From positions 1-61,141 of the forward strand of contig JACPVI010000030.1 of assembly GCA_016191815.1 (NCBI GenBank): a DNA stretch of 61,141 nt. Direction: 5' to 3'. Below are positions 1-61,141 of this stretch, piece after piece (position 1 is the stretch's first letter; every line of letters begins with the position of its first letter). Source of the DNA: Myxococcales bacterium. GTDB lineage: Bacteria; Myxococcota; Myxococcia; Myxococcales; Myxococcaceae. Both the position numbers and the translations under genes were made by a program. The notes beneath the pieces were generated by a model. The model searched no databases and was not told the origin of the DNA. It saw nothing but the letters and a program-made list of their open reading frames with translations.

Positions 1-1
1 C

Positions 2-1705
2 CTCTGCCAGTCGAACGGCCAGATGAGCCTGTGCCAAATCTGCGACGACACCCAGCTCGTGAGCTGCACCACCGCGTGCGGCTCCCCAGGAACGCAGGGC
101 TGCACCATTGGCTGCGAGCTGACTGGTCGATGCACGGGAGCTGAGGTGTGCAACGGCTGCGACGACGACGGCGATGGCGTCGCGGATGAAGGCCTGTTCC
201 GGTGCGGAAGCGGGCCGTTTCAGCAACTGGACTGCGTTGGGGCGGTTGACATCGACTACAAGTTCTCTTCCTCCGACCGGGAAAACGGATTTGACCGAGA
301 CCCGAACAACCACGATCAGTATGCAAACAACATCGACTTTCACTGGACCATCGTCACCAACAGATTCATCCGCACCCTCGTGCTGGAGTTCCAGAGGTTT
401 CAGACAGTAGAAGGCGATCGCCTACTCATCGTGGGCCCAGGCGGCTTTTCTGAGAGAATTGAGGGGGTCCCCCCTATGGTGCCGCTCGGGAGTCACCGTT
501 ACCCCTTGAACGGGGAGGGGCAACGTTCGCCCCTTGGACTGCGATTCTCGACCGACGGAAACAAGACGAGCAGTGGCTTCGGGATTCAACGAGCCGCGCT
601 GTCCTGCGGTGCAGCGGGTCCCCTCGTCGCCCCGCGCGTGCCGCCAATGGAGCGAGTCGAGGGGTTTCTCTTGGGCACGGGAGACACCGTGTTCCTCGAA
701 CTCGACGGTTCCTTCGCCTACACCTACCTCGTCCTCGACGGTTTTCCCGAAGACGCCGACTTCGACATGTACGTCCGCCGTGGCGCACTTCCCGAGAGGG
801 ACCGGTTCGATTATCGCTCCGTCAACGAGACCAGCGCCACCAACGCGAACGACGAAGCCCTTCGCGTCAGTGACAACACCTCCGGCCAACGGCTCCTCGT
901 AGCCATCACCTCCGAGAAGGGCGCCGGCTGGTTCCACTTCTCCTATTCGCGCGCGCTGCCTCGTGAGGTCCGGCGACTGACGGCGGGGACGAACGTCTTC
1001 GTCTCCCCAGCACAGCTCGAGGCGATGCGCAGCGCGCTTGAGGAAGCTCAGCGAATCTACTTCACAGCATCCGAAGGACAACTGGTCATCGAACGCATCG
1101 ACTTGCACCACAGCGGACCGGGCGCGAACGCCTGCAAGTGCGGCGGAACTGCTTGCGACATCTGTTTCGTGGACAGGGCTGGTGACCGCTCGGACGCGCT
1201 GAAGATTGGCCTGCCTCCGTGCAACTTGGCTGGCGCCCCTCCCGGAAACGGGGTTCGCCTCTCTATCGGCAATTGGTTTGATCCGGGCACTATCGCGCAC
1301 GAGTTGGGACATTGCCCTGGGGGCTTCAAGGACGAGTACGCGTGGTTTGGACACGTGGTCAATGGCGAGGAATGCCACCCAGGGGTTTTCGACGGCTTCT
1401 GCGCGAGCTCGATGCACGGCGGCCTCGACCGGTTCACGCTGGCGACCGGCTACTGCACGGGCCTCAACCATGGCCAAGACCTCATCGTGGCGGGGGACCA
1501 GGCCAACCATGTTTGCAAGCTTCCCCCGTGCGGGAACGTTCGGGCGTGCTTCGAGCTTTGCGCCTTTTGCACGCCAGCGGACTCGCAGTTCGCGCAGCTC
1601 GAAAGCGCCGGCCGGCTCGTCGATACCGTTACCCTCACTCCGGACCACCGCACACTCAGAGACTTCACTGGCTTCGGCGACCTCGTCAGGGCGGTGCTTC
1701 AATGA
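2..1705 (+). CDS. M64-like secreted zinc metalloprotease, 5' end outside window
   Basis: The frame is open from the first bases, so the gene probably starts upstream; the first in-window ATG is at 23. The N-terminal part is Cys-rich and includes CNGCDDDGDGVADEG, which resembles the metal-binding repeats of myxobacterial MopE-like proteins. Around residues 426-439 (counted from the ATG at 23) lies HELGHCPGGFKDEY, an HExxH zinc site followed by a G-x-x-DEY element as in peptidase family M64. Many further cysteines suggest an exported, disulfide-bonded protein. The last codons overlap the next start (ATGA), so the two genes are probably co-transcribed. The protease call rests on the short motif; the substrate is unknown. 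Confidence 0.6.
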   Translation, partial: LCQSNGQMSLCQICDDTQLVSCTTACGSPGTQGCTIGCELTGRCTGAEVCNGCDDDGDGVADEGLFRCGSGPFQQLDCVGAVDIDYKFSSSDRENGFDRDPNNHDQYANNIDFHWTIVTNRFIRTLVLEFQRFQTVEGDRLLIVGPGGFSERIEGVPPMVPLGSHRYPLNGEGQRSPLGLRFSTDGNKTSSGFGIQRAALSCGAAGPLVAPRVPPMERVEGFLLGTGDTVFLELDGSFAYTYLVLDGFPEDADFDMYVRRGALPERDRFDYRSVNETSATNANDEALRVSDNTSGQRLLVAITSEKGAGWFHFSYSRALPREVRRLTAGTNVFVSPAQLEAMRSALEEAQRIYFTASEGQLVIERIDLHHSGPGANACKCGGTACDICFVDRAGDRSDALKIGLPPCNLAGAPPGNGVRLSIGNWFDPGTIAHELGHCPGGFKDEYAWFGHVVNGEECHPGVFDGFCASSMHGGLDRFTLATGYCTGLNHGQDLIVAGDQANHVCKLPPCGNVRACFELCAFCTPADSQFAQLESAGRLVDTVTLTPDHRTLRDFTGFGDLVRAVLQ

Positions 1706-4053
1706 ACCGCGCTCTTCTGCTGGCTGCGCCCTTGCCCATCGCGTTGCTATTCGGAGGCTGCGACCGATTCGCGTCGGGCCTCGACAGCGCGCAGCTGCCA
1801 TCTGCGTCATCGCCGGCTCGGGCGTTGCCGCCGTTCTATTTCGAGCTCCCCGAAGGGAAGAGTTCGGTGTCAGCGACGCCGGAGCTCCGGCTGACGGTGC
1901 TGGCTCACCCCGGGCCCAACGCGCGTGTACTCAGCGCGGTGTCAGCTCTTGTGGCTGATGTGAAACTGCGTCGGCCGCCTGGCTGCGACACCGTCCCAAT
2001 CGACATTGCACCGCGGTTCGAAGCCACGAGCACATCCCTCGAATACACTCCGCCGGGAGTCGCCGTGACGCCTCGAGCGCCCCTCACAGCGGGCTGGTAC
2101 GAGCTGTCCACGGGCGCGGGCTTTGCGAAAAAGGTCACCACGGGCTTCTTCCCGAAGCCGCGAGGCGACGGCTCCTTTGCCCTTCGTTTCCACGTGGGGC
2201 CGCGCCTGCGCCTCACCATGCTCGAGTTTTGCCCACGGCACGATTTCGTCTCCGACCGCGTGGAGCTGACCTTTAGCGAGCCCGCCAAGCTCGCCCCGGA
2301 CGTCTCGCTGGCGGATGCCGTGAGAATCGCCGATGCCTCCGGAAACTTCCTCCACTGTACCGAGGTGGTCACCGCCACCAACGGCATTTCGGTCGTGAAG
2401 GGGGCGGCGATGCACAGCTGGGCGCTCGACTGCGGCGCGCTGCCGGCGAGGGCGTCCGTGTTCATCGGTGGCATCGTCGGAAGCTCGAACATGCCCTTGG
2501 CGCCGGCGTTCGGCGCCAGCTCCGACAAGGTATTCGACGTCGCGACAATGCCGTTCGCCGACGCATGCCGGTACTGGCGACCTGGGCCTGCCTTGGACGT
2601 GCGTGCCGAACCTTCGTGCCTTTGGCCGCCCAACCACCAGTTCGTTCCCTTTGAGTTGGGCACTAGCCTCAAGGCCACACTGGCGGACTCGTGCGCATCG
2701 GCCGCCAGATTCCGAATCGTCGGCATCACCTCGAGCGAGGCAAGCGATGCGCTCGGAGACGGGACCACCTCCCCAGACATCCTCAGCGGCGGCGAGCGCT
2801 TCTGTCTCCGTGCCGAGCGCTCCGGCAAGGGCATGGAGCGTACCTACGACGTGACAGTCGAGGCGCAACTTGCGACAGACGAGATAACCCAGGCCAGCGT
2901 GTCGGTGCGCGTGCCGCACGACCAGCAGGGCCACAACTGTCCGGCCATCGCGCCAGGCGGCTTCGTCTCCGAGGAGGATTCGCGTTGCTCGTCGCCGGCA
3001 CAGCCTTCAGGCGCAGGCGGGGGGTTCGCAGGCGCTGGAAGCCGCCGCCTGGGCTGTAGCAGCATCGGGGGCCACGGCCTCCTGCTCGTTTCGGTGCTCG
3101 TCATTCTCCGGAGGAGACGACTCGCCGGCTGCCACCGGGCCTCGGGCGCCCGAGTATTCGCCGTGCTGCTTTCGGCGGCCTGCGGAAAAAACCCGTACCG
3201 GGCCGATGCAGGAAGCTGCGAGGGCGGCTGCTCGCCAGCGCCACAACGGTACGTGGGAGCATGGTTCGAACCGAAGGACCTAACGTCAGCCCGGCGCGGC
3301 GACGCAGGCATCGACCTCGTGTTGCTCGCAGATAAGTTTCAAATCGGCAAGCTCGGTGCCATCGACCGCGCGGCCACGGACGGGATGACGCTCAAGCGCC
3401 TCTCGGACTGCAGCTCAATGGGGTTCGAGACGGAGTTGTGGGTTGCGCCTGATCTGGATACCGAAGCTCCCGGTGGCGAAACCGTTGGGTCGAGGCTGCG
3501 TGTCCGACCGACGCAGATTCTCGACGCGGGCTGGTATGAGCTGCATACAGGCTCGGTTGCCCACCTCTTGTTCACACCAGGGTCCATGCCAGTCGAGCCC
3601 GACGGAACCTACCGGACTCGCATTGGCATCGGGCAGGATCTCCTACTTCGAACTGTCGAATTCTGCTTCGCACATGACCAGGTGCCTGACCGTGTCGATC
3701 TGTCTTTCAGCGAGCCCGCGAAGCTCGCGCCCGGGCTGCTCGTCGGTGATGCTATCCGCGCCACGGCCATCGACGGTGGTGTTCTGCCGTGCAAGGAGGT
3801 TGTGCTGGGAACCAATGGTCAATCACTTCAAAAGGGAGCCGCGGGCCAGACATGGAATCTCGACTGTGGCCGCCTTCCAGAAGGTCTCACCTTGCTGTTT
3901 CAGGGCGTGGTGAGCACCACCGGCCAACCGTTGAGAACTCCAGACGGCGGATCCTTCGAGCACTCCTACCCAAGCCTCAAGAGCCTGCCGGCAGCCGACG
4001 GCTGCTTCGTCGGCGTAACCGACGTGGAGAGCATCATCGGCCGGTGCCCATGA
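1702..4053 (+). CDS. Two-module lipoprotein with internal MYXO-CTERM-like tail
   Basis: The start ATG overlaps the upstream stop by 4 bases. The N-terminus is a lipoprotein signal with lipobox LLFGGC. Two homologous modules follow: both contain xAGWYEL, then EFC...DR(V)(E/D)LxFSEPAKLAP, then a LDCG element. Between them, near residues 447-475, sits a sorting-signal-like stretch: GCSS, a hydrophobic segment, then RRRR. Directly after it is a second lipobox, VFAVLLSAAC, with Cys about residue 494. The reading frame is continuous, so this is either one protein or two adjacent lipoprotein genes fused by loss of a stop. A GTG at 3094 could start the second half alone. No enzymatic function is recognisable. 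Confidence 0.6.
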   Translation: MNRALLLAAPLPIALLFGGCDRFASGLDSAQLPSASSPARALPPFYFELPEGKSSVSATPELRLTVLAHPGPNARVLSAVSALVADVKLRRPPGCDTVPIDIAPRFEATSTSLEYTPPGVAVTPRAPLTAGWYELSTGAGFAKKVTTGFFPKPRGDGSFALRFHVGPRLRLTMLEFCPRHDFVSDRVELTFSEPAKLAPDVSLADAVRIADASGNFLHCTEVVTATNGISVVKGAAMHSWALDCGALPARASVFIGGIVGSSNMPLAPAFGASSDKVFDVATMPFADACRYWRPGPALDVRAEPSCLWPPNHQFVPFELGTSLKATLADSCASAARFRIVGITSSEASDALGDGTTSPDILSGGERFCLRAERSGKGMERTYDVTVEAQLATDEITQASVSVRVPHDQQGHNCPAIAPGGFVSEEDSRCSSPAQPSGAGGGFAGAGSRRLGCSSIGGHGLLLVSVLVILRRRRLAGCHRASGARVFAVLLSAACGKNPYRADAGSCEGGCSPAPQRYVGAWFEPKDLTSARRGDAGIDLVLLADKFQIGKLGAIDRAATDGMTLKRLSDCSSMGFETELWVAPDLDTEAPGGETVGSRLRVRPTQILDAGWYELHTGSVAHLLFTPGSMPVEPDGTYRTRIGIGQDLLLRTVEFCFAHDQVPDRVDLSFSEPAKLAPGLLVGDAIRATAIDGGVLPCKEVVLGTNGQSLQKGAAGQTWNLDCGRLPEGLTLLFQGVVSTTGQPLRTPDGGSFEHSYPSLKSLPAADGCFVGVTDVESIIGRCP

Positions 4054-4110
4054 CCCAGCTCCGAGGAGATTCGTCGGAGCCTCGTCTTCCCCCGCGCAGA
4101 ACCACCGCAA

Positions 4111-4965
4111 CTACCAGAAGACGTGCTTGCGCTCGCGCAGCCCCGCCTCCAGCAGGTTTTGGATGGCGCCCTTCACCACCCGCACCTTCTTGTCCAGCTC
4201 GGCGTCCTCGTCGTCGGCCCTCCCGGTGAAGAAGAGCGGGTCGCCGAAGTAGATGCGGTACTTGGAGGGGAGCGGGAACGGCAGGCCGGTGGCGGTGAGG
4301 GGGAAGGACGGGAAGCCGAGCAGGCGGGCGACGGGCTTGATGTCCAGAAGGGCGGGTGCCTGCTCCTCGGCGCCCACCACCGCGATGGGGACGATGGGAG
4401 TGTTGGTCTCCAGGGCGAGGCGCATGAAGCCCAGGCCGAACTCCTGGAGCTGGTAACGCTGGGGCCAGAGCTTGGAGATGCCCCGGATGCCCTCGGGGAA
4501 GACCAAGATGGCCTCGCCGGAGGCGAGCAGGCGGCGGCAGTTCTCCGGGGTGCCGACGATCTGCCCCACCCTGGCCATGAAGGTGGAGATGTAGGGCAGC
4601 GAGGGCATCCACTTCTCCACCATGCTGCGGATGGCGCGCGGAGGAGTGGCCTCGATCAGCATGGAGACGCCGATCATCGCCGCGTCGCAGGGAATCTGGC
4701 CGGAGTGGTTGGCCACCAGGAGCACCCTGCCCTGGGGGACCTTCTCGATGCAGCTCACTTCGACCCGGAAGTAGCGCTTGTACATCCAGACCAGCGGCGC
4801 CACCGCGGCGAGCGCGTAGTCCAGGTTGAACCCGAAGGGATCGACCCCGTACTCGTTCTCGGTGCGTCGGAGGATGGCCAGCTTGTCCTCCAGGCCGCCG
4901 CCCACCAGCGAGGCGGTCCAGCCCTTGAGGCCCTGCTTCAGCCGGTCGGAGAGGCTCTCGAGCAT
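4111..4965 (-). CDS. PlsC/LPLAT-family acyltransferase
   Basis: This 284-residue protein fits the glycerolipid acyltransferase superfamily, which moves acyl chains onto lysophospholipids or related acceptors at the inner membrane. The acceptor motif appears as NHSGQIPCD around residue 108, where the family has NHxxxxD. FPEGIRG around residue 175 matches the substrate-binding FPEGxR block, and a PIV element follows near residue 209. One hydrophobic stretch (about residues 50-60) may dock it to the membrane. It stands alone between a convergent lipoprotein gene and a PIN toxin gene on the same strand. The exact acyl acceptor cannot be read from the sequence. Confidence 0.75.
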   Translation of the reverse strand: MLESLSDRLKQGLKGWTASLVGGGLEDKLAILRRTENEYGVDPFGFNLDYALAAVAPLVWMYKRYFRVEVSCIEKVPQGRVLLVANHSGQIPCDAAMIGVSMLIEATPPRAIRSMVEKWMPSLPYISTFMARVGQIVGTPENCRRLLASGEAILVFPEGIRGISKLWPQRYQLQEFGLGFMRLALETNTPIVPIAVVGAEEQAPALLDIKPVARLLGFPSFPLTATGLPFPLPSKYRIYFGDPLFFTGRADDEDAELDKKVRVVKGAIQNLLEAGLRERKHVFW

Positions 4966-4985
4966 GGTCGCCTTCTACACCAGAC

Positions 4986-5372
4986 TCAGCGCTCGATCCC
5001 AAGCGCGAGCCCCTCGAGTCCCGAGTAGTCGCGCAGGTTGCCGGTGAGCAGCCGGGCCCCGCGTTCCATCGCCGCGCAGGCGATGGCGACGTCCGCCGCG
5101 CGCTTCCGCGGGCTGCCGAGGCCCCGGAACAGCTCGGCCGCGCGCTCGGCCAGGTCCTCGGTAAAGGGAATGATGCCATCGGCCTCGAGATGGGCGCGGG
5201 CGCGAGCGAGCTGCTCCGGCGTGCGCGGCCCGCGGCAGAATTCGTACCACGCGATGGAGCTCATCTCCATCTCGCACCTCGTATCCGACAGCCGCACCAG
5301 CATGGCCCGCTCGCGGCCGCTCGACAGCAGCGCCTTCACCAGGAAGTCGGTGTCGAGGTGGTAGCGAGTCAC
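4986..5372 (-). CDS. PIN-domain toxin (VapC-like RNase)
   Basis: The protein has 128 residues from a GTG start whose first bases overlap the stop of the upstream antitoxin (GTGA), which fixes the start; the longer frame upstream is antisense noise. YHLDTDFLV at residues 5-13 carries the first PIN acidic residues, WYEFC (Glu44) the second, and AADVAIA (Asp94) the third, as expected for Mg-dependent VapC-type ribonucleases. The C-terminal LLTGNLRDYSG element also fits the family. It pairs with the ribbon-helix-helix protein immediately upstream as a type II toxin-antitoxin module. Confidence 0.8.
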   Translation of the reverse strand: MTRYHLDTDFLVKALLSSGRERAMLVRLSDTRCEMEMSSIAWYEFCRGPRTPEQLARARAHLEADGIIPFTEDLAERAAELFRGLGSPRKRAADVAIACAAMERGARLLTGNLRDYSGLEGLALGIER

Positions 5373-5635
5373 CACGCGTCGCGCTCGGCGGCGATGCGCG
5401 CGAGCTCGGCATCGAGCAACCGCCGATGGCCCCTGAAGGCCGCGAGGAGGAAGGGCAGGTTCGCCTTGCGCTTTCGGCGCTTGCGCTCCGCCGCCGCCTC
5501 GATCTCTTGGGCCTCGACCTTGAGCAGCGCCCGCCGGATGGCCTCCGAGGGAGTGACGCCCCATCGCGCGGCCAGCTCTTTCGCCGCCCGGCGTTCGCCG
5601 CCGCCGAGAATGATGGTGGTCCGCCGGGCAGCCAT
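5369..5635 (-). CDS. Ribbon-helix-helix antitoxin partner
   Basis: The protein has 88 residues starting at the ATG of MAARRTTIILG. A short beta strand (RRTTIIL), a helix, and GVTPSEAIRRALL match a CopG/Arc-type ribbon-helix-helix DNA-binding head. The remainder is a charged helical tail suited to wrapping the toxin. An in-frame upstream extension to 5701 looks non-coding and was not used. The stop overlaps the toxin start by 4 bases, the usual antitoxin-first order. It probably autoregulates this small operon, by analogy with the family. Confidence 0.7.
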   Translation of the reverse strand: MAARRTTIILGGGERRAAKELAARWGVTPSEAIRRALLKVEAQEIEAAAERKRRKRKANLPFLLAAFRGHRRLLDAELARIAAERDAW

Positions 5636-5772
5636 ATGATGTGCATGGTAGCCAGCCCCGCCCCCGCGGGCAACCACGGCCAGGCCCGCCGCCCGATCCA
5701 CCTCATCGCTCCCTGTGCCTGAGCGTCCGCACGCCTTGAAACCAGCTCGGCTTCGAGCTATCGCCCGCGGCC

Positions 5773-8334
5773 ATGGGCTATGTCTTCAAGCTAGGGCCGC
5801 AGCAAACCGCCCAAGGCTCCTTCAGCACTCTCATTCACCTCGGCGACGGACGCCTGGACGCCGCCGCCAACGCCGACGACCTGGAGGCCCTGCGGGAGCT
5901 GCGGTCTCGCTCCGGCGCCACGCTCACCTGCGAGCGAAAGCTCGGGCCCGCCGCGGCCACGCTCGGCCTCGCAACCGGACCCTTCCCGCCTGAGGCGCTG
6001 GCGCTGCGGGCGGGGCTTGCAGTGGGCCTCTCGCACGGGCCCTTGCTCGCCGGCGTGAAGGACCCTGGGCTGCTGCTCGAGCTCATCGATGCCGCCGGGG
6101 CATTCGAGCGCGCGGAACCTTGGGAACACTTCCTCCCGGACGAGACGCTGGACATCGAGGTGAAAGACGCGCTCACCCGTTCCTTCGAGGCCTGCGTGAT
6201 GGGCCAGGGCGGAGAGACGTTCGGGCTGGCGATGTACTTCGAGCACGGGAGCATCGAGCGGCTCAGGGCCACCCCCGATCCGGAGGACGCCCGGGCGCTG
6301 GAGTGCATGTCGTTGCTCATCGAGCCCGAGCCCGAATACGTCGCCGAGGCCGTCGAGGCCCTGGGCCACCGCAAGTTCGCTCCTTCCCTGATGCGGCTGA
6401 AGCGGGGGGACCTCAGGCCCTGCACGATGGGCGAGGTGGCCGAGCTGATCGCCGCGCTCCGGGCGGTGACCGACCTCGCGCGCGGAGCCTCCGTGGGCCG
6501 TGGAACGACGCGCCAGGTCAAACCTCTCGCGTCTGCGTCGGCGCGGAGGAGAACCCACCCCTTCGAGCGGAGTCCCGAGCCCGCGGAGGCAAAGGGCTTG
6601 GACGACTACGCTCAGGTCGGCAGGAACGAGCCCTGCCCATGCGGGAGCGGCAAGAAGTTCAAGAAATGCCACCTGGAGCGCTGGACCGAGGCGCCCGCGC
6701 CGCCCCGAGTCGAGCCCGCGCACGAGCGAGAGAGGCGTCTGGCCAGCGACATCCTCGAATTCGGTCGCCGGCGCTTCGGCGCGCACCGGGTCGGCGAGCT
6801 CCTCGCCCAGCCCTTTGGCGACCGCACCCTGCCCCCTCAGCTCGCTCCGGTGCTGGCGGCCTACGAGACGCCCATCGACGGCCGGCCGCTCGCAGCCCAC
6901 TTCCTCGCCGAGCGTGGTGAGGGGATGCCGGCTTTGGACCGGAGGTGGGTCGAGGCTCAGCTCGCGACGCCGCTTTGCTTGTGGGAGGTGCTACGCGTGG
7001 AAAAGGAGCGCGGCCTGGAGCTGGTCGACTTGCTCGCCGGGCGTCGCGTCTTCGTCGAGGAGGTGCGTGGCTCCAGGGCGCTTTCGCCGAGGATGGCTCT
7101 GCTCGGGCGAGTGATGGAGTTCGATGGCGTGGCCCGCCTGTACGGGATTCATGACCAGCCGCTCGTCGCGAAGGAGGTCCGGCCGGTGTTCCTCTCGCTC
7201 CGCGAGCCGGCCGGGCGCTGGCACGACGAGCGGAGCCGCACGCCGCACCTGCTGTCGAGCTGGGACGCCGCGGTGAGCGAGATGGCGCTCAAGGCCGCCT
7301 CGCCGATGAAGCTCACCAACACCGATGGCGAAACGGTCGTCTTCGTGGAGGAGCGCTTCAAGCTGCGGCGGGGCGCCAAGGATGCGGTCGTCTCCAGGTT
7401 GATGGGAATCGAAGGCACCCTCCTCGAGGAGGACACCGCCAAGGAGTGCGCCGTCACCTTCACCAAGCCCGGCAACGCCGTGCACCGTTCCTGGAAGCAG
7501 ACCTGCATCGGCAGCGCGCGCGTCACCCGGAGCAAGCTCACCCTGAGCGCGAACTCCCGGGAGCGCGCCGACCGCCTCCGCGACCTGGTCGCGCGAGAGC
7601 TGGCGGCGCTCGTCACTCACGCGGGCCGGGAGGAGAAGCCGCCCCCGGAACGTCGCGGCGGAGAGAATCTCGCCATCGATGCCCAGCCCCTCGCCGGCCC
7701 GCCGGACCCGGAGGCGCTCGTTCGGCAACACCTGCGCGGCTGGCTCGACGAGCCGCTTCCCGCCCTAAATGGGCTCAGCCCCCGAAAAGCCGCGGGCTCA
7801 CCGGCCGAGCGGGAGAGCTTGCACTGGCTGCTCAAGGAGCTCGAGGGCGTCGATCCGGAGCGCGCCGCCGATGGCGCCCATCTTCGCCGCCTGGTCGGGC
7901 TCGATGAGCTGGGCCAGCCCCTCAAGGACCACGAGCTGGACCTCGCGCTGGGCTCGGGAAAGAAGATCTCCGAGAGCCTCCTCGACTTCGCCTTGCCGCT
8001 CCTCCAGCAGCTTCCCCCCGGGGACGAGACGGCAGTGCGGAGCGCGCTGCAGACGGCGGCGCTTGCCTGGAACGCGGCGATCGAAGAGGCGGTCAGCGGG
8101 AGCAAGGCCATCTTCGGGGAGGCGCGCCGCCAGCTGTCCCGGCTGAGCGACCCGCGAGCCCTCGAAGTATTCGAGGGACTTGTGGCCCGGAAGCGGGAGT
8201 TGTTTGGCGGCGACCTCCGGCTCATCGGCGACTTCTCGCTGAGCCGCGAGGCGGGGAAAGTGAACGTCCGTGCCGAAGGCCGGCTACCGGCGGCTATCGC
8301 CGAGAGGGCCCGAGCCGCCGGACTGGTGAAGTGA
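5773..8334 (+). CDS. SEC-C motif protein of unknown function
   Basis: This is an 853-residue soluble protein with no signal peptide or membrane segment. The one recognisable element is a SEC-C zinc knuckle, RNEPCPCGSGKKFKKCH, around residue 288. It has the C-x-C...C-H spacing of the SecA tail and of many regulatory or nuclease proteins. The regions on both sides do not match a family I can name. The C-terminal half contains Arg- and Glu-rich helical stretches. It lies alone between convergent minus-strand genes. The SEC-C motif is certain; any role in protein or nucleic-acid binding is inference. Confidence 0.7.
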   Translation: MGYVFKLGPQQTAQGSFSTLIHLGDGRLDAAANADDLEALRELRSRSGATLTCERKLGPAAATLGLATGPFPPEALALRAGLAVGLSHGPLLAGVKDPGLLLELIDAAGAFERAEPWEHFLPDETLDIEVKDALTRSFEACVMGQGGETFGLAMYFEHGSIERLRATPDPEDARALECMSLLIEPEPEYVAEAVEALGHRKFAPSLMRLKRGDLRPCTMGEVAELIAALRAVTDLARGASVGRGTTRQVKPLASASARRRTHPFERSPEPAEAKGLDDYAQVGRNEPCPCGSGKKFKKCHLERWTEAPAPPRVEPAHERERRLASDILEFGRRRFGAHRVGELLAQPFGDRTLPPQLAPVLAAYETPIDGRPLAAHFLAERGEGMPALDRRWVEAQLATPLCLWEVLRVEKERGLELVDLLAGRRVFVEEVRGSRALSPRMALLGRVMEFDGVARLYGIHDQPLVAKEVRPVFLSLREPAGRWHDERSRTPHLLSSWDAAVSEMALKAASPMKLTNTDGETVVFVEERFKLRRGAKDAVVSRLMGIEGTLLEEDTAKECAVTFTKPGNAVHRSWKQTCIGSARVTRSKLTLSANSRERADRLRDLVARELAALVTHAGREEKPPPERRGGENLAIDAQPLAGPPDPEALVRQHLRGWLDEPLPALNGLSPRKAAGSPAERESLHWLLKELEGVDPERAADGAHLRRLVGLDELGQPLKDHELDLALGSGKKISESLLDFALPLLQQLPPGDETAVRSALQTAALAWNAAIEEAVSGSKAIFGEARRQLSRLSDPRALEVFEGLVARKRELFGGDLRLIGDFSLSREAGKVNVRAEGRLPAAIAERARAAGLVK

Positions 8335-8466
8335 CGCCGCCGCCCAAGCCGCTCGGCCGGCGAGGCAAGCAGAAACCGCCTTGTCGAGCAATCGCGTCGC
8401 GTTGCACAGCAGCGCCTGCTCGCCACCTCGCTGGGCCACCCGTGGGAGGCAGGTGACCTACTGAGA

Positions 8467-9072
8467 TCAGCGCCCCAGACGAAGCCTCTGGTCGAGCCGT
8501 CGCCACAGCGGCCCGACCTCCAGCTCGAATCCAGGGAGCAGTGGCGTGGAGTATGCGCCTCCCGCCCCGAGCGGGACCTCGGACCAACCGCGGGGCCCTG
8601 GGCGTAGGAAGCGGGCCCAGCGCTCGATGGGCTCGAATACCCAGTACTCGTCCGAGCCCTGCTCGAAGTAGCGACGGGCCTTCAGGCCCAGATCTCGCTC
8701 GATGGTAGAAGGCGACAGCACCTCGATCGCGATGTCCGGAGCGCCTTCGCCCCACCCCGCCGGGTCAATCGGGCCGTCCTTCCGCTCGTCCACGGTCACG
8801 GCTATATCTGGGCGGTAGTCCCGGGCGCCAGGGGGCATGAAGAACGAGTGCTCGGAGATGACGAAGCAGCGATCGGGGTATCGCTCCTCGTAGCCAAGCA
8901 AGAGGTAGAGCAACAGGTCCCGCAAGGCGTCGTGCGCTGCGCGACCGGTGGGGCTCACGATCAGCCTCCCCTCCTCGTACTCCAGACGGAACCCGGGCGG
9001 ATCCTCGATCTTCAAGTAGTCGTCCCAACTCACGGTCGGGGCATAGTCCGACGGGCGCGGCTCCCGGTCCAT
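8467..9072 (-). CDS. Uma2-family putative nuclease (DUF820)
   Basis: The start is the ATG of MDREPRPSDY, giving 201 residues, close to the usual 180-200. The family fold is a PD-(D/E)xK nuclease. The sequence shows the expected succession: RLEYEEGRLIVSP, HDALRDLLLYLL, YRPDIAVTVDE (catalytic Asp) and APDIAIEVLSPST (Asp-x-x-x-Glu). SDEYWVFEP then matches the EYWiid block. Uma2 genes are abundant in cyanobacteria and some myxobacteria and their biological role is not settled. It reads toward the SEC-C gene. The 131 bases between the two genes hold nothing I can identify. Confidence 0.8.
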   Translation of the reverse strand: MDREPRPSDYAPTVSWDDYLKIEDPPGFRLEYEEGRLIVSPTGRAAHDALRDLLLYLLLGYEERYPDRCFVISEHSFFMPPGARDYRPDIAVTVDERKDGPIDPAGWGEGAPDIAIEVLSPSTIERDLGLKARRYFEQGSDEYWVFEPIERWARFLRPGPRGWSEVPLGAGGAYSTPLLPGFELEVGPLWRRLDQRLRLGR

Positions 9073-9229
9073 CACCGAATCCAATTGGATCACAGATTCA
9101 AGTTTACCACTGGGCACCCGGCGCGGTGCAGCCCCCGACCCTGCGCCTCGATCCTTTGGCGGCCGTCGCTGCGCTCGGGCTCCCGCAGGACGATCAGCAC
9201 GGCGCCAAGGAGCGCGCCCCCCTGCTCGG

Positions 9230-9720
9230 TGCAGGTGAGGAGGATCGAAGGCGATTTCTGCCAAGGCCCGACCGGGGCCGCGGCGATCTTCGGTGTACCT
9301 CGCGGCCCGATCCGATCTTTTGGGCCTTCGGCTCGTGCCGCTGGCCAACCGTCACGCGGCGCAGGTGGAGATCGGCGACCTCGCCTGCTGGAACCGTCGC
9401 CGAGGGCTACCACGTTCGTGGCGGCCAGCCGCTTCACTTTTTCAGCGAGCCGGTGTGCGGGCCCTCCCGGAGGCGCGTCGAGCGTTAAGCAACCTCTGGC
9501 CCGAGGACGCCTCGCAGCCAATCCGGGTGATGAGGCTGCGCTGCTCAATTACCTGGCCCTGTGCGAACGGACCGGCCGGACGGCGGAGGCAAAGGCCGCC
9601 TACTCTCAATTCGTCGATGCCGCCGAAGGGGGCGACCAATCTGCACGCCTGGGGCTCGCTCGATGGCTGCTGGAGCACCATCATGCCGACGAGGCCCTGG
9701 CGCAACTGTCGGGTGGATGA
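9230..9720 (+). pseudogene. Decayed gene with several frameshifts, TPR-like end
   Basis: No intact gene covers 9093-10153. Protein-like text can be followed only by changing frame. It begins with VQVRRIEGDFCQGPTGAAA, then in the next frame LGLRLVPLANRHAAQVEIGD, then in the third YHVRGGQPLHFFSEPVC. It returns to the first frame with LAANPGDEAALLNYLALCER and a helical repeat-like tail ending in a stop at 9720. Codons in that last part have the GC-rich third positions of real genes. The likeliest reading is a single inactivated gene with a TPR-like C-terminus; its original function is not recognisable. Confidence 0.4.
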
Positions 9721-9773
9721 CTGTCAGACCATCGTGATAGGGGCAACGCATTCAGTTTCCAGGAGGGCACTTG

Positions 9774-10140
9774 AGCGGAGCAGAGCAGGTTGCAAACCAG
9801 CCTCGAGGCCAGCGAGGGAGGAAACCACGCCTCCTGCCGGTGAACGAGCGGCTGGAGCTGTTCCATCCTCGGGGGCAATCTGTACGAGGCTTGTTGCGGG
9901 CGCGCGCGGCGTTCGGGACGCCAAGCTGGCGAGCCTCCAGGACAAGCGGATGGTCGCCTTCGACGCCCTGTGGAGGAGCTTGCTCGACGTGAACGCCGCC
10001 GTGAATTACGCGGAGCGCAACGACCCTGGCCTGGCGAAGCTTTTCGGCCCGCTGCGAGAGGCCCTCGCCCGCACCGCCGCCTGTGGCGCCGCCATACCCA
10101 GGCTAGCCTTGGGGTTGGAACGATCATTGAGCGTTGCTAG
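9774..10140 (+). pseudogene. Second gene remnant upstream of toxin-antitoxin pair
   Basis: One frame gives GRKPRLLPVNERLELFHPRG. A different frame continues with DAKLASLQDKRMVAFDALW and VNAAVNYAERNDPGLAKLFG, after which the text runs into the antitoxin leader. Both stretches have plausible amino-acid composition but no start codon and ribosome site that would make an intact gene. I read it as the frameshifted remains of a small gene, possibly older cargo next to the toxin-antitoxin module. Confidence is low because no family is recognised. Confidence 0.3.
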
Positions 10141-10153
10141 CATTCTCGACAGC

Positions 10154-10426
10154 ATGCCCACGATCACGATCCGAAACCTTTCCCCCCGAACGGTCGGCGC
10201 GCTGAAGAAGCGCGCCAAGCGACACGGCCACTCCATGGAGCAGGAGGTCCGCGACCTGCTCGAAGAGCAAGCGGAAGATCGCCTCGCCGTGCTGGATGAG
10301 ATCGATCAGTTGGTCGCCAAGCAGAAACGCTTGGTGAGCGCCCGGCGAATCGCGTCATGGATCCGCCAGGGCCGAGAAGAGCGCAGCGCGAAGGCTCTCG
10401 GCGTCGGCGCACGCCGGGGTCGCTGA
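10154..10426 (+). CDS. FitA/VapB-type antitoxin
   Basis: The start is the ATG of MPTITIRNLSP, giving 90 residues; the in-frame stretch upstream belongs to decayed sequence. The N-terminus is typical of FitA-like ribbon-helix-helix antitoxins: a TITIRNL strand, then ALKKRAKRHGHSMEQEVRDLL, which combines the DNA-binding helix and dimer helix. The charged C-terminal part would neutralise the PIN toxin. Its stop shares one base with the toxin start (TGATG), which indicates translational coupling. Autoregulation is expected from the family but no operator was identified. Confidence 0.8.
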   Translation: MPTITIRNLSPRTVGALKKRAKRHGHSMEQEVRDLLEEQAEDRLAVLDEIDQLVAKQKRLVSARRIASWIRQGREERSAKALGVGARRGR

Positions 10427-10836
10427 TGAGGGTGGTCATCGACACCAACGTCATTGCCTATCGGCTGATTCGAAACCCCGAGTTCTTCGAAGAGGTCCGC
10501 GAATTCTGGAGGTGCGTCACGGAAGCGCTCGCACCCCAGTCCTGGGAAGCCGAGCTCGGAAACGCACTCTGGGTTTCCGCACGCACGGGGATCGTTGCGC
10601 CGGAAGTCGTCACGCAGCTGCTCGACCGCACCGGGCGACTCGCGATCCGCTCCGTGCCGGTCCGGACGCTCTGGGGTGGCGCGACCAAGCGAGCGCTGCG
10701 AGTCGGACTCACATTCTACGACGCCCTCTTCGTCGAGCTCGCAGAACGCCGGGGCCTTCCGTTGGCGACGTTTGATCAGGCCATTCTGCGCGCTTGCCCG
10801 GAGATTGCCGCGCGCCCGCGCGTGCTGATGGGCTGA
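10426..10836 (+). CDS. PIN-domain toxin (VapC-like RNase)
   Basis: The start is the ATG of MRVVIDTNVIAYRL, fixed by the one-base overlap with the antitoxin stop; 136 residues. Asp at VIDTNV is the first PIN acid, the Glu of WEAELGNAL the second, the Asp of TFYDALFVELA the third, and ATFDQAIL supplies the fourth. It is a complete PIN domain, so probably an active ribonuclease restrained by the upstream antitoxin. It is of a different subtype from the toxin near 5 kb: its partner is FitA-like and the gene order is on the opposite strand. Confidence 0.85.
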   Translation: MRVVIDTNVIAYRLIRNPEFFEEVREFWRCVTEALAPQSWEAELGNALWVSARTGIVAPEVVTQLLDRTGRLAIRSVPVRTLWGGATKRALRVGLTFYDALFVELAERRGLPLATFDQAILRACPEIAARPRVLMG

Positions 10837-10878
10837 CGCAGCCCGGTGCCCGTCGGGGCCGTTCATCCTCGGGCCCGG

Positions 10879-11811
10879 CTAGCTGCCCAGACGCGCGCTC
10901 GCCTCGGCCAGGGTGACCAGCTCGAAGTCTTCCTTCAGCCAGTCGATCAGCTCGCCCAGCCGCTCCACCTTCGCCGCGCGGAGAATCGAAAGCTCCCGCT
11001 GCCTCGCCAGAAGCTCCGCCGGGATGCCGTCGTCCGCGTCCAATACGTCGATCCCGTGCAGCTCCAGGTTCAAGAAGCGCTCCCGCCGAAGCCCGACGAC
11101 CATCGCCCGCACCACCGCCCGCGGCGCCATCACCACCAAGGTCCCCAACAGCGGCAGCCTCGCCACCCGGCTCACCGTGATCGGCAGCTCGATGAGCGGC
11201 GCGGATCCTCTCCGGTACGGGTCCTCCAGGTCCGGGCGGTACGGCTCCCTCGGGGCCCAAAGCACCCCCGGCCGATCCAGGATCGCCCCCGAGCGCCTCC
11301 CCAGCGCTCTCATCACTCCCATCACCGACGCCTTCGCCAAGTAGTACGGCGCCGCCGGGAACACCGAGGAGTCGTACCGATACCCCCGCGCCACCACCGC
11401 CCGCATCAGCGCCGCCGACAGCGCGTACCCCGGCGCTCGAAACCCCACCGGCCCCTCCCCCATCGCCGAGCCGATCGCCTCCTCCGCCCGAGCCAGGTCC
11501 GCGGCAATCGCCTGCTCGCTCCCGCGCGACAAGGCGTAATCGTGCGCGTAGCTGTGGCTCGCAACTTCCGCCCCCGCCGCTCTCGCCTCCACGAGCGCCG
11601 GCCGCGCCTCGACGTCCTCCAAGTCCTCCCCCACCGCGAAGTAGGTCGGCCTCACCCCGCGCCGCGAGAACAGCTCGGTCAGCCGCTCCACCGCCCTGCG
11701 GTACACCACGAGCCGCCCCTCGCGCCCCGCGAGCCCCTCCGGCAGGCCGTGGATCCGGCAGTAGCAGCCCAACGAGTCCAGGTCGACCGTGACCGAGGCC
11801 AGCCCGCCCAC
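10879..11811 (-). CDS. Polysaccharide deacetylase (NodB-like)
   Basis: The 310-residue protein begins MGGLASVTVDLDSLG, where the TVDLD block corresponds to the first NodB motif that supplies the catalytic base and a metal ligand. HSYAHDY around residue 97 gives the H-x-x-x-H metal site. GFRAPGYALS near residue 132 is the RxP motif. Such enzymes remove acetyl groups from N-acetyl sugars in surface glycans or lipid-linked sugars. It starts immediately after the stop of the glycosyltransferase gene, so the two form a tight operon and may act in sequence on one glycan or glycolipid. No signal peptide is visible, which favours a cytoplasmic substrate. Confidence 0.8.
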   Translation of the reverse strand: MGGLASVTVDLDSLGCYCRIHGLPEGLAGREGRLVVYRRAVERLTELFSRRGVRPTYFAVGEDLEDVEARPALVEARAAGAEVASHSYAHDYALSRGSEQAIAADLARAEEAIGSAMGEGPVGFRAPGYALSAALMRAVVARGYRYDSSVFPAAPYYLAKASVMGVMRALGRRSGAILDRPGVLWAPREPYRPDLEDPYRRGSAPLIELPITVSRVARLPLLGTLVVMAPRAVVRAMVVGLRRERFLNLELHGIDVLDADDGIPAELLARQRELSILRAAKVERLGELIDWLKEDFELVTLAEASARLGS

Positions 11812-11812
11812 C

Positions 11813-12526
<714 letters not shown>

Positions 12527-12725
12527 GGTTGCGCTCGGCGCGGGCCGACCTACCACGGCCCGGACCACGCGTCGACAAGCCGGCCGCCACTCGCGCTTCC
12601 AACCCCGCCGAACCGCGGCGATTCTGCCTGCGCGCGTTCCTTCATCTCCGTGGTCGCGTCTGTTAACCTCCGCCTCGCTCTCGCGCCTCAATCCGGCACC
12701 CGAAACCGAAGGCCCCGGGACTCAA

Positions 12726-15700
12726 ATGAAAGTCACCTGCCCGTCCTGCCGGACGAACTACAACATCGACGACAAGCGCATCCCCGCGGGCGGCGCGAAG
12801 CTCAAGTGCGCCAAGTGCCAGACGACCTTCCCCATCAAGCCGGCCTCCGCCGAGTCGGTGCCCCTGCCGGGGATCTCGGCGCCCGAACCAGTCCGGCCAA
12901 GCTGGGACCACGAATCTACCCGGGTGATGACCAGCTTCCCCACCTCGGTTGGCGGCGATGGCCTCACCACCCCGGGGACGGTGCCCCTGCCGGGAGGTGG
13001 CTCCCCCGCCATTCCGCTGCCCGGCATCACCCCCCAAAAGCCACGGCAACCCAAGCCTGCTGACGAGCCGACCCGCTTGATGGACGGCCCACCTCAGGAC
13101 CCGAGCGAGACGATGACCATGCCCGGCATCCCGCGGGCGCCGGCCGCCATCCCGCTTCCGGGCTCGAGCCCAAGGGCTCCACAGCGCACCAAGGCCCCCG
13201 ACGAGCCGACTCGGCTGATGGACAGTCCGCCTCCAAGCAGCGACACGATGACCATTCCCGGCGTGCCAAGGGCACCGGCCACCGCGATTCCGTTGCCCGG
13301 AATCTCTCCGCAAGCGCCGCGGCGCATCAAGGCCCCCGAGGAGCCGACCCGCTTGATGGATGGCCTCCCCGAAGGCAGCGAGGCGTTGACCATGCCGGGG
13401 ACCCAACCGCCGCCGGTCCCCCTTCCCGGCATTCCCCGCGCGCCTTCCACTGCGGTTCCGCTCCCGGGGAGCACCTCTCAGGCGCAAAAGCAAGCTCGGC
13501 CGGCCGGCGAGCCCACCCGGCTGATGGACGTCCACCCTGCTCCGAGCGGCGAGTCGATGACCATGCCCCGCGCGCCTCTTTCGCCCGCGACCGCCATCCC
13601 GCTCCCGGGGATCACCCCGCAGGAGCCGCAAGCCCCGCGCTGGGACCAGGAGTCCACCCGGGTGCTTGCCGATGCTCCGCCGGAAGGAGTGGACCTGAGC
13701 GTGAGCGACCCGGTGCCGCTCCCGGGCTCGGCGCCCGCCTCTCCCACTCTCAGAATGCGGCCGCCTCCTCCTGTGGCCCCCGTTCCGGACAACCCATTCG
13801 ACGACATCGACGTCGGGCAAGAGACGGAGCTCGGCCTCGGCGCTCCTTCGACCGAGTTGACGGACGTCCCGCTCCCGGGCGCCGCCGCCGGCGCTGACCC
13901 GTTCGCGCGCTACTCCGCCACCGCCCCGATGGCCATCGATGACTCGGACGAGGCGGAGACGCGGGTGCGGACCCTGCCGCTCCCCTCGGAGGCCTTCCAG
14001 CCCGGGACCCCGTCGCTCCCGGCGCCGGAGGAGGACCTGGGGTTCGCCGACGCCGATCTGATCGACTCCCGCGGGCCGCCCGACGCGGCGAGCCCCTCCG
14101 AGGAGGCAGACTTCTCCGCGCTCGGAGCGGCCGGTTCACCGTCGCTCACCGCCTCCGGCCTGGGCGCCCCGCCAGCGCCGACCCACCCAGCGCGCGGCTT
14201 CCACATGGAGGACATGCTCGCCCCGGTCAGGGAGCCTCCCGCCGACTTCAGCTTCGACGATTTGCCCTCCCCCGCCCTAGCGCCCCCGCCGCCGCAGGCG
14301 CAGATGCCTGATCCGTTCGAGGCCGGCGACTTGCCCTCGCCGGCCGGCGCGCGCCCGCGCTCGAGGGCGCCTCCCCCTCCGGGCGAAGAGGATTTCTCCC
14401 TCGACGACCTCCCCGCGCCGGCGGCGGCCTCCCAGGACTCCTTCGAGGTGAGCTTCGACAACCTGCCGAGCCCAGCGCCAGAAGGAAACCTGCCCTCGCC
14501 CGCGGCCGCGCCACAGCTCGACGACTTCGGCCTGGATTTCAGCGAGCCTGCGTCCCCCCCGGGCGCCCCGCCCCCACCCGAGCCGCGGCCGGCGGTGGAT
14601 CCATCCGCCAGCTTCGGCGACGTGGACTTCGGCGCTCCGGAGGCGCCCCCCAGGCCGGTGGATGCGCTGGAGTTCGATCCCTCCGCCCCGAATGCGCCGC
14701 CTCCCCAGGACGACCTGGAGGCCGACCTCTCCGCCCCCATCCCGCCTCCGAGCCCAACCCAGACCGCCGACGGCCTGGAGATGCTGAATTTCATCGACGA
14801 GGCGGCGAAGGACGCGAAGGTCCCCGAGCGGCCGAAGGTCTCCCGCTACCACATCCGCCGACGCTCCGGGAAGGTGTTCGGCCCCTTCGACGAAGGGGTG
14901 GTGGTGAAGATGATCGAGGACGGGCAACTGCTCGGCAACGAGGACATCTCCACCGACGCCGAGGAGTGGTCTCCCATCGGCACCGTCTCGTCCTTCGCGA
15001 AGGCGATCGAGAAGATGGTGGAGTCGCCACCGCAGGCCCCTCCGCCAAGCCCCACCGTCGAGGCTCCAGCCGAGGCCCCCACCAAGTCGATGGACCGGCT
15101 CAAGCAGCTCTACGAGGGCCGGATGGCGGCGGTGGCGGTGGTGGACGGCTCGAAGACCGGCTTCCAGCTCAAGAAGCGCCTCCCCTTGTTGATCGCCGGC
15201 GCGGTGCTCCTCTTGCTGGCGGCGGTCGGCGGGGCGCTGGGCGCCACGCCCTACGGCGCTTTCGGGGTGAAGGTGCTCTTCCCCGCCAAGGTGGCCAAGG
15301 GCAGCCCGGAGATGGCCCATCTGGAGCGGGCGCAAAAAGCGCTGCTCTCCGACACCTTCAAAGGCTACGTGGAGGCGCGGGACGCCGCCGCCGCGGTGCT
15401 CAAGGCCAGGGAGTATCCGCAAGCCCGGGCGGTGTGGTGCCAGGCGGTGTTCTACCTCCAGCGGCGCTACGCCGCGGCCAGCCCTCGGGACGTCCAGCTC
15501 GCCAAGGACAAGCTCGCCGACATCCAGTTGCTCGGCAAGAAGCACCCCGACGTGGTGAAGGCGGTGGCCGGGGGCGAGCTGGCGGCGAACCAGCCGGCCG
15601 CCGCGCTGGCGCTGCTCGACGACGCGCTGGCGCGCACCGAGAACCAGGCGGACCTCGAGCTGTCCTTCCTCCGCGCCGAGGCGTATGCCACCAAGGGCCA

Positions 15701-17564
15701 GGCCAAGCTCGCCGCCGACGCGCTGCGGAGGGCGCTGGAGAAGCGGAAGGACTCCGCCAAGGCGCTGCACGCGCTCGGCAACCTACACCAGGCCAACAAG
15801 GACGCCGACCAGGCCGCCAAGTACTACGAGGAGGCGCTCAAGGCGGACCCCAACCACGCGGTCTCGGCGGTGGAGCTGGCGGCGATCGAGCTGCTCATCC
15901 GCAAGGACGTCGCCAAGGGCCTCGCCGCACTCGAGCAGGCGCTGACCAAGGAGCACCGCGAGCTGTTGGGTCCCGCCGAGCTGGCCCGAGGGCTGGGCCT
16001 CAAGGCCATGGCGATGCAGCTGCAGTTCAAGCTGGACGAGGCGGTGGCGCTGTACGAGGAGGCGCTGGGGCAGGACCCCGGCTCCACCTTCGCCAAGGCG
16101 GGACTGGCGAAGGTGCATCTGTCGCGCAAGGAGTTCAAGAAGGCGGTGGCCCTGCTCAAGGAGGCCACCGAGAAGGAGCCGGGCAACCTGGAATACACCG
16201 ACGGCTACCTCTCGGCGCTGATCGGCGCGGGGATGATGGACGACGCGCTCAAGCAGGTGCAGTCGGCCTCCGGCCGCTTCCCGGGCGACGCCCGCATCGC
16301 CTACCTCGGAGCGAGGGTGGATGACGCTTTGGACCACGCGAAGGAGGCGGAGAGCAACTACATCCGCGCGGCCAACGCCGATCCGGAGCTGTACGAGGCC
16401 AACCTCTTCCTGGCGAGGTTGTACCTGCGGTTCAAGCGCTACGCCGATGCGAGGGCGCAGCTGGAGCAAGCGGCGAAGAAGGCTCCGGACATCGCCTCGG
16501 TGCGGGTGGGCGTGGCGGAGCTGGCGCTCGCCGAGGGAGAGCTGGAGAAGGCGGAGGCGGAGTTCCGCCGCGCGGTGGAGCTGGACCCCAGCCTGGCCGA
16601 GGCCCAGCTCGGGCTCTCCAAGGCGGCGCTGGCCCGGGGCGAACCGGAGAAGGCCCGCGAGTGGGTGGAGCGGGCGCTCGAGCTGGACGGGTCGGTGAAG
16701 GACGGCCGGCTCGAGAAGGGGCTGGTGCTCTGGAAGCTCGGCCAGCTCGACCAGGCCACCGTCGAGCTGGAGGCCGCCAAGGCGCAGGATCCGCGCTCCG
16801 CCAAGGTGCTGATCACGCTCGGGGCGGTGAAGGTCGAGAACGGCGACCTTCCGGGAGCGGAGGCCAGCCTGCTCGCCGCGCTCAGCCGGGAGCCCTCGAA
16901 CGCGGAGGCCCACTACTACCTCGCCCGGGTGAAGGCGAAGCGGGCCGAGTACACCCAGGCGGTGGAGTACATGAAGACCGCGCTGGAGCACGCGCAGGAC
17001 AACGCCGAGTACCACTACCAGCTCGGGCTCATCTATCGGGACGCGCGGAAGATCGGCGAGGCGGTGGAGTCGTGGCGCACCGCGGTGGAGCTGGTGCCGC
17101 ATTACGCCGACGCGCTGGAGGCGTTGGGCCGGGCGGACCTCGACCGGGGCAACTTCGAGGGCGCCATCGACTACTTCCAGCGGGCGCTCGCCGCGCAGCC
17201 CTCGCGTACCCACACCGAGGCCTTGATGGGCGAGTGCCACTTCATGGCCAACCGGTGGAACGACGCCATCTCCCGCTACCTCAAGGCGCTGCAGGCCGAC
17301 CCCTCGCTCACCTGGGTCTACTTCAAGGTGGCGAGGGCCTACACCGAGAAGGGCCAGCACAGCCAGGCGGTGGCCTGGTACCGCAAGGCCACCACCATCG
17401 AGCCGGACAACCCCACCCCCTGGGTACACCTCGGCTACGCCTACAAGGAGCGCGGCCTCAAGCGCGAGGCGATCGGCGCCTTCAAGACCTACCTCGCCAA
17501 GAAGCCGGAGACGGAAGACAAGAAGGAAATCGAGGACGAGATTTACGACCTCGAGCACTACTAG
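12726..17564 (+). CDS. Zinc-ribbon/GYF/TM/TPR gliding-type protein (GltI/GltJ-like)
   Basis: The ATG of MKVTCPSCRTNYN is chosen because the zinc ribbon must be N-terminal; 1612 residues. Cys5, Cys8, Cys28 and Cys31 form the ribbon. A Pro-rich linker of roughly 650 residues contains about six variants of EPTRLMD alternating with IPLPG. A GYF-like domain follows at about 705-760 (YHIRRRSGKVFGPFD), one membrane helix at about 819-842, then some twenty TPR-like helical pairs to the end, which would face the periplasm. The ribbon-linker-GYF-TM layout is that of the M. xanthus adventurous gliding proteins GltJ and GltI, where the cytoplasmic ribbon contacts MglA. The TPR tail favours a GltI (AgmK)-like protein. 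serS starts 9 bases downstream. Confidence 0.7.
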   Translation: MKVTCPSCRTNYNIDDKRIPAGGAKLKCAKCQTTFPIKPASAESVPLPGISAPEPVRPSWDHESTRVMTSFPTSVGGDGLTTPGTVPLPGGGSPAIPLPGITPQKPRQPKPADEPTRLMDGPPQDPSETMTMPGIPRAPAAIPLPGSSPRAPQRTKAPDEPTRLMDSPPPSSDTMTIPGVPRAPATAIPLPGISPQAPRRIKAPEEPTRLMDGLPEGSEALTMPGTQPPPVPLPGIPRAPSTAVPLPGSTSQAQKQARPAGEPTRLMDVHPAPSGESMTMPRAPLSPATAIPLPGITPQEPQAPRWDQESTRVLADAPPEGVDLSVSDPVPLPGSAPASPTLRMRPPPPVAPVPDNPFDDIDVGQETELGLGAPSTELTDVPLPGAAAGADPFARYSATAPMAIDDSDEAETRVRTLPLPSEAFQPGTPSLPAPEEDLGFADADLIDSRGPPDAASPSEEADFSALGAAGSPSLTASGLGAPPAPTHPARGFHMEDMLAPVREPPADFSFDDLPSPALAPPPPQAQMPDPFEAGDLPSPAGARPRSRAPPPPGEEDFSLDDLPAPAAASQDSFEVSFDNLPSPAPEGNLPSPAAAPQLDDFGLDFSEPASPPGAPPPPEPRPAVDPSASFGDVDFGAPEAPPRPVDALEFDPSAPNAPPPQDDLEADLSAPIPPPSPTQTADGLEMLNFIDEAAKDAKVPERPKVSRYHIRRRSGKVFGPFDEGVVVKMIEDGQLLGNEDISTDAEEWSPIGTVSSFAKAIEKMVESPPQAPPPSPTVEAPAEAPTKSMDRLKQLYEGRMAAVAVVDGSKTGFQLKKRLPLLIAGAVLLLLAAVGGALGATPYGAFGVKVLFPAKVAKGSPEMAHLERAQKALLSDTFKGYVEARDAAAAVLKAREYPQARAVWCQAVFYLQRRYAAASPRDVQLAKDKLADIQLLGKKHPDVVKAVAGGELAANQPAAALALLDDALARTENQADLELSFLRAEAYATKGQAKLAADALRRALEKRKDSAKALHALGNLHQANKDADQAAKYYEEALKADPNHAVSAVELAAIELLIRKDVAKGLAALEQALTKEHRELLGPAELARGLGLKAMAMQLQFKLDEAVALYEEALGQDPGSTFAKAGLAKVHLSRKEFKKAVALLKEATEKEPGNLEYTDGYLSALIGAGMMDDALKQVQSASGRFPGDARIAYLGARVDDALDHAKEAESNYIRAANADPELYEANLFLARLYLRFKRYADARAQLEQAAKKAPDIASVRVGVAELALAEGELEKAEAEFRRAVELDPSLAEAQLGLSKAALARGEPEKAREWVERALELDGSVKDGRLEKGLVLWKLGQLDQATVELEAAKAQDPRSAKVLITLGAVKVENGDLPGAEASLLAALSREPSNAEAHYYLARVKAKRAEYTQAVEYMKTALEHAQDNAEYHYQLGLIYRDARKIGEAVESWRTAVELVPHYADALEALGRADLDRGNFEGAIDYFQRALAAQPSRTHTEALMGECHFMANRWNDAISRYLKALQADPSLTWVYFKVARAYTEKGQHSQAVAWYRKATTIEPDNPTPWVHLGYAYKERGLKREAIGAFKTYLAKKPETEDKKEIEDEIYDLEHY

Positions 17565-17573
17565 TCTTCCCCC

Positions 17574-18851
17574 ATGCTCGACCTGAGGGAAGTCACCAAG
17601 AATTTCGACTCGGTGGTGCAAAGGCTCCTCTCGCGGGGCGGCGGGCTGGAGCTCGGCCCCTTCCTTGCGCTGGCCAAGGAGCGGAAGGAGCTGCACGTCT
17701 CGGTGGAGTCGCTCTCCCACCGGCGCAACACCGCCAACGAGGAGATCAAGCGCAAGGCCAAGAGCGACCCTTCGGCCATCGACGGGCTGCGCGGCGAGAT
17801 GCGTGCGCTCTCGCAGGAGATCAAGGAGAAGGAGACCCGGCTCAAGGCGGTGGAGGAGGAGCTGGAGCGGATCCTGCTCGTGGTGCCGAACGTGCCGGAC
17901 CCCTCCGTGCCGGTGGGCGCCTCGGCGGAGGAGAACCGGGTCGAGCGGGTGTGGGGCGAGAAGCCAGCCTTGCCGTTTGTGGCCCGGCAGCACTTCGAGG
18001 TTGGTGAGCGGCTGGGGATGCTGGACTTCGAGCGGGCGGCCAAGGTGTCGGGCTCGCGCTTCGCCTTCTACAAGGGCCCGCTGGCGCAGCTGGAGCGGGC
18101 GCTGGTGGCGTTCATGGTCGACCAGCACGTGGCCAAGGGCTACCAGGAGCTGTTGCCGCCCTACCTGGTCAACCGGCAGTCGATGATGGGCACCGGCCAG
18201 CTGCCGAAGTTCGAGGCCGACGCCTTCAAGACTGCGGGCCCGGACGAGTACTTCCTCATCCCCACCGCGGAGGTGCCGGTCACCAACTACCACGCCGACG
18301 AGATCATCGAGGCCAAGCTGCCGCTCAAGTACTGCGCCTTCTCGCCGTGCTTCCGGGCGGAGGCAGGGGCGGCGGGGAAGGACACCCGGGGGCTCATCCG
18401 GATGCACCAGTTCCACAAGGTGGAGCTGGTGAAGTTTGCGGCGCCGGAGACGAGCATGGGGGAGCTGGAGAGCCTGACGCGCGACGCGGCGGCAATCCTG
18501 GAGGCTTTGGGGCTGCACTTCCGGGTGGTGTCCCTGTGCACGGGCGATCTGGGCTTCGGTGCGTGCAAGACGTACGACCTCGAGGTATGGCTGCCCGGCC
18601 AGCAGGCGTTCAGGGAGATAAGCTCCTGCTCGAACTTCGGCGACTTCCAGGCGCGCCGGGCGAAGATCAGATTCCGCCGGGAGAAGGGGGAAAAGCCGCA
18701 GTTGGTACACACGCTCAACGGCTCGGCCCTGGCGGTGGGGCGGACGGTGGTGGCGATCTTGGAGTCCTACCAGCGGGAGGACGGCACGGTGGGCATTCCC
18801 AAGGCCCTCTTGCCGTACATGGGAGGAATGACCGAGCTTCGCCCGCTGTAG
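17574..18851 (+). CDS. serS: Seryl-tRNA synthetase
   Basis: The cytoplasmic enzyme charges tRNA-Ser with serine. The 425 residues match the usual bacterial length. The N-terminal 100 residues form the long antiparallel coiled coil that holds the extra arm of tRNA-Ser. The class II core shows the motif 2 region [20 protein letters not shown] and the C-terminal motif 3 region ending [15 protein letters not shown]. The gene lies 9 bases after the TPR gene and about 80 bases upstream of the first of four tRNA-Ser genes that are its substrates. Confidence 0.97.
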
Positions 18852-18934
18852 CCGGAAGTCGCTGGCAAAAATTCGCCGAATCGTGCTAGCTGGGGCGAGG
18901 AGTGGCCGGGGTCGCTGGTGGCGCGTCGGTCGAT

Positions 18935-19021
18935 GGAGGAGTGGCCGAGCGGCTTAAGGCAGCGGTCTTGAAAACCGCCGAGGGTGAGAGCCCTCCGTAG
19001 GTTCGAATCCTACCTCCTCCG
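18935..19021 (+). tRNA. tRNA-Ser(UGA)
   Basis: The acceptor arm GGAGGAG pairs with CTCCTCC, the anticodon loop is CTTGAAA with anticodon TGA, a long variable arm is present, and the T loop is GTTCGAATC. The 3' CCA is not fully encoded. It is the first of four serine tRNAs in this cluster. Confidence 0.95.
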
Positions 19022-19046
19022 CAGTTCTTTGACAGGTTTCAACGAT

Positions 19047-19137
19047 GGAGAGATGGCCGAGCGGCTGAAGGCGCAGGTTTGCTAAACCTGTATACCTCTA
19101 AAGGGTATCGGGGGTTCGAATCCCCCTCTCTCCGCCA
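19047..19137 (+). tRNA. tRNA-Ser(GCU)
   Basis: The acceptor GGAGAGA pairs with TCTCTCC, the anticodon is GCT in TTGCTAA, a long variable arm with TATACC/GGGTAT stem is present, the T loop is GTTCGAATC, and a 3' CCA is encoded. It reads AGC/AGU serine codons. Confidence 0.95.
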
Positions 19138-19159
19138 CGCTTTGCAACCTTGGGGGAAA

Positions 19160-19233
19160 GCGCCCTTAGCTCAGCTGGATAGAGCGTCGGACTACGAATC
19201 CGAAGGCCAGAGGTTCAAATCCTCTAGGGCGCG
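19160..19233 (+). tRNA. tRNA-Arg(ACG)
   Basis: The acceptor GCGCCCT pairs with AGGGCGC, the anticodon loop is ACTACGAA with anticodon ACG, and the T loop is GTTCAAATC. In bacteria A34 of this tRNA is deaminated to inosine by TadA; tadA begins 10 bases downstream. Confidence 0.95.
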
Positions 19234-19243
19234 CTGATTCCCC

Positions 19244-19723
19244 ATGGGCGAGAGGCCGGAAGAAGAGCTCTTCATGGAGCGGGCGCTGGGTTTGGCGCGT
19301 GAGGCCGCCCGGCTGGGAGAAGTGCCGGTGGGGGCGGTCGCGGTGAAGGGAGGGGTGGTGGTGGGCGAGGGCTACAACCGGCGCGAGGTGGATCGAGATC
19401 CATTCGCGCACGCCGAGCTTTTGGCGCTGTCGGCGGCGGCGAAGTCTTTGGGGGCCTGGCGGCTTTCGGGAGTGACGCTGTATTCGACCCTGGAGCCGTG
19501 CGCGATGTGCGCGGGGGCGATGGTGCAGGGGAGGCTGACGCGGCTAGTGTTCGGCGCGGCTGATCCGAAGGCCGGGGCGGCGGGCAGCTTGTACAACCTG
19601 CTGGAGGATCCGCGGCACAACCACCGGGTGGAGCTGACCGGAGGGGTTTTGGCCGAGGCGAGCGGCGCGTTGCTCAAGGAGTTCTTCCGGGCTTTGCGGT
19701 CGCCGGAAGTGACAACTGAATAG
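19244..19723 (+). CDS. tadA: tRNA-specific adenosine deaminase
   Basis: The enzyme converts A34 to inosine in tRNA-Arg(ACG), whose gene ends 10 bases upstream. HAELLAL carries the zinc His and the proton-shuttle Glu, and PCAMCAGAMV the two zinc cysteines. The length, 159 residues, is normal. Two starts are possible: ATG 19244, with no Shine-Dalgarno outside the tRNA, and ATG 19274, preceded by GGAAGAAGAG at good spacing and closer to the usual N-terminus. The stop lies 2 bases before tRNA-Ser(CGA), so the gene sits inside the tRNA operon. Confidence 0.95.
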   Translation: MGERPEEELFMERALGLAREAARLGEVPVGAVAVKGGVVVGEGYNRREVDRDPFAHAELLALSAAAKSLGAWRLSGVTLYSTLEPCAMCAGAMVQGRLTRLVFGAADPKAGAAGSLYNLLEDPRHNHRVELTGGVLAEASGALLKEFFRALRSPEVTTE

Positions 19724-19725
19724 CG

Positions 19726-19812
19726 GGAGAGCTGGCCGAGTGGTCGAAGGCACCTGACTCGAAATCAGGCGTACCGGGAACGGTACCGCAGGTTCGAATC
19801 CTGCGCTCTCCG
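19726..19812 (+). tRNA. tRNA-Ser(CGA)
   Basis: The acceptor GGAGAGC pairs with GCTCTCC, the anticodon is CGA in ACTCGAAA, the variable arm is long, and the T loop is GTTCGAATC. It begins 2 bases after the tadA stop, so processing must separate it from the tadA message. Confidence 0.95.
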
Positions 19813-19830
19813 CATGGAGTGGCACCCCAA

Positions 19831-19918
19831 GGAGAGGTGGCCGAGTGGTCTAAGGCGCACGCCTGGAGAGCGTGTATACCTCAAAAGGGTATCGTGGGTT
19901 CGAATCCCACCCTCTCCG
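19831..19918 (+). tRNA. tRNA-Ser(GGA)
   Basis: The acceptor GGAGAGG pairs with CCTCTCC, the anticodon is GGA in CTGGAGA, the variable arm is long, and the T loop is GTTCGAATC. With the UGA, GCU and CGA species it completes the set needed to read all six serine codons. Confidence 0.95.
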
Positions 19919-19949
19919 CAGCAACTTGCGGTGAGCCGGGGTGAGAAGA

Positions 19950-20037
19950 GTTATGGCCGGGACAACGCGGGGACGTGAATCCCGCCAGGTCCGGAAGGAA
20001 GCAACGGTAGCGCACCTTCGCGTGTGTCCCGGCCGTC
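19950..20037 (+). ncRNA. ffs: Signal recognition particle RNA (small 4.5S type)
   Basis: The conserved apical loop GGTCCGGAAGGAAGCA is present at about 19988-20003. The flanks pair as GGCCGGGAC with GTCCCGGCC, closing an 80-base hairpin, as in the short bacterial SRP RNA that binds Ffh for co-translational membrane targeting. Its place between tRNA genes and dnaX is the one seen in many bacteria. Ends are approximate. Confidence 0.9.
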
Positions 20038-20043
20038 AACAAC

Positions 20044-20112
20044 AGTCGAGGGTCGACAGTCGAGCGTCGAGCGCAGGGGTCGAGCGGCGGTCCAGCGTCG
20101 ACCGGCCGCTCG
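20044..20112 (+). repeat. Dispersed GTCGAG-rich repeat, copy 1
   Basis: A run of GTCGAG-type units (GTCGAGGGTCGACAGTCGAG) leads into GTCGAGCGGCGGTCCAGCG. The same two-part layout recurs at 21491, 22161 (inverted) and 45579. This copy starts 10 bases after the SRP RNA. Confidence 0.7.
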
Positions 20113-20151
20113 TCGGGGTTGGAGCGGTCGAGGCGGCTCGGCGCTCGGGTT

Positions 20152-21597
20152 TCAGCGGCGGACCAACACCATCGCACGACCGATTCGGTCGGTCACCTCG
20201 AAGCCTGCCGCCTGCAGCTCCCCGAGCGCGCGGCCGTCGTAGGTCACCGCTCGGTTGAAGCGCGCGTCCGCCATCGCCAGCCGGAACGCATAGTCGTGCG
20301 CAAAGTCGCACGTGTGCCAGGGGATGTTCTTCCCGATGTAGAAGCTGCCTCCAGCACCCCAGACGCCGTCGCCCACGATCAGCAGGCCGCTGGCGTCGTC
20401 CCCACGCCCCGCTTTCACGATCGCCCGGAACTGATCCGGACGCTGCACGTCCAGCTCCGTCTCCCGCAAGTACGGACCGGCCGAGGCGAAGAGCGCCACC
20501 GCCGTGAAGGCACCCCTGAGGTCAGGACGGCGGACGCGCCCCAATAGCGCCAACAGGCCAGGCGCTCCGGCTACCGCCAGCAACACCAGCGCTGGGTAGA
20601 GGAAACGGTGCTCCTTGTGGGGCGTAAAGCTGATCGCCACGATGTACGCCGCGGCGCAGAACAGCGGCAGGGAGAGGCGTGGGCGGCTCCATGCGGCGAA
20701 CACCAAGCCGGGCCAGACCCAGAGCGGCGCCCACTCGAGCAAAGACCTCAGGTAGAAGCTCCATTTTTCCTTCCCGAACTGCATCGCGGCCCTGCCGGAG
20801 AGCACGTTGAAGTCCGCATAGGCGACGAAGGAGTGAAACGGCTTTCCCCAGGTGGCCCAGTCGAGCGCGCCAAGGCCAATCGCGACGGCGAGGCCTCCGA
20901 GGGCGGCGTACAGCAGCGGGCGGAAGCGGCGAGCCAGAAGCAGCCAGAGGATCGCCGCGGCGACGACCGGAGCGCTGCCGTAGCGGGCGACCACCGAGAG
21001 GCCCAGCATCGCGCCGCCGAGGAGATGCCAGCGGCGCGGTCCGCCTTCGCGGTCGAGCGCGCAGAGCCCGATCACCAGGAAGGCCGCGGAGAAGGACTCG
21101 CCCATCGTCCGCCCGGCGAAGGTGATGACGGGCGCGTAGAGGCCGACCAGGAGGATCGCCCACCGGCCGAGGGGCTGCCCGAGGCGGCGGCCGCTCCAGG
21201 AGCCGACGGAGGCGAGCATCGCCGCGTGGAGGAGGTACTGCGGCAGCTCGAGAACGGCGCGGTAGGCGATGGGATGAGTGATTCCGAGCGCGGCGCAGGC
21301 CCGGAGGAGCCAGGAGAAGAAGATCGGGATGGCCCAGTTGCGGAGGCCGGCCTGCCACTCCCAGGCGAGGGTGCCGTAGCCGAAGGCGCGGTGGTAGGCG
21401 GGCTCGAGCGCTTGGTAGACCTCGTCGGGGTGAATGCGGCCGAGCTGGGCGACCGCCACGATGGCTGGGAGGGCGGCGAGGGCGAAGACGAGTCGAGAGT
21501 CGAGGGCCGAGTGTCGAGGGTGGCCGTCGAGCGCCGTCCAGCGCTCCGGCGGAGGGGCGGATGGTGCCGGCGGATCGGTGGAGCCGGTGGTGAGCAC
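20152..21597 (-). CDS. GT22-family (PIG-B/ALG9-like) membrane mannosyltransferase
   Basis: This 481-residue multi-pass membrane protein has about ten hydrophobic helices. HPDEVYQALEPAYHRAFG near residue 56, followed by TLAWEW, is the HPDE signature of lipid-sugar-dependent GT22 enzymes, and SFTPHKEHRFLYP around residue 325 matches the second family block, HKExRF. Such enzymes transfer mannose from dolichyl- or polyprenyl-phosphate mannose to a lipid-linked glycan. The C-terminal 120 residues are a soluble domain. The first 35 residues are partly encoded by repeat copy 2. The gene interrupts the ffs-dnaX order, and its only neighbour of similar status is the four-helix protein gene. Confidence 0.7.
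   Translation of the reverse strand: MLTTGSTDPPAPSAPPPERWTALDGHPRHSALDSRLVFALAALPAIVAVAQLGRIHPDEVYQALEPAYHRAFGYGTLAWEWQAGLRNWAIPIFFSWLLRACAALGITHPIAYRAVLELPQYLLHAAMLASVGSWSGRRLGQPLGRWAILLVGLYAPVITFAGRTMGESFSAAFLVIGLCALDREGGPRRWHLLGGAMLGLSVVARYGSAPVVAAAILWLLLARRFRPLLYAALGGLAVAIGLGALDWATWGKPFHSFVAYADFNVLSGRAAMQFGKEKWSFYLRSLLEWAPLWVWPGLVFAAWSRPRLSLPLFCAAAYIVAISFTPHKEHRFLYPALVLLAVAGAPGLLALLGRVRRPDLRGAFTAVALFASAGPYLRETELDVQRPDQFRAIVKAGRGDDASGLLIVGDGVWGAGGSFYIGKNIPWHTCDFAHDYAFRLAMADARFNRAVTYDGRALGELQAAGFEVTDRIGRAMVLVRR
21491..21545 (+). repeat. Dispersed GTCGAG-rich repeat, copy 2
   Basis: AGTCGAGAGTCGAGGGCCGA is followed by CCGTCGAGCGCCGTCCAGCG. This copy lies inside the 5' end of the GT22 gene (antisense to it) and encodes about residues 17-36 of that protein if the ATG at 21597 is the true start. 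Confidence 0.7.
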
Positions 21598-21654
21598 GTC
21601 GAGTGTCAGAGGGGGGCGTTAGGGTGACGCGGAGGAAAGTTGGGGAGGTGACGG

Positions 21655-22101
21655 GTGCAGAGGTTCACGGAGTTGCGGGTGTGGGGAGAGGCGCACGCGT
21701 TGGTACAGGACGCGTACAAGCTGTCATTGGGGCTGCCGAAGGACGAGCGGTATGGCATCACGTCGCAGCTCAGGCGGGCGGCGGTTTCGGTTCCTTCGAA
21801 CATAGCGGAGGGGACGAAGCGGGCGTCGGCGCGCGAGTATGCCCGTTTCCTGAACGTGGCGGAGGCGTCGCTGGTCGAGGCGGAGTACCTCCTGATGCTC
21901 GCTCGGGACCTGGGCCTGCTGCCGGCGACCGAAGTGAGTCCCTTCTTCCCTCGGATCGACCGAGTCGCGCGGATGCTTCATGCGCTGAGAAAGAGCGTCC
22001 TGGCGGCGGCCGAGGGTGAGCGGCAAGACCAGGGAGCGCCGGAGGCTGGAGCCACTCTCGACGCCGGATGCTCGACGGAAGAGCGGAGGGCGCCGAGTTG
22101 A
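21655..22101 (+). CDS. Four-helix bundle protein (S23/IVP family)
   Basis: A GTG start is preceded by GGAGGTGA, a near-perfect Shine-Dalgarno. The text FTELRVWGEAHALVQDAYKL, then the RRAAVSVPSNIAEG block and ARFLNVAEASLVEAEYLL, is diagnostic of the small four-helix bundle family first found in 23S rRNA intervening sequences. Function is unknown; the family makes pentamers in solved structures. Here it lies in a protein-coding region, not in rRNA. The last 25 residues are low-complexity and repeat-derived. It belongs to the segment that separates ffs from dnaX. Confidence 0.85.
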   Translation: MQRFTELRVWGEAHALVQDAYKLSLGLPKDERYGITSQLRRAAVSVPSNIAEGTKRASAREYARFLNVAEASLVEAEYLLMLARDLGLLPATEVSPFFPRIDRVARMLHALRKSVLAAAEGERQDQGAPEAGATLDAGCSTEERRAPS

Positions 22102-22160
22102 ACGAGGCGGTCGGGTGCATGGACGAAGGTGGGGGCATCCGCTAGGGTCGCGGCTGATCA

Positions 22161-22215
22161 GCGCTAGACGGCCGCTCGACGGCCGCTCGACACTCAACCC
22201 TCGACCCTCGACTCG
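22161..22215 (-). repeat. Dispersed GTCGAG-rich repeat, copy 3 (inverted)
   Basis: Read on the minus strand it is GAGTCGAGGGTCGAGGG followed by GTCGAGCGGCCGTCTAGCGC, the same two-part layout as copies 1, 2 and 4. It ends 1 base before the dnaX ATG, so it supplies the dnaX leader, in which no purine-rich Shine-Dalgarno can be seen. Confidence 0.7.
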
Positions 22216-22216
22216 C

Positions 22217-23401
22217 ATGTCCTACATAGTGCTCGCGCGCAAGTGGCGCCCCCAGAAGTTCACCGACATCACCGGCCAGGAGCACGTGGTCCGGACGATC
22301 GAGAACGCGATCAAGCTGGGCCGGGTGGCCCACGCCTACCTCTTCTGCGGCCCGCGCGGAGTGGGGAAGACCTCCGCCGCCCGCCTGCTCGCCAAGGCCC
22401 TCAACTGCGAGAAGGGCCCCACCGCCGACCCCTGCGGAGCCTGCCAGCCCTGCACCGAGATCGCCGCCGGCACCTCGGTGGACGTGGCGGAGATCGACGG
22501 CGCCTCCAACAACGGCGTCGAGAACGTGCGCGAGCTCCGCGAGAACGCCAAGTACCTCCCCCAGCGCGACCGCCACCGGATCTACATCATCGACGAGGTG
22601 CACATGCTCTCCGGCGCGGCCTTCAACGCGCTGCTCAAGACCCTCGAAGAGCCGCCCGGGCACGTGAAGTTCATCTTCGCCACCACCGAGCCCCACAAGC
22701 TGCCCGACACCATCCTCTCGCGCTGCCAGCGGCACAACTTCCGCCGGATCCCGGTGAGCCAGATGCTCGCCCGCCTCAAGGAGATCTGCGCCGCCGAGCA
22801 ACTGGAGATCTCCGACCGCTCCTTCTCGCTTCTGATCCGGCAGTCCGAAGGGGGCATGCGCGACGCCCTCTCCCTGCTCGATCAGATCCTCTCCGCCTGC
22901 GGGAAGGCCCCTTCCGACGAGGCGGTGGCCGAGGCCCTGGGCGCGGTGGACCGCACCGTGGTGCAGTCCTTCACCGAGGCGCTGGTCCGCCGCGACGCCA
23001 AATCGCTCCTCGCCCAGGTGGAGCAGGCCTTCGACCGCGGCCTCGAGCTCAGACGCCTGGCCGAGGAGATCGCCTATCAGCTCCGCCACGTCTTCGTCGC
23101 CCATGCGCTCGGCGAAGCGCCCTCCGAGCTGGCCGAGAGCGAGCGGCAAGCGGTCGCCGCCCTCGCCAAGCAGGCCGACCCTTCGCAGCTCGCGCGCCTG
23201 TTCGACGTGGTGCACGGGGCCGTCTGGGAGGTGTCCCGCGCCGCCCAGCCCCGGCTGGCGCTGGAGATGGCCCTCCTCAAGGCCGTTCAGCTCGCCCCGG
23301 CTGCCTCCATCCCCGACTTGGTGGCGCGGGTGGAGCGCCTGGCGAGCGGCCTTGGCGGAGCGCCAGGAGGTCGCTCCTCCCAGCCCAGCTTTCGAGCCTG
23401 A
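22217..23401 (+). CDS. dnaX: DNA polymerase III subunit gamma (DnaX domains I-III)
   Basis: This is the clamp-loader ATPase. The ATG begins MSYIVLARKWRPQKF, the standard DnaX start. Walker A GPRGVGKTSA is at about 45-54, zinc cysteines at 64, 73, 76 and 79, Walker B YIIDEVHML near 126, and the SRC sensor in ILSRCQRHNF near 172. The frame ends after 394 residues, just past domain III, which is the extent of the gamma form. The tau-like remainder continues in the +1 frame. The upstream in-frame extension to 22016 is repeat-derived and was not used. ybaB and recR follow, the usual replication/repair order. Confidence 0.95.
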   Translation: MSYIVLARKWRPQKFTDITGQEHVVRTIENAIKLGRVAHAYLFCGPRGVGKTSAARLLAKALNCEKGPTADPCGACQPCTEIAAGTSVDVAEIDGASNNGVENVRELRENAKYLPQRDRHRIYIIDEVHMLSGAAFNALLKTLEEPPGHVKFIFATTEPHKLPDTILSRCQRHNFRRIPVSQMLARLKEICAAEQLEISDRSFSLLIRQSEGGMRDALSLLDQILSACGKAPSDEAVAEALGAVDRTVVQSFTEALVRRDAKSLLAQVEQAFDRGLELRRLAEEIAYQLRHVFVAHALGEAPSELAESERQAVAALAKQADPSQLARLFDVVHGAVWEVSRAAQPRLALEMALLKAVQLAPAASIPDLVARVERLASGLGGAPGGRSSQPSFRA

Positions 23402-23846
23402 AGCCCGCGACCACCCCGACCTGCCTCCTCGCGAAATCTGGCGCGCCGCGGTGGAGGCGGTGCGCGAGGCCTCCCCGCGGCACGCCAAGTCGCTCGCCTT
23501 CGGAAGGCTGATCGCTCTCCGCCCGGGGGAGGTGGCCCTCTCCTTCCCGAAGGACGCGGCCTTTCACCGCGCCACCGTCACCGCGAGCGGCCGTGCCCTG
23601 CTCGAGAAAACCCTCTCGGAGCACTTCGGCCAACCGACCCGCATCGTCGAGGAGGAGGGCGAAGCAGAGCCCAGCCTGGCCGAGGAGGAGGCGCGCGACC
23701 GAAAAGCCCGCGAGCGCCAGGCGGAGGCCGAGGTGCGCGCCCACCCCGCGGTGCGCTCGGCGCTGCGGATCCTCGGCGGGGAGATCGAGTACGTCCAGGT
23801 GCTCGAGGAGAAGGCCCCCGAGGAGGAGCCGGACGAGCGAAGCTGA
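23391..23846 (+). CDS. dnaX: DnaX tau C-terminal extension in +1 frame
   Basis: Downstream of the gamma stop the +1 frame encodes 151 residues without an initiation signal of its own. They comprise a Pro-rich linker, then REIWRAAVEAVREASPRH, LAFGRLIALRPGEVALSFPK, LEKTLSEHFGQPTRI and an acidic tail, the layout of the tau region that binds the polymerase alpha subunit. Reading through would give a protein of about 542 residues. A possible slip is TTT-C at 23390-23393 (Phe to Phe) with CGA next and the stop TGA two codons on. A real programmed shift, a mutation and a base-calling error are all compatible with the sequence alone. Confidence 0.7.
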   Translation, partial: FEPEARDHPDLPPREIWRAAVEAVREASPRHAKSLAFGRLIALRPGEVALSFPKDAAFHRATVTASGRALLEKTLSEHFGQPTRIVEEEGEAEPSLAEEEARDRKARERQAEAEVRAHPAVRSALRILGGEIEYVQVLEEKAPEEEPDERS

Positions 23847-23894
23847 CCCACCGCCTCCCGGCGCTGATAGGGTAGCGGCCACACGGAGCGCGCC

Positions 23895-24212
23895 ATGCCA
23901 GGCATCGACCTCAACTACTTCATTCGCCAGGCCAACAAGCTCACCGAGAAGATCGAGCAGCGAAAGAAGGAGCTCGCCGAGGAGACGGTGGAGGGCAAGT
24001 CGGGCGAGGGCCTGGTGACGGTGCAGGCCACCGGCACCCAGGAGATCCGCTCCATCAAGATCGACCCCAAGGCGATCGACCCGGCCGACCCGGCGATGCT
24101 GGAGGACCTGGTGGTGGCCGCGGTGAACGCCGCGCTGGCCAACAGCCGCGAGCACATGCAGAAGGAGATCGCGAAGATCTCCGGCGGCATCAAGATTCCT
24201 GGCTTGACGTGA
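23895..24212 (+). CDS. YbaB/EbfC nucleoid-associated protein
   Basis: The 105-residue protein has the family text: an N-terminal helix rich in Lys/Glu (IRQANKLTEKIEQRKKELAE), then EGLVTVQATGTQEIRSIKID, the beta-strand core, and VVAAVNAALANSREHMQKE, the C-terminal helix. It binds DNA as a tweezer-shaped dimer. It lies between dnaX and recR as in most bacteria, and its stop overlaps the recR start (GTGA). Confidence 0.93.
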   Translation: MPGIDLNYFIRQANKLTEKIEQRKKELAEETVEGKSGEGLVTVQATGTQEIRSIKIDPKAIDPADPAMLEDLVVAAVNAALANSREHMQKEIAKISGGIKIPGLT

Positions 24213-24802
24213 TTCCCGCTCCACTAGGCCGCCTGGTCGCGCAGCTCGCCAAGCTCCCCGGCATCGGGGAGAAGACCGCCCAGAGGCTGGCCTTCCACAT
24301 CCTCCGCTCGCCCAGGGAGTACGCCCAGGAGCTTTCCCAGGCCTTGCTCGAGACGGTGGAGCGGGTGCGGCTGTGCACGCGCTGCTTCGCGCTCTCCGAC
24401 GACGAGCTGTGCGGCTTCTGCCGCGACCAGCGCCGCGACGATGGGGTCCTCTGCGTGGTGGAGGGAATCGCGGACCTGATGGCGATCGAGCGGACTCGGG
24501 AGTTCCGCGGCCGCTATCACGTGCTCCACGGCGTCCTCTCGCCGCTGGACGGAGTGGGGCCGGATCAGCTCCGCATCAAGGAGCTGCTCTCCCGGCTGGG
24601 GGATGGGAAGGTGGAGGAGGTGATCCTCGCCACCAACCCCGACGTGGAGGGCGAGGCCACCGCGCTATACCTCACCCGGCTGCTCAAGCCCTTCGGGCTC
24701 ACGGTGAGCCGCATCGCCCAGGGCGTCCCGATCGGCGGAGATCTGGAATTCGCCGACCAGGCCACGCTCGCCCGCGCCCTCTCGGCCCGCCGGGAGCTCT
24801 AG
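24209..24802 (+). CDS. recR: Recombination mediator protein RecR
   Basis: It works with RecO/RecF to load RecA on gapped DNA. A GTG start overlaps the ybaB stop by 4 bases. An N-terminal helix-hairpin-helix (LPGIGEKTAQRLAFHIL), a four-Cys zinc finger (CTRCFALSDDELCGFC) and a Toprim domain (VVEGIADLMAIE ... ATNPDVEGEATALYL) are all present. The length, 197 residues, is normal. Confidence 0.97.
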   Translation: MIPAPLGRLVAQLAKLPGIGEKTAQRLAFHILRSPREYAQELSQALLETVERVRLCTRCFALSDDELCGFCRDQRRDDGVLCVVEGIADLMAIERTREFRGRYHVLHGVLSPLDGVGPDQLRIKELLSRLGDGKVEEVILATNPDVEGEATALYLTRLLKPFGLTVSRIAQGVPIGGDLEFADQATLARALSARREL

Positions 24803-24842
24803 GAGCTGGATTCGAGCCAAGCCGAGTCCGTGCAGAGACTGG

Positions 24843-26558
24843 CTACCGCTTCACCTCGTATTTGAGCGGCAGCGTGAGCCAGACCTCCTTGTCCCGGTGC
24901 GGCGGGAAACGCAGCGCCTTCACCCTGCCCTCGAGGCACTTGCCCACCTCGCCGCCCACTTCGGCCTTCGCCACCGTCACCCGGCCCGAGGCGACGATGC
25001 TGAAGGTGACGTTCACTGCCCCGCGGTCCGAGGCCAGCTCGTCGCGATACCGCTCGAAGCAGCGCATGATGTCGGCGCTGTTGCGCTGGACCACCTTCTG
25101 GATCGCCGCCGCGGTCAGCACCACCGGCGGGCGCGGCACCCTCCCGGCATCAGCCTCTGCCCGCGCGGGCTCCCCCGCGTCCTGTAACTCCGACGCAAGC
25201 GCGGGCCCGGCCGCGCCTGCGTCCTCCTGCGCCGCCGCGACCTGCTCCTCCCCGGGCTGCCCTCCCGCGGGAGAGGGCCGGAGAAAGGCGAGAGAGGCCC
25301 CGAGGCCCAGCGCCGCCACCACCGCCACCGCCCCGCCCAGCGCGGCGAAGAGCGCCCCTCTGGGCCGCACCAAAGGGCCGGTCTTCGTCGCCGCGCCCAC
25401 CGAAATGGTGGCAGGGCCGGCCCCCCTGGCGTCCGCCACCGCCGCGCCGGCGTCGGTCTTCGGCGCGTAGGGGTTGGAGAACCCCGGCACGTCCACTCCG
25501 CTCGCCGCCAGCTTCGCCAAGGAGGGGATGCGAGTCTTGTGGTTGAAGCGCTCCTCGCCGAAGAGCGTGCGCAGGTACACCCGCACCGAGGCGTCCTGCG
25601 ACCCGGCGGCGAGGAAGCGCTCGATGTCCGCCGCCATCTGGCCGGCGGTGGCGTAGCGGTCCTCCACCCGGGGGGCCATCGCCTTCAGGATGATCGCCTC
25701 CAGCTCGGGGGACAGGTCGCTGCGCACCGCGCGCGGCCGCGGGAAATCGCACTTGAGCACCGCGTTGAGGATGGCCAGGTCGTTGTCGTGCGCGAACGGC
25801 CGCACGTTCGTCAGCCCTTCGAAGAGGCTCACCCCGAGGGAGAAGATGTCCGCCCGCCGGTCCACCGGATCGCCCTCCGCCTGCTCGGGCGACATGTACA
25901 TGTACTTGCCCTTCACCACTCCGGCGGTGGTGCGGGTGACCCGGGACTCGGCCTTGGCGATGCCGAAGTCCAGAAGCTTCACCTGGCCCTCGTAGGTCAC
26001 GTAGATGTTCGAGGGCGAGATGTCCCGGTGCACCACGTTGAGAGGCTTGCCCTGCTCGTCGGTGAACTCGTGGGCGAAATGCAACCCGTGGGCAGCGCCG
26101 GCGATCACGCTGAGCGTCACCCCGACCGGCAGGTACTCGCGCCTGCGCGCGGCGGTGCGGAGCACGGTGGAGAAGTCCTCTCCCGCCAGGTACTCCATGC
26201 AGATGTAGTAGCAGCCGTCGGCCAGGCCGAGGTCGTTGATCTGGATGATGTTCTGGTGGGCCAGCCGCGCCGCCAGCCGGGCCTCGTCGAGGAACATGCC
26301 CACGAAGTCCGGCACGTTCGAGAGGTGCTGGAGCATCCGCTTGATCACCACGTTGCGCTCGAAGCCCTCCGCGCCGACCTGCTTGGCGAGGAAGATCTCC
26401 GCCATTCCTCCTTCGGCGATCTTCCGCACCAGGAAGTACTTGCCGTAGGGCCGCACCGCGGGCAGCTCTTCTTCGGCGCTGGACCGGAGGCGAGGAGCAG
26501 AGCCCACCGCAGGCGCGGAGGCCGGCTTGGGGCCCGCGCGAGGGTCGGAGGAGGCCAT
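24843..26558 (-). CDS. Ser/Thr protein kinase with AgmX/PglI C-terminal domain
   Basis: 571 residues from the ATG that overlaps the upstream stop (ATGA). The kinase domain (about 38-310) has the glycine loop IAEGGMAEIFLA, Lys73, Glu92, HRDISPSN (177-184), DFG (197-199) and MSPEQAEGD, so it should be active. A short linker leads to one TM helix near residues 370-395. An acidic/Ala-rich periplasmic stretch is followed by VQRNSADIMRCFERY and KCLEGRVKALRFPPH, the TonB-like AgmX/PglI tail seen in gliding proteins. It is the last gene of a three-gene operon with a FecR-like lipoprotein and an outer-membrane barrel, suggesting an envelope-sensing kinase; the signal is unknown. It converges with recR; no clear terminator was seen. 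Confidence 0.85.
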   Translation of the reverse strand: MASSDPRAGPKPASAPAVGSAPRLRSSAEEELPAVRPYGKYFLVRKIAEGGMAEIFLAKQVGAEGFERNVVIKRMLQHLSNVPDFVGMFLDEARLAARLAHQNIIQINDLGLADGCYYICMEYLAGEDFSTVLRTAARRREYLPVGVTLSVIAGAAHGLHFAHEFTDEQGKPLNVVHRDISPSNIYVTYEGQVKLLDFGIAKAESRVTRTTAGVVKGKYMYMSPEQAEGDPVDRRADIFSLGVSLFEGLTNVRPFAHDNDLAILNAVLKCDFPRPRAVRSDLSPELEAIILKAMAPRVEDRYATAGQMAADIERFLAAGSQDASVRVYLRTLFGEERFNHKTRIPSLAKLAASGVDVPGFSNPYAPKTDAGAAVADARGAGPATISVGAATKTGPLVRPRGALFAALGGAVAVVAALGLGASLAFLRPSPAGGQPGEEQVAAAQEDAGAAGPALASELQDAGEPARAEADAGRVPRPPVVLTAAAIQKVVQRNSADIMRCFERYRDELASDRGAVNVTFSIVASGRVTVAKAEVGGEVGKCLEGRVKALRFPPHRDKEVWLTLPLKYEVKR

Positions 26559-28741
26559 CACTTCCCTCGCCGCAGGGAACGGACCGTGAACACCTCGGGC
26601 CCAAAGCTGGGCGACATGCGGAAGACGACCACCGGCGGCCGTCCGAACGGGGCGGCGGTCGAGTCGAAGCGCGCCTTCTCGTCGAGCGGCACCGCGCGGC
26701 CGTTGACGAAGACCCTGGCGCCCACCGGCGCCACCCCGGACACCGGCACTGTCCCTCCCCTCACCCACTCGCCATTCTTGGGCGAGCGGATGATCAGGTT
26801 CGGCACCGCGTTGTCGTAGGTGATCTCCAGCTTGTTCATCTTGCCGCCGCGCAGCTCCTCGCCCTTGCTCGACAGGGGCGTCACCGACCACACGTACCGG
26901 CCCTCGGCCAAAACCCCCGCCTCGAGCGGCGCCCGAGGCTCCCTCACCTCTCGTTCGGCCATCGGGCGGTCCAGGGCATCCTCGCGGTAGACCAAGAGCC
27001 GATACCGGGCCGCCTCCGCCTCGGGCTTGAAGGTGAAAGTGACCGCCGGAGGCTTGTCCTGGAAGAAGATGGTGGTCTTGTCGCTGCCGTCGGCCACCTC
27101 GTTCCGGAGCCGGGACAGCTCGCGGGAGGCCGGCTCCGCGGAGAAGGTGGCGCTTCCCTTGTCCACCTCGCGGCCGGACGCCGCCTCGAACACCCTCCAG
27201 TGGAGCGCGCCATGGGGCGGCAACGAGACGTTCACCCAGCGCTTGTGCACCACCCCGGCGAGGAGCAGCTCCGAGAAGGAGGAGTCGGAGGCCACCTCCA
27301 CCCGGTAGTCTCCCTCTCCACCTTCCCAGGTGAGGGCGCCCCTCCCGACATTCGCGTGGAACACCTTGAGGCCGACCCGGGAGGGGAGTGCGATCTCCTC
27401 GCGCGAGACCGCCTTGGCCTCGCCCGGGGAGCCGCTCTTCGGGACATGCGCGAACCGCCCCGCCGCGAGCTTCTTCTGCGCCTCGCCTCGGAGGAGGAGG
27501 AAGTCGCCGGTCACCGCGGTCACCTCGAAGCCGTCGGCGGTCTTCACCACGACGAGCTGGCCGCCGAGGTCGCTCACCAGCTCGAAGTCTCCGACCGCGA
27601 GGCGGCTCCGCTTGCCAGGGGAGAGCGCCGCGGAAAGCTCGCCCTTGCTCAAGGCCAGGCTCGCCTGCTCCACCCCGTCCTTCTTCCCGCTCCTGTCGAA
27701 GACGATCTCCGTCCCGCGGGCGAAGGTGAGGCGCGAGCGGGAGCCGTCGAGCGCCAAAACCGACCTGCCCGCCAAAACCCGCAGCGCGTCGCCCTCGCCG
27801 AGCGGCTGGCCCTTCTTGCCCAAAGGCCGCCAGGCCTTGGAGTCCTTGCGCCGCACCTCGGCCCGCCCGCTGGCGTAGACGGTGACGCTCAGTGGCTCGA
27901 GCGTGAGCTGCCGTCCCTCCTGCCGGCTCAGCTCGGCGGCGCCGGAGGTGGCGGCCACCATCTCGCCCGCGGCGGCGGAGATCGCCTGGCCGTTGCGCGA
28001 GAGGAATTCGACCTCGCCCACCCGCACCTGCACCTTCGCCTGGTCCTTGCCGACCTCGATGGACACCTCGCTCTGGCCCTTTCCCACTCGGGTGAGGCCG
28101 AAGGGGGTCTCGATGGTGAGGGCGACCGGCGCCTCCTCCGAGGCTCCGCTCGCGTCGGCGGGGACCCTCGAGAGGAGCAGGCCTCGCTCGACCTTGAGCA
28201 CCAGGCCGGTGGCGTCGGTGGCGATGGCGAAGCGGGCGTCCGGCCCCAGCTCCACCAGCCGGCCGCCGGGAAAGCGCACCTGGGCTTCGCCGTCGGCGCC
28301 GGTCTCGAGCGAGTCGTCGACGTAGAGGTAGCCGAGCAAAGCCGGCCCCTTCGACCCACCGCGCTCGAGGAGCACCACTCCCAGGGCTTGCTCGAGATGA
28401 GCGGCGGGCTGGCGCGGAGGGAGGGCGTCCGCACCGGCGCCGCCCTCGGGGCAGCCGCAGAGCACGAGCCAAAGCCCGAGAGCACCGAAGAGGTTGCCCG
28501 GCCGTAGCGAGGGCGCCGAGACCGAAGCGAGGCGGGCGCCCGAGGAGGGAGCGCCGCAGGCGTGCTGTTTGGCCCGTCGAGGAGCGCACCGACGAGGCCG
28601 CCCCTGGGCTGCGCGTGTCTCTCGGACATGCGCCCTGCACCGAGAGGATCGGCGGCCGCAAAAGGCCGGGCAACCTGTTCGGTGCTCTGGGCAGCTGAGC
28701 GCGACCGGCTCGGTGAACGGGCTGTTCCTCTGTGGCTCCAT
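26558..28741 (-). CDS. FecR-domain lipoprotein, start uncertain
   Basis: The clear part begins with a lipoprotein signal, LFGALGLWLVLCGC, at about 28500-28450. A FecR-like block follows (ALLGYLYVDDSLETGADGEAQVRFPGGRL), then a second beta-rich FecR-like repeat, Ig-like segments and a C-terminal domain ending in FTVRSLRRGK. No ATG, GTG or TTG lies at a normal distance before the lipobox in frame. The nearest ATG (28741) leaves about 80 extra residues that look non-coding, so a frameshift or rare start is possible. The stop overlaps the kinase ATG. FecR domains sense or transmit envelope signals; here the partner is probably the kinase. Confidence 0.7.
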   Translation of the reverse strand: MEPQRNSPFTEPVALSCPEHRTGCPAFCGRRSSRCRAHVRETRAAQGRPRRCAPRRAKQHACGAPSSGARLASVSAPSLRPGNLFGALGLWLVLCGCPEGGAGADALPPRQPAAHLEQALGVVLLERGGSKGPALLGYLYVDDSLETGADGEAQVRFPGGRLVELGPDARFAIATDATGLVLKVERGLLLSRVPADASGASEEAPVALTIETPFGLTRVGKGQSEVSIEVGKDQAKVQVRVGEVEFLSRNGQAISAAAGEMVAATSGAAELSRQEGRQLTLEPLSVTVYASGRAEVRRKDSKAWRPLGKKGQPLGEGDALRVLAGRSVLALDGSRSRLTFARGTEIVFDRSGKKDGVEQASLALSKGELSAALSPGKRSRLAVGDFELVSDLGGQLVVVKTADGFEVTAVTGDFLLLRGEAQKKLAAGRFAHVPKSGSPGEAKAVSREEIALPSRVGLKVFHANVGRGALTWEGGEGDYRVEVASDSSFSELLLAGVVHKRWVNVSLPPHGALHWRVFEAASGREVDKGSATFSAEPASRELSRLRNEVADGSDKTTIFFQDKPPAVTFTFKPEAEAARYRLLVYREDALDRPMAEREVREPRAPLEAGVLAEGRYVWSVTPLSSKGEELRGGKMNKLEITYDNAVPNLIIRSPKNGEWVRGGTVPVSGVAPVGARVFVNGRAVPLDEKARFDSTAAPFGRPPVVVFRMSPSFGPEVFTVRSLRRGK

Positions 28742-28844
28742 CAGGCGACCATCAGGTCCGGCGCCGCGCGGATTCGAGATCCCTCGCGCCGAGTCGGCTT
28801 CGCCCCTCTCGTCGCCGAGCGCTTGGCACCGAGCAACGGCCACC

Positions 28845-30389
28845 TCACTTGGGATGCAGGTCCACGTTGAAGATGGCCTGGTCCCCGTCCTTGACCGTCA
28901 CCGTCTTCGACTGGGGGAGGTACCCCGACGCGGAGATGCTCACGGTGTAGGTGCCGCCCCGCACCTTGAAGGTGAACTCGCCCTTGGCGTTGGCCCGCGT
29001 GCGGATCCTCACTTGAGGTATCTCCAGCTCGGCGTCGATGGGCGCGCCTCCCCTGGTGCTGCGGACCAGCCCGGCGAGCGTGGCGAGCGGCTTCTCCTCC
29101 ACCCTGAGGAGGGGGACGGACACCGGCGAGTCCTTTCCCGCCACCACCGAGGCGACCTCGCTCGCGGGCCGGTAGCCCTGCAAGCTCACCTGGATCGGTG
29201 TGGGGCCGGGGGGTAGCTCGATGAGCGACACCCTGCCCGCCTCGGAGGCGACGTACTCCGAGCCTCCCACCGTCACCGTCGCACCGGGGAGCGGAGCCGA
29301 CGACGCCTTGTCCACCACCGAAATGACCAGGCCGCCCACCTTGGGCGGCTCCTTCCTGGCGAGAAGCTCCAAAGAGCCGTCGGCACCCGCCACCACCATG
29401 GCCCGCCCCTCGGCGGGAAGATGGCCGCCCGCCACTGCCCGCGCCGAAAGGCCTCCCGGGGCCAGGTCCAAAAGCAACACCTTCCCCTGGGCGTCGGCGG
29501 TCAGCGAGCGCTCCTTCCCTTCGTGCTGCAAGGTGACTTGGGCGCCTCCGAGCGGCTGGCGGGTGTCGGCATCGAGCACCGCGAGCAGCATTCCCCCCAC
29601 CCGTGGCGGCGGAGGCGGAGGCGGCGCGCTCAGCCACAGCACTTGGATGGCGGGCAAGACCCGCGAGATCGCCTGCGCCGACTCGGTGCCGTCGGGGAGT
29701 GTCACCCGGTCCGAGACGTACTGGTAGTCGACCACCAGCCCGTAGCCGAGCTGGCCGGAGCGGCCAAGCTGCAACGACACCGCCGCGCCGACCGCGAAGC
29801 CGCCCGCGCGCGCCGAGGACGCGCCGGGAGCGCTCACCGCGAGCGGGATCGGGAATTCGCCCCCCGCCTCCACGGTGAGCGGGCCGAGATCCATCAGCGC
29901 TCTGCTCGCCAGGAGCACCGCGTGTCTTTGGGCGGGAGCGAAGGCCGGCTCCACGGTGGCGCCGAACAGGGGAAGCTCCGCGAAGCCGTAGCCCACCAGA
30001 GCCTCCAGCCTCAGTGGCCCCAGGCCGACTCGCCCCGCCGCCCCGAGGTTCGCACGGAGCAGGCTTCCTCCCGTCACCCGCGCCGAGGAGTTGAACAGCC
30101 CGAAGCCTTCGCGCTGGAGCGAGAGGGCGAATCCGAAGTGGCCGGCGCCGAAGTACCAGGCCGACACCGACGGGACGTTGGGCGTGATGCCCGAGTAGCT
30201 GAGGCCGGGGCCAATGTCGCTCTGGAAGCCCGAGCGCAGCGCCACCCCCGGGCCCAAGCGCGCGCCCGCCAGCTCGCCCACTGTCGGGGCAGAGGAGGCG
30301 CGCTCAGGTTGGGCGAGGGAGGCCTGCGCGAAGAGCAGGGCGGCGACGGCCAGCGGGGCCGCGCCGCGGTTCGGTTGGCCTGGTCGCAA
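28845..30389 (-). CDS. Outer-membrane barrel protein with carboxypeptidase-regulatory-like domains
   Basis: 514 residues with a cleavable signal ending in ASLAQ. The first 260 residues alternate short hydrophobic strands and turns, like an outer-membrane beta barrel (LSYSGITPNVPSVSAWYFG, LGYGLVVDYQYVSDRVT). A PPPPPPP hinge leads to three tandem beta domains of the carboxypeptidase-regulatory/PEGA type (GMLLAVLDADTRQPLGGAQV, GLVISVVDKASSAPLPGATV, LAGLVRSTRGGAPIDAELEI). The start codon is TTG, just 11 bases from a good -10 box. It heads the operon with the FecR lipoprotein and kinase, and is divergent from mglBA. Confidence 0.7.
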   Translation of the reverse strand: MRPGQPNRGAAPLAVAALLFAQASLAQPERASSAPTVGELAGARLGPGVALRSGFQSDIGPGLSYSGITPNVPSVSAWYFGAGHFGFALSLQREGFGLFNSSARVTGGSLLRANLGAAGRVGLGPLRLEALVGYGFAELPLFGATVEPAFAPAQRHAVLLASRALMDLGPLTVEAGGEFPIPLAVSAPGASSARAGGFAVGAAVSLQLGRSGQLGYGLVVDYQYVSDRVTLPDGTESAQAISRVLPAIQVLWLSAPPPPPPPRVGGMLLAVLDADTRQPLGGAQVTLQHEGKERSLTADAQGKVLLLDLAPGGLSARAVAGGHLPAEGRAMVVAGADGSLELLARKEPPKVGGLVISVVDKASSAPLPGATVTVGGSEYVASEAGRVSLIELPPGPTPIQVSLQGYRPASEVASVVAGKDSPVSVPLLRVEEKPLATLAGLVRSTRGGAPIDAELEIPQVRIRTRANAKGEFTFKVRGGTYTVSISASGYLPQSKTVTVKDGDQAIFNVDLHPK

Positions 30390-30399
30390 AGCGCGAACG

Positions 30400-30429
30400 A
30401 TTATAGAGAGTTGCCCCCGGTGCGCCCAA
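30400..30429 (-). promoter_or_regulatory. Candidate promoter of the barrel/FecR/kinase operon
   Basis: On the minus strand TATAAT (30405-30400) lies 18 bases after TTGGGC (30429-30424), a recognisable housekeeping-type promoter. Transcription would begin near 30393, only a few bases before the TTG start, so the message would be nearly leaderless. Confidence 0.4.
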
Positions 30430-30460
30430 CAAACTTTCCCCTCTCGGGCGTTGACGCTTG

Positions 30461-30489
30461 TTGCCGCTCCAGCCTCCGTCTGCTAGAGA
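30461..30489 (+). promoter_or_regulatory. Candidate promoter of mglBA
   Basis: TTGCCG (30461-30466) is followed after 17 bases by TAGAGA (30484-30489) with an extended TGC just before it. TTGACG at 30451 is a possible alternative -35 but its spacing is too long. The predicted leader is about 95 bases. Confidence 0.35.
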
Positions 30490-30496
30490 TCTCGCA

Positions 30497-30537
30497 TTTC
30501 CAAATCTCTTCCTAACCCTCGGAAATCTCTTTGGAAA
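30497..30537 (+). promoter_or_regulatory. Inverted plus direct repeat in mglB leader
   Basis: TTTCCAAA (30497-30504) and TTTGGAAA (30530-30537) form a perfect 8-base inverted repeat. Nested inside, AAATCTCTT occurs twice as a direct repeat (30502-30510 and 30523-30531). This AT-rich symmetrical patch stands out in a 65-70% GC region and could be an operator or a leader hairpin for mglBA. Confidence 0.4.
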
Positions 30538-30590
30538 GCCCGCTGGGGCTCTGGTAGGACGGTCGACCGCAGAGGGGAGTGTCTACGCCC

Positions 30591-31070
30591 ATGGCCACGC
30601 AGTTGGTGATGTACGAGGAGGAATTCACCAAGATCAATGCGGTCTGCGATCGGCTGACGAAGGACGCGAACGCGAAGGTGGTCTTCCTGGTCGACAAGAA
30701 CGGCCAGCTCATCTCGGCGGCAGGGCAGACCCAGCACATCGACACCACCTCGCTGGCCTCGCTCACTGCGGGAAACGTGGCGGCGATGGGAGGGCTGGCG
30801 AAGCTCATCGGCGAGAACGAGTTCCCCAACCAGTTCCACGAGGGCGCGCGGGACTCGCTCTACATGACCATCGTGGGGAGCCGGGTGGTGCTGGTGGTGA
30901 TCTTCGACAACCGCACCTCCCTGGGCCTGGTGCGCCTGAGGATCAAGAAAGCCTCTGACGAGCTGGGGAAGATCTTCGATGCGCTGGTGCGGAAGACCAA
31001 CACCCCCGGAGGCGGCTCGCCGTTCGCCGAGATCTCCGACGAAGACATCGACAACCTTTTCAGCGAGTGA
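30591..31070 (+). CDS. mglB: MglB, GTPase-activating partner of MglA
   Basis: A Roadblock/LC7 protein that stimulates GTP hydrolysis by MglA and marks the lagging cell pole in myxobacteria. The ATG of MATQLVMYEEEF is chosen over the GTG 12 bases upstream because known MglB proteins start there; 159 residues. The text is very close to the M. xanthus protein as I know it (VVFLVDKNGQLIS, LASLTAGNVAAMGGLAKLIG, and the acidic end FAEISDEDIDNLFSE). mglA follows after 11 bases. Confidence 0.95.
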   Translation: MATQLVMYEEEFTKINAVCDRLTKDANAKVVFLVDKNGQLISAAGQTQHIDTTSLASLTAGNVAAMGGLAKLIGENEFPNQFHEGARDSLYMTIVGSRVVLVVIFDNRTSLGLVRLRIKKASDELGKIFDALVRKTNTPGGGSPFAEISDEDIDNLFSE

Positions 31071-31081
31071 TCCGGGAAGCC

Positions 31082-31669
31082 ATGTCCTTCATCAACTACT
31101 CGTCCCGAGAGATCAACTGCAAGATCGTCTACTACGGGCCCGGGCTGTGCGGGAAGACCACCAACCTCCAGTACATCTACAACAAGACCAACCCGGAGAC
31201 GAAGGGCAAGCTCATCTCGCTCTCCACCGAGACGGACCGGACGCTGTTCTTCGACTTCTTGCCCCTCTCGCTGGGTGAGATCCGCGGGTTCAAGACTCGC
31301 TTTCACCTCTACACCGTGCCCGGACAGGTCTTCTACGACGCCTCGCGCAAACTCATCCTCAAGGGAGTGGACGGAGTGGTCTTCGTCGCCGACTCGCAGG
31401 TCGAGCGGATGGAGGCCAACATGGAGTCTTTGGAGAACCTGAAGGTGAACCTGGCGGAGCAGGGCTACGACCTGAACAAGATCCCCTTCGTGGTCCAGTA
31501 CAACAAGCGGGACTTGCCGAACGCCGTCTCGGTGGACGAGATGCGGAAAGTGCTCAACCACCGCAGCGTTCCCGAATACCAGGCGGTGGCTCCCACCGGG
31601 GTAGGAGTGTTCGATACGCTGAAGGCCGTCGCCAAGCTGGTGCTCACCGAGTTGAAGAAAGGGGGGTAG
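31082..31669 (+). CDS. mglA: MglA, Ras-like GTPase of motility and polarity
   Basis: It sets the leading pole and, in gliding cells, activates and binds the Glt/Agl machinery at focal adhesions. 195 residues, the M. xanthus length, from ATG 31082. The P-loop is GPGLCGKTTN (19-28). The usual DxxG is TVPGQ (78-82), the Thr78 hallmark of the MglA subfamily, with Gln82 catalytic. NKRD is present near residue 141. The C-terminus LVLTELKKGG is unlipidated. It is co-transcribed with mglB and followed after 29 bases by the gliding-type gene series. Confidence 0.97.
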   Translation: MSFINYSSREINCKIVYYGPGLCGKTTNLQYIYNKTNPETKGKLISLSTETDRTLFFDFLPLSLGEIRGFKTRFHLYTVPGQVFYDASRKLILKGVDGVVFVADSQVERMEANMESLENLKVNLAEQGYDLNKIPFVVQYNKRDLPNAVSVDEMRKVLNHRSVPEYQAVAPTGVGVFDTLKAVAKLVLTELKKGG

Positions 31670-31698
31670 GCGCCGCCGGCCGGGCGCGCGGAACCGCC

Positions 31699-32478
31699 AT
31701 GAGAATTGCTCCCACTCGCATTGGAAGGCTGTTCGCGCTCGCGGCGCTCTTCTCCACCGCGGCGCTCTCGCAGACCCCCGCGGCCCCGGAAGCCCCCGCG
31801 GCCCCCGCCGCGGCCGCGCCGGCCGCCACCGAAACCAAGATCGAGCCTCCCAAAGAAGAGGCCAGGCCCGCCCAGCCGAGTCCGGTGACCGCCGACGAGG
31901 CCTTCAACACCCGGGTGAAGACGCTGGAGGAGCAGGTGGTGGACCTCAAAGAGAAGATCTACCGCACCAAGGCGAGGCTCCTCTTGCTCCAGGAGACGGT
32001 GCTGGGGGGCGACATCTCCTCGGGCGCGCGGGCGGTGCTCTTCCACAGGAACGAGATGGGCTCCTCGTTCGTGCTCGAGTCGGTGGCCTACGCCTTGGAC
32101 GGGGCGCCGATCTTCACCAAGGTCGACGTGGCCGGCGACCTGGACAAGCGCGAGGAGCTGGAGATCTTCAACGGCCGCATCGTCCCCGGGCAGCACCAGA
32201 TCGCCGTCCGGATGGTGTACCGCGGGCACGGCTTCGGGGTGTTCAGCTACCTCGACGGCTACCGCTTCAAGCTGCAGAACAGCGTCACGTTCAACGCCGA
32301 TGCCGGCAAGGTGACCACCGTGAAGGTGGTTGGATTCGAGAAGGGCGGGTTGACCACCGACATGAAGGACCGGCCGTCGATCCGCTTCGACGTCGAGGTG
32401 TCCAAGGACGGCTCGATGAAGAGGTCTCCGGCGCAGGGAGAGGCGCCGGCCGCCGACGCCGCGGCGCAGCCGAAGTAG
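31699..32478 (+). CDS. Exported coiled-coil protein of the gliding cluster
   Basis: 259 residues with a signal peptide ending in AALSQ, a Pro/Ala-rich stretch, and a short coiled coil (EEQVVDLKEKIYRTKARLLL). A compact beta-rich domain follows (RAVLFHRNEMGSSFVLESV, PGQHQIAVRMVYRGHGFGVF). The low-complexity start can mislead automated naming toward acyltransferase E2 linkers; there is no lipoyl or catalytic domain. Its place between mglA and the TPR genes suggests a periplasmic accessory of the same apparatus. Confidence 0.65.
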   Translation: MRIAPTRIGRLFALAALFSTAALSQTPAAPEAPAAPAAAAPAATETKIEPPKEEARPAQPSPVTADEAFNTRVKTLEEQVVDLKEKIYRTKARLLLLQETVLGGDISSGARAVLFHRNEMGSSFVLESVAYALDGAPIFTKVDVAGDLDKREELEIFNGRIVPGQHQIAVRMVYRGHGFGVFSYLDGYRFKLQNSVTFNADAGKVTTVKVVGFEKGGLTTDMKDRPSIRFDVEVSKDGSMKRSPAQGEAPAADAAAQPK

Positions 32479-32490
32479 GCTCCCGTTCGC

Positions 32491-34863
32491 ATGCGCGCGC
32501 CTGCGGCGATTCGGCGTTCGGCCCGATGGGCCGTGGGGGTGTGGGCCCTCGCGGCGGCGCTCGTCTCCCCTGCGGCGCTCTCGCAGGACCGGAGGGGGAA
32601 GGCCAGCATCGCGGAGCTGTCCACCCAGGTCGATCAGGTGGAGGCGCAGGTCAAGAACGCCGAGGACAACCTCCAGGTGGTGGAGGTGCAGTACACCGAG
32701 CGGCCGGAGCCTTCGGAGGACGAGTCTAGGGAGCGGCGCTTCTCCGACGGGGAGATCCAGTACCTCTTGCGGGACTACCCCGGCGCCTCGGTGCTCTTCT
32801 ACGACCTGGTGGCGGACAAGCGCTTCCGCAGCCACCCGCGCTACGGCGACGCGCTGTTCTACCTGGCCGACTCGCTCTACCAGCAGAAGAACTACGTCGG
32901 CGCGAAGGTGTACCTGCGCGAGCTGCTCGCGCTCCGGGCCGGGCACTACCGGGAAGCGCTGGCGCGCTTTTTGGAGATCGCCGGGCGGCTGAACGAGTTC
33001 GCCGGCATCGACGAGTTCATCCATCAGGCGCGCGGGCTCTCGGGCGGGCAGCTTCCGCCGGAGATCGCCTACGTCTACGGCAAGTGGCTCTTCAAGCGCA
33101 CCGACCTCCCGCTGCAAGAGAGGGTGAAGCGGGCCAAGGCGGCCCTCGAGCCCTTGGCCTCATACGACACGCCCTTTCGGCTGCAGTCCGCCTACTTCAT
33201 CGCGGTGGGCCAGGTGCGGCTCAAGGACTACCCGGCGGCGATCGCCCAGTTCAAGAAGATCTCCTCCAGCTACGGGCGGGGCGAGAAGGACCTCAAGATC
33301 AAGGAGCTGGCCAACCTCTCTTTGGGGCGGCTGTACTACGAGACCGGGCAGTACGACGCCGCGCTGGACCGCTACCAGGAGATTCCCCGGGAGAGCGAGC
33401 TGTTCCCTGACTCGCTCTACGAGGTTGCCTGGACCCAGGTGAAGAAGGGCGAGCACGAGCGGGCGAAGAACGCCACCGACATCCTGCTCCTGGTGGCCCC
33501 GGATTCCACCCTCGCGCCGGAGGCGCAGCTGCTCCAGGGGCACCTCTTGCTCAAGCTCAAGCGCTACGACGAGGCGAGCGAGACCTACAACTCGGTGATC
33601 AACAAGTTCGGGCCCGACCACGACGAGATGGACGCGCTGCTCAAGGTGCAGGATCCGATCAAGTACTTCGACGACCTGCTCGCGAAGAACGACCGGAACC
33701 TCGACGTGACTCAGCTGTTGCCGCAGACGGCGCGCAAATGGGCCACCACCCAGAGGGAGGTGGCCGAGGCCTACCAGCTGATGAACGACCTGGACCTCGG
33801 CCGGCGGGGCGTGGAGGAGTCGGAGGACATCGCCCAGCGCATCCTGCGCGCCCTGGAGGAGCGCGGGATGGAGACCTTCCCCGCCATCCAGGAGGGTTAC
33901 ACCCGCGCCGACGCGATCGACTCCGCGCTCACCCAGGCGGACGGGGCGCTGGTGCGCATCGAGGGATACCTGGTGTCGGACGAGCTGACCGAGCAGGAGA
34001 AGGCCGAGCTGGAGAAGGTGCGCCAGGAGAGCGCCGAGCTCAGGCAGAAGTTCGAGACCCTCCCCACCACCGAGCGCGAGGTGGAGGCCAGGCGGCAGAG
34101 GATGCGCGACCGCGCCGACGAGGTCGACCGGTCGGCGTTCAAGCTGGGCTACGAGGTCCAGAGCATGTTCGCGATCATCACCGCCCTGGAGAAGTGGCTG
34201 GAGGACACCAAGACCGAGCGCAAGAGCAGCCCGGAGGACGAGAAGGCCTTCTACGAGAAGGTGAAGCACGAGATCGACGTGCTCACCGCGCTCACCAAGG
34301 ACCTGGACGCGGTCCGGCAGAGCATCGCCGAGGTGAAGGCCTCCGCCGACGCGGTGCTGGAGGGCGAGAGCCTGATCCGCAAGCAGCTCACCGAGGCGCA
34401 GAAGCGGCAGCACCAGCTCCTCTTGGCGGCGGAGGCGAAGCTGGGGCCGGAGGCCGGCAAGGTGATGGCCAAGGCCCACGCGGTGCGCGATCGCGGCGAG
34501 CGGCTGAGGGAGCGGGTGGTGCGCGCCAAGGCCAAGCTCAGGGAGCAGCTCTCCCGCAAGGGCCGGCAGATCCGCGACACCGTGGGGGCCGAGCAGGCGA
34601 GGCTGTCGGACTACAGCAAGGAGGTCACCTCGGTCTCGGACGACGCCCGGAACCTGGTGGGCCGCATCACCGTCGATAGCTTCCAAAGAGTGCGCCAGCA
34701 GCTCTACGAGCTGGTGCTCAAGGCGGACGTGGGAGTGGTGGACGTGGCCTTCACCAGGAAGCAGGACAAGACGGCGCAGATCCAGAAGCTCTCCGCGGAG
34801 AAAGACCGCGAGCTGCGCTCCTTGGACAACGAGTTCAAGGAAGTGCTCAAGGACGTGGATTGA
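32491..34863 (+). CDS. Periplasmic TPR/coiled-coil protein (GltC-like candidate)
   Basis: 790 residues with a signal peptide (ALVSPAALSQ). Residues about 80-420 are TPR-like helical pairs (SVLFYDLVADKRFRSHPRYG, ALFYLADSLYQQKNYVGAKV and similar). The remainder is a long charged coiled coil (about 430-780). TPR proteins of this kind bridge the inner-membrane motor and outer membrane in the M. xanthus Glt complex. The size is nearest to GltC but the family cannot be settled by eye. The stop shares one base with the next ATG (TGATG). Confidence 0.65.
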   Translation: MRAPAAIRRSARWAVGVWALAAALVSPAALSQDRRGKASIAELSTQVDQVEAQVKNAEDNLQVVEVQYTERPEPSEDESRERRFSDGEIQYLLRDYPGASVLFYDLVADKRFRSHPRYGDALFYLADSLYQQKNYVGAKVYLRELLALRAGHYREALARFLEIAGRLNEFAGIDEFIHQARGLSGGQLPPEIAYVYGKWLFKRTDLPLQERVKRAKAALEPLASYDTPFRLQSAYFIAVGQVRLKDYPAAIAQFKKISSSYGRGEKDLKIKELANLSLGRLYYETGQYDAALDRYQEIPRESELFPDSLYEVAWTQVKKGEHERAKNATDILLLVAPDSTLAPEAQLLQGHLLLKLKRYDEASETYNSVINKFGPDHDEMDALLKVQDPIKYFDDLLAKNDRNLDVTQLLPQTARKWATTQREVAEAYQLMNDLDLGRRGVEESEDIAQRILRALEERGMETFPAIQEGYTRADAIDSALTQADGALVRIEGYLVSDELTEQEKAELEKVRQESAELRQKFETLPTTEREVEARRQRMRDRADEVDRSAFKLGYEVQSMFAIITALEKWLEDTKTERKSSPEDEKAFYEKVKHEIDVLTALTKDLDAVRQSIAEVKASADAVLEGESLIRKQLTEAQKRQHQLLLAAEAKLGPEAGKVMAKAHAVRDRGERLRERVVRAKAKLREQLSRKGRQIRDTVGAEQARLSDYSKEVTSVSDDARNLVGRITVDSFQRVRQQLYELVLKADVGVVDVAFTRKQDKTAQIQKLSAEKDRELRSLDNEFKEVLKDVD

Positions 34864-37800
34864 TGCGGCCGCTCGCCCTCGCCCTCCTCGCTCCGCTCTT
34901 GGCCCTGGCCCAGCCGAAGGGGCCGGTCAAGCCGAAGGAGCCGGTCAAGCCGGAGGCGCCCGCCAAGGAGGCGCCCCCCAAGGAAGAGGCCGGCAAAGGG
35001 GAGGCCCCGGCGAAGGCCGAGGGCGCCAAGCACGACGTGGTGCCCGAGAAGCGGCAGCAGACCCGCTACTTCGAGGGCATGGGCCGGACCCCGGAGGAGG
35101 TGCGGCAGCTGGAGGAGATCACCCGCGCCCTGGAGGCCTACGAGGCGGAGTCGAGGGATTTCCGCCGCGAGGTGCAGCTGCTCATCGAGAAGAAGTACGA
35201 GGAGAAGCGGAACACCCTGGCCAACAGCTACGAGCGGGCGATCCGGGACCTCGAGGTGATCGAGCGCAAGGAGCGGCTGGACGCCATCGCCCAGTTCGAG
35301 GAGTTCCTGCTCCGTTACCCGAACGACCCCAAGTACACCCCGGACGTGATGTTCCGGCTGGCCGAGCTGTACTACGAGCGCGCGAGCGACGACCACATCG
35401 TGGCGATGCGCGAGTACGAGGAGCGCATCAAGACGCTCGACCCGGAGAAGGCGGGCAGCATGCCGCCGGAGCCGGTGGTGGACTTCTCGAAGTCCATCGC
35501 CCTCTACCGCAAGCTGATCGGCGGCTTCCCCACCTACAAGTTCAACGACGCCGCCCACTACCTGCTCGGCTACTGCCTCGAGAAGCAGAACGAGTTCGAG
35601 AAGGGCCGCGAGGCCTACCAGCAACTCATCGCCAAGTACCCGAAGTCGAAGTTCACCGTCGAGGCCTGGGTGCGCATCGGCGAGTACTACTTCGACGCCT
35701 ACACCGAGGCCGACTCGCTCTCCAAGGCCGCCGCCGCTTACGAGGCCGCCATCCAGGATCCCGCCCACGCGCTCTACGACAAGGCCCTCTACAAGCTGGG
35801 GTGGACCTACTACCGGATGGACCGCTTCGACGACGCGGTGGACCGCTTCCTCGCGCTCACCGACTTCTACGAGGCGAGGGCCAAGGAGAAGGGCGAGGAG
35901 GTGGGCGGCGACCTGCGCAACGAGGCTTTGCAGTACACCGCGATCAGCTTCGCCGACGAGAAGTGGGGCTCCCTGGTGAAGGCGCAGGAGAAGTTCACCA
36001 AGCTGGGCGGCCGCCCCTACGAGCCGGAGATCTACCGCCGGATGGCGAACGTCTACTTCGACCAGACCAAGCACGCTGACGCGATCGAGGCCTACCGGCT
36101 GGTGCTCCAGAAGGATCCGTTGGCGAAGGACGCGCCGCAGATCCAGCAGCGCATCGTCCAGGCGTACGAGCGCGACCGGCGGCTGGAAGAGGCCTTCGCC
36201 GAGTCCTCCAAGCTGGCCAACATGTTCGGCCCGGGCACGCCCTGGCACGAGAAGCACAAGCGCGACCCGGACGTCCTCTCCGCCGCGCAGGAGCTGGCCG
36301 AGAAGAGCCTCTACTCCTCGGCCATCTACCACCACCAGCAGGCGCTGGTTTACAAGCAGGAGTCCAAGTTCGAGCAGGCCCGGGCCGCCTTCGAGGTGGC
36401 CGCCAAGGCCTACGACGCCTACCTCGCGCGCTTCCCCCGGAGCAAGAACGCCTACGAGATGCAGTTCTACCTGGCGGAGTGCCTCTACAACTCCTTCCAG
36501 TTCGCGCCGGCCGGCAAGCACTACGCCGCGGTGCGGGACTCGCCGCAGGACAACAAGTACCTCCCCGACGCCGCCTACTCCACGGTGCTGGCCTGGCAGA
36601 AACAGGTCGAGCTGGAGGTGAAGGCCCAGACCATCCCCAAGCTGGAGCCGATCCTCTCCAAGGACCGCAAGGAGGGAGAAGCGGTAAAGCCCATCCCCCT
36701 GGCGGAGAGCGAGAAGTCCCTGGTCGCGGCGTCCGACGCGTTCGTCTCCAAGATCCCCAAGGACGACAAGGCCGCCGGCATCGCCTACAAGGCGGGCGAG
36801 CTGTTCTACGCGCACAACGACTTCCCCGAGGCCCGCCGCCGCTTCGAGGAGCTGGTGAAGACCTACCCCACCGCGGAGGTCGCCAAGTACGCCACCAACC
36901 TCATCGTGGAGAGCCTCCTCACCGAGAAGAACTGGGCGGAGGTGGAACAGGTCGCCGGGCGACTGGCCGCCAACAAAGAGGTCATCGATCCCAAGAGCGA
37001 GCTCTACAAGGACCTGGTCAAGTTCAAGCTGGCCGGCCGCTTCAAGCTCGCCGACGAGCTGATGGCCAAGGGCGACTACGACAACGCGGCCAAGAAGTAC
37101 ATCGAGCTGGTCGACGAGGAGCCCAAGCACGAGTTCGCCGACAAGGCCCTGAACAACGCCGCGGTCTGTTACGAGAACGTCCGCCGGTTCGAGTCGGCCC
37201 TCAAGCTCTACGAGCGCATCTTCCGCGAGTACCCGAGCTCGAAGCTGGCCGACTCCGCCCTGTTCCGGGTGGCGGTCAACGCCGAGAACAGCTACGACTT
37301 CGACAAGGCGGTCGACAACTACCAGAAGCTGGTCAAGGACTACCCCGCCTCGAAGGACCGCGAGGCCGCCCTCTTCAACGCCGGCCGGCTGCTCGAGGGC
37401 CTGCAGCGCTACGAGGAGGCCGCGGCCGCCTTCCTGCGCTACGCCGACCTCTTCCAAAACGCGGAGGACGCCCCGAAGAACCAGTACCGGGCCGCCCTCA
37501 TCTACGAGAAGCAGTCCGCCTGGGAGCGGGAGATCCGCGCCCTCACCGAGTTCGTCGACAAGTTCTCCTCCAAGCCACCGCAGCGCGAGCTGATCATCGA
37601 CGGCCGGAAGCGGGTGGGCGACGCCTTCCAGAAGCTCGCCAAGGAGTCCGACGCCAAGAAGTCCTACAAGAAGGCGATCGAAGACTTCGACCGCTTCGGC
37701 CTCAAGCCGGCCGAGCACCAGCTCGCCGCCGCCGCCGCCGCCGAGGCCTGCTTCCTCCTCGCCGAGTACGAGTTCAAGGACTTCGACAAGCTCAAGATCG

Positions 37801-38306
37801 GCGGCACCAAGAAGGCCCTGGAGAAAAGCTTCACCGCCAAGCGGAACGCGGTGAAGAAGGTCAAGGACGCCTACGCCCAGTGCTTCAAGTACAAGAACCT
37901 CGAGTGGACCCTGGCCGCGCTCTACCGCCAGGGCCACGCGCTCGAGCGCTTCGCCCAGACCATCCTCGAGACGCCCACCCCGCCGGAGATCAAGCGCTAC
38001 GGCGAGGAGGCGGAGATCCTCTACAAGGACACCCTCGCCCAGCAGACGGTGGCGCTCGAGGACAAGGCCGTCGAGAGCTACGCCCTCACCCTGGCCGAGG
38101 CCCGGAAGAACCGCATCACCAACGAGTGGACCAAGCGGACCCTCGAGGCCCTGAACCGCTACCGGCCCAAGGAGTACCCGGTGCTCAAGGAGCCGATGCG
38201 CTGGCTGACCGGCGACGCGGTCTACCCCGAAGGCCTGGTGGAGAGCGCGGAAGGCCCGACCAAGGAGTCCTTCCAGCCGCAGAAGCTTAAGGGGGACGAG
38301 AAGTGA
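34863..38306 (+). CDS. gltD: Large periplasmic TPR protein, GltD/AgmU-like
   Basis: 1147 residues from ATG 34863; a TTG just before is an alternative. A signal peptide (LALLAPLLALAQ) and a Lys/Glu/Pro-rich stretch precede many TPR pairs over the rest (for example DPKYTPDVMFRLAELYYER, YKFNDAAHYLLGYCLEKQNE, SKLADSALFRVAVNAE). M. xanthus GltD (AgmU) is a periplasmic TPR protein of about this size and precedes gltE, as here. The stop overlaps the next start (GTGA). Assignment rests on size, architecture and gene order. Confidence 0.65.
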   Translation: MRPLALALLAPLLALAQPKGPVKPKEPVKPEAPAKEAPPKEEAGKGEAPAKAEGAKHDVVPEKRQQTRYFEGMGRTPEEVRQLEEITRALEAYEAESRDFRREVQLLIEKKYEEKRNTLANSYERAIRDLEVIERKERLDAIAQFEEFLLRYPNDPKYTPDVMFRLAELYYERASDDHIVAMREYEERIKTLDPEKAGSMPPEPVVDFSKSIALYRKLIGGFPTYKFNDAAHYLLGYCLEKQNEFEKGREAYQQLIAKYPKSKFTVEAWVRIGEYYFDAYTEADSLSKAAAAYEAAIQDPAHALYDKALYKLGWTYYRMDRFDDAVDRFLALTDFYEARAKEKGEEVGGDLRNEALQYTAISFADEKWGSLVKAQEKFTKLGGRPYEPEIYRRMANVYFDQTKHADAIEAYRLVLQKDPLAKDAPQIQQRIVQAYERDRRLEEAFAESSKLANMFGPGTPWHEKHKRDPDVLSAAQELAEKSLYSSAIYHHQQALVYKQESKFEQARAAFEVAAKAYDAYLARFPRSKNAYEMQFYLAECLYNSFQFAPAGKHYAAVRDSPQDNKYLPDAAYSTVLAWQKQVELEVKAQTIPKLEPILSKDRKEGEAVKPIPLAESEKSLVAASDAFVSKIPKDDKAAGIAYKAGELFYAHNDFPEARRRFEELVKTYPTAEVAKYATNLIVESLLTEKNWAEVEQVAGRLAANKEVIDPKSELYKDLVKFKLAGRFKLADELMAKGDYDNAAKKYIELVDEEPKHEFADKALNNAAVCYENVRRFESALKLYERIFREYPSSKLADSALFRVAVNAENSYDFDKAVDNYQKLVKDYPASKDREAALFNAGRLLEGLQRYEEAAAAFLRYADLFQNAEDAPKNQYRAALIYEKQSAWEREIRALTEFVDKFSSKPPQRELIIDGRKRVGDAFQKLAKESDAKKSYKKAIEDFDRFGLKPAEHQLAAAAAAEACFLLAEYEFKDFDKLKIGGTKKALEKSFTAKRNAVKKVKDAYAQCFKYKNLEWTLAALYRQGHALERFAQTILETPTPPEIKRYGEEAEILYKDTLAQQTVALEDKAVESYALTLAEARKNRITNEWTKRTLEALNRYRPKEYPVLKEPMRWLTGDAVYPEGLVESAEGPTKESFQPQKLKGDEK

Positions 38307-39844
38307 GGCGCGCGCTCCTCATCGCTTGCGCGCTGGCCGCGGGCTGCGCCACCGCGCCCAAGAAACCCGACGAGAAAGAAAAGGCCGCCGAGACCCCCGA
38401 AGTCCCCTACACCCCGCGCTCGCGGCCGGCCGAGCCCGCCAAGGCGCCGGCTCCGGCCGGCGGCGCCACCAAGCCCGCCTCCGGCGGCGTCACCGTGGTG
38501 AAGACCGTCCCCGCGCCCGGCTCCGAGGTGACCGCCGCTCCGGCCGAGACTCCTCCTCCTCCCAAGCCGAAGGTCGACGCCGCTACCGAGGCCACCTTCC
38601 GCAAGGCAGTGGAGGCCGCGAGGACAGGCGACGCCTCGGACGCGGAGAAGGAGCTCAAGCGGCTGCTCGAGAAGAACCCGAAGCTCGAGTACGCCTGGAC
38701 CAACCTGGGAGTGGTGTACGAGCGCCAGGGGATGCTCGACCGCGCCGAGAGCGCCTACCGCCAGGCCCTGGAGGTGAGCGCCGAGCAGGAGCTGGCTTGG
38801 GACTACCTCACCCGCCTCAAGTGCCGCCGCGGCAAGGGCCGCGACGTCGAGGCCGACTTGCGGGAGGAAATCCAGCAGCGCCCCGCCTCCTTGGGCCTTC
38901 GCACCGCGCTGGTCTACGCCCTCACCTTCCAGGGCAAGTACGAAGCCGCAGGGGTGGAGGCCAAGAAGGTGCTCAAGGCCGACGAGCGGAACGTGCGGGC
39001 GATGCAGCTTCTGGCGCAGATCTACTTTCGCGAGGGGAAGAACGAGCTGGCCAAGATGGTCCTGGAGAACGCGCGGGCCATCAACCCCAACGACGCCGCC
39101 ACCCACAATGCGCTCGGGCTGGTGCTGCTCTCGCTCAAGTCGCGGCTGGCGGCCCTGGAGAGCTTCAAGAGCGCCGCCGCGCTGCGCCCGGACTACGCCG
39201 AGGCGAAGAACAACTTCGGAGCCATGCTCAACGACGCCCTGGACTACGAGACCGCAGCGCGGGAGCTGGAGGCCGCGGTCGCCGCCGCACCCGACTACGC
39301 CGCCGCCAGGCTCAACCTGGGCAACGCCTACCGGGGCAAGCAGGACTTCGGCAAGGCGCTCTCCCAGTACAAGGAGGTGGAGCGGCTGAGGCCGGAGCTG
39401 GCGGACACCTACTTCAACCTCGCGGTGCTTCACCTGGACTCCGAGCTTCCGGGGATGGACGGCATCGAGAGGCTGAAGACCTCGATCGCCTACTTCGACC
39501 AGTACCGGCAGCGGGGAGGCAGGGACGAGCGCGTCGAGCAGTACCTCAAGGACGCCCATAAGGGCATCGAGAAGGAGGAGCGCCGCCGCGAGCGCGAGAA
39601 GCGCGACGCCCTCAAGCGGGCGGAAAAAGAAGCCGAGGAGAAGAAGAAGGCCGAGGAGGCCCAGGCCCGCGCCGCCGAGGAGGAGATGAGGCGCGCCCTG
39701 GCCGAGGAGGCCGCCAGGAAGAAGGCCGAGGAAGAGGCCAAGAAGAAGGCGGCGGTCAAGCCGGCCTCTCGCCTCTCCGAAGAGGACGAGGCCCCTGCCC
39801 CACTCAAGCCCGCCTCGGGTAAGCTCGGCGAGGACGAGAAGTGA
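38303..39844 (+). CDS. gltE: TPR lipoprotein, GltE/AglT-like
   Basis: 513 residues; a GTG start overlaps the previous stop by 4 bases. A lipobox, CALAAGC, puts Cys at position 15. After a Pro/Ala linker there are about seven TPR units (LEYAWTNLGVVYERQGMLDR, AATHNALGLVLLSLKSRLAA, AAARLNLGNAYRGKQDFGKA). A 100-residue Lys/Glu/Ala helix ends the protein. M. xanthus GltE (AglT) is a TPR lipoprotein of nearly the same length that follows gltD. It would be anchored to the outer membrane inner leaflet. The stop overlaps the next start (GTGA). Confidence 0.7.
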   Translation: MRRALLIACALAAGCATAPKKPDEKEKAAETPEVPYTPRSRPAEPAKAPAPAGGATKPASGGVTVVKTVPAPGSEVTAAPAETPPPPKPKVDAATEATFRKAVEAARTGDASDAEKELKRLLEKNPKLEYAWTNLGVVYERQGMLDRAESAYRQALEVSAEQELAWDYLTRLKCRRGKGRDVEADLREEIQQRPASLGLRTALVYALTFQGKYEAAGVEAKKVLKADERNVRAMQLLAQIYFREGKNELAKMVLENARAINPNDAATHNALGLVLLSLKSRLAALESFKSAAALRPDYAEAKNNFGAMLNDALDYETAARELEAAVAAAPDYAAARLNLGNAYRGKQDFGKALSQYKEVERLRPELADTYFNLAVLHLDSELPGMDGIERLKTSIAYFDQYRQRGGRDERVEQYLKDAHKGIEKEERRREREKRDALKRAEKEAEEKKKAEEAQARAAEEEMRRALAEEAARKKAEEEAKKKAAVKPASRLSEEDEAPAPLKPASGKLGEDEK

Positions 39845-40089
39845 GGCGACCGCTCATGCGCCCCTGGATTCTGGTGCTGGCTCTGCTCTCCGCGGCGGCG
39901 GCAGGCGCCCAGAGCACCACCAAGAAGAAGAAGGTGATCCGCCTCGACGCGATCACCGTCGAGGGGCGCATCCAGAAGCCCCAGGCCTTCTACATCCTCC
40001 AGCGGTCCAACCTGAACTTCGAGGAGCTGAACCGGGAGGAATCCTTCGTCCCCAAGGTGGAGAAGGGCATCGAGAAGGAGCCCTTTTAG
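39841..40089 (+). CDS. Small exported protein, GltF-like by position
   Basis: 82 residues from a GTG overlapping the upstream stop; ATG 39856 is also possible. The signal peptide ends in AAAGAQ. The mature part, about 58 residues, carries KKKVIRLDAITVEGRIQKPQ and FYILQRSNLNFEELNREESF. The VIxLDxxxVEGxIQKPxAFYI pattern resembles small periplasmic proteins of gliding clusters. Position between gltE-like and gltG-like genes suggests GltF; similarity cannot be tested here. Confidence 0.6.
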   Translation: MRRPLMRPWILVLALLSAAAAGAQSTTKKKKVIRLDAITVEGRIQKPQAFYILQRSNLNFEELNREESFVPKVEKGIEKEPF

Positions 40090-40105
40090 CCGTTTTGCGC
40101 TAAAA
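40084..40105 (+). terminator. AT-rich hairpin after the small gltF-like gene
   Basis: TTTTAGC (40084-40090) and GCTAAAA (40099-40105) form a perfect 7-bp stem with an 8-base loop containing TTTT, overlapping the stop codon. There is no following T-run, so it may be a partial terminator, a processing site or chance. Confidence 0.3.
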
Positions 40106-40178
40106 CCTCCGCCGCCGGCCGGGAACCCCACGGCGGCACCCGCGGTCTAAAGGTCCGGGCCCCGAAGGCCCCAGGAAA

Positions 40179-41519
40179 ATGGCCCCCACCCCCTCCCAGA
40201 AGATCCTCCGCGTCGGGCTCATCCAGGGGGGGAAGATCATCGAAGAGCGCCACCTCAAGAAGCGCGACACGGTGACCATCGGGCAGGACTCGAGGAATAC
40301 CTTCGTGGTCCCCGCCTCGGACCTCCCCTCCTCCTTCCCTGTCCTCGAGTACCGGAACAACCAGTACTCACTGGTCTTCACCGAGCAGATGGACGGGAGG
40401 GTCAGGCTGGGCGGGAGCGCAGAGGTCGACTTCGCCAGCCTGCGGTCGCAGAACCTGGCCCGGAAGCGGGGCAGCCTCTACGTCCTGCCGCTCAGCGACA
40501 ACGCCAAGGGGAAGATCTCCCTGGGCGAGGTGACCCTGCTCTTCCAGTTCGTCACCCCGCCCCCTGAGCCTCCCAAGCCCGAGCTGCCCCCGGTGGCCAA
40601 GGGCAGCTTCTGGCAGTCGGTGGACCAGGTCTTCTTCGTGGTGCTCTCGGCCTCGCTGGCCATCCACTTCTCCGGCGCCACCTGGATCGCCTGCCAGCCC
40701 GTCCCGGAGGAGCGGGAATTGGCCCTCGATGAGCTTCCCGACCGCTTCGCCAAGCTGGTGATGCCGGTGAAGGTCGAGCCGCCCCCGCAGCCGGAGGTGG
40801 CCGCGGGCGGCGAGGAGGCAAAGACCGAGGAGAAGAAGACCGAGCCCAAGAAGGGCGACAACCGGCCTGCCGGCGGGGCAGACCCGGCGGCCAAGCGCGC
40901 GGCGATGGAGCGGGCGGTGGCCTCCAAGGGCTTGCTCAAGCTCCTCGGCTCGGTGGGCGGTGGCAGTGGCGGGGCCTTCGAGGACGTGCTCGGCTCGGGC
41001 ACCGGCTCGGGCGACGTCGCCAACGCGCTGGATGGAGCGGGCGGGGTAGGAGTGGCGACCTCCGACGCCCTGGGTGGCGGAGGCGGGCCGAAGGGCGCCG
41101 GCGCGGGCTCGGCGGTGGGGATCGGCGATCTGGGGACCTCCGGCGGCGGCAACGTCGCCTACGGCCCCAAGGGCGACGTGAAGATCTCCGGCCGGGTCCA
41201 GGATGCCGCCCCCGAGGTGGACAGCACCGACGTGGACCGAGACGCCCTGGCCCGCTACGTGCGCGCGCGAAAGTCGGCCATCCAGAACTGCTACGAGCGC
41301 GAGCTCAAGCGCAACCCCAGCCTCAAGGGCAAGGTGGTGGTGCGCTTCAGCATCACCCCGCAGGGGCGGGCCAGCGACATCGAGATCGAGGAGAACACCC
41401 TGGGGAACGAGGCGGTGTCGAGCTGCATCCGCACCGTCATCCGCACCTGGGTCTTCCCCTTCAAGCCGGACAGCGACGTGGCGGTGGCCTACCCGTTCCT
41501 CTTCTCTCCGGCGAGCTGA
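40179..41519 (+). CDS. gltG: TonB-like gliding protein, GltG-like (FHA-like head, TM, AgmX tail)
   Basis: 446 residues. The N-terminal 120 residues resemble a divergent FHA fold (LKKRDTVTIGQDSRNTFVVP). One TM helix lies at about 150-170 (QVFFVVLSASLAIHFSGATW), then a Pro/Lys and Gly-rich periplasmic linker. The C-terminal 90 residues (ARKSAIQNCYERELKRNPSL, VVRFSITPQGRASDIEIEEN, VFPF) are the AgmX/PglI TonB-like domain shared with the kinase at 24.8-26.6 kb. In M. xanthus GltG is an inner-membrane TonB-like component encoded after gltF. The 90-base gap upstream holds the hairpin at 40084. Confidence 0.7.
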   Translation: MAPTPSQKILRVGLIQGGKIIEERHLKKRDTVTIGQDSRNTFVVPASDLPSSFPVLEYRNNQYSLVFTEQMDGRVRLGGSAEVDFASLRSQNLARKRGSLYVLPLSDNAKGKISLGEVTLLFQFVTPPPEPPKPELPPVAKGSFWQSVDQVFFVVLSASLAIHFSGATWIACQPVPEERELALDELPDRFAKLVMPVKVEPPPQPEVAAGGEEAKTEEKKTEPKKGDNRPAGGADPAAKRAAMERAVASKGLLKLLGSVGGGSGGAFEDVLGSGTGSGDVANALDGAGGVGVATSDALGGGGGPKGAGAGSAVGIGDLGTSGGGNVAYGPKGDVKISGRVQDAAPEVDSTDVDRDALARYVRARKSAIQNCYERELKRNPSLKGKVVVRFSITPQGRASDIEIEENTLGNEAVSSCIRTVIRTWVFPFKPDSDVAVAYPFLFSPAS

Positions 41520-41589
41520 GGCGCAGCCCGAGGCGCGCCCTCCGACGCCCTATGTCCCACGTAACATCCGTGGCATAACTGTCCCCGAA

Positions 41590-42570
41590 ATGAAGCCCCG
41601 ACGATTGTCGGAAGTCAGGGCGCTGATCTCCCAGGCCGATTTCCAGGACTGGTGGGCCCAGCTCGTCCAGACCCGCCAGGACGAGAACAACGCCCTGGAG
41701 CGGTACGACGAGCTGCTCTCCCAGGTGACGCTCACCGAGTTCCGCGCCGAGCTGACCCAGAAGAACGCCATCGACACCCTGTACAGGGCCGGGGAGTGCG
41801 AGGACTCCGCGGCTCAAAAGCTCTTCGAAGCCACCGAGCTGGAGAACCGCTCGTTCCGCGCCCTCGCCGACTTCGAGGAGCAGCGCTACAAGGTCTCCGA
41901 GCTGTGGTACCGCCTGGGGGCGGCCGACAAGGACCTCGACGAGAAACGGGAGCAGCACGACAAGCTCAAGTCCAAGAAGACCGAGGCCGAGCTGAAGCTG
42001 GCCGAACGGGTGTTCCGTGCCGCCTCCGACGAGTACGAGCGCGAGACGGGGAGGAAGAACCGCCTGTGGGACGAGGTGGAGCGGATCTGGGCCAACAGCG
42101 CCGAGGTGAGCCTCTTGGTGGCCGAGCAGCGCGTCCGCGGGAGGAAGATTCGCAAGCAGGCGGAGGCTCTCTTCGCCTCCGCCGACGAGAAGAAGCTGAG
42201 GGCCCGCGAGCTGAGGGCCGAGGCCGAGACCGCCTCCGCCACGGTCGATGGTGCCCACGCGAAGATCAAGCAACTTTTCGAGCAGGCCCGGGTGAGCTTC
42301 GGCTGCGCCCCGGGCGACGACTTCCTCTACTTCCGGCAGAAGGAGAGTCAGAAGCTGGCGTTCGCGGTGGCGCTGGTCGAGGATGCCGAGAACTACAACG
42401 TAGAGGTGAAGCCGCTGTCGATCTACACCGTGGAGCGGCAGCGGGGTGCCTCCTTCCTCGAGCCGGCGAGGGCCGAGGCTTCTGCCGCGGAGGAAGGGGA
42501 CCGGCGCTTCGAGGAGTACTTCTTGAAGGGCAGAAAAGGCGAGGCCAGGTCCTCGGAATCCGCGGGCTAG
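41590..42570 (+). CDS. Coiled-coil protein of the gliding cluster
   Basis: 326 residues from ATG 41590, no signal peptide or TM helix, so cytoplasmic. It is almost wholly charged heptad-like helix (DKDLDEKREQHDKLKSKKTE, EKKLRARELRAEAETASATV) with a compact C-terminal part (FGCAPGDDFLYFRQKESQKL, YNVEVKPLSIYTVERQRG). I do not recognise the family. Co-orientation and tight spacing with the gltG-like gene and the cyclic-nucleotide gene (13 bases) suggest a cytoplasmic partner of the motility apparatus. Confidence 0.6.
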   Translation: MKPRRLSEVRALISQADFQDWWAQLVQTRQDENNALERYDELLSQVTLTEFRAELTQKNAIDTLYRAGECEDSAAQKLFEATELENRSFRALADFEEQRYKVSELWYRLGAADKDLDEKREQHDKLKSKKTEAELKLAERVFRAASDEYERETGRKNRLWDEVERIWANSAEVSLLVAEQRVRGRKIRKQAEALFASADEKKLRARELRAEAETASATVDGAHAKIKQLFEQARVSFGCAPGDDFLYFRQKESQKLAFAVALVEDAENYNVEVKPLSIYTVERQRGASFLEPARAEASAAEEGDRRFEEYFLKGRKGEARSSESAG

Positions 42571-42583
42571 AGGGACGAGGGAG

Positions 42584-43030
42584 ATGGACAAGCTGGGTGT
42601 TCTTTCGTCGTCGCCGCTGTTCGAGATGCTCTCGAACCAGGAGCTGGAGTACGTGGCCGAGCTGTCCAGGCCGCGCCGGTTCGCCGCCGGGCAAGTCATC
42701 TTCGAGGAAGGTGAGCTGGGCGACAGCCTCTACGTGATCGCCGGTGGCGAGGTGGAGGTCATGCGCCGCGATGCGTCAGGCGAGCAGAAGACGATCGCGG
42801 TGCTGGGGGCGCCGGAGTTCTTCGGGGAGATGAGCCTGATCGACAAGGAGTACCGGTCGGCCACGGTCCGCGCGCGCTCGGACGCGGAGCTCTTGCACCT
42901 CACCGCGGAGAACCTCACCACCTTCCGCAAGCAGCACCGCGACGGCTTCACCTTCGTGGTGATCAACATCGCCCGGGTGATTTCCTCACGGCTTCGAGAG
43001 GCAAATACCCGACTGGCGGCGCGCCTTTAG
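42584..43030 (+). CDS. Stand-alone cyclic-nucleotide-binding domain protein
   Basis: 148 residues forming a single cNMP-binding fold: LFEMLSNQELEYVAELS, ARG-like turn FEEGELGDSLYVIAGGEVEV, and the phosphate-binding cassette FFGEMSLIDKEYRSATVRA, where Arg and the GE pair are placed as in CAP-family domains. No DNA-binding helix-turn-helix follows, so it is a sensor or adaptor and not a transcription factor. The ligand (cAMP, cGMP or c-di-GMP) cannot be deduced. It is the last gene of the tightly packed gliding series. Confidence 0.85.
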   Translation: MDKLGVLSSSPLFEMLSNQELEYVAELSRPRRFAAGQVIFEEGELGDSLYVIAGGEVEVMRRDASGEQKTIAVLGAPEFFGEMSLIDKEYRSATVRARSDAELLHLTAENLTTFRKQHRDGFTFVVINIARVISSRLREANTRLAARL

Positions 43031-43172
43031 CGCGGATGAATTCCTGCCTCGCCGGCCGGCACCAAGCGCTTGGGCGTGGCCGTCGATACGTTGACAGTTG
43101 GAAACCCCAAACCTAGAGTCGACAGACCCTTAGGAGAGGCGTCCAACCCGGGGCAGGCCCGGAGCGAATCCG

Positions 43173-43751
43173 ATGAGGACTCAACTTCTGATCGCGGCGA
43201 TGATCGCTGGGACGGCGATGGCGCAGACCGATCCTGCGGGGGCTGGGGCGGCACCTCCGGCCGAGGTTGTGCCCGCGGCGGGTGCGCCCGCGCCGGCGCC
43301 GAGGGGAGAGGTTCCGGACCCGGAGAAGATTCGCGAGAGCGCCGACGCCCTGGCCAAGATGCGCCAGCAGCTCAAGGACGTGCTGGCCAAGCTGGAGGAG
43401 GCGCGGGCGACCAAGGACGTGGTGAAGCTCAACTGCGTGAACGAGAAGCTCACGCAAATCAAGGGCTTGCTTCGGATTTCCGAGCAGGCCGACGTGGCGT
43501 TGCAGGAGGCGGTAGCCAAGCGGGAGGGCAGCACCGCCCAGCATGAGTACACGAAGGTGACGATCGCCAGGCAGAAGGTGGATCAACTCAGGGCGGAGGC
43601 GGAGGAGTGCATCGGCCAGCTGGCCTTCCGGACGGACGAGAATCTCCAGGTGGTGGTGGAGGAGCCGGAGGATTTGCCCTCGGGAGATCCGAGCCGGCCC
43701 CCTCCGGTCTTGGAGATCGTGCTGCGACCGCCGCCGGCCAGCCCAATGTAA
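43173..43751 (+). CDS. Exported helical protein upstream of the OPX pair
   Basis: 192 residues with signal peptide MRTQLLIAAMIAGTAMAQ, an Ala/Pro-rich linker, a helical coiled-coil core (ALAKMRQQLKDVLAKLEEAR, NCVNEKLTQIKGLLRISEQA) and a Pro-rich acidic tail. No family is recognised. It lies 76 bases before the barrel gene on the same strand and may assist polysaccharide export. The 142 bases before it contain no gene. Confidence 0.65.
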   Translation: MRTQLLIAAMIAGTAMAQTDPAGAGAAPPAEVVPAAGAPAPAPRGEVPDPEKIRESADALAKMRQQLKDVLAKLEEARATKDVVKLNCVNEKLTQIKGLLRISEQADVALQEAVAKREGSTAQHEYTKVTIARQKVDQLRAEAEECIGQLAFRTDENLQVVVEEPEDLPSGDPSRPPPVLEIVLRPPPASPM

Positions 43752-43827
43752 GTGACGGAGAGCGGACGAGTCAGATGACCTCGAGCGCGAGGGGGTCGCG
43801 TCGCCGGGCGCGAACGAACGGTTCAGG

Positions 43828-44964
43828 ATGAGGCGGGTCGCCAAAGCTGCGGCGGTCGCGGGGCTGGTCTGGGCGCTCTGGCCCGGCTCGAGCCTCGCCC
43901 AGGCCAACGGTTTCAAGGTCGGCGAAGGAAGGGTGCACCCGTACTTCGACCTGATTCAGCGGTTCGACAGCGCGGCTTGGTACAACCGATTCAGTGGCGC
44001 CACCACCGCTGAGTTGATCACGCACTTCCGTCCCGGCTTGCGACTCGAGCTGCAAAGTCCGGCAACGAACCTACAGTTCGGAGGCCACGCCGAATACCTT
44101 CTCTATAGCGGGCTATTGACCCCCGGCTCGGTGGGCTCCTCCCGCCCTCAGGCTGAGTTCAACCTGGACGCGGCATTCAACAAGCGCGGCGCGGTGGAAT
44201 TCCAAGTCGGCAGCCGTTACGCCTTCGGGGACCGGAGCACCAATCCGATGGTCAATGTGGGATCGCAGTCCCACTTCTTTGATGCGAAGGCCGCTTTGCC
44301 GGTCCATCCAGGCGGCGGAGCGCTGGAAGTGACGCCGTCGGCGGCATTCACCATCGAGAAGTTCATAGACTCGAGCAACCAGCTGAACGACTACGAGAAC
44401 GTGGGCTTCGGGCTGGACGGAAGGTGGCGGTTCCTGCCGAAGACCGCGGTGCTGCTGGGCGCCACGTACGACCTCCGGGGTGCGACTCAGCTCTTGCGCG
44501 CCTCGGGCGGGCTCGCCGGCCTGGTTTCCCCCAAGGTTTCCACCGTGCTCAAGGCCGGCTACGGCCACAACTTCACCGGGCCCGGCGCGACCGTCATCGG
44601 TCACGTCGAGGTCGGCTACCTGATGAGCGAGACCTCGACGGTCAAGCTGGGATACGTGCGCACGCTCAACCCCCTCGCCCGCACCGGCGTCTTCGGCGAC
44701 GACCGGGTCTACCTCGAGGGAAGGGCGCTCTTCGGCGGCCGGCTGGCGCTGCACGGGTCGGGGGCGTTTGACTGGGTCACCTACTACGGCAACGCGCGAA
44801 CCGATCAACTGGTGTCGCTCAACCTAGGGCCGGAGTACCAGTTCAAGCCCTGGCTGATCGGCGGGCTGACCTATATCCTCACCCTTCGCAACGCACCCTC
44901 CGGCGGGCAGGGCGGGAGCTACGCGAGAAACGAAGGCCTTGTTCGGATCACGGTCACCTATTGA
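43828..44964 (+). CDS. Outer-membrane barrel, Wzp-like polysaccharide porin
   Basis: 378 residues with a signal peptide ending in SSLAQA. The mature protein alternates amphipathic strands and turns throughout (GKVGEG-type start, then [60 protein letters not shown]) and ends in VRITVTY with a C-terminal aromatic residue, the barrel insertion signal. M. xanthus uses 18-strand barrels encoded beside short OPX proteins to complete polysaccharide export. The overlap with the OPX gene immediately downstream supports that reading here. Confidence 0.7.
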
Positions 44965-45580
44965 GCCTCTGAGGGCAGCGGCGATCGGGCTGCTGCTGGT
45001 GACCGGCTGTCGCGCCCCCAGGCCCACCGACGCGGGGACCACCATCTCGATGGACGAGGCCCTGCGGATGTCGCAGGGCAGCGCGGGCGGGGCGAGCACG
45101 CTCGGGCCGACGGACTTGATCGAAGTCCGGGTCTTCCAGGAGACCGACCTCTCCAATGCGTTCCGGGTGAGCCCGGAGGGGACCATCGACTATCCCCTGT
45201 GCGGAAAGGTGAAGCTGACCGGGATGACCTCGAGCCAAGCGGCGGACGCCCTCACCGCCTGCCTCAAGAACGGCTTTCTCAAGAATCCGCAGGTGTCAGT
45301 GCTGATCCGCGAGTACAGCTCCAAGCGGATCTACGTCTTCGGCGAGGTGCAGAAACCCGGCACTTTCCCCTTCGACGAGACGATGTCCATCATCCAGGCG
45401 GTCACCCTGGCGGGAGGCTTCACCAAGCAGGCCGCCAAGAACAGCATCAGCGTCACCCGCCTGGTCGAAGGCCAGGAGAAGAAGATCCGCGTGCCGGTCG
45501 AAGACATCGGGCTGGGACGAGAGAAGAACTTCCTCCTCCAGCCCGGCGACATCGTGTTCGTGCCTGAGAGCTTTTTCTAG
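44939..45580 (+). CDS. Short OPX/Wza-like polysaccharide export lipoprotein
   Basis: 213 residues from TTG 44939, overlapping the barrel gene by 26 bases; a start nearer the lipobox is possible but no ATG is present. Lipobox IGLLLVTGC. The poly-export domain is clear ([39 protein letters not shown]), followed by one SLBB-like domain ([20 protein letters not shown]). There is no C-terminal helix to span the outer membrane, so it belongs to the short class that needs a partner barrel, presumably the upstream gene product. Confidence 0.85.
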
Positions 45581-45640
45581 TCGAGAGTCGAGAGTCGAGG
45601 GTCGAGAGTCGAGCGTGACCCGTCGAGCGCCCGTCCAGCG
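45579..45640 (+). repeat. Dispersed GTCGAG-rich repeat, copy 4
   Basis: It begins within the OPX stop codon: AGTCGAGAGTCGAGGGTCGA, then CCGTCGAGCGCCCGTCCAGC. The layout matches copies 1-3 near dnaX. It occupies most of the gap between the convergent OPX and Cys-rich lipoprotein genes. Confidence 0.7.
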
Positions 45641-45680
45641 GCTGGGCGCCGGTCGTGGGCCCCGCGTCGGGGGCAGTCCC

Positions 45681-48365
45681 CTACTGACAGAAGAAGTTCA
45701 CGCAGGGGCCTCCATCGCAGTGCGACGGCGAGAGGCACTCCACGCAGCGGCCCAGGCTCGGCGCACAGAGCGGCGTCCCACCCGCACAGCCTCCGCCGTC
45801 AGGCACACAGACAGGCGTGCACGGGACCGCCGGCGGACAGTAGCAGACCCCCGCCGCAGAGCAGGCGGGACGTGCGCTCGGACAGTCGGCGCTCGAGAGA
45901 CACTCCACGCACAGCTTGGTGCCGCCGAAGTTCTTGCACCGATGCGACGGCAGGCAGTCGGTGTCCGAGGCGCAGGTGCAGTCCACCGCCCCCGAAGGCG
46001 TCGCTTGGCAAGCCTCGCCAGCCACACAGGTGAAGCTGCAGTAGCCGCAGTTTCCCTGGGCTGCCGTCACCGCACAGCCCGCCCCGCAACAGAAGGACTG
46101 GCCGCTGCCACAGGCCGCCCCCAGGCAGTCCGGGTCCGCGCAGTCCACCGCCCCGTCACAGTCGTTGTCCGCTCCGTCCGCACACGTCAGCTCCCGCGCT
46201 TGCCCAGACGGGCACGAACACACTCCGGCGTCCGAACAACGGAGGCCAGCCGCGCCACAGAGCGATCCGGCCGGACAAGAGACCGCATCGGAACAGTCCG
46301 CCTGCCCATCGCAGTCCTCGTCGCCGGGGAGATCGCATCGCTCCGCGACCAACGGACAGACGCAGGCCCCGCCGGCACACCGCCGCCCGGTCACGCTGCA
46401 TGCGAGCCCACCGCAGTCTGCGTCCACGCAGTCCGTTTGCCCGTCGCAGTCGTTGTCCAACCCGTCGCCACACGATGTCTCCGCCGCTTGGCCCAGCGGA
46501 CAGGAACACGAAGCCCCTACACACCGCTTCTGCCCGGCCGTGCTGCACACCGTCCCCGGCGGACACCGCTGCGAATCCTGGCAGTCCACCAGCCCGTCGC
46601 AGTTGTCGTCTACGCCGTTGGCACAAGGCTCGACCGCCCCGGTGGGACAGGAGCAGACCCCGGCATCGCAGGTCCGCCCGAAGGGCCCACAGGCCTTCTG
46701 CGCACAAGCAAGGTCCGCGCAGTCCGCGGCGCCGTTGCAGTCGTCGTCCGCGCCATTCTTGCAGTCCGCTTCCGCCGAGAGCTGACAGACGCAGGCGCCG
46801 CCCTGGCAGGCTCCCCCCGACGGGCTGCACGCGCGCCCACCACAGTCGGCGTCCGCACAGTCCACCTGCCCGTCGCAGTCGTTGTCCGCCTTGTCGGCAC
46901 AGCTCACTTCGCTCGGCTGGCCCATCGCGCAGATGCACGCGGCTCCCTGGCAAACCTTGCTCGGCCCACAGGCCTGGCCGGCACAGCTCGAATCGAGGCA
47001 GTCCGCTTTCCCGTCGCAGTCGTCGTCCGTGCCGTTCGCGCAGGAGGCCCCGGATTCCACCGCCACCGCCGAACCGTTGCACTCGCAGGAGCCAGAGCTG
47101 CCGCACACCGCTCCGAAGTCGTTGCACGCCACTCCCAAACACAGCGTGTCCGCGCAGTCGATCTTCCCATCGCCGTTGTCGTCCACCCGGTTCTTGCAGC
47201 TCTCTCCCCGGCACGCCGAGGCCCAACAGGCCCCGCCCCCGTCCGAGGTGACACACGGCTTTCGCTCGCAGCTCGGATCGTCGCAGTCGGAGAGGCCATC
47301 GCAGTCGTCGTCGGCGCCGTCCGCGCAGCTCGCCTCGGCGACAGGGGCCGGCGACCCCGTCGCACCGCAACAGAGCAAGCCGGCGTCGAACGGCTTCCCT
47401 CCACAGGCTGGGTCCGCGCAGTCGGCGGCCTGGTTGCAGTCGTTGTCCAGCGAGTCGCCACACCGCTCCGGGCCGACCGCCACTCCGCCGTCCGGCCCCA
47501 CCGAGCAGCAAGTGGCGCCGGTGCAGCGGCCCGCGGGACCACAGGACCTTCCTCCGCAATCCGGGTCGGCGCAGTCGGCCAGCCCGTCGCAGTCCCCGTC
47601 GCGGCCGTCACCACAGTCGACCTCCATCGCCGCGCCACCAGGGCAGTCGCAGCTCGCGGGCCCCAGGCACCTTCGCCCGAAGGCGTCGCAGAGCTGACCG
47701 GCACAGTCGCCGTCCGCGCAGTCGGCGAGCCCGTCGCAGTCCTGGTCGAGGCCATCGTCGCACTTGGGCTCCAGGTCGGGCGCCACGCCGCCGGGGCAGC
47801 ACCTCCGCCCAGCGACGTCGCGCTGCCCGAGGCACTCGCTCCGCTCGCAGCCCGCCCGGCCGTCGCAGTCCAGGTCCACCGAGGCACAGGGCTCCGCCGC
47901 CCCGGGATGCACCTCCGCCTTCAGGTCGTCGCAGTCGTAGGCCGCGCCGCCAGGAAGCCGCGCCACGTGGCCGTCGCGATCCTCGTCCTGGCCCTCCAAC
48001 ACCAGGGTCACATTTGGCACCCTCCCCCCGCCGCCGAACGCCGTAAGCTCGGTAGCAGACCGAAGCACCAGCAGCCCCGCGCAATCCCCCTTCCGGCCTT
48101 CGGCCTGGAGCCGCACCCGCTCGCCCCACTCGAGACGGCGCAGCACTGCCACCACCAGGACTCGCACCTCTCCGGGCACCACGTTGACCGGCAACTTTGC
48201 GGAGGCGGGGCTCCCGGTCCGCTCGTCAGAGGCCGCCACCCGCACGCAGTCCACCGCGCTGCGGACCTCCACCGTCACCCGGATTGCGGACTCCTCGAGC
48301 GGCGGCGTCCGGCATGCAGCCGCGGCCGCCGCCCACAGAAGCACCGCGACCCTTCGAAGCCCCAC
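45681..48365 (-). CDS. Cys-rich lipoprotein with 12 MopE/TSP3-like repeats
   Basis: 894 residues. The signal peptide ends at the lipobox AAAAAAC. Residues about 20-150 form a beta-rich head. From about 150 on there are twelve good repeats and one degenerate unit of the form C-x-D/N-G-x-D-x-D-C-D-G-x-x-D-C-x-D-x-x-C, for example CGDGLDNDCDGQTDCVDADC. Each is followed by G-x-x-C-x-G-x-C-x-C linkers. The Asp ladder looks like a calcium site, and cysteines are paired, so a long, rigid, calcium-stiffened surface rod is likely. The C-terminus is a less regular Cys-rich region ending CVNFFCQ. The function (adhesin, matrix or metal binding) is not known. Confidence 0.75.
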   Translation of the reverse strand: MGLRRVAVLLWAAAAAACRTPPLEESAIRVTVEVRSAVDCVRVAASDERTGSPASAKLPVNVVPGEVRVLVVAVLRRLEWGERVRLQAEGRKGDCAGLLVLRSATELTAFGGGGRVPNVTLVLEGQDEDRDGHVARLPGGAAYDCDDLKAEVHPGAAEPCASVDLDCDGRAGCERSECLGQRDVAGRRCCPGGVAPDLEPKCDDGLDQDCDGLADCADGDCAGQLCDAFGRRCLGPASCDCPGGAAMEVDCGDGRDGDCDGLADCADPDCGGRSCGPAGRCTGATCCSVGPDGGVAVGPERCGDSLDNDCNQAADCADPACGGKPFDAGLLCCGATGSPAPVAEASCADGADDDCDGLSDCDDPSCERKPCVTSDGGGACWASACRGESCKNRVDDNGDGKIDCADTLCLGVACNDFGAVCGSSGSCECNGSAVAVESGASCANGTDDDCDGKADCLDSSCAGQACGPSKVCQGAACICAMGQPSEVSCADKADNDCDGQVDCADADCGGRACSPSGGACQGGACVCQLSAEADCKNGADDDCNGAADCADLACAQKACGPFGRTCDAGVCSCPTGAVEPCANGVDDNCDGLVDCQDSQRCPPGTVCSTAGQKRCVGASCSCPLGQAAETSCGDGLDNDCDGQTDCVDADCGGLACSVTGRRCAGGACVCPLVAERCDLPGDEDCDGQADCSDAVSCPAGSLCGAAGLRCSDAGVCSCPSGQARELTCADGADNDCDGAVDCADPDCLGAACGSGQSFCCGAGCAVTAAQGNCGYCSFTCVAGEACQATPSGAVDCTCASDTDCLPSHRCKNFGGTKLCVECLSSADCPSARPACSAAGVCYCPPAVPCTPVCVPDGGGCAGGTPLCAPSLGRCVECLSPSHCDGGPCVNFFCQ

Positions 48366-48380
48366 TCCCGCGAGTGTAGC

Positions 48381-49238
48381 TCAACGTAGCTTCGCGCCCT
48401 CGCCCTTCGGCGATGCCGGCTTCGCGCCCTTCCAGCCGATCTCCAGAAGGAACTCGGTGCACTCCCGCAAGAGCGCCTCCGCCAGCGGTCCGTTGGCCGC
48501 CAGCACGTCTCCGTTCGAAAGCTCGAGCGGCCGGCCGTCGATCCGCGTCACCCGGCCGCCGGCCTCCGACACCAGCAGCGCCCCGGCGGCGATGTCCCAC
48601 GGCCTGAGCCCAAACTCGAAGAAGCCGTCGAAGCGGCCGCAGGCCACGTACGCCAGGTCCAGCGCGGCGCTCCCCATTCGCCGAACTCCCTGGGCGCGGC
48701 GGATGAAGCGGTTGAACAGGCCGAGCGGCGCCTCCGGCCGCTCGTGGATGTCATAGGGAAAACCAGTCGAGAGGAGCGCGCCCTCCAGCGAGCCCACCTG
48801 GCTCGCTCGCATCGGCGAGCCGTTCAGCGTCGCGCCCAGTCCCTTCCCCGCCGCGAACAGCTCGCCCCGGACCGGGTCCAGGATGGCTCCCGCCAACAGG
48901 CCCTCGGGACCCTCCACCGCCACGCTCACGCAGAAGTGCGGCACCCGGTGCGAGTAGTTGGTCGTCCCATCCAGCGGGTCGACGATCCACCGGTGCGTGC
49001 GCCCGGCCTCGGTGAGGCCGCTCTCCTCGGCGAGGACCGCGTGGCCGGGGAAGCGCGAGCGGAGCAACTCGAGCACCGCCGCCTCGCTCGCCCGGTCCGC
49101 GTCGGTGACCAGGTCGATCCCGCCCTTCAGCTCTACCGTCCTCGCCGCGCCGCGCCGCGCCATCAACACTTCTCCGCCTCGGCGGGCGGCCTCGATGGCC
49201 ACCTCCAAGAGTTGCGAGACGTTGTTCCCAGCGCTCAA
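48381..49238 (-). CDS. Inositol-monophosphatase family protein (SuhB-like)
   Basis: 285 residues from TTG 49238, which overlaps the upstream stop (TTGA). The Mg-binding motifs are complete: AEESG near 67, DPLDGTTNYSH near 84, and WDIAAGALLVSEAGG near 220. The enzyme hydrolyses inositol-1-phosphate or related sugar phosphates; SuhB also has an RNA-polymerase role in some bacteria. It ends the minus-strand operon with the thioredoxin-like and peptidoglycan-recycling genes; the functional link is unclear. Confidence 0.85.
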   Translation of the reverse strand: MSAGNNVSQLLEVAIEAARRGGEVLMARRGAARTVELKGGIDLVTDADRASEAAVLELLRSRFPGHAVLAEESGLTEAGRTHRWIVDPLDGTTNYSHRVPHFCVSVAVEGPEGLLAGAILDPVRGELFAAGKGLGATLNGSPMRASQVGSLEGALLSTGFPYDIHERPEAPLGLFNRFIRRAQGVRRMGSAALDLAYVACGRFDGFFEFGLRPWDIAAGALLVSEAGGRVTRIDGRPLELSNGDVLAANGPLAEALLRECTEFLLEIGWKGAKPASPKGEGAKLR

Positions 49239-49774
49239 TCGGCCTTCTCCGCCAGCAATTGCTCGATCTCCGCCTGGTAGCGGGCGAGGAACTCCTCCGC
49301 GAAGCCCTCGTGCACGTGGCGGACGTAGCCCTTGCGATCGACCAGGAACGAGGTCGGCATCACGTTCACCTTGAGCTGCCCCGAGACCGCCAGGTCCGTG
49401 TCCAAGAGCACCGGGAGCGACAGCTTGGTCTCCTCGAGGAACTTGGGGACTTGGCGGAGGTCGTTGTCCACGTTCACCGCGTAGACGCGAAAGCCTCTGG
49501 GGCCATACTGCTTGAGCAGTTGCTCGGAGGTAGGGAGCGCGTCGCGGCAGGGCTCGCACCAGCTGGCCCACACGTCGAGCAGCACCACCTGCCCGCGGTC
49601 CGAGGCAATCGAGTGCCGCTCGCCCCCCGGGTAGAAAGGCAGCGAGAAGGCGAGCGGGCCCTGGGCCGACGGGAGCGGGCCCGACAGGGGCGGCAGGGGA
49701 TCGCGCCGCACGCAGGAGCCCGCGAAGGCGAGCACCGCGGCGGCGAGCGCCAACGCCATCTCGTTTGAGCGCAT
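49235..49774 (-). CDS. TlpA/ResA-like thioredoxin lipoprotein
   Basis: 179 residues with a lipoprotein-type signal (AAAVLAFAGSC). The thioredoxin-fold catalytic motif is WASWCEPCRDALP near residue 73, preceded by VVLLDVW. VMPTSFLVDRKGYVRHVHEG supplies the cis-Pro region. It is probably a membrane-anchored periplasmic thiol-disulfide reductase, possibly acting on exported Cys-rich proteins. It sits 9 bases after the Mpl fusion gene and overlaps the next gene. Confidence 0.85.
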   Translation of the reverse strand: MRSNEMALALAAAVLAFAGSCVRRDPLPPLSGPLPSAQGPLAFSLPFYPGGERHSIASDRGQVVLLDVWASWCEPCRDALPTSEQLLKQYGPRGFRVYAVNVDNDLRQVPKFLEETKLSLPVLLDTDLAVSGQLKVNVMPTSFLVDRKGYVRHVHEGFAEEFLARYQAEIEQLLAEKAD

Positions 49775-49783
49775 CTGACTCCT

Positions 49784-52375
49784 TCAAGGCCCGGCCGGGA
49801 GCTGGGCGAGCAGCTTGTCGATGAAAGCACCGAACGAGCCGTTGCTCATCACCAAGATGACGTCGCCCGGAGCGGCGCCAGCGGCGACCTGGCGGACGAG
49901 CGCATCGACGTCCTTCTCCCCCGCGGCGTCGATCCCCTGCCCGGCCAGCGCCGCCGCCAGCCGGCCGACGTCCAGCTCCTCTCCTACGGGGACCTTGTCG
50001 TGCTTCTCGGGAACCCGGAGCCGGACCAGGGCGGCGCCAGCAAAGGAGCGGGCGTACTCCTCCTGGTGGATGTTGCGGCGGCTGGTGTTGGAGCGGGGCT
50101 CGAACACCGCCCACAGGCGACGCGAGGGGAAACGCTGGCGCACCGCGAGGATCGTCTCGCGCACCGCGGTGGGATGGTGGGCGAAGTCGTCGATCACCAC
50201 CACTCCCCCAATCTCGGCGCGGGTCTCCTGCCGGCGCTTGACACCGAGGAAGCTCTCGAAGCCCCGGCAAATCTCCTCGTGGGCAAGGCCGAGGGCGCGC
50301 GCGGCGGCGTACACTCCGAGGGCGTTCTCCACGTTGTGCGCGCCGGTCATCGGGAGCAAGACCTCACCGCGAGGCTCTCCCCGCTCCAAGACCTCGAAGC
50401 GGGCGCCCTCCTCTCCGAAGCGGAGCTTTCGCGGCGTGAAGTCGGCCGAGGCGCCGTCCACGCCGGCGTAGGTGACCACGCGGGCGTCCGAAGACTCGGC
50501 CAGCCGCCGCGCGTTCGGGTACTGGTTGCTCACCGCGATGGTCCCGCCGGAAGGCACCAGACGAACCAGCCGCTCGAAGGCCGATTCGTAATGGGGGAGG
50601 TCCCGGTAGATGTCGGCGTGGTCGAGCTCCACGCTGGTGAGAATGAGCGTCCGGGGCTGGTAGTGGAGGAACTTGGGTCCCTTGTCGAAGTAGGCGGTGT
50701 CGTACTCGTCGCCTTCGACCACGAAGTGCTCGCCCTTGCCGAGGCGGTAGTTGCCCTCGTAGTTCCGGGTGACGCCGCCGACCAGGAAGCTCGGGTCCCT
50801 CCCCGCCACGGCGAGGACGTGGCCCATCAGCGCCGAGGTGGTGGTCTTCCCGTGCGTCCCCGCCACCACCACCGAGTGGCGGGCGCCGAGGAAGAAAGAG
50901 CCCAGCGCGGCCGGGAAGCTCATCTGCGGAAGCCGGCGCGCACGCACCTCGGTCGCCTCCGGGTTCACCCGGCGGATGACGTTGCCGATGATCGCCAGGT
51001 CGGGCTCGGCCTGGTCGAGGTTCTGCGTGGAGTAGGGAGTGAAGGTGCGAATGCCCCAGGCCTTCAGCATCTCGCTCATCGGCGGGTAGACGTTCTCGTC
51101 GCTCCCGGTCACCTGGTAGCCGGCGGCCTTCAGCATGCCGGCGAAGGAGCCCATCCCGGTGCCCGCCACTCCCACCAGGTGAATCCGGCGCACCGAGGAA
51201 GGGCGGATCTTCTCGAGGACGTTCCCGTGGTCTTCTTGCATTGCGGGGCGGTGGAGGCCCAGGGCCTCGATGACCGCGTCGTGGAAGCGCGGACGGAACT
51301 CGCGGATGAGGAGGTTGGAGCGGCCGAGTTGGGTGCGGTTGGTGCAGAGCGCCACCACCAGGCCGCGGGCGAGGTCCACCCACAGGCTGGTGCCGGTGAA
51401 GCCCAGGTGCCCCACCGCCCCGGGGGGGAGCTGCCCGAGGTGCTGTCCGGCCGAGGAGCCGGGGCTGGGAGTGTCGAAGCCCATCGTCCGGGTGCTGCCT
51501 GGGGTCCCCTGGTCGCGGCGCAGCGCCCGCTGCCACAGCTCTTTGGGGGCGAGCGCATTTCCGCGCCGGAATCCATCCAGCACCGCCTGACCGAAGAGCG
51601 CCACGTCGTCCGCGCTGCCGAACAGTCCGGCGTGGCCCGCGACTCCGTCCATCGCCCAGGCGTTGTCATCGTCCACCTCGCCCTGCCGCGATGGGTGGAC
51701 GGGGAGCTTCCACATCCCTTCTTGGCCCGGGGCGGCCTCGCGCGGGCGGGAGCTGCCGGTCAGCGCGAAGTCGGCGAGCGGCGGCGGAGTCGCGGAGAGC
51801 CGGCGAAAGCGCGCTTGAAGACCGAGCGGTCGGGCGACGGCCTCCTCGAAGAGCGCGTCCAGCGGAAGCGCGGAGGCGTGGGCCAGCGCCTCGCCGAGGA
51901 CGATGAATCCGATGTCGCTGTAGAGGGCACCGGCTGGGCCTTGGGGCTCGCAGCAGGCGGCGGCCCGGACCACCTCTCGCCGGGCTTCCTCGCGGAGGAG
52001 AGCGGGGCAATCCGGCCGGAAGAGCCGTGGGAAGGCGCGCATCGCGCTGGCGAAGAAGGGGACGAAGGCGGGAAGGCGCGCTCGGTGGAAGAGGACGTCC
52101 TCCAGGGTCGCCCCCGCGCGGGCCAGCGGGGTGCCGGGGAAGAAGCGCGCGATCGTGTCCTGGGGGCTCACGACTCCCCGCCCCCAGAGGGCGAGGAAGG
52201 CGGCAGCGGTGGCCAGGGGCTTGGTGAGGGAGGCGAGATCGAACACCGTCTCCGCGGAGGCGTTGGCGCTTCCCTCGAATGCGAGGCGGCCGTCAAGCAG
52301 CACCACCGCACGGCCGCGGGGGAAGACGCCCGAGGCGACGCCTTCGTCCAGCAGGCGCTGCAGGGTTTCGCTCAC
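49784..52375 (-). CDS. mpl: Serine beta-lactamase-fold hydrolase fused to Mpl ligase
   Basis: 863 residues from GTG 52375, which overlaps the ldcA stop (GTGA). Residues 1-370 are an S12-type serine hydrolase: DLASLTK (S-x-x-K), YSDIGFIVLG (Y-x-x) and GHLGFTGTSLW (third motif). No signal peptide is seen, so this half is probably cytoplasmic. From about residue 379 a complete Mpl begins: RIHLVGVAGTGMGSFAGML, AGTHGKTTTSALM (ATP loop), DDFAHHPTAV, EPRSNTSRRN. Mpl joins recycled L-Ala-gamma-D-Glu-meso-DAP to UDP-MurNAc. ATG 51241 could start Mpl alone, but no stop separates the halves. Confidence 0.85.
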   Translation of the reverse strand: MSETLQRLLDEGVASGVFPRGRAVVLLDGRLAFEGSANASAETVFDLASLTKPLATAAAFLALWGRGVVSPQDTIARFFPGTPLARAGATLEDVLFHRARLPAFVPFFASAMRAFPRLFRPDCPALLREEARREVVRAAACCEPQGPAGALYSDIGFIVLGEALAHASALPLDALFEEAVARPLGLQARFRRLSATPPPLADFALTGSSRPREAAPGQEGMWKLPVHPSRQGEVDDDNAWAMDGVAGHAGLFGSADDVALFGQAVLDGFRRGNALAPKELWQRALRRDQGTPGSTRTMGFDTPSPGSSAGQHLGQLPPGAVGHLGFTGTSLWVDLARGLVVALCTNRTQLGRSNLLIREFRPRFHDAVIEALGLHRPAMQEDHGNVLEKIRPSSVRRIHLVGVAGTGMGSFAGMLKAAGYQVTGSDENVYPPMSEMLKAWGIRTFTPYSTQNLDQAEPDLAIIGNVIRRVNPEATEVRARRLPQMSFPAALGSFFLGARHSVVVAGTHGKTTTSALMGHVLAVAGRDPSFLVGGVTRNYEGNYRLGKGEHFVVEGDEYDTAYFDKGPKFLHYQPRTLILTSVELDHADIYRDLPHYESAFERLVRLVPSGGTIAVSNQYPNARRLAESSDARVVTYAGVDGASADFTPRKLRFGEEGARFEVLERGEPRGEVLLPMTGAHNVENALGVYAAARALGLAHEEICRGFESFLGVKRRQETRAEIGGVVVIDDFAHHPTAVRETILAVRQRFPSRRLWAVFEPRSNTSRRNIHQEEYARSFAGAALVRLRVPEKHDKVPVGEELDVGRLAAALAGQGIDAAGEKDVDALVRQVAAGAAPGDVILVMSNGSFGAFIDKLLAQLPAGP

Positions 52376-53277
52376 GCCCTGGGCTCCGAGACGGCGGGCT
52401 CCAGATGCTCGAGGGTGCCGGCGGAGGCATCCAGCCGGACTCGGCTGCCGAGCGCGACCGGCAGGTTGACCGCTCCGTGGCCGATGCCAAAGCCAACCGC
52501 GCAGGGCAGCTTCGTCTCCTCCGCCAGCGAGCGGAGGACGTCCGCGCATTGGTAGGAAGCGTCCTTCTCCTCGCAGCCGGTGAACTCCCCCAGGGCGATT
52601 CCAGCGGCGCGCTCGAAGGCGCCGGCGAGGCGGAGGTGAGTCCACATCCGGTCCAGCCGGTAGGGGCGCTCTCCCACGTCCTCGAGGAGCAGCACGGCTC
52701 CCTCGAGCGGCGGGAAGAACGGCGTCCCGACGAGCCGAGAGAGGACGGAGAGGTTTCCTCCCACCAGTGGCCCCTCGGCGATGCCCGGCACCAAGGGGGC
52801 GGCGCCGGTGAGAGGCCGCGGCGGCTCGGTGGACTCGAGGAGGTGGAAGAGCCTCTGGGCGACTTCGGCGGGCTGCTTTCCGAGCTGGGTGAGCACCGGG
52901 CCGTGGATGCTGGTCCGCCCCGCGGCTTGGAGGGCGAGGTGGAGCGCGGTGAGGTCGGAGAAGCCGACCAGGAGCTTCGGGGGGCCGTCCAGGCGAAGCG
53001 CGGGGAGGAGCCTCATCACTCCGTATCCGCCGCGTGCGGCGAAGATGGCTTTCACCGACGGATCCGACAGCGCCTCTGAGAGCTCCGCGAGGCGGCGCGA
53101 GTCGTCGCCGGCGAGGTAGCGGTGCTCGGCGAACACGCCCGGGCTGAAGGAGGGCTGGTAGCGTCGGGAGAGGACGGCGAGCCCGGCCTCGAAGCTCTTG
53201 CGGTCGAAAGCGCTCGCAGGGGCGACGACGGCGACCTTGTCGGAGGGCCGCAGCGCGGGCGGGGGAACGAAGCGCAC
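52372..53277 (-). CDS. ldcA: LD-carboxypeptidase (peptidase S66)
   Basis: 301 residues from GTG 53277, just before the divergent gene. FAARGGYGVMRLLP holds the family's Ser nucleophile region (S66 enzymes have GGxG), with LVGFSDLTALHLALQ, TSIHGPVLT, VGGNLSVLSRLVGTPF and LLEDVGERPYRLDRM as further blocks. The enzyme removes the terminal D-Ala from murein tetrapeptide in the cytoplasm, giving the tripeptide that Mpl uses. It therefore acts just upstream of its fused neighbour in peptidoglycan recycling. Confidence 0.88.
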   Translation of the reverse strand: MRFVPPPALRPSDKVAVVAPASAFDRKSFEAGLAVLSRRYQPSFSPGVFAEHRYLAGDDSRRLAELSEALSDPSVKAIFAARGGYGVMRLLPALRLDGPPKLLVGFSDLTALHLALQAAGRTSIHGPVLTQLGKQPAEVAQRLFHLLESTEPPRPLTGAAPLVPGIAEGPLVGGNLSVLSRLVGTPFFPPLEGAVLLLEDVGERPYRLDRMWTHLRLAGAFERAAGIALGEFTGCEEKDASYQCADVLRSLAEETKLPCAVGFGIGHGAVNLPVALGSRVRLDASAGTLEHLEPAVSEPRA

Positions 53278-53302
53278 GGCGAAGTCATAGCATCGGCGGT
53301 CT

Positions 53303-53983
53303 ATGCTCGGGCAGGCGATGGGGCCCACCGAGCCAACCGCTGGGCAGGCCGCTCCGGCAGGCGGGCGGCGGCTGTTCGTGCCCTGGGGGCTGCTGCTCGC
53401 GCTTGGCGTCTACGCGACGGCGGTGCTCTGGTACATCCAGCACACCTACTGGAGCTCGCCCGAGTACCAGGCGGCGGTGCACCTCTACCGGGCGCAGGAG
53501 ATCCTTGGAGTCGATGGGGGTCGGAAGGCCCCGCGGGAGCGGATGCTGGAGGCCTACCAGCACCTCTTGGAGGCGGCCCGGCTGATGCCTCAGGTGAAGG
53601 AGTTGCACGAGCTTCTGGAGCGGCTGAACTGGCGGTTCGAGGAGCGGAAGTTGGGGCTGCCCTCGGAGTTGAGGCTCCGGGCGGAGGCGGTGGCGGCGGT
53701 GTGGCAGCGGATCCAGCGGGAGCGGCAGCCCATCTTGGTGGTGGGGGTGAGGGACCGGGGATGGGCCCCGGATCAGCTCGCTGAGGGCCCGGGAAGAGCG
53801 TTTCGCTGGTCGCTCCTCGGGGTGCTGCTCATCGTGGTGGCGTGGGGGTACGGGCGCTTCAATGAAAAGCGGAGTCGCGAGCGGAAGCGGGAGGAGGAGA
53901 TTCGGGCGATGGAGCGGGAGGTGGAGGAGCTCGCGGGCCAGCGGGAGAAGCTGCGCGGGAGGGAGGAGAGAAGGAGGCGCTGA
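53303..53983 (+). CDS. Two-TM membrane protein of unknown function
   Basis: 226 residues. A TM helix near 25-43 (LFVPWGLLLALGVYATAVLW) and another near 168-186 (WSLLGVLLIVVAWGYGRF) enclose a soluble loop with helical repeat-like text (YQHLLEAARLMPQVKELHEL). The C-terminus is a strongly charged Arg/Glu helix. No family recognised. It is divergent from ldcA with 25 bases between starts; ATG 53318 is an alternative start. Confidence 0.65.
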   Translation: MLGQAMGPTEPTAGQAAPAGGRRLFVPWGLLLALGVYATAVLWYIQHTYWSSPEYQAAVHLYRAQEILGVDGGRKAPRERMLEAYQHLLEAARLMPQVKELHELLERLNWRFEERKLGLPSELRLRAEAVAAVWQRIQRERQPILVVGVRDRGWAPDQLAEGPGRAFRWSLLGVLLIVVAWGYGRFNEKRSRERKREEEIRAMEREVEELAGQREKLRGREERRRR

Positions 53984-54004
53984 GGCGGGCGCGGGCTGCG
54001 CTCG

Positions 54005-54508
54005 TCAGCGCGGGGGCGTGAAGTAGACGAAGACGAAGTATCCCGAGCCGGGGTGGTGGTAGGCGGTCCCGAAGACAAAGGCCACTGGCAGATTCTTCTT
54101 GGGCTTGAACTGCACCCGGGCCTGGCCGGACTGGGCATCGAGCGCGGCGAAGATGGCGGCGGCCTCTACCTCCTTCACGTCGGTGCTCTCGAGTGCGCCG
54201 AACCTGGCGAGGTAGCTGAGCGTGGTGTTCAGCGCTTCGAGCCCCTGATCGCGCTTGGCTCCCTCGGCGAAGACGAGCTGGACCTTCTTCATCCTTTTCT
54301 GCTCGTCGAAGTAGAAGGTGGCCCACTTGGCGGTGGTGCCCCTGGAGAGCGGGTAATCGCGGCACTCGACGCTGCCGTCCTTGGGCACGTCGATGTACGG
54401 CCCGCAGTCGCGGATCGCCTTCACCTGCTCGGGCGACATGCCGAACTTGTAGGGACCGAAGCCTGAGTTGAGGGCGAGGGAGGCCACTGCCAAGAGAATC
54501 GCGTGCAT
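54005..54508 (-). CDS. Small exported protein of unknown function
   Basis: 167 residues with a short signal peptide (MHAILLAVASLALNSG). The beginning of the mature protein, FGPYKFGMSPEQVKAIRDC, is the 'GxxxxGMSxxEV' type found in many lipoproteins and small periplasmic proteins. The rest is beta-rich (WATFYFDEQKRMKKVQLVFA) and ends FVFVYFTPPR. No catalytic motif. It is convergent with the two-TM gene and lies 53 bases after the barrel-like gene start region on the same strand. Confidence 0.6.
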   Translation of the reverse strand: MHAILLAVASLALNSGFGPYKFGMSPEQVKAIRDCGPYIDVPKDGSVECRDYPLSRGTTAKWATFYFDEQKRMKKVQLVFAEGAKRDQGLEALNTTLSYLARFGALESTDVKEVEAAAIFAALDAQSGQARVQFKPKKNLPVAFVFGTAYHHPGSGYFVFVYFTPPR

Positions 54509-54561
54509 CGCGACAACGTAGCCGAGGGCGGACTTTTCGGCCTCGGGGATTTCGGCGGCAG

Positions 54562-55422
54562 CTAGAAGGAGGTGCTGAAACCGGCGTTGACGGCGTAGTG
54601 GACGTCGGTCTCGAAGGAGAAGACGCGGCCCCCGGCGCGGACGGTGCTGGACTCGAAGACGGGGATGGAGAAGCCGGCGTCGAGGCTCACGTCGGCGTCC
54701 TGGCGGGCGACGAGCAGTGCGGGGCGCAGCTCGAGGCCGAAGCCCTGGTTGCCCTTTCTGGCGAAGACGTAGCGGTGCGGAAGGGACAGCTCGAAGTAAT
54801 CGCGTGAGTCGGGGCCGAAGGCGGTCTGCCGCCAGCCGATGCTCAAGGCGCCTTCGATGTGCTGGCGCGGCGGAGGACGGAGGCGGAAGTCGGCCTGGAG
54901 GTCGTGGAAGCTGGAGAGGGGGGCGGTGTGGAAGGAGCCTCCGACTCCGATGGCGCCGTAGCTGACGGCACCGCGGAGGCCGGCGGTGAAGGCGACGTGG
55001 CTGGAGCGAGGGAGGGAGACGCCTCCGGCGATCAGCTCGGCGGTGGCGGTGGGCGCGTGGTGGACGCGGAGCTGCTCATCGTTGGCAGGTTCATCGAGCG
55101 CGTAGACGATGAAGGGGAGCGCGGCGGCGGCCACCACCACGACGGCAAGGATGGCCTCGCCGGGGATGTTGCCTCCGTTCAGTGAGCTGCCGCCGGAGGA
55201 GGACGGCCGGCTGGCGGGGAGCTGCGGGGCGGGGACGGGGCCGACGTGGAGGCCTCCGCCTCCGAAGTGGGTGGGCGGTTCGCGGCGGGGGCAGTCGGGG
55301 TGGTCGGGGGCTTCGTCGCAGTCTGGAGGAGGGGTGGGCGGTGGAGTGGCGGCTTGTGCGAATGCGGCGGCGGGGAGGAGCAGCGCGAGGGCGAGGCGGC
55401 GCACGGAAGAGTAGGTTAGCAC
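54562..55422 (-). CDS. Outer-membrane barrel-like protein of unknown function
   Basis: 286 residues with a signal peptide ending in AFAQA, a Pro/Cys-rich linker (PPPDCDEAPDHPDC), one hydrophobic segment (GEAILAVVVVAAAALPFIVY) and about 150 residues of short alternating strands. It ends NAGFSTSF with a C-terminal Phe, as outer-membrane barrels do. The TM helix in front of a barrel is unusual and may be part of the linker or a second anchor. Function unknown. Confidence 0.6.
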   Translation of the reverse strand: MLTYSSVRRLALALLLPAAAFAQAATPPPTPPPDCDEAPDHPDCPRREPPTHFGGGGLHVGPVPAPQLPASRPSSSGGSSLNGGNIPGEAILAVVVVAAAALPFIVYALDEPANDEQLRVHHAPTATAELIAGGVSLPRSSHVAFTAGLRGAVSYGAIGVGGSFHTAPLSSFHDLQADFRLRPPPRQHIEGALSIGWRQTAFGPDSRDYFELSLPHRYVFARKGNQGFGLELRPALLVARQDADVSLDAGFSIPVFESSTVRAGGRVFSFETDVHYAVNAGFSTSF

Positions 55423-55518
55423 CGGCCGTACCAGGGCTGCCCGCGGCGGGAATCCGGGGGGATGGGTGGATGTGGCTGCGCGGACATCTGGCGGCGCTGG
55501 CGCGAAGTGCGCAAGGAG

Positions 55519-56658
55519 CTACGCAGCGCGGGTGTAGGCGGCGGCGAAGAAGGCGTCGGTGCCGTGGAGGTGGGGCCAGAGATGAAGGAAGCCGTCTTCG
55601 GACAGGGGGAGGCGTTTGATCTCGGGGTGGCGGCGTTCTAGCTCGAAGGCGATGTCTTGGTTCTCTTCGCGGCGGAAGGTGCAGGTGGCGTAGAGGAGGC
55701 GCCCGCCGGGGGTGAGGTGTGCGAGTGCGTGCTCGAGGATTTCGAGTTGGAGGCGTTCGAGGGCGGGAAAGGAGTCTGGGTGGATGCGGAAGCGCGCGTC
55801 GGGGCCGCGGCGGAGGGCGCCGAGCTCGGAGCAGGGCGCGTCGACGAGGATTCGCTGGGCGGTGAGCGGTGGGGGCGGGCGGAGGTGGATTTGGAGGCAG
55901 GTGACTCCGGCGCGGGAGGCGCGGAGGCGGAGGCGGTGGAGTTTGGAGTGATCGGGATCGTAGGCGTGGAGGTGGCCGGAGTTCTGGAGGCGGGCGGCGA
56001 GGGCGAGGGTTTTCCCGCCGGCGCCGGCGCAGGCGTCGAGGATGGTCTCGCCGGGTTGGGTTTCGAGGAGTTCGGCGAGGAGTTGGGAGCCTTCGTCTTG
56101 GACTTCGAAGAGGCCTTCGCGGAAGGAGGGGAGTCCGTAGATGTTTGGGCGTGGGGAGGTGATGGTGAGGGAGTGGGGAGCGAGGGAGCCTGGGTTGGAT
56201 TCGACGCCTTCTTCTTGGAGGCGGGCCGCGAGGGAGTGGCGGGTGGTGCGGAGGGAGTTGGAGCGGATTGAGATGGGGCCGGGGAGGTTGAGGGCATCGG
56301 CGAGGGAATCGGCTTGGGGGCCGGCTTCGCGGAGGATGGTTTGGGCGAGCCAGTCGGGGAGGGAGTGGCGGGTGGCGAAGTCTTGTGGTTCGCCGGAGGC
56401 GGGGGGAATCTCGGAGGTGGGGAGGCGGGCGAGGCGGCGGCGCCAGAGGGAGGTGCCGAAGACGGCTTCGGCGAGGGCGAGGCGTTGAGGTTGGGAGAGG
56501 TGGCGGTGGTGGCGGAGGGTGGAGTCGAGGACGCGTTCGGCGGGTTGGCCGGCGAGGGAGTCGGAGATGGCGAGGAGGGCGGCGGGGGTGGAGGGCTCGA
56601 GGGCGTCCCATGGGACGGAGCGGAGGCGGAGGAGCGGGTCGGCCTGGATTGTTGACAC
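55519..56658 (-). CDS. RsmB/NOP2-type m5C RNA methyltransferase
   Basis: 379 residues. The N-terminal 130 residues hold a shortened NusB-like helical part (LSQPQRLALAEAVFGTSLWR). The catalytic half has the SAM site ILDACAGAGGKTLALAA near 205, VDAPCSELGALRRGPDARF with the releasing Cys near 275, and LYATCTFRREEN with the attacking Cys near 327. It would methylate cytosine C5 in 16S rRNA, as RsmB does. It is a little shorter than E. coli RsmB (429). tRNA-Asn lies 45 bases upstream on the other strand. Confidence 0.85.
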   Translation of the reverse strand: MSTIQADPLLRLRSVPWDALEPSTPAALLAISDSLAGQPAERVLDSTLRHHRHLSQPQRLALAEAVFGTSLWRRRLARLPTSEIPPASGEPQDFATRHSLPDWLAQTILREAGPQADSLADALNLPGPISIRSNSLRTTRHSLAARLQEEGVESNPGSLAPHSLTITSPRPNIYGLPSFREGLFEVQDEGSQLLAELLETQPGETILDACAGAGGKTLALAARLQNSGHLHAYDPDHSKLHRLRLRASRAGVTCLQIHLRPPPPLTAQRILVDAPCSELGALRRGPDARFRIHPDSFPALERLQLEILEHALAHLTPGGRLLYATCTFRREENQDIAFELERRHPEIKRLPLSEDGFLHLWPHLHGTDAFFAAAYTRAA

Positions 56659-56703
56659 GTGCTGGGGGCTCCCCTAAGTACCTGCGGCTTTCAGAACGAG
56701 TAT

Positions 56704-56779
56704 TCCCCGATAGCTCAGCTGGTAGAGCGGGTGACTGTTAATCACCATGTCCGTGGTTCGAGTCCACGTCGGGGAGCCA
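56704..56779 (+). tRNA. tRNA-Asn(GUU), integration target
   Basis: The acceptor TCCCCGA pairs with TCGGGGA, the anticodon loop is CTGTTAA with anticodon GTT, the T loop is GTTCGAGTC, and 3' CCA is encoded. The 3' part overlaps, antisense, the end of the large serine recombinase gene, so the 3' end of this tRNA is the probable left attachment site of the element. Confidence 0.95.
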
Positions 56780-58411
56780 TTCTTTCCACTCGGCAAACCC
56801 GAGGGTAGACGAATCCTTGGCGGCTCCGGTCGTAACTGGCCGGAGCCGCCAAACGATTTCGCGCGACCGGCCGTCGTAGACCACCTCGCCCACCAGCAGC
56901 CGAACGAGCTGCTTCCGCTCGGGCTTCTCGAGGTGCGCCCACACCTCCAAGAAGCTTCTCAGAGCGTCACGCATCTGCTGCGGCGTCACGTTCCGGCTGG
57001 TCTCGCGCTCGATGTCGCGGTTCACGTCCGCCAGGTGGCGCGTGCCCACCTCGATCTGGGCCTCGACCTCCTGGAGCCGGTCTGCAACGAGCCGGCTGCC
57101 GTTTGCGCCGCCGGCGGCGACCGCGTCGACCAGGCGCGCGGCATCGGCGCGAAGCCGGCGCATCTCCCCGCCCAGCCGATCGCGTTGGGCCGTCAGCTCC
57201 GGCAGGCGCTGCTCGGCCGTCTCCCGGTAGCGCTCCACCATTCGCGCGAGCACGTCCTCGTTGTCGACCAGGACCCGGAGGCGCTCGATCAGCAACTCCT
57301 CGAGCGCCCGGGCGCTCACGCTGCGGATCGGACAGGCGCCTGCCCCTTCGCGGATGGCGCGCCCGCAGCGGTAATAGAGGTAGCGGGTGCCGCTGCGGTT
57401 GTAGCCGATGTGGGGGCTCATGGCCCGGTTGCAGGCCGCGCAGCGAACCAGCCCCTGCAACAGGAAGCCGTACACGTCCTTGGCGTGTGAGGACCGGCAG
57501 TCCCAGTTGTCCTCCAGCATGTTCTGGGTGCGGGTAAAGGTCGCCAGGTCCACGATGGGCGCGTGCACGCCGTCGTAGGTCTTGTCCTTGTGGCGCACCT
57601 TGCCGATGTGGACCGGGTTGCGGAGGAGGTTGGAGAGCGTGACCTTGTCGAAGGGAATGCCGCCACGCTTGCGTCCGGTGGAGCTCACCCACTCCTTGGT
57701 CTTGTAGCCCTTGGGCGTGAGCACCTGGATGGTCTTGAGCAGCGACATCTCGCGCAGGTAGGTGGTGAAGATGTCGCGAACCATCTGCGCCTCGCGCTCG
57801 TTGACGACGAGCGCTTTCCTCTCGCGGTCGATGTCGTAGCCGAGCACGGCCGGCCCGCCGCACCAGCGGCCGCGCTTCTTCGCTGCGGCGATCTTGTCGC
57901 GCGTGCGCTCGCTGATCAGCTCTCGTTCGTACTGGGCGAACGAGAGCAGCAGGTTCAGCATCAGCTTCCCCTGCGAGAGGGCCGTGTTGAAGTCCTGCGT
58001 GGCGGACGCGAAGTCGGCCTTGTGCTGCTCGAGGAGGCTCCACACCTCGTAGAACTGCGAGATGCTGCGGCTGATGCGGTCGATCTTGTAGGCGATGATG
58101 ATGTCGATCTTGCCCGCCTCGATGTCGGCGAGCAGCCGCTTGAAGGAGGGCCGCTCGAGCGTGCCTCCGGAGTAGCCCACGTCCGAGTAGGTCTCCGCGT
58201 GGACCCACTTCCGATCCACCGCCGGGTCCGCGGTGCGGATGGCGATGTAGTTCTTGCAGATCTCCTCCTGCGCCTGCAAAGAGTTGTAGTCGAGGGCGGC
58301 CTGCTCGTCGGTCGACACGCGCGTGTAGATGGCGCAGCGACGGTTGGGCGCCGGCTGGGCCACACCGTTGGGTGGTTCGGATTGACGCCGCGTCTGGGCA
58401 GATCGTCTCAT
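56738..58411 (-). CDS. Large serine recombinase/integrase
   Basis: 557 residues from ATG 58411, which has GGAGGT 8 bases upstream. The resolvase domain shows YTRVSTDEQ (catalytic Ser), YSGGTLERPSFKRLLADIEA and YKIDRISRS (DR-x-x-R). A recombinase domain (GIPFDKVTLSNLLRNPVHIG), a zinc ribbon (CAACNRAM...YYRCG...ACP) and a coiled coil follow. It inserts and excises the element it borders by Ser-linked strand exchange. The last residues (NHGHGD) are encoded antisense within tRNA-Asn, so integration restores both the tRNA and this reading frame. Confidence 0.92.
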   Translation of the reverse strand: MRRSAQTRRQSEPPNGVAQPAPNRRCAIYTRVSTDEQAALDYNSLQAQEEICKNYIAIRTADPAVDRKWVHAETYSDVGYSGGTLERPSFKRLLADIEAGKIDIIIAYKIDRISRSISQFYEVWSLLEQHKADFASATQDFNTALSQGKLMLNLLLSFAQYERELISERTRDKIAAAKKRGRWCGGPAVLGYDIDRERKALVVNEREAQMVRDIFTTYLREMSLLKTIQVLTPKGYKTKEWVSSTGRKRGGIPFDKVTLSNLLRNPVHIGKVRHKDKTYDGVHAPIVDLATFTRTQNMLEDNWDCRSSHAKDVYGFLLQGLVRCAACNRAMSPHIGYNRSGTRYLYYRCGRAIREGAGACPIRSVSARALEELLIERLRVLVDNEDVLARMVERYRETAEQRLPELTAQRDRLGGEMRRLRADAARLVDAVAAGGANGSRLVADRLQEVEAQIEVGTRHLADVNRDIERETSRNVTPQQMRDALRSFLEVWAHLEKPERKQLVRLLVGEVVYDGRSREIVWRLRPVTTGAAKDSSTLGFAEWKEWLPDVDSNHGHGD

Positions 58412-58419
58412 GTGCCGCA

Positions 58420-58429
58420 CCTCCGGAGG
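58420..58429. promoter_or_regulatory. Palindromic Shine-Dalgarno serving both strands
   Basis: CCTCCGGAGG is a perfect palindrome. On the plus strand GGAGG lies 5 bases before ATG 58435; on the minus strand GGAGG(T) lies 8 bases before ATG 58411. Start codons of the divergent genes are only 23 bases apart, so each promoter must lie inside the opposite gene. Confidence 0.6.
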
Positions 58430-58434
58430 CTGCG

Positions 58435-58950
58435 ATGTCGAAGAAGCCACGCAAGAGCAAGGAGCCCATGGGCGTATGGGACCTCCTCGGTCAGACCGAC
58501 ACCGACGAGGCCCAGACGCACCCGCTGCGCCGGCATCCCGAGCTGACGTTGCGGGACGAGGCGAACGCGATCACCGTGCAGGTCTTCCGCAACGGGTTCC
58601 TCGAGAACCTGCACGCTGGCCGCTGGTCGCCCGTCCTCTCGGACCCCGCCTTCTCGCGAATCACGAACGAGGAGATGAAGAAGCTGATGATCGAGACCTC
58701 GGCGCGGCTGGCCCATTGGCTCTACCTGCGCGAGCTGCTTCTGGACGAGCAACCCGACGCTTACTTCCAGATCGTTTCGACGATCCGCTGGACCTTCACG
58801 AAGGAGTGGGAGCGCCGCGCTCGAACATGCGAGTTGCCTGCCGCTCGCCAGGCGCCGTCTCTCCTCTGCTCGAAGTGTCAGGCTGCTCTCCATGATGCGT
58901 GGCGCTTCTGCCCTCTCTGTGGCACCGCCGCTGGCCATCCCAGTCCATGA
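58435..58950 (+). CDS. Element-borne zinc-ribbon protein, unknown function
   Basis: 171 residues from ATG 58435. The N-terminus is basic (MSKKPRKSKEPMGVWDLLGQ). A helical core (NAITVQVFRNGFLENLHAG, FSRITNEEMKKLMIETSARL) ends in a C-terminal zinc ribbon, CSKCQAALHDAWRFCPLC. Such proteins are common beside recombinases in integrative elements but have no assigned role that I can name. It is divergent from the integrase and may be its regulator or simply cargo. The 144 bases after it hold nothing identifiable. Confidence 0.6.
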   Translation: MSKKPRKSKEPMGVWDLLGQTDTDEAQTHPLRRHPELTLRDEANAITVQVFRNGFLENLHAGRWSPVLSDPAFSRITNEEMKKLMIETSARLAHWLYLRELLLDEQPDAYFQIVSTIRWTFTKEWERRARTCELPAARQAPSLLCSKCQAALHDAWRFCPLCGTAAGHPSP

Positions 58951-59094
58951 GGGCTCTTGCGGCGCCAACCGGCAAGCTCAGTTCCTGGCCTGAGCTTCTG
59001 CCGCTGGCGGGCGCAGCGCCATGGCCCGACGAGCTTCCACATGAGCCCTCTCCGAGCAAAGGCGGGCAGGCGCGGCGTCGCCTCTGAACCCCTC

Positions 59095-59505
59095 TTACCC
59101 GACAGTCGCATGGAGGCCGCCCTCGCCGGCCGACGCTGGCGGAACCACCGAGACGAGGACGCCGCAGGCCTCCAGGCGCTTCGCGAGCTTCCCGACGAGA
59201 GTCATGCTGCGAGCGAGGCGCGCCATGTCGGTCACGACCACCATCTCGAACCGCCCGGCCTCGGCGTCGGCGAGAAGCCGCGCCAGCCCGGGCCTGTCCA
59301 AGTCGGTGCCGCTCACGCCGATGTCCTCGTAGACGGGCTCCTCGAGCGCAATGGCCTCGCCACCCGGCATCCGCAGAAACGCGACCGCCTCATCGCGCTG
59401 CCGCCTCGCAGCGGCTGGGTCGTGGACGGCGGTTCTCACGTAGATGACGCAGCGGGGGCGATCCCGGCCGGCCTTGCTCTCTGGGTTCATCCCTTGTTTG
59501 CGCAT
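59095..59505 (-). CDS. Resolvase-like domain lacking the catalytic serine
   Basis: 136 residues, a serine-recombinase N-terminal domain only: CVIYVRTAVHD, where active enzymes read YxRxS, has Ala in place of the nucleophile. VYEDIGVSGTDLDRPGLARL and DAEAGRFEMVVVTDMARLAR match the remaining fold. The C-terminal DNA-binding part is absent. It is either a catalytically dead accessory, a regulator that pairs with an active recombinase, or a relic. Its start overlaps the preceding small gene by 19 bases. Confidence 0.6.
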   Translation of the reverse strand: MRKQGMNPESKAGRDRPRCVIYVRTAVHDPAAARRQRDEAVAFLRMPGGEAIALEEPVYEDIGVSGTDLDRPGLARLLADAEAGRFEMVVVTDMARLARSMTLVGKLAKRLEACGVLVSVVPPASAGEGGLHATVG

Positions 59506-59723
59506 GGCGCCTCCTCGTCGACATGAGGGCTCGCTTCGCGCGCACCCTCAACTGGTTGTGCTGCCGTGGGCCCAGCGACGTCTTCGCTCGCACGTCGTCT
59601 GGGCGTCTTCTCTCGCGTCTGGTCGGCCAGGAAGCGTTCCACGCCGCGCAGCAGGATGTCGGCCACGGTGTTGAGCCGCTCCTCTGGCGTGAAGTCCGCC
59701 TCTGGGAACCGCGAACGGGCCAC
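59487..59723 (-). CDS. Small element protein upstream of the resolvase-like gene
   Basis: 78 residues beginning MARSRFPEADFTPEERLNTV, a good helical N-terminus (ADILLRGVERFLADQ), followed by a basic and low-complexity tail. The reading frame overlaps the resolvase-like start, the usual arrangement of small genes in phage-like elements. No motif beyond the helix is recognised. The 131 bases to its right (59724-59854) hold no gene that I can see. Confidence 0.4.
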   Translation of the reverse strand: MARSRFPEADFTPEERLNTVADILLRGVERFLADQTREKTPRRRASEDVAGPTAAQPVEGAREASPHVDEEAPCANKG

Positions 59724-59854
59724 CTCGAACCTCCGCCCGGTAAACGTCTGCGGAGGTGCCGACTGGGGACATCTGGAAGATGACCTGGCGGCGGTCAGCG
59801 TGTGGCGATGACTCGAGAAACGTCACGGAAACCGTTGCTTTCCGCTGGTCGCGA

Positions 59855-60367
59855 TCACTCGCGGTCCTTCGTCGTCCGCGGCCGAGGCGTTTCCCGGCTG
59901 GCCAGGAGCGCCCACGTTGCCTCGAGCAACGCCGCCACCGCCTGGTCGTGCGGGATGCCAGCGTTCACTGCGGCCTCGCGAACGCGCAGGGCCAGGTCCC
60001 GATACGCCGGCGTGGCGCGCGGCTTACCCTCCGCGAGCCCCTCGGCTCGCCCGAAGGCGCGGCCGTGCTCGTAGCCGATGTCGAAGTACGCCGCCTCGCG
60101 GTCGTACCGGTACTCGCCGAGGAGTTCCTCGATTCGCATCCAGAGGTGCTGCTCCTCGCCAAGCGCCTCCACGAGGCGGTCCGTTGCGGCGCGGATCTGG
60201 CGGCGCAGGGCGCCATGGCCCAGCCGCCGGTCGACGGCCTCGTCGACCGGTGACACGTCGTCGACCTCGTCGCCCATGTCGCGGTAGGAGCGGCCGGGCC
60301 GCAACGCAGGCGGAAGCGGCGCCTGCGCGGCGCGCCGCCCCCGATGCGGTGGTTTCCGAGCACCCAT
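59855..60367 (-). CDS. Element-borne protein of unknown function
   Basis: 170 residues from ATG 60367, which overlaps the upstream stop (ATGA) and thereby fixes the start. A basic N-terminus (MGARKPPHRGRRA) precedes an all-helical part: RQIRAATDRLVEALGEEQHL, YDREAAYFDIGYEHGRAFGR, and a tail that ends ALLASRETPRPRTTKDRE. The text YFDxGYxxGxxxGR resembles small regulatory proteins of unknown function. Co-transcribed with the DUF2924/RAMA-like gene. Confidence 0.55.
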   Translation of the reverse strand: MGARKPPHRGRRAAQAPLPPALRPGRSYRDMGDEVDDVSPVDEAVDRRLGHGALRRQIRAATDRLVEALGEEQHLWMRIEELLGEYRYDREAAYFDIGYEHGRAFGRAEGLAEGKPRATPAYRDLALRVREAAVNAGIPHDQAVAALLEATWALLASRETPRPRTTKDRE

Positions 60368-60909
60368 CACGCCACCTTCCCGCGCAGGTCCTTCAAGGCC
60401 TGGGCGTGCTCGCCGAGGATGTCGCGGACGCGCTGGCGATCGTCGTCCTTCACGGCGCCGACGACGGCGGTGGCGCGCTCGCGGTAGCGGTCCCACGCGC
60501 GCCCGAGCGCTTCGACCGGATCGGCGGCGTGGCGCGCGGGCTTCGTGATGCCCCAGAAGTTCCACCCGTTGGCAGTCTTGTTGGAAAGGCCGAGGTCCTT
60601 GGCGGCCGCCATTGCCGCGCCCGAGAGCGAGCGGTAGAGCTTGCCCGCGTAACGGATCCCGTCGGCGTCGACCGTGCACTCGCACCTCACGCTGCCGTCA
60701 CGCGCAAGCTTCTGGAGCACGGTGCCGACCGGCGGGAGCCGCGGGTCGCGCTCGCGCGGCTGCGCCGCCCCCGTGGCGTCCGCGGGCGTGGGTTCGGCCG
60801 CCTGGGGCGTCTCGGTGGTCGTCGACGCAGTCGGCGCGCGCAAGCTCCGGCGCGCGGGCTTCGACGCGTCGCTCGGCTTCGCCTTCGTGGTCTTGGTCTT
60901 CTTTGCCAT
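60367..60909 (-). CDS. DUF2924/RAMA-like element protein
   Basis: 180 residues from ATG 60909, with GAGGAG 9 bases upstream. The N-terminal 60 residues are Lys/Ala/Thr-rich linker. RLPPVGTVLQKLARDGSVRC, then DGIRYAGKLYRSLSGAAMAA and NGWNFWGI, are the hallmarks of the DUF2924/RAMA beta domain (PGTVL ... G..Y.S.S.AA ... NGW.FW). Such domains occur in phage-like elements and modification-related proteins. A helical C-terminus follows. No gene is identified between 60910 and the right edge. Confidence 0.6.
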   Translation of the reverse strand: MAKKTKTTKAKPSDASKPARRSLRAPTASTTTETPQAAEPTPADATGAAQPRERDPRLPPVGTVLQKLARDGSVRCECTVDADGIRYAGKLYRSLSGAAMAAAKDLGLSNKTANGWNFWGITKPARHAADPVEALGRAWDRYRERATAVVGAVKDDDRQRVRDILGEHAQALKDLRGKVA

Positions 60910-61141
60910 GGTCGTTGCTCCTCTCGGCCCGGCACACGCGGTCGCGGTCATCGCGGCGCTCGGCGGGCTCGGCATGACGAGGGCGCTGAACGCGCAACCG
61001 CTCAAGGCGTTTCTGCGCCTCTCGGGGCGCTCGACGGTCAGCGCCGACGAGGCGACGTGCTGATGCTCGGCCTCGGCTCGGCCGCGTCTGCGCGGCCGCC
61101 GCCGGGCGTGGGGCCCTCGCCACGCCGCTCAAGCAGCGCGA

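Follow-up and report, generated by a model that had tools for sequence, protein, structure and literature searches.

The dnaX locus

The window, that is the whole stretch of 61,141 nucleotides that was analysed, carries a split dnaX at positions 22217-23846. dnaX is the gene for the clamp loader of DNA replication, and the family of the window, the Myxococcaceae, comprises predatory soil bacteria. The features of the locus were as follows.

22217..23401, + strand: dnaX frame 0, coding for a gamma-like protein of 394 aa (ATG at 22217, stop TGA at 23399-23401; identified by Pfam and TIGR02397)
23357..23377, + strand: RNA hairpin GGAGCG-CC-AGGA-GG-U-CGCUCC, 8 bp with a bulged U (from fold, covariation and conservation)
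23365..23371, + strand: AGGAGGT, resembling a Shine-Dalgarno sequence, which spans the hairpin loop and upper stem at 18 nt 5' of TTT
23378..23389, + strand: 12-nt spacer from hairpin to slip codon, invariant in length, with 12 nt in L154 and L158 too, and variable in sequence except for the last C
23389..23395, + strand: putative slip site C_TTT_CGA (consensus C_TTT_CGC), where tRNA-Phe(GAA) is proposed to move from TTT to TTC
23391..23846, + strand: tau C-terminal extension in the +1 frame, 151 codons from TTC at 23391 to the stop TGA at 23844-23846, with no start codon of its own
23399..23401, + strand: stop codon TGA of frame 0, at which gamma would end, two codons past TTT

The frame-0 part scored over the Pfam cut-off for PF13177, PF22608 and PF12169 (DNA_pol3_delta2, DNAX lid and DNA_pol3_gamma3, respectively), and gave 438 bits against TIGR02397. 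The ATPase, the lid and domain III are all complete within frame 0; PF12169 (domain III) ends at residue 361, leaving 33 residues before the frame-0 stop. An earlier note, made from the letters of the window, had placed the break at the gamma/tau boundary after a first frame of 394 residues, and the domain limits confirm it.

In the +1 frame no stop occurs between a point 563 nt 5' of the frame-0 TGA and the TGA at 23844-23846. The extension is the tau C-terminal domain, aligning with positions 447-577 of 578 in PRK14965 (E 5e-20), while the Pfam tau domains PF20964 and PF12362 scored slightly under their cut-offs. Joining the frames at TTT-C (23390-23393) yields a product of 542 aa, in agreement with the size of about 542 residues given earlier. 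This fused product scored 670.8 bits against PRK14965, the full-length DnaX model, and passed its curated cut-off of 670; gamma alone (607.5 bits) and the extension alone (71.7 bits) were both below it. Between close pairs, substitutions in the +1 extension fell 435/331/1052 at codon positions 1/2/3, a pattern from which the extension is seen to evolve as protein. dnaX is present in a single copy in the window's assembly, the other clamp-loader family match being one distant paralogue on contig C48.

Conservation of the split in the Myxococcaceae

Relatives were searched with the frame-0 protein and without use of the motif, which gave an unbiased sample of 22 family loci from 22 genera. In all 22 no more than a few codons separate TTT-C from the frame-0 stop, and tau is encoded in +1. 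A degenerate pattern of the site was also run on 96 family genomes, with the reversed pattern as a control. The pattern had exactly one match in 89 of the 96 genomes and the reversed control had none. In G019, which brings the count to 90, the hairpin is combined with TTT-CTG. In four of the remaining six (G049, G001, G006 and G105) the contig stops within or beside dnaX, and two (G045 and G102) are assemblies without both dnaX and the neighbouring gene, and the family therefore holds no counterexample. The split was found in 90 of 90 family genomes with the site assembled, and it is far beyond chance. The relatives were inspected for an uninterrupted frame, as had been proposed, and the opposite was seen, with the split, TTT-C and a nearby stop everywhere in the family.

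The 88 distinct loci counted below were picked by the motif, so invariance inside this set is partly by construction; the unbiased evidence is the 22-locus protein sample together with the lack of counterexamples. Among 63 complete loci, one (L160) has a second frame break deeper in the tau linker. Another complete-looking locus (L137) ends early.

That a single base was misread or misassembled, or that a local mutation has made a pseudogene, is favoured by the state of the window's genome, a draft of 89 contigs. On the other side, 90 genomes from 24 genera, single-contig ones among them, share the break to the base, the downstream frame is under protein-level selection and dnaX is single copy. 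We consider such an error or mutation vanishingly improbable.

In the drafts of G001, G006, G105 and G049 contig ends recur within dnaX or right next to it, close to the tau linker; as a result, genomes with completeness scores of up to 100% have a truncated dnaX or none. The tau linker is variable and proline-rich, and in most family members (for example L004, L007 and L018) it contains a conserved cysteine motif, EGCASGECLP, which is absent from the short linker of the window.

The putative slip site

The consensus of the site over the 88 loci was GGRGCG-NNN-GGRGGT-CGCYCC (where NNN is YMN), 12 nt, C-TTT-C, usually GC, NNC and a stop. TTT-C was present in 88 of 88 loci; elsewhere in the same ORFs TTT accounted for 21 of 818 Phe codons (2.6%). 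The next codon was CGC in 83 loci and CGN in 87. The frame-0 stop was TGA in 85 loci and TAG in 3, and was separated from TTT by two codons in 75 loci, three in 11 and seven in 2. The nearest upstream +1 stop is 41 nt 5' of TTT in the tightest genomes. Within the interval so allowed, TTT is the only codon whose P-site tRNA re-pairs in +1 in every genome, re-pairing being defined as retention of the first two codon positions after the +1 move. The anticodon of tRNA-Phe was GAA only (30 best tRNA loci). A slip of tRNA-Phe at TTT-C, suggested before from the window, is supported by these counts.

Conserved codons were tabulated over 253 columns. The site fixes GCG, GGT, CGC and TCC, which are four- or six-fold degenerate, as well as the disfavoured TTT; invariant columns outside the site were GC-ending preferred codons, nearly all of them for two- or three-fold degenerate amino acids.

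The earlier note had also described CGA as the codon after TTT, with TGA two codons on. The two-codon distance holds in most loci, but CGA is peculiar to the window's genome. Since the conserved A-site codon is CGC, an argument from a rare codon fails. Among the Arg codons of the dnaX ORFs studied CGC is the most frequent, no rare-codon pause was evident, and tRNA-Arg(ACG), the reader of CGC, is encoded in the window; as +1 shifting usually needs a pause, this counts against the frameshift reading.

Four tRNA-Ser genes and the tRNA-Arg(ACG) gene lie at 18935-19919 of the window, approximately 2-3 kb 5' of dnaX on the same strand. In G000, contig C72 carries at about 160.4-164.3 kb (L226, L229 and L231) a dense array of some 20 compact tRNA genes of many specificities, with a second tRNA-Phe. 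The array is phage- or mobile-element-like.

The upstream hairpin

The 21-nt element upstream of the slip site folds as GGAGCGCC-AGGA-GG-U-CGCUCC with a minimum free energy of -12.4 kcal/mol (z -3.7). Variation is confined to two purine positions (R), one pyrimidine position (Y) and three positions of the loop or upper stem; the rest are invariant, and GGRGGT was present in 88 of 88 loci. Standard pairs filled 99.3% of 576 pair cells. The outer-stem pair occurs in A-U, G-U and G-C states, with a compensatory double change from A-U to G-C in four genera, and covariation within the family is limited to this one of the eight stem pairs. An inner hairpin, GGAG-GUCG-CUCC, was rejected; it is broken by exactly the covarying changes. 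When the region was recoded synonymously with the ORFs' own codon usage, an equally stable fold was obtained in 4.8% of draws.

A covariance model of the hairpin gave dnaX as the top match in every covered family genome, at 40-77 bits and with one strong match each. Other matches in the family genomes, and matches in genomes beyond the family, did not exceed about 32 bits. The length from domain III to the hairpin varies from 23 to 38 residues, while the distance from the hairpin to TTT is constant. No structure was evident in the 60 nt 3' of the site (mean z +0.68), and a search of Rfam with the site gave no match. The 3' end of 16S rRNA was searched for in the window's draft genome and was not found. 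The frameshift first suggested from the window has stood, although the conserved upstream hairpin with its Shine-Dalgarno-like loop at 12 nt, which is the strongest evidence for it, had been missed.

These features bear on two other ways in which tau could be made. RNA polymerase slippage of the Thermus dnaX type would bring some of the mRNA back into frame, and slippage has been described for dnaX of other bacteria (PMC3711429, PMC5009743). Here, however, the longest homopolymer at the site is three T, and the invariant features are phased with the codons and lie at a fixed distance upstream. Slippage of the polymerase was judged a very improbable source of the split.

Alternatively, the C-terminal part of tau would be made separately, by re-initiation or by internal initiation from AGGAGGT. 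A strong Shine-Dalgarno-like sequence does lie close upstream, but it is partly paired in the hairpin, and no ATG, GTG or TTG in the +1 frame was present within 30 nt on either side of TTT in any of the 88 loci, which bears out the lack of an own start stated from the window alone. A fragment without the ATPase would not assemble into a clamp loader, which also counts against separate initiation. We hold it to be highly unlikely, if slightly less so than polymerase slippage. A +1 shift of the ribosome at TTT-C is preferred to both.

Sister families

One genome of the sister family f3 (G143) has two dnaX sequences of the +1 type, both of them from a single metagenome bin with 6% contamination. 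They have a different 8-bp stem, TGGCCGCC/GGCGGCCA in one and CGGCCGCC/GGCGGCCG in the other, and the two stems differ from each other by one compensatory change (U-A vs C-G). Both have the loop GAGGGAG, a 12-nt spacer and TTT CGC NCC TGA, with tau in +1. In f3, GGGAGG lies at the same distance from TTT as GGRGGT in the Myxococcaceae.

These sequences bear on a question within the frameshift explanation, namely which element stimulates the shift, if this is real: the Shine-Dalgarno-like loop through base pairing to 16S rRNA, with an incidental hairpin, or the hairpin, with an incidental loop. The invariance of GGRGGT and its counterpart in f3 speak for stimulation by pairing. On the other side, the stem is conserved besides the loop, and f3 has a different stem in the same place. 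The 18-nt gap from the Shine-Dalgarno-like sequence to the slip codon moreover exceeds that in prfB or E. coli dnaX and counts against pairing as the stimulator. An incidental role for one of the two elements is unlikely, though it deserves some weight.

In the other f3 genomes (L024, L026, L027 and L155) tau is in the -1 frame at C_CCT_TTY (C_CCT_TTT or C_CCT_TTC), and the shift predicted for these loci of the neighbouring family is in the opposite direction. The C8 run of L024 might instead be an indel or a slippage site. The single genome of family f2 (G024, locus L025) has an uninterrupted tau frame, with TTT-CAA-GTA-G at the homologous spot (codons 392-394). There a shift to +1 would meet TAG two codons on, and the shifted product would be the one of gamma size, which mirrors the arrangement in the window. 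In a protein tree f3 falls outside f1+f2, and the Myxococcaceae (f1) form one clade; support was moderate (91/86 for the f1 branch and 82/80 for the f1+f2 branch). From this placement of f3, +1 recoding was either ancestral and later modified or arose more than once.

Comparison with known systems

To our knowledge few ordinary bacterial genes have a conserved programmed +1 frameshift, and prfB is the textbook case. In prfB (CUU_UGA), as proposed for the Myxococcaceae site, one P-site tRNA slips to +1 and a Shine-Dalgarno-like element lies upstream. It differs in that its A site holds a stop codon, its spacing is very short and it is autoregulatory, whereas the A site in the Myxococcaceae holds a sense codon and two to seven sense codons separate UUU from the stop.

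E. coli dnaX (A_AAA_AAG) likewise yields gamma and tau from one gene, with a frameshift near their boundary and an upstream Shine-Dalgarno-like element. In E. coli a -1 shift leads to gamma and the hairpin is 3'; in the Myxococcaceae a +1 shift would lead to tau and the hairpin is 5'. The window's dnaX has no 3' stem-loop and, as noted previously, no A-AAA-AAG heptamer.

The known forms of dnaX recoding are the -1 shift of E. coli, transcriptional slippage in Thermus and a reversed two-ORF type (PMC3711429, PMC5009743); in the accessible text Myxococcus is mentioned by neither paper, and myxobacteria are not mentioned in PMC3711429. The two-ORF dnaX genes of PMC3711429 (Antonov et al. 2013) resemble that of the window in that frame 0 stops after gamma and tau needs recoding. 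Those 17 genes, though, are all -1 at the DNA level, most of them with poly-A runs, and transcriptional slippage was proposed for them.

The slip codon itself has precedents. UUU_CGU is a +1 site proven by mass spectrometry in influenza A (PMC3498833), and UUU_CGN is an inferred +1 site in plant amalgaviruses (PMC5052127). The influenza A PA-X and amalgavirus sites share with the Myxococcaceae the slip codon, the CGN that follows and the direction (PMC3498833, PMC5052127); they are, however, in eukaryotic viruses, while the Myxococcaceae site belongs to a gene on the bacterial chromosome and has a hairpin 5' of it. The PA-X site has no evident stimulators (PMC5009743).

Upstream hairpins stimulate +1 shifting in yeast at a CUUCGGC site (PMC3639245). 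They do so as well in a 70S system of E. coli, in which an internal Shine-Dalgarno duplex acts likewise (PMC6321510). These refolding hairpins are 5' stimulators of +1 shifting on 70S and 80S ribosomes, as proposed for the hairpin of the Myxococcaceae. They are engineered or derived from a viral -1 attenuator and act best within a few nt, and a related -1 attenuation effect dropped as the spacing rose from 2 to 5 nt. The Myxococcaceae hairpin, in contrast, is natural, phylogenetically fixed and 12 nt away, with a Shine-Dalgarno-like loop. A literature search covering sources outside subscription found no report of myxobacterial dnaX frameshifting, of a +1 dnaX or of this hairpin signal. The signal would be a new form of programmed +1 ribosomal frameshifting in a gene already known as recoded.

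Proposed mechanism and significance

The conservation, geometry and uniqueness of the signal, the coding potential of both frames and the single copy of dnaX were observed directly. On this basis Myxococcaceae dnaX is very probably a programmed +1 ribosomal frameshift gene, in which the shift would give tau and normal termination gamma. The shift in cells, the production of both proteins, the efficiency of shifting and the hairpin's mode of action are what we infer from the genomes.

Ribosomes remaining in frame 0 would stop at TGA and release gamma (approximately 394-407 aa, with ATPase domains I-III). A fraction would slip at C_UUU_CGN, where the peptidyl-tRNA-Phe (GAA) that reads UUU by wobble would match UUC perfectly. 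Translation in +1 would then add the linker and the C-terminal polymerase-binding domain, giving tau. The likely stimulator is the hairpin, the 3' base of which lies exactly 12 nt 5' of UUU. It would be melted by the ribosome and would refold at the mRNA exit, at about the end of the ribosome footprint, as UUU enters the P site. Refolding may pull the mRNA in the 5' direction (equal to +1) or block its return, and the Shine-Dalgarno-like loop may add a pause through pairing with 16S rRNA. Since the published effect falls with spacing and the spacing here is 12 nt, a different mechanistic detail is called for.

A broader claim, to which we give even chances, is that of a natural, phylogenetically fixed class of +1 signals. 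In these a hairpin with a Shine-Dalgarno-like loop, kept at exactly 12 nt on the 5' side of the slip codon, would draw the mRNA back one base on refolding at the ribosome exit. Under the same claim, the recoding of this essential replication gene would have changed both its direction and its polarity between neighbouring families: tau would be made by a +1 shift in some and by a -1 shift at C_CCT_TTY in others, and gamma perhaps by a +1 shift.

The finding would bring to the few conserved +1 cases a gene essential for replication, with a likely stimulator in the form of a fixed 5' hairpin and with the UUU_CGN site known from eukaryotic viruses. The approximately 90 natural variants and the related genomes with other solutions form a test set for the way in which structures behind the ribosome shift the reading frame. 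Gene finders will truncate DnaX in Myxococcaceae genomes. The idea of an independent way of making two DnaX forms, raised in the earlier note, is supported with the correction that tau, not gamma, would be the shifted product. Another independent route to both gamma and tau suggests that there is selection for both forms in the Myxococcaceae.
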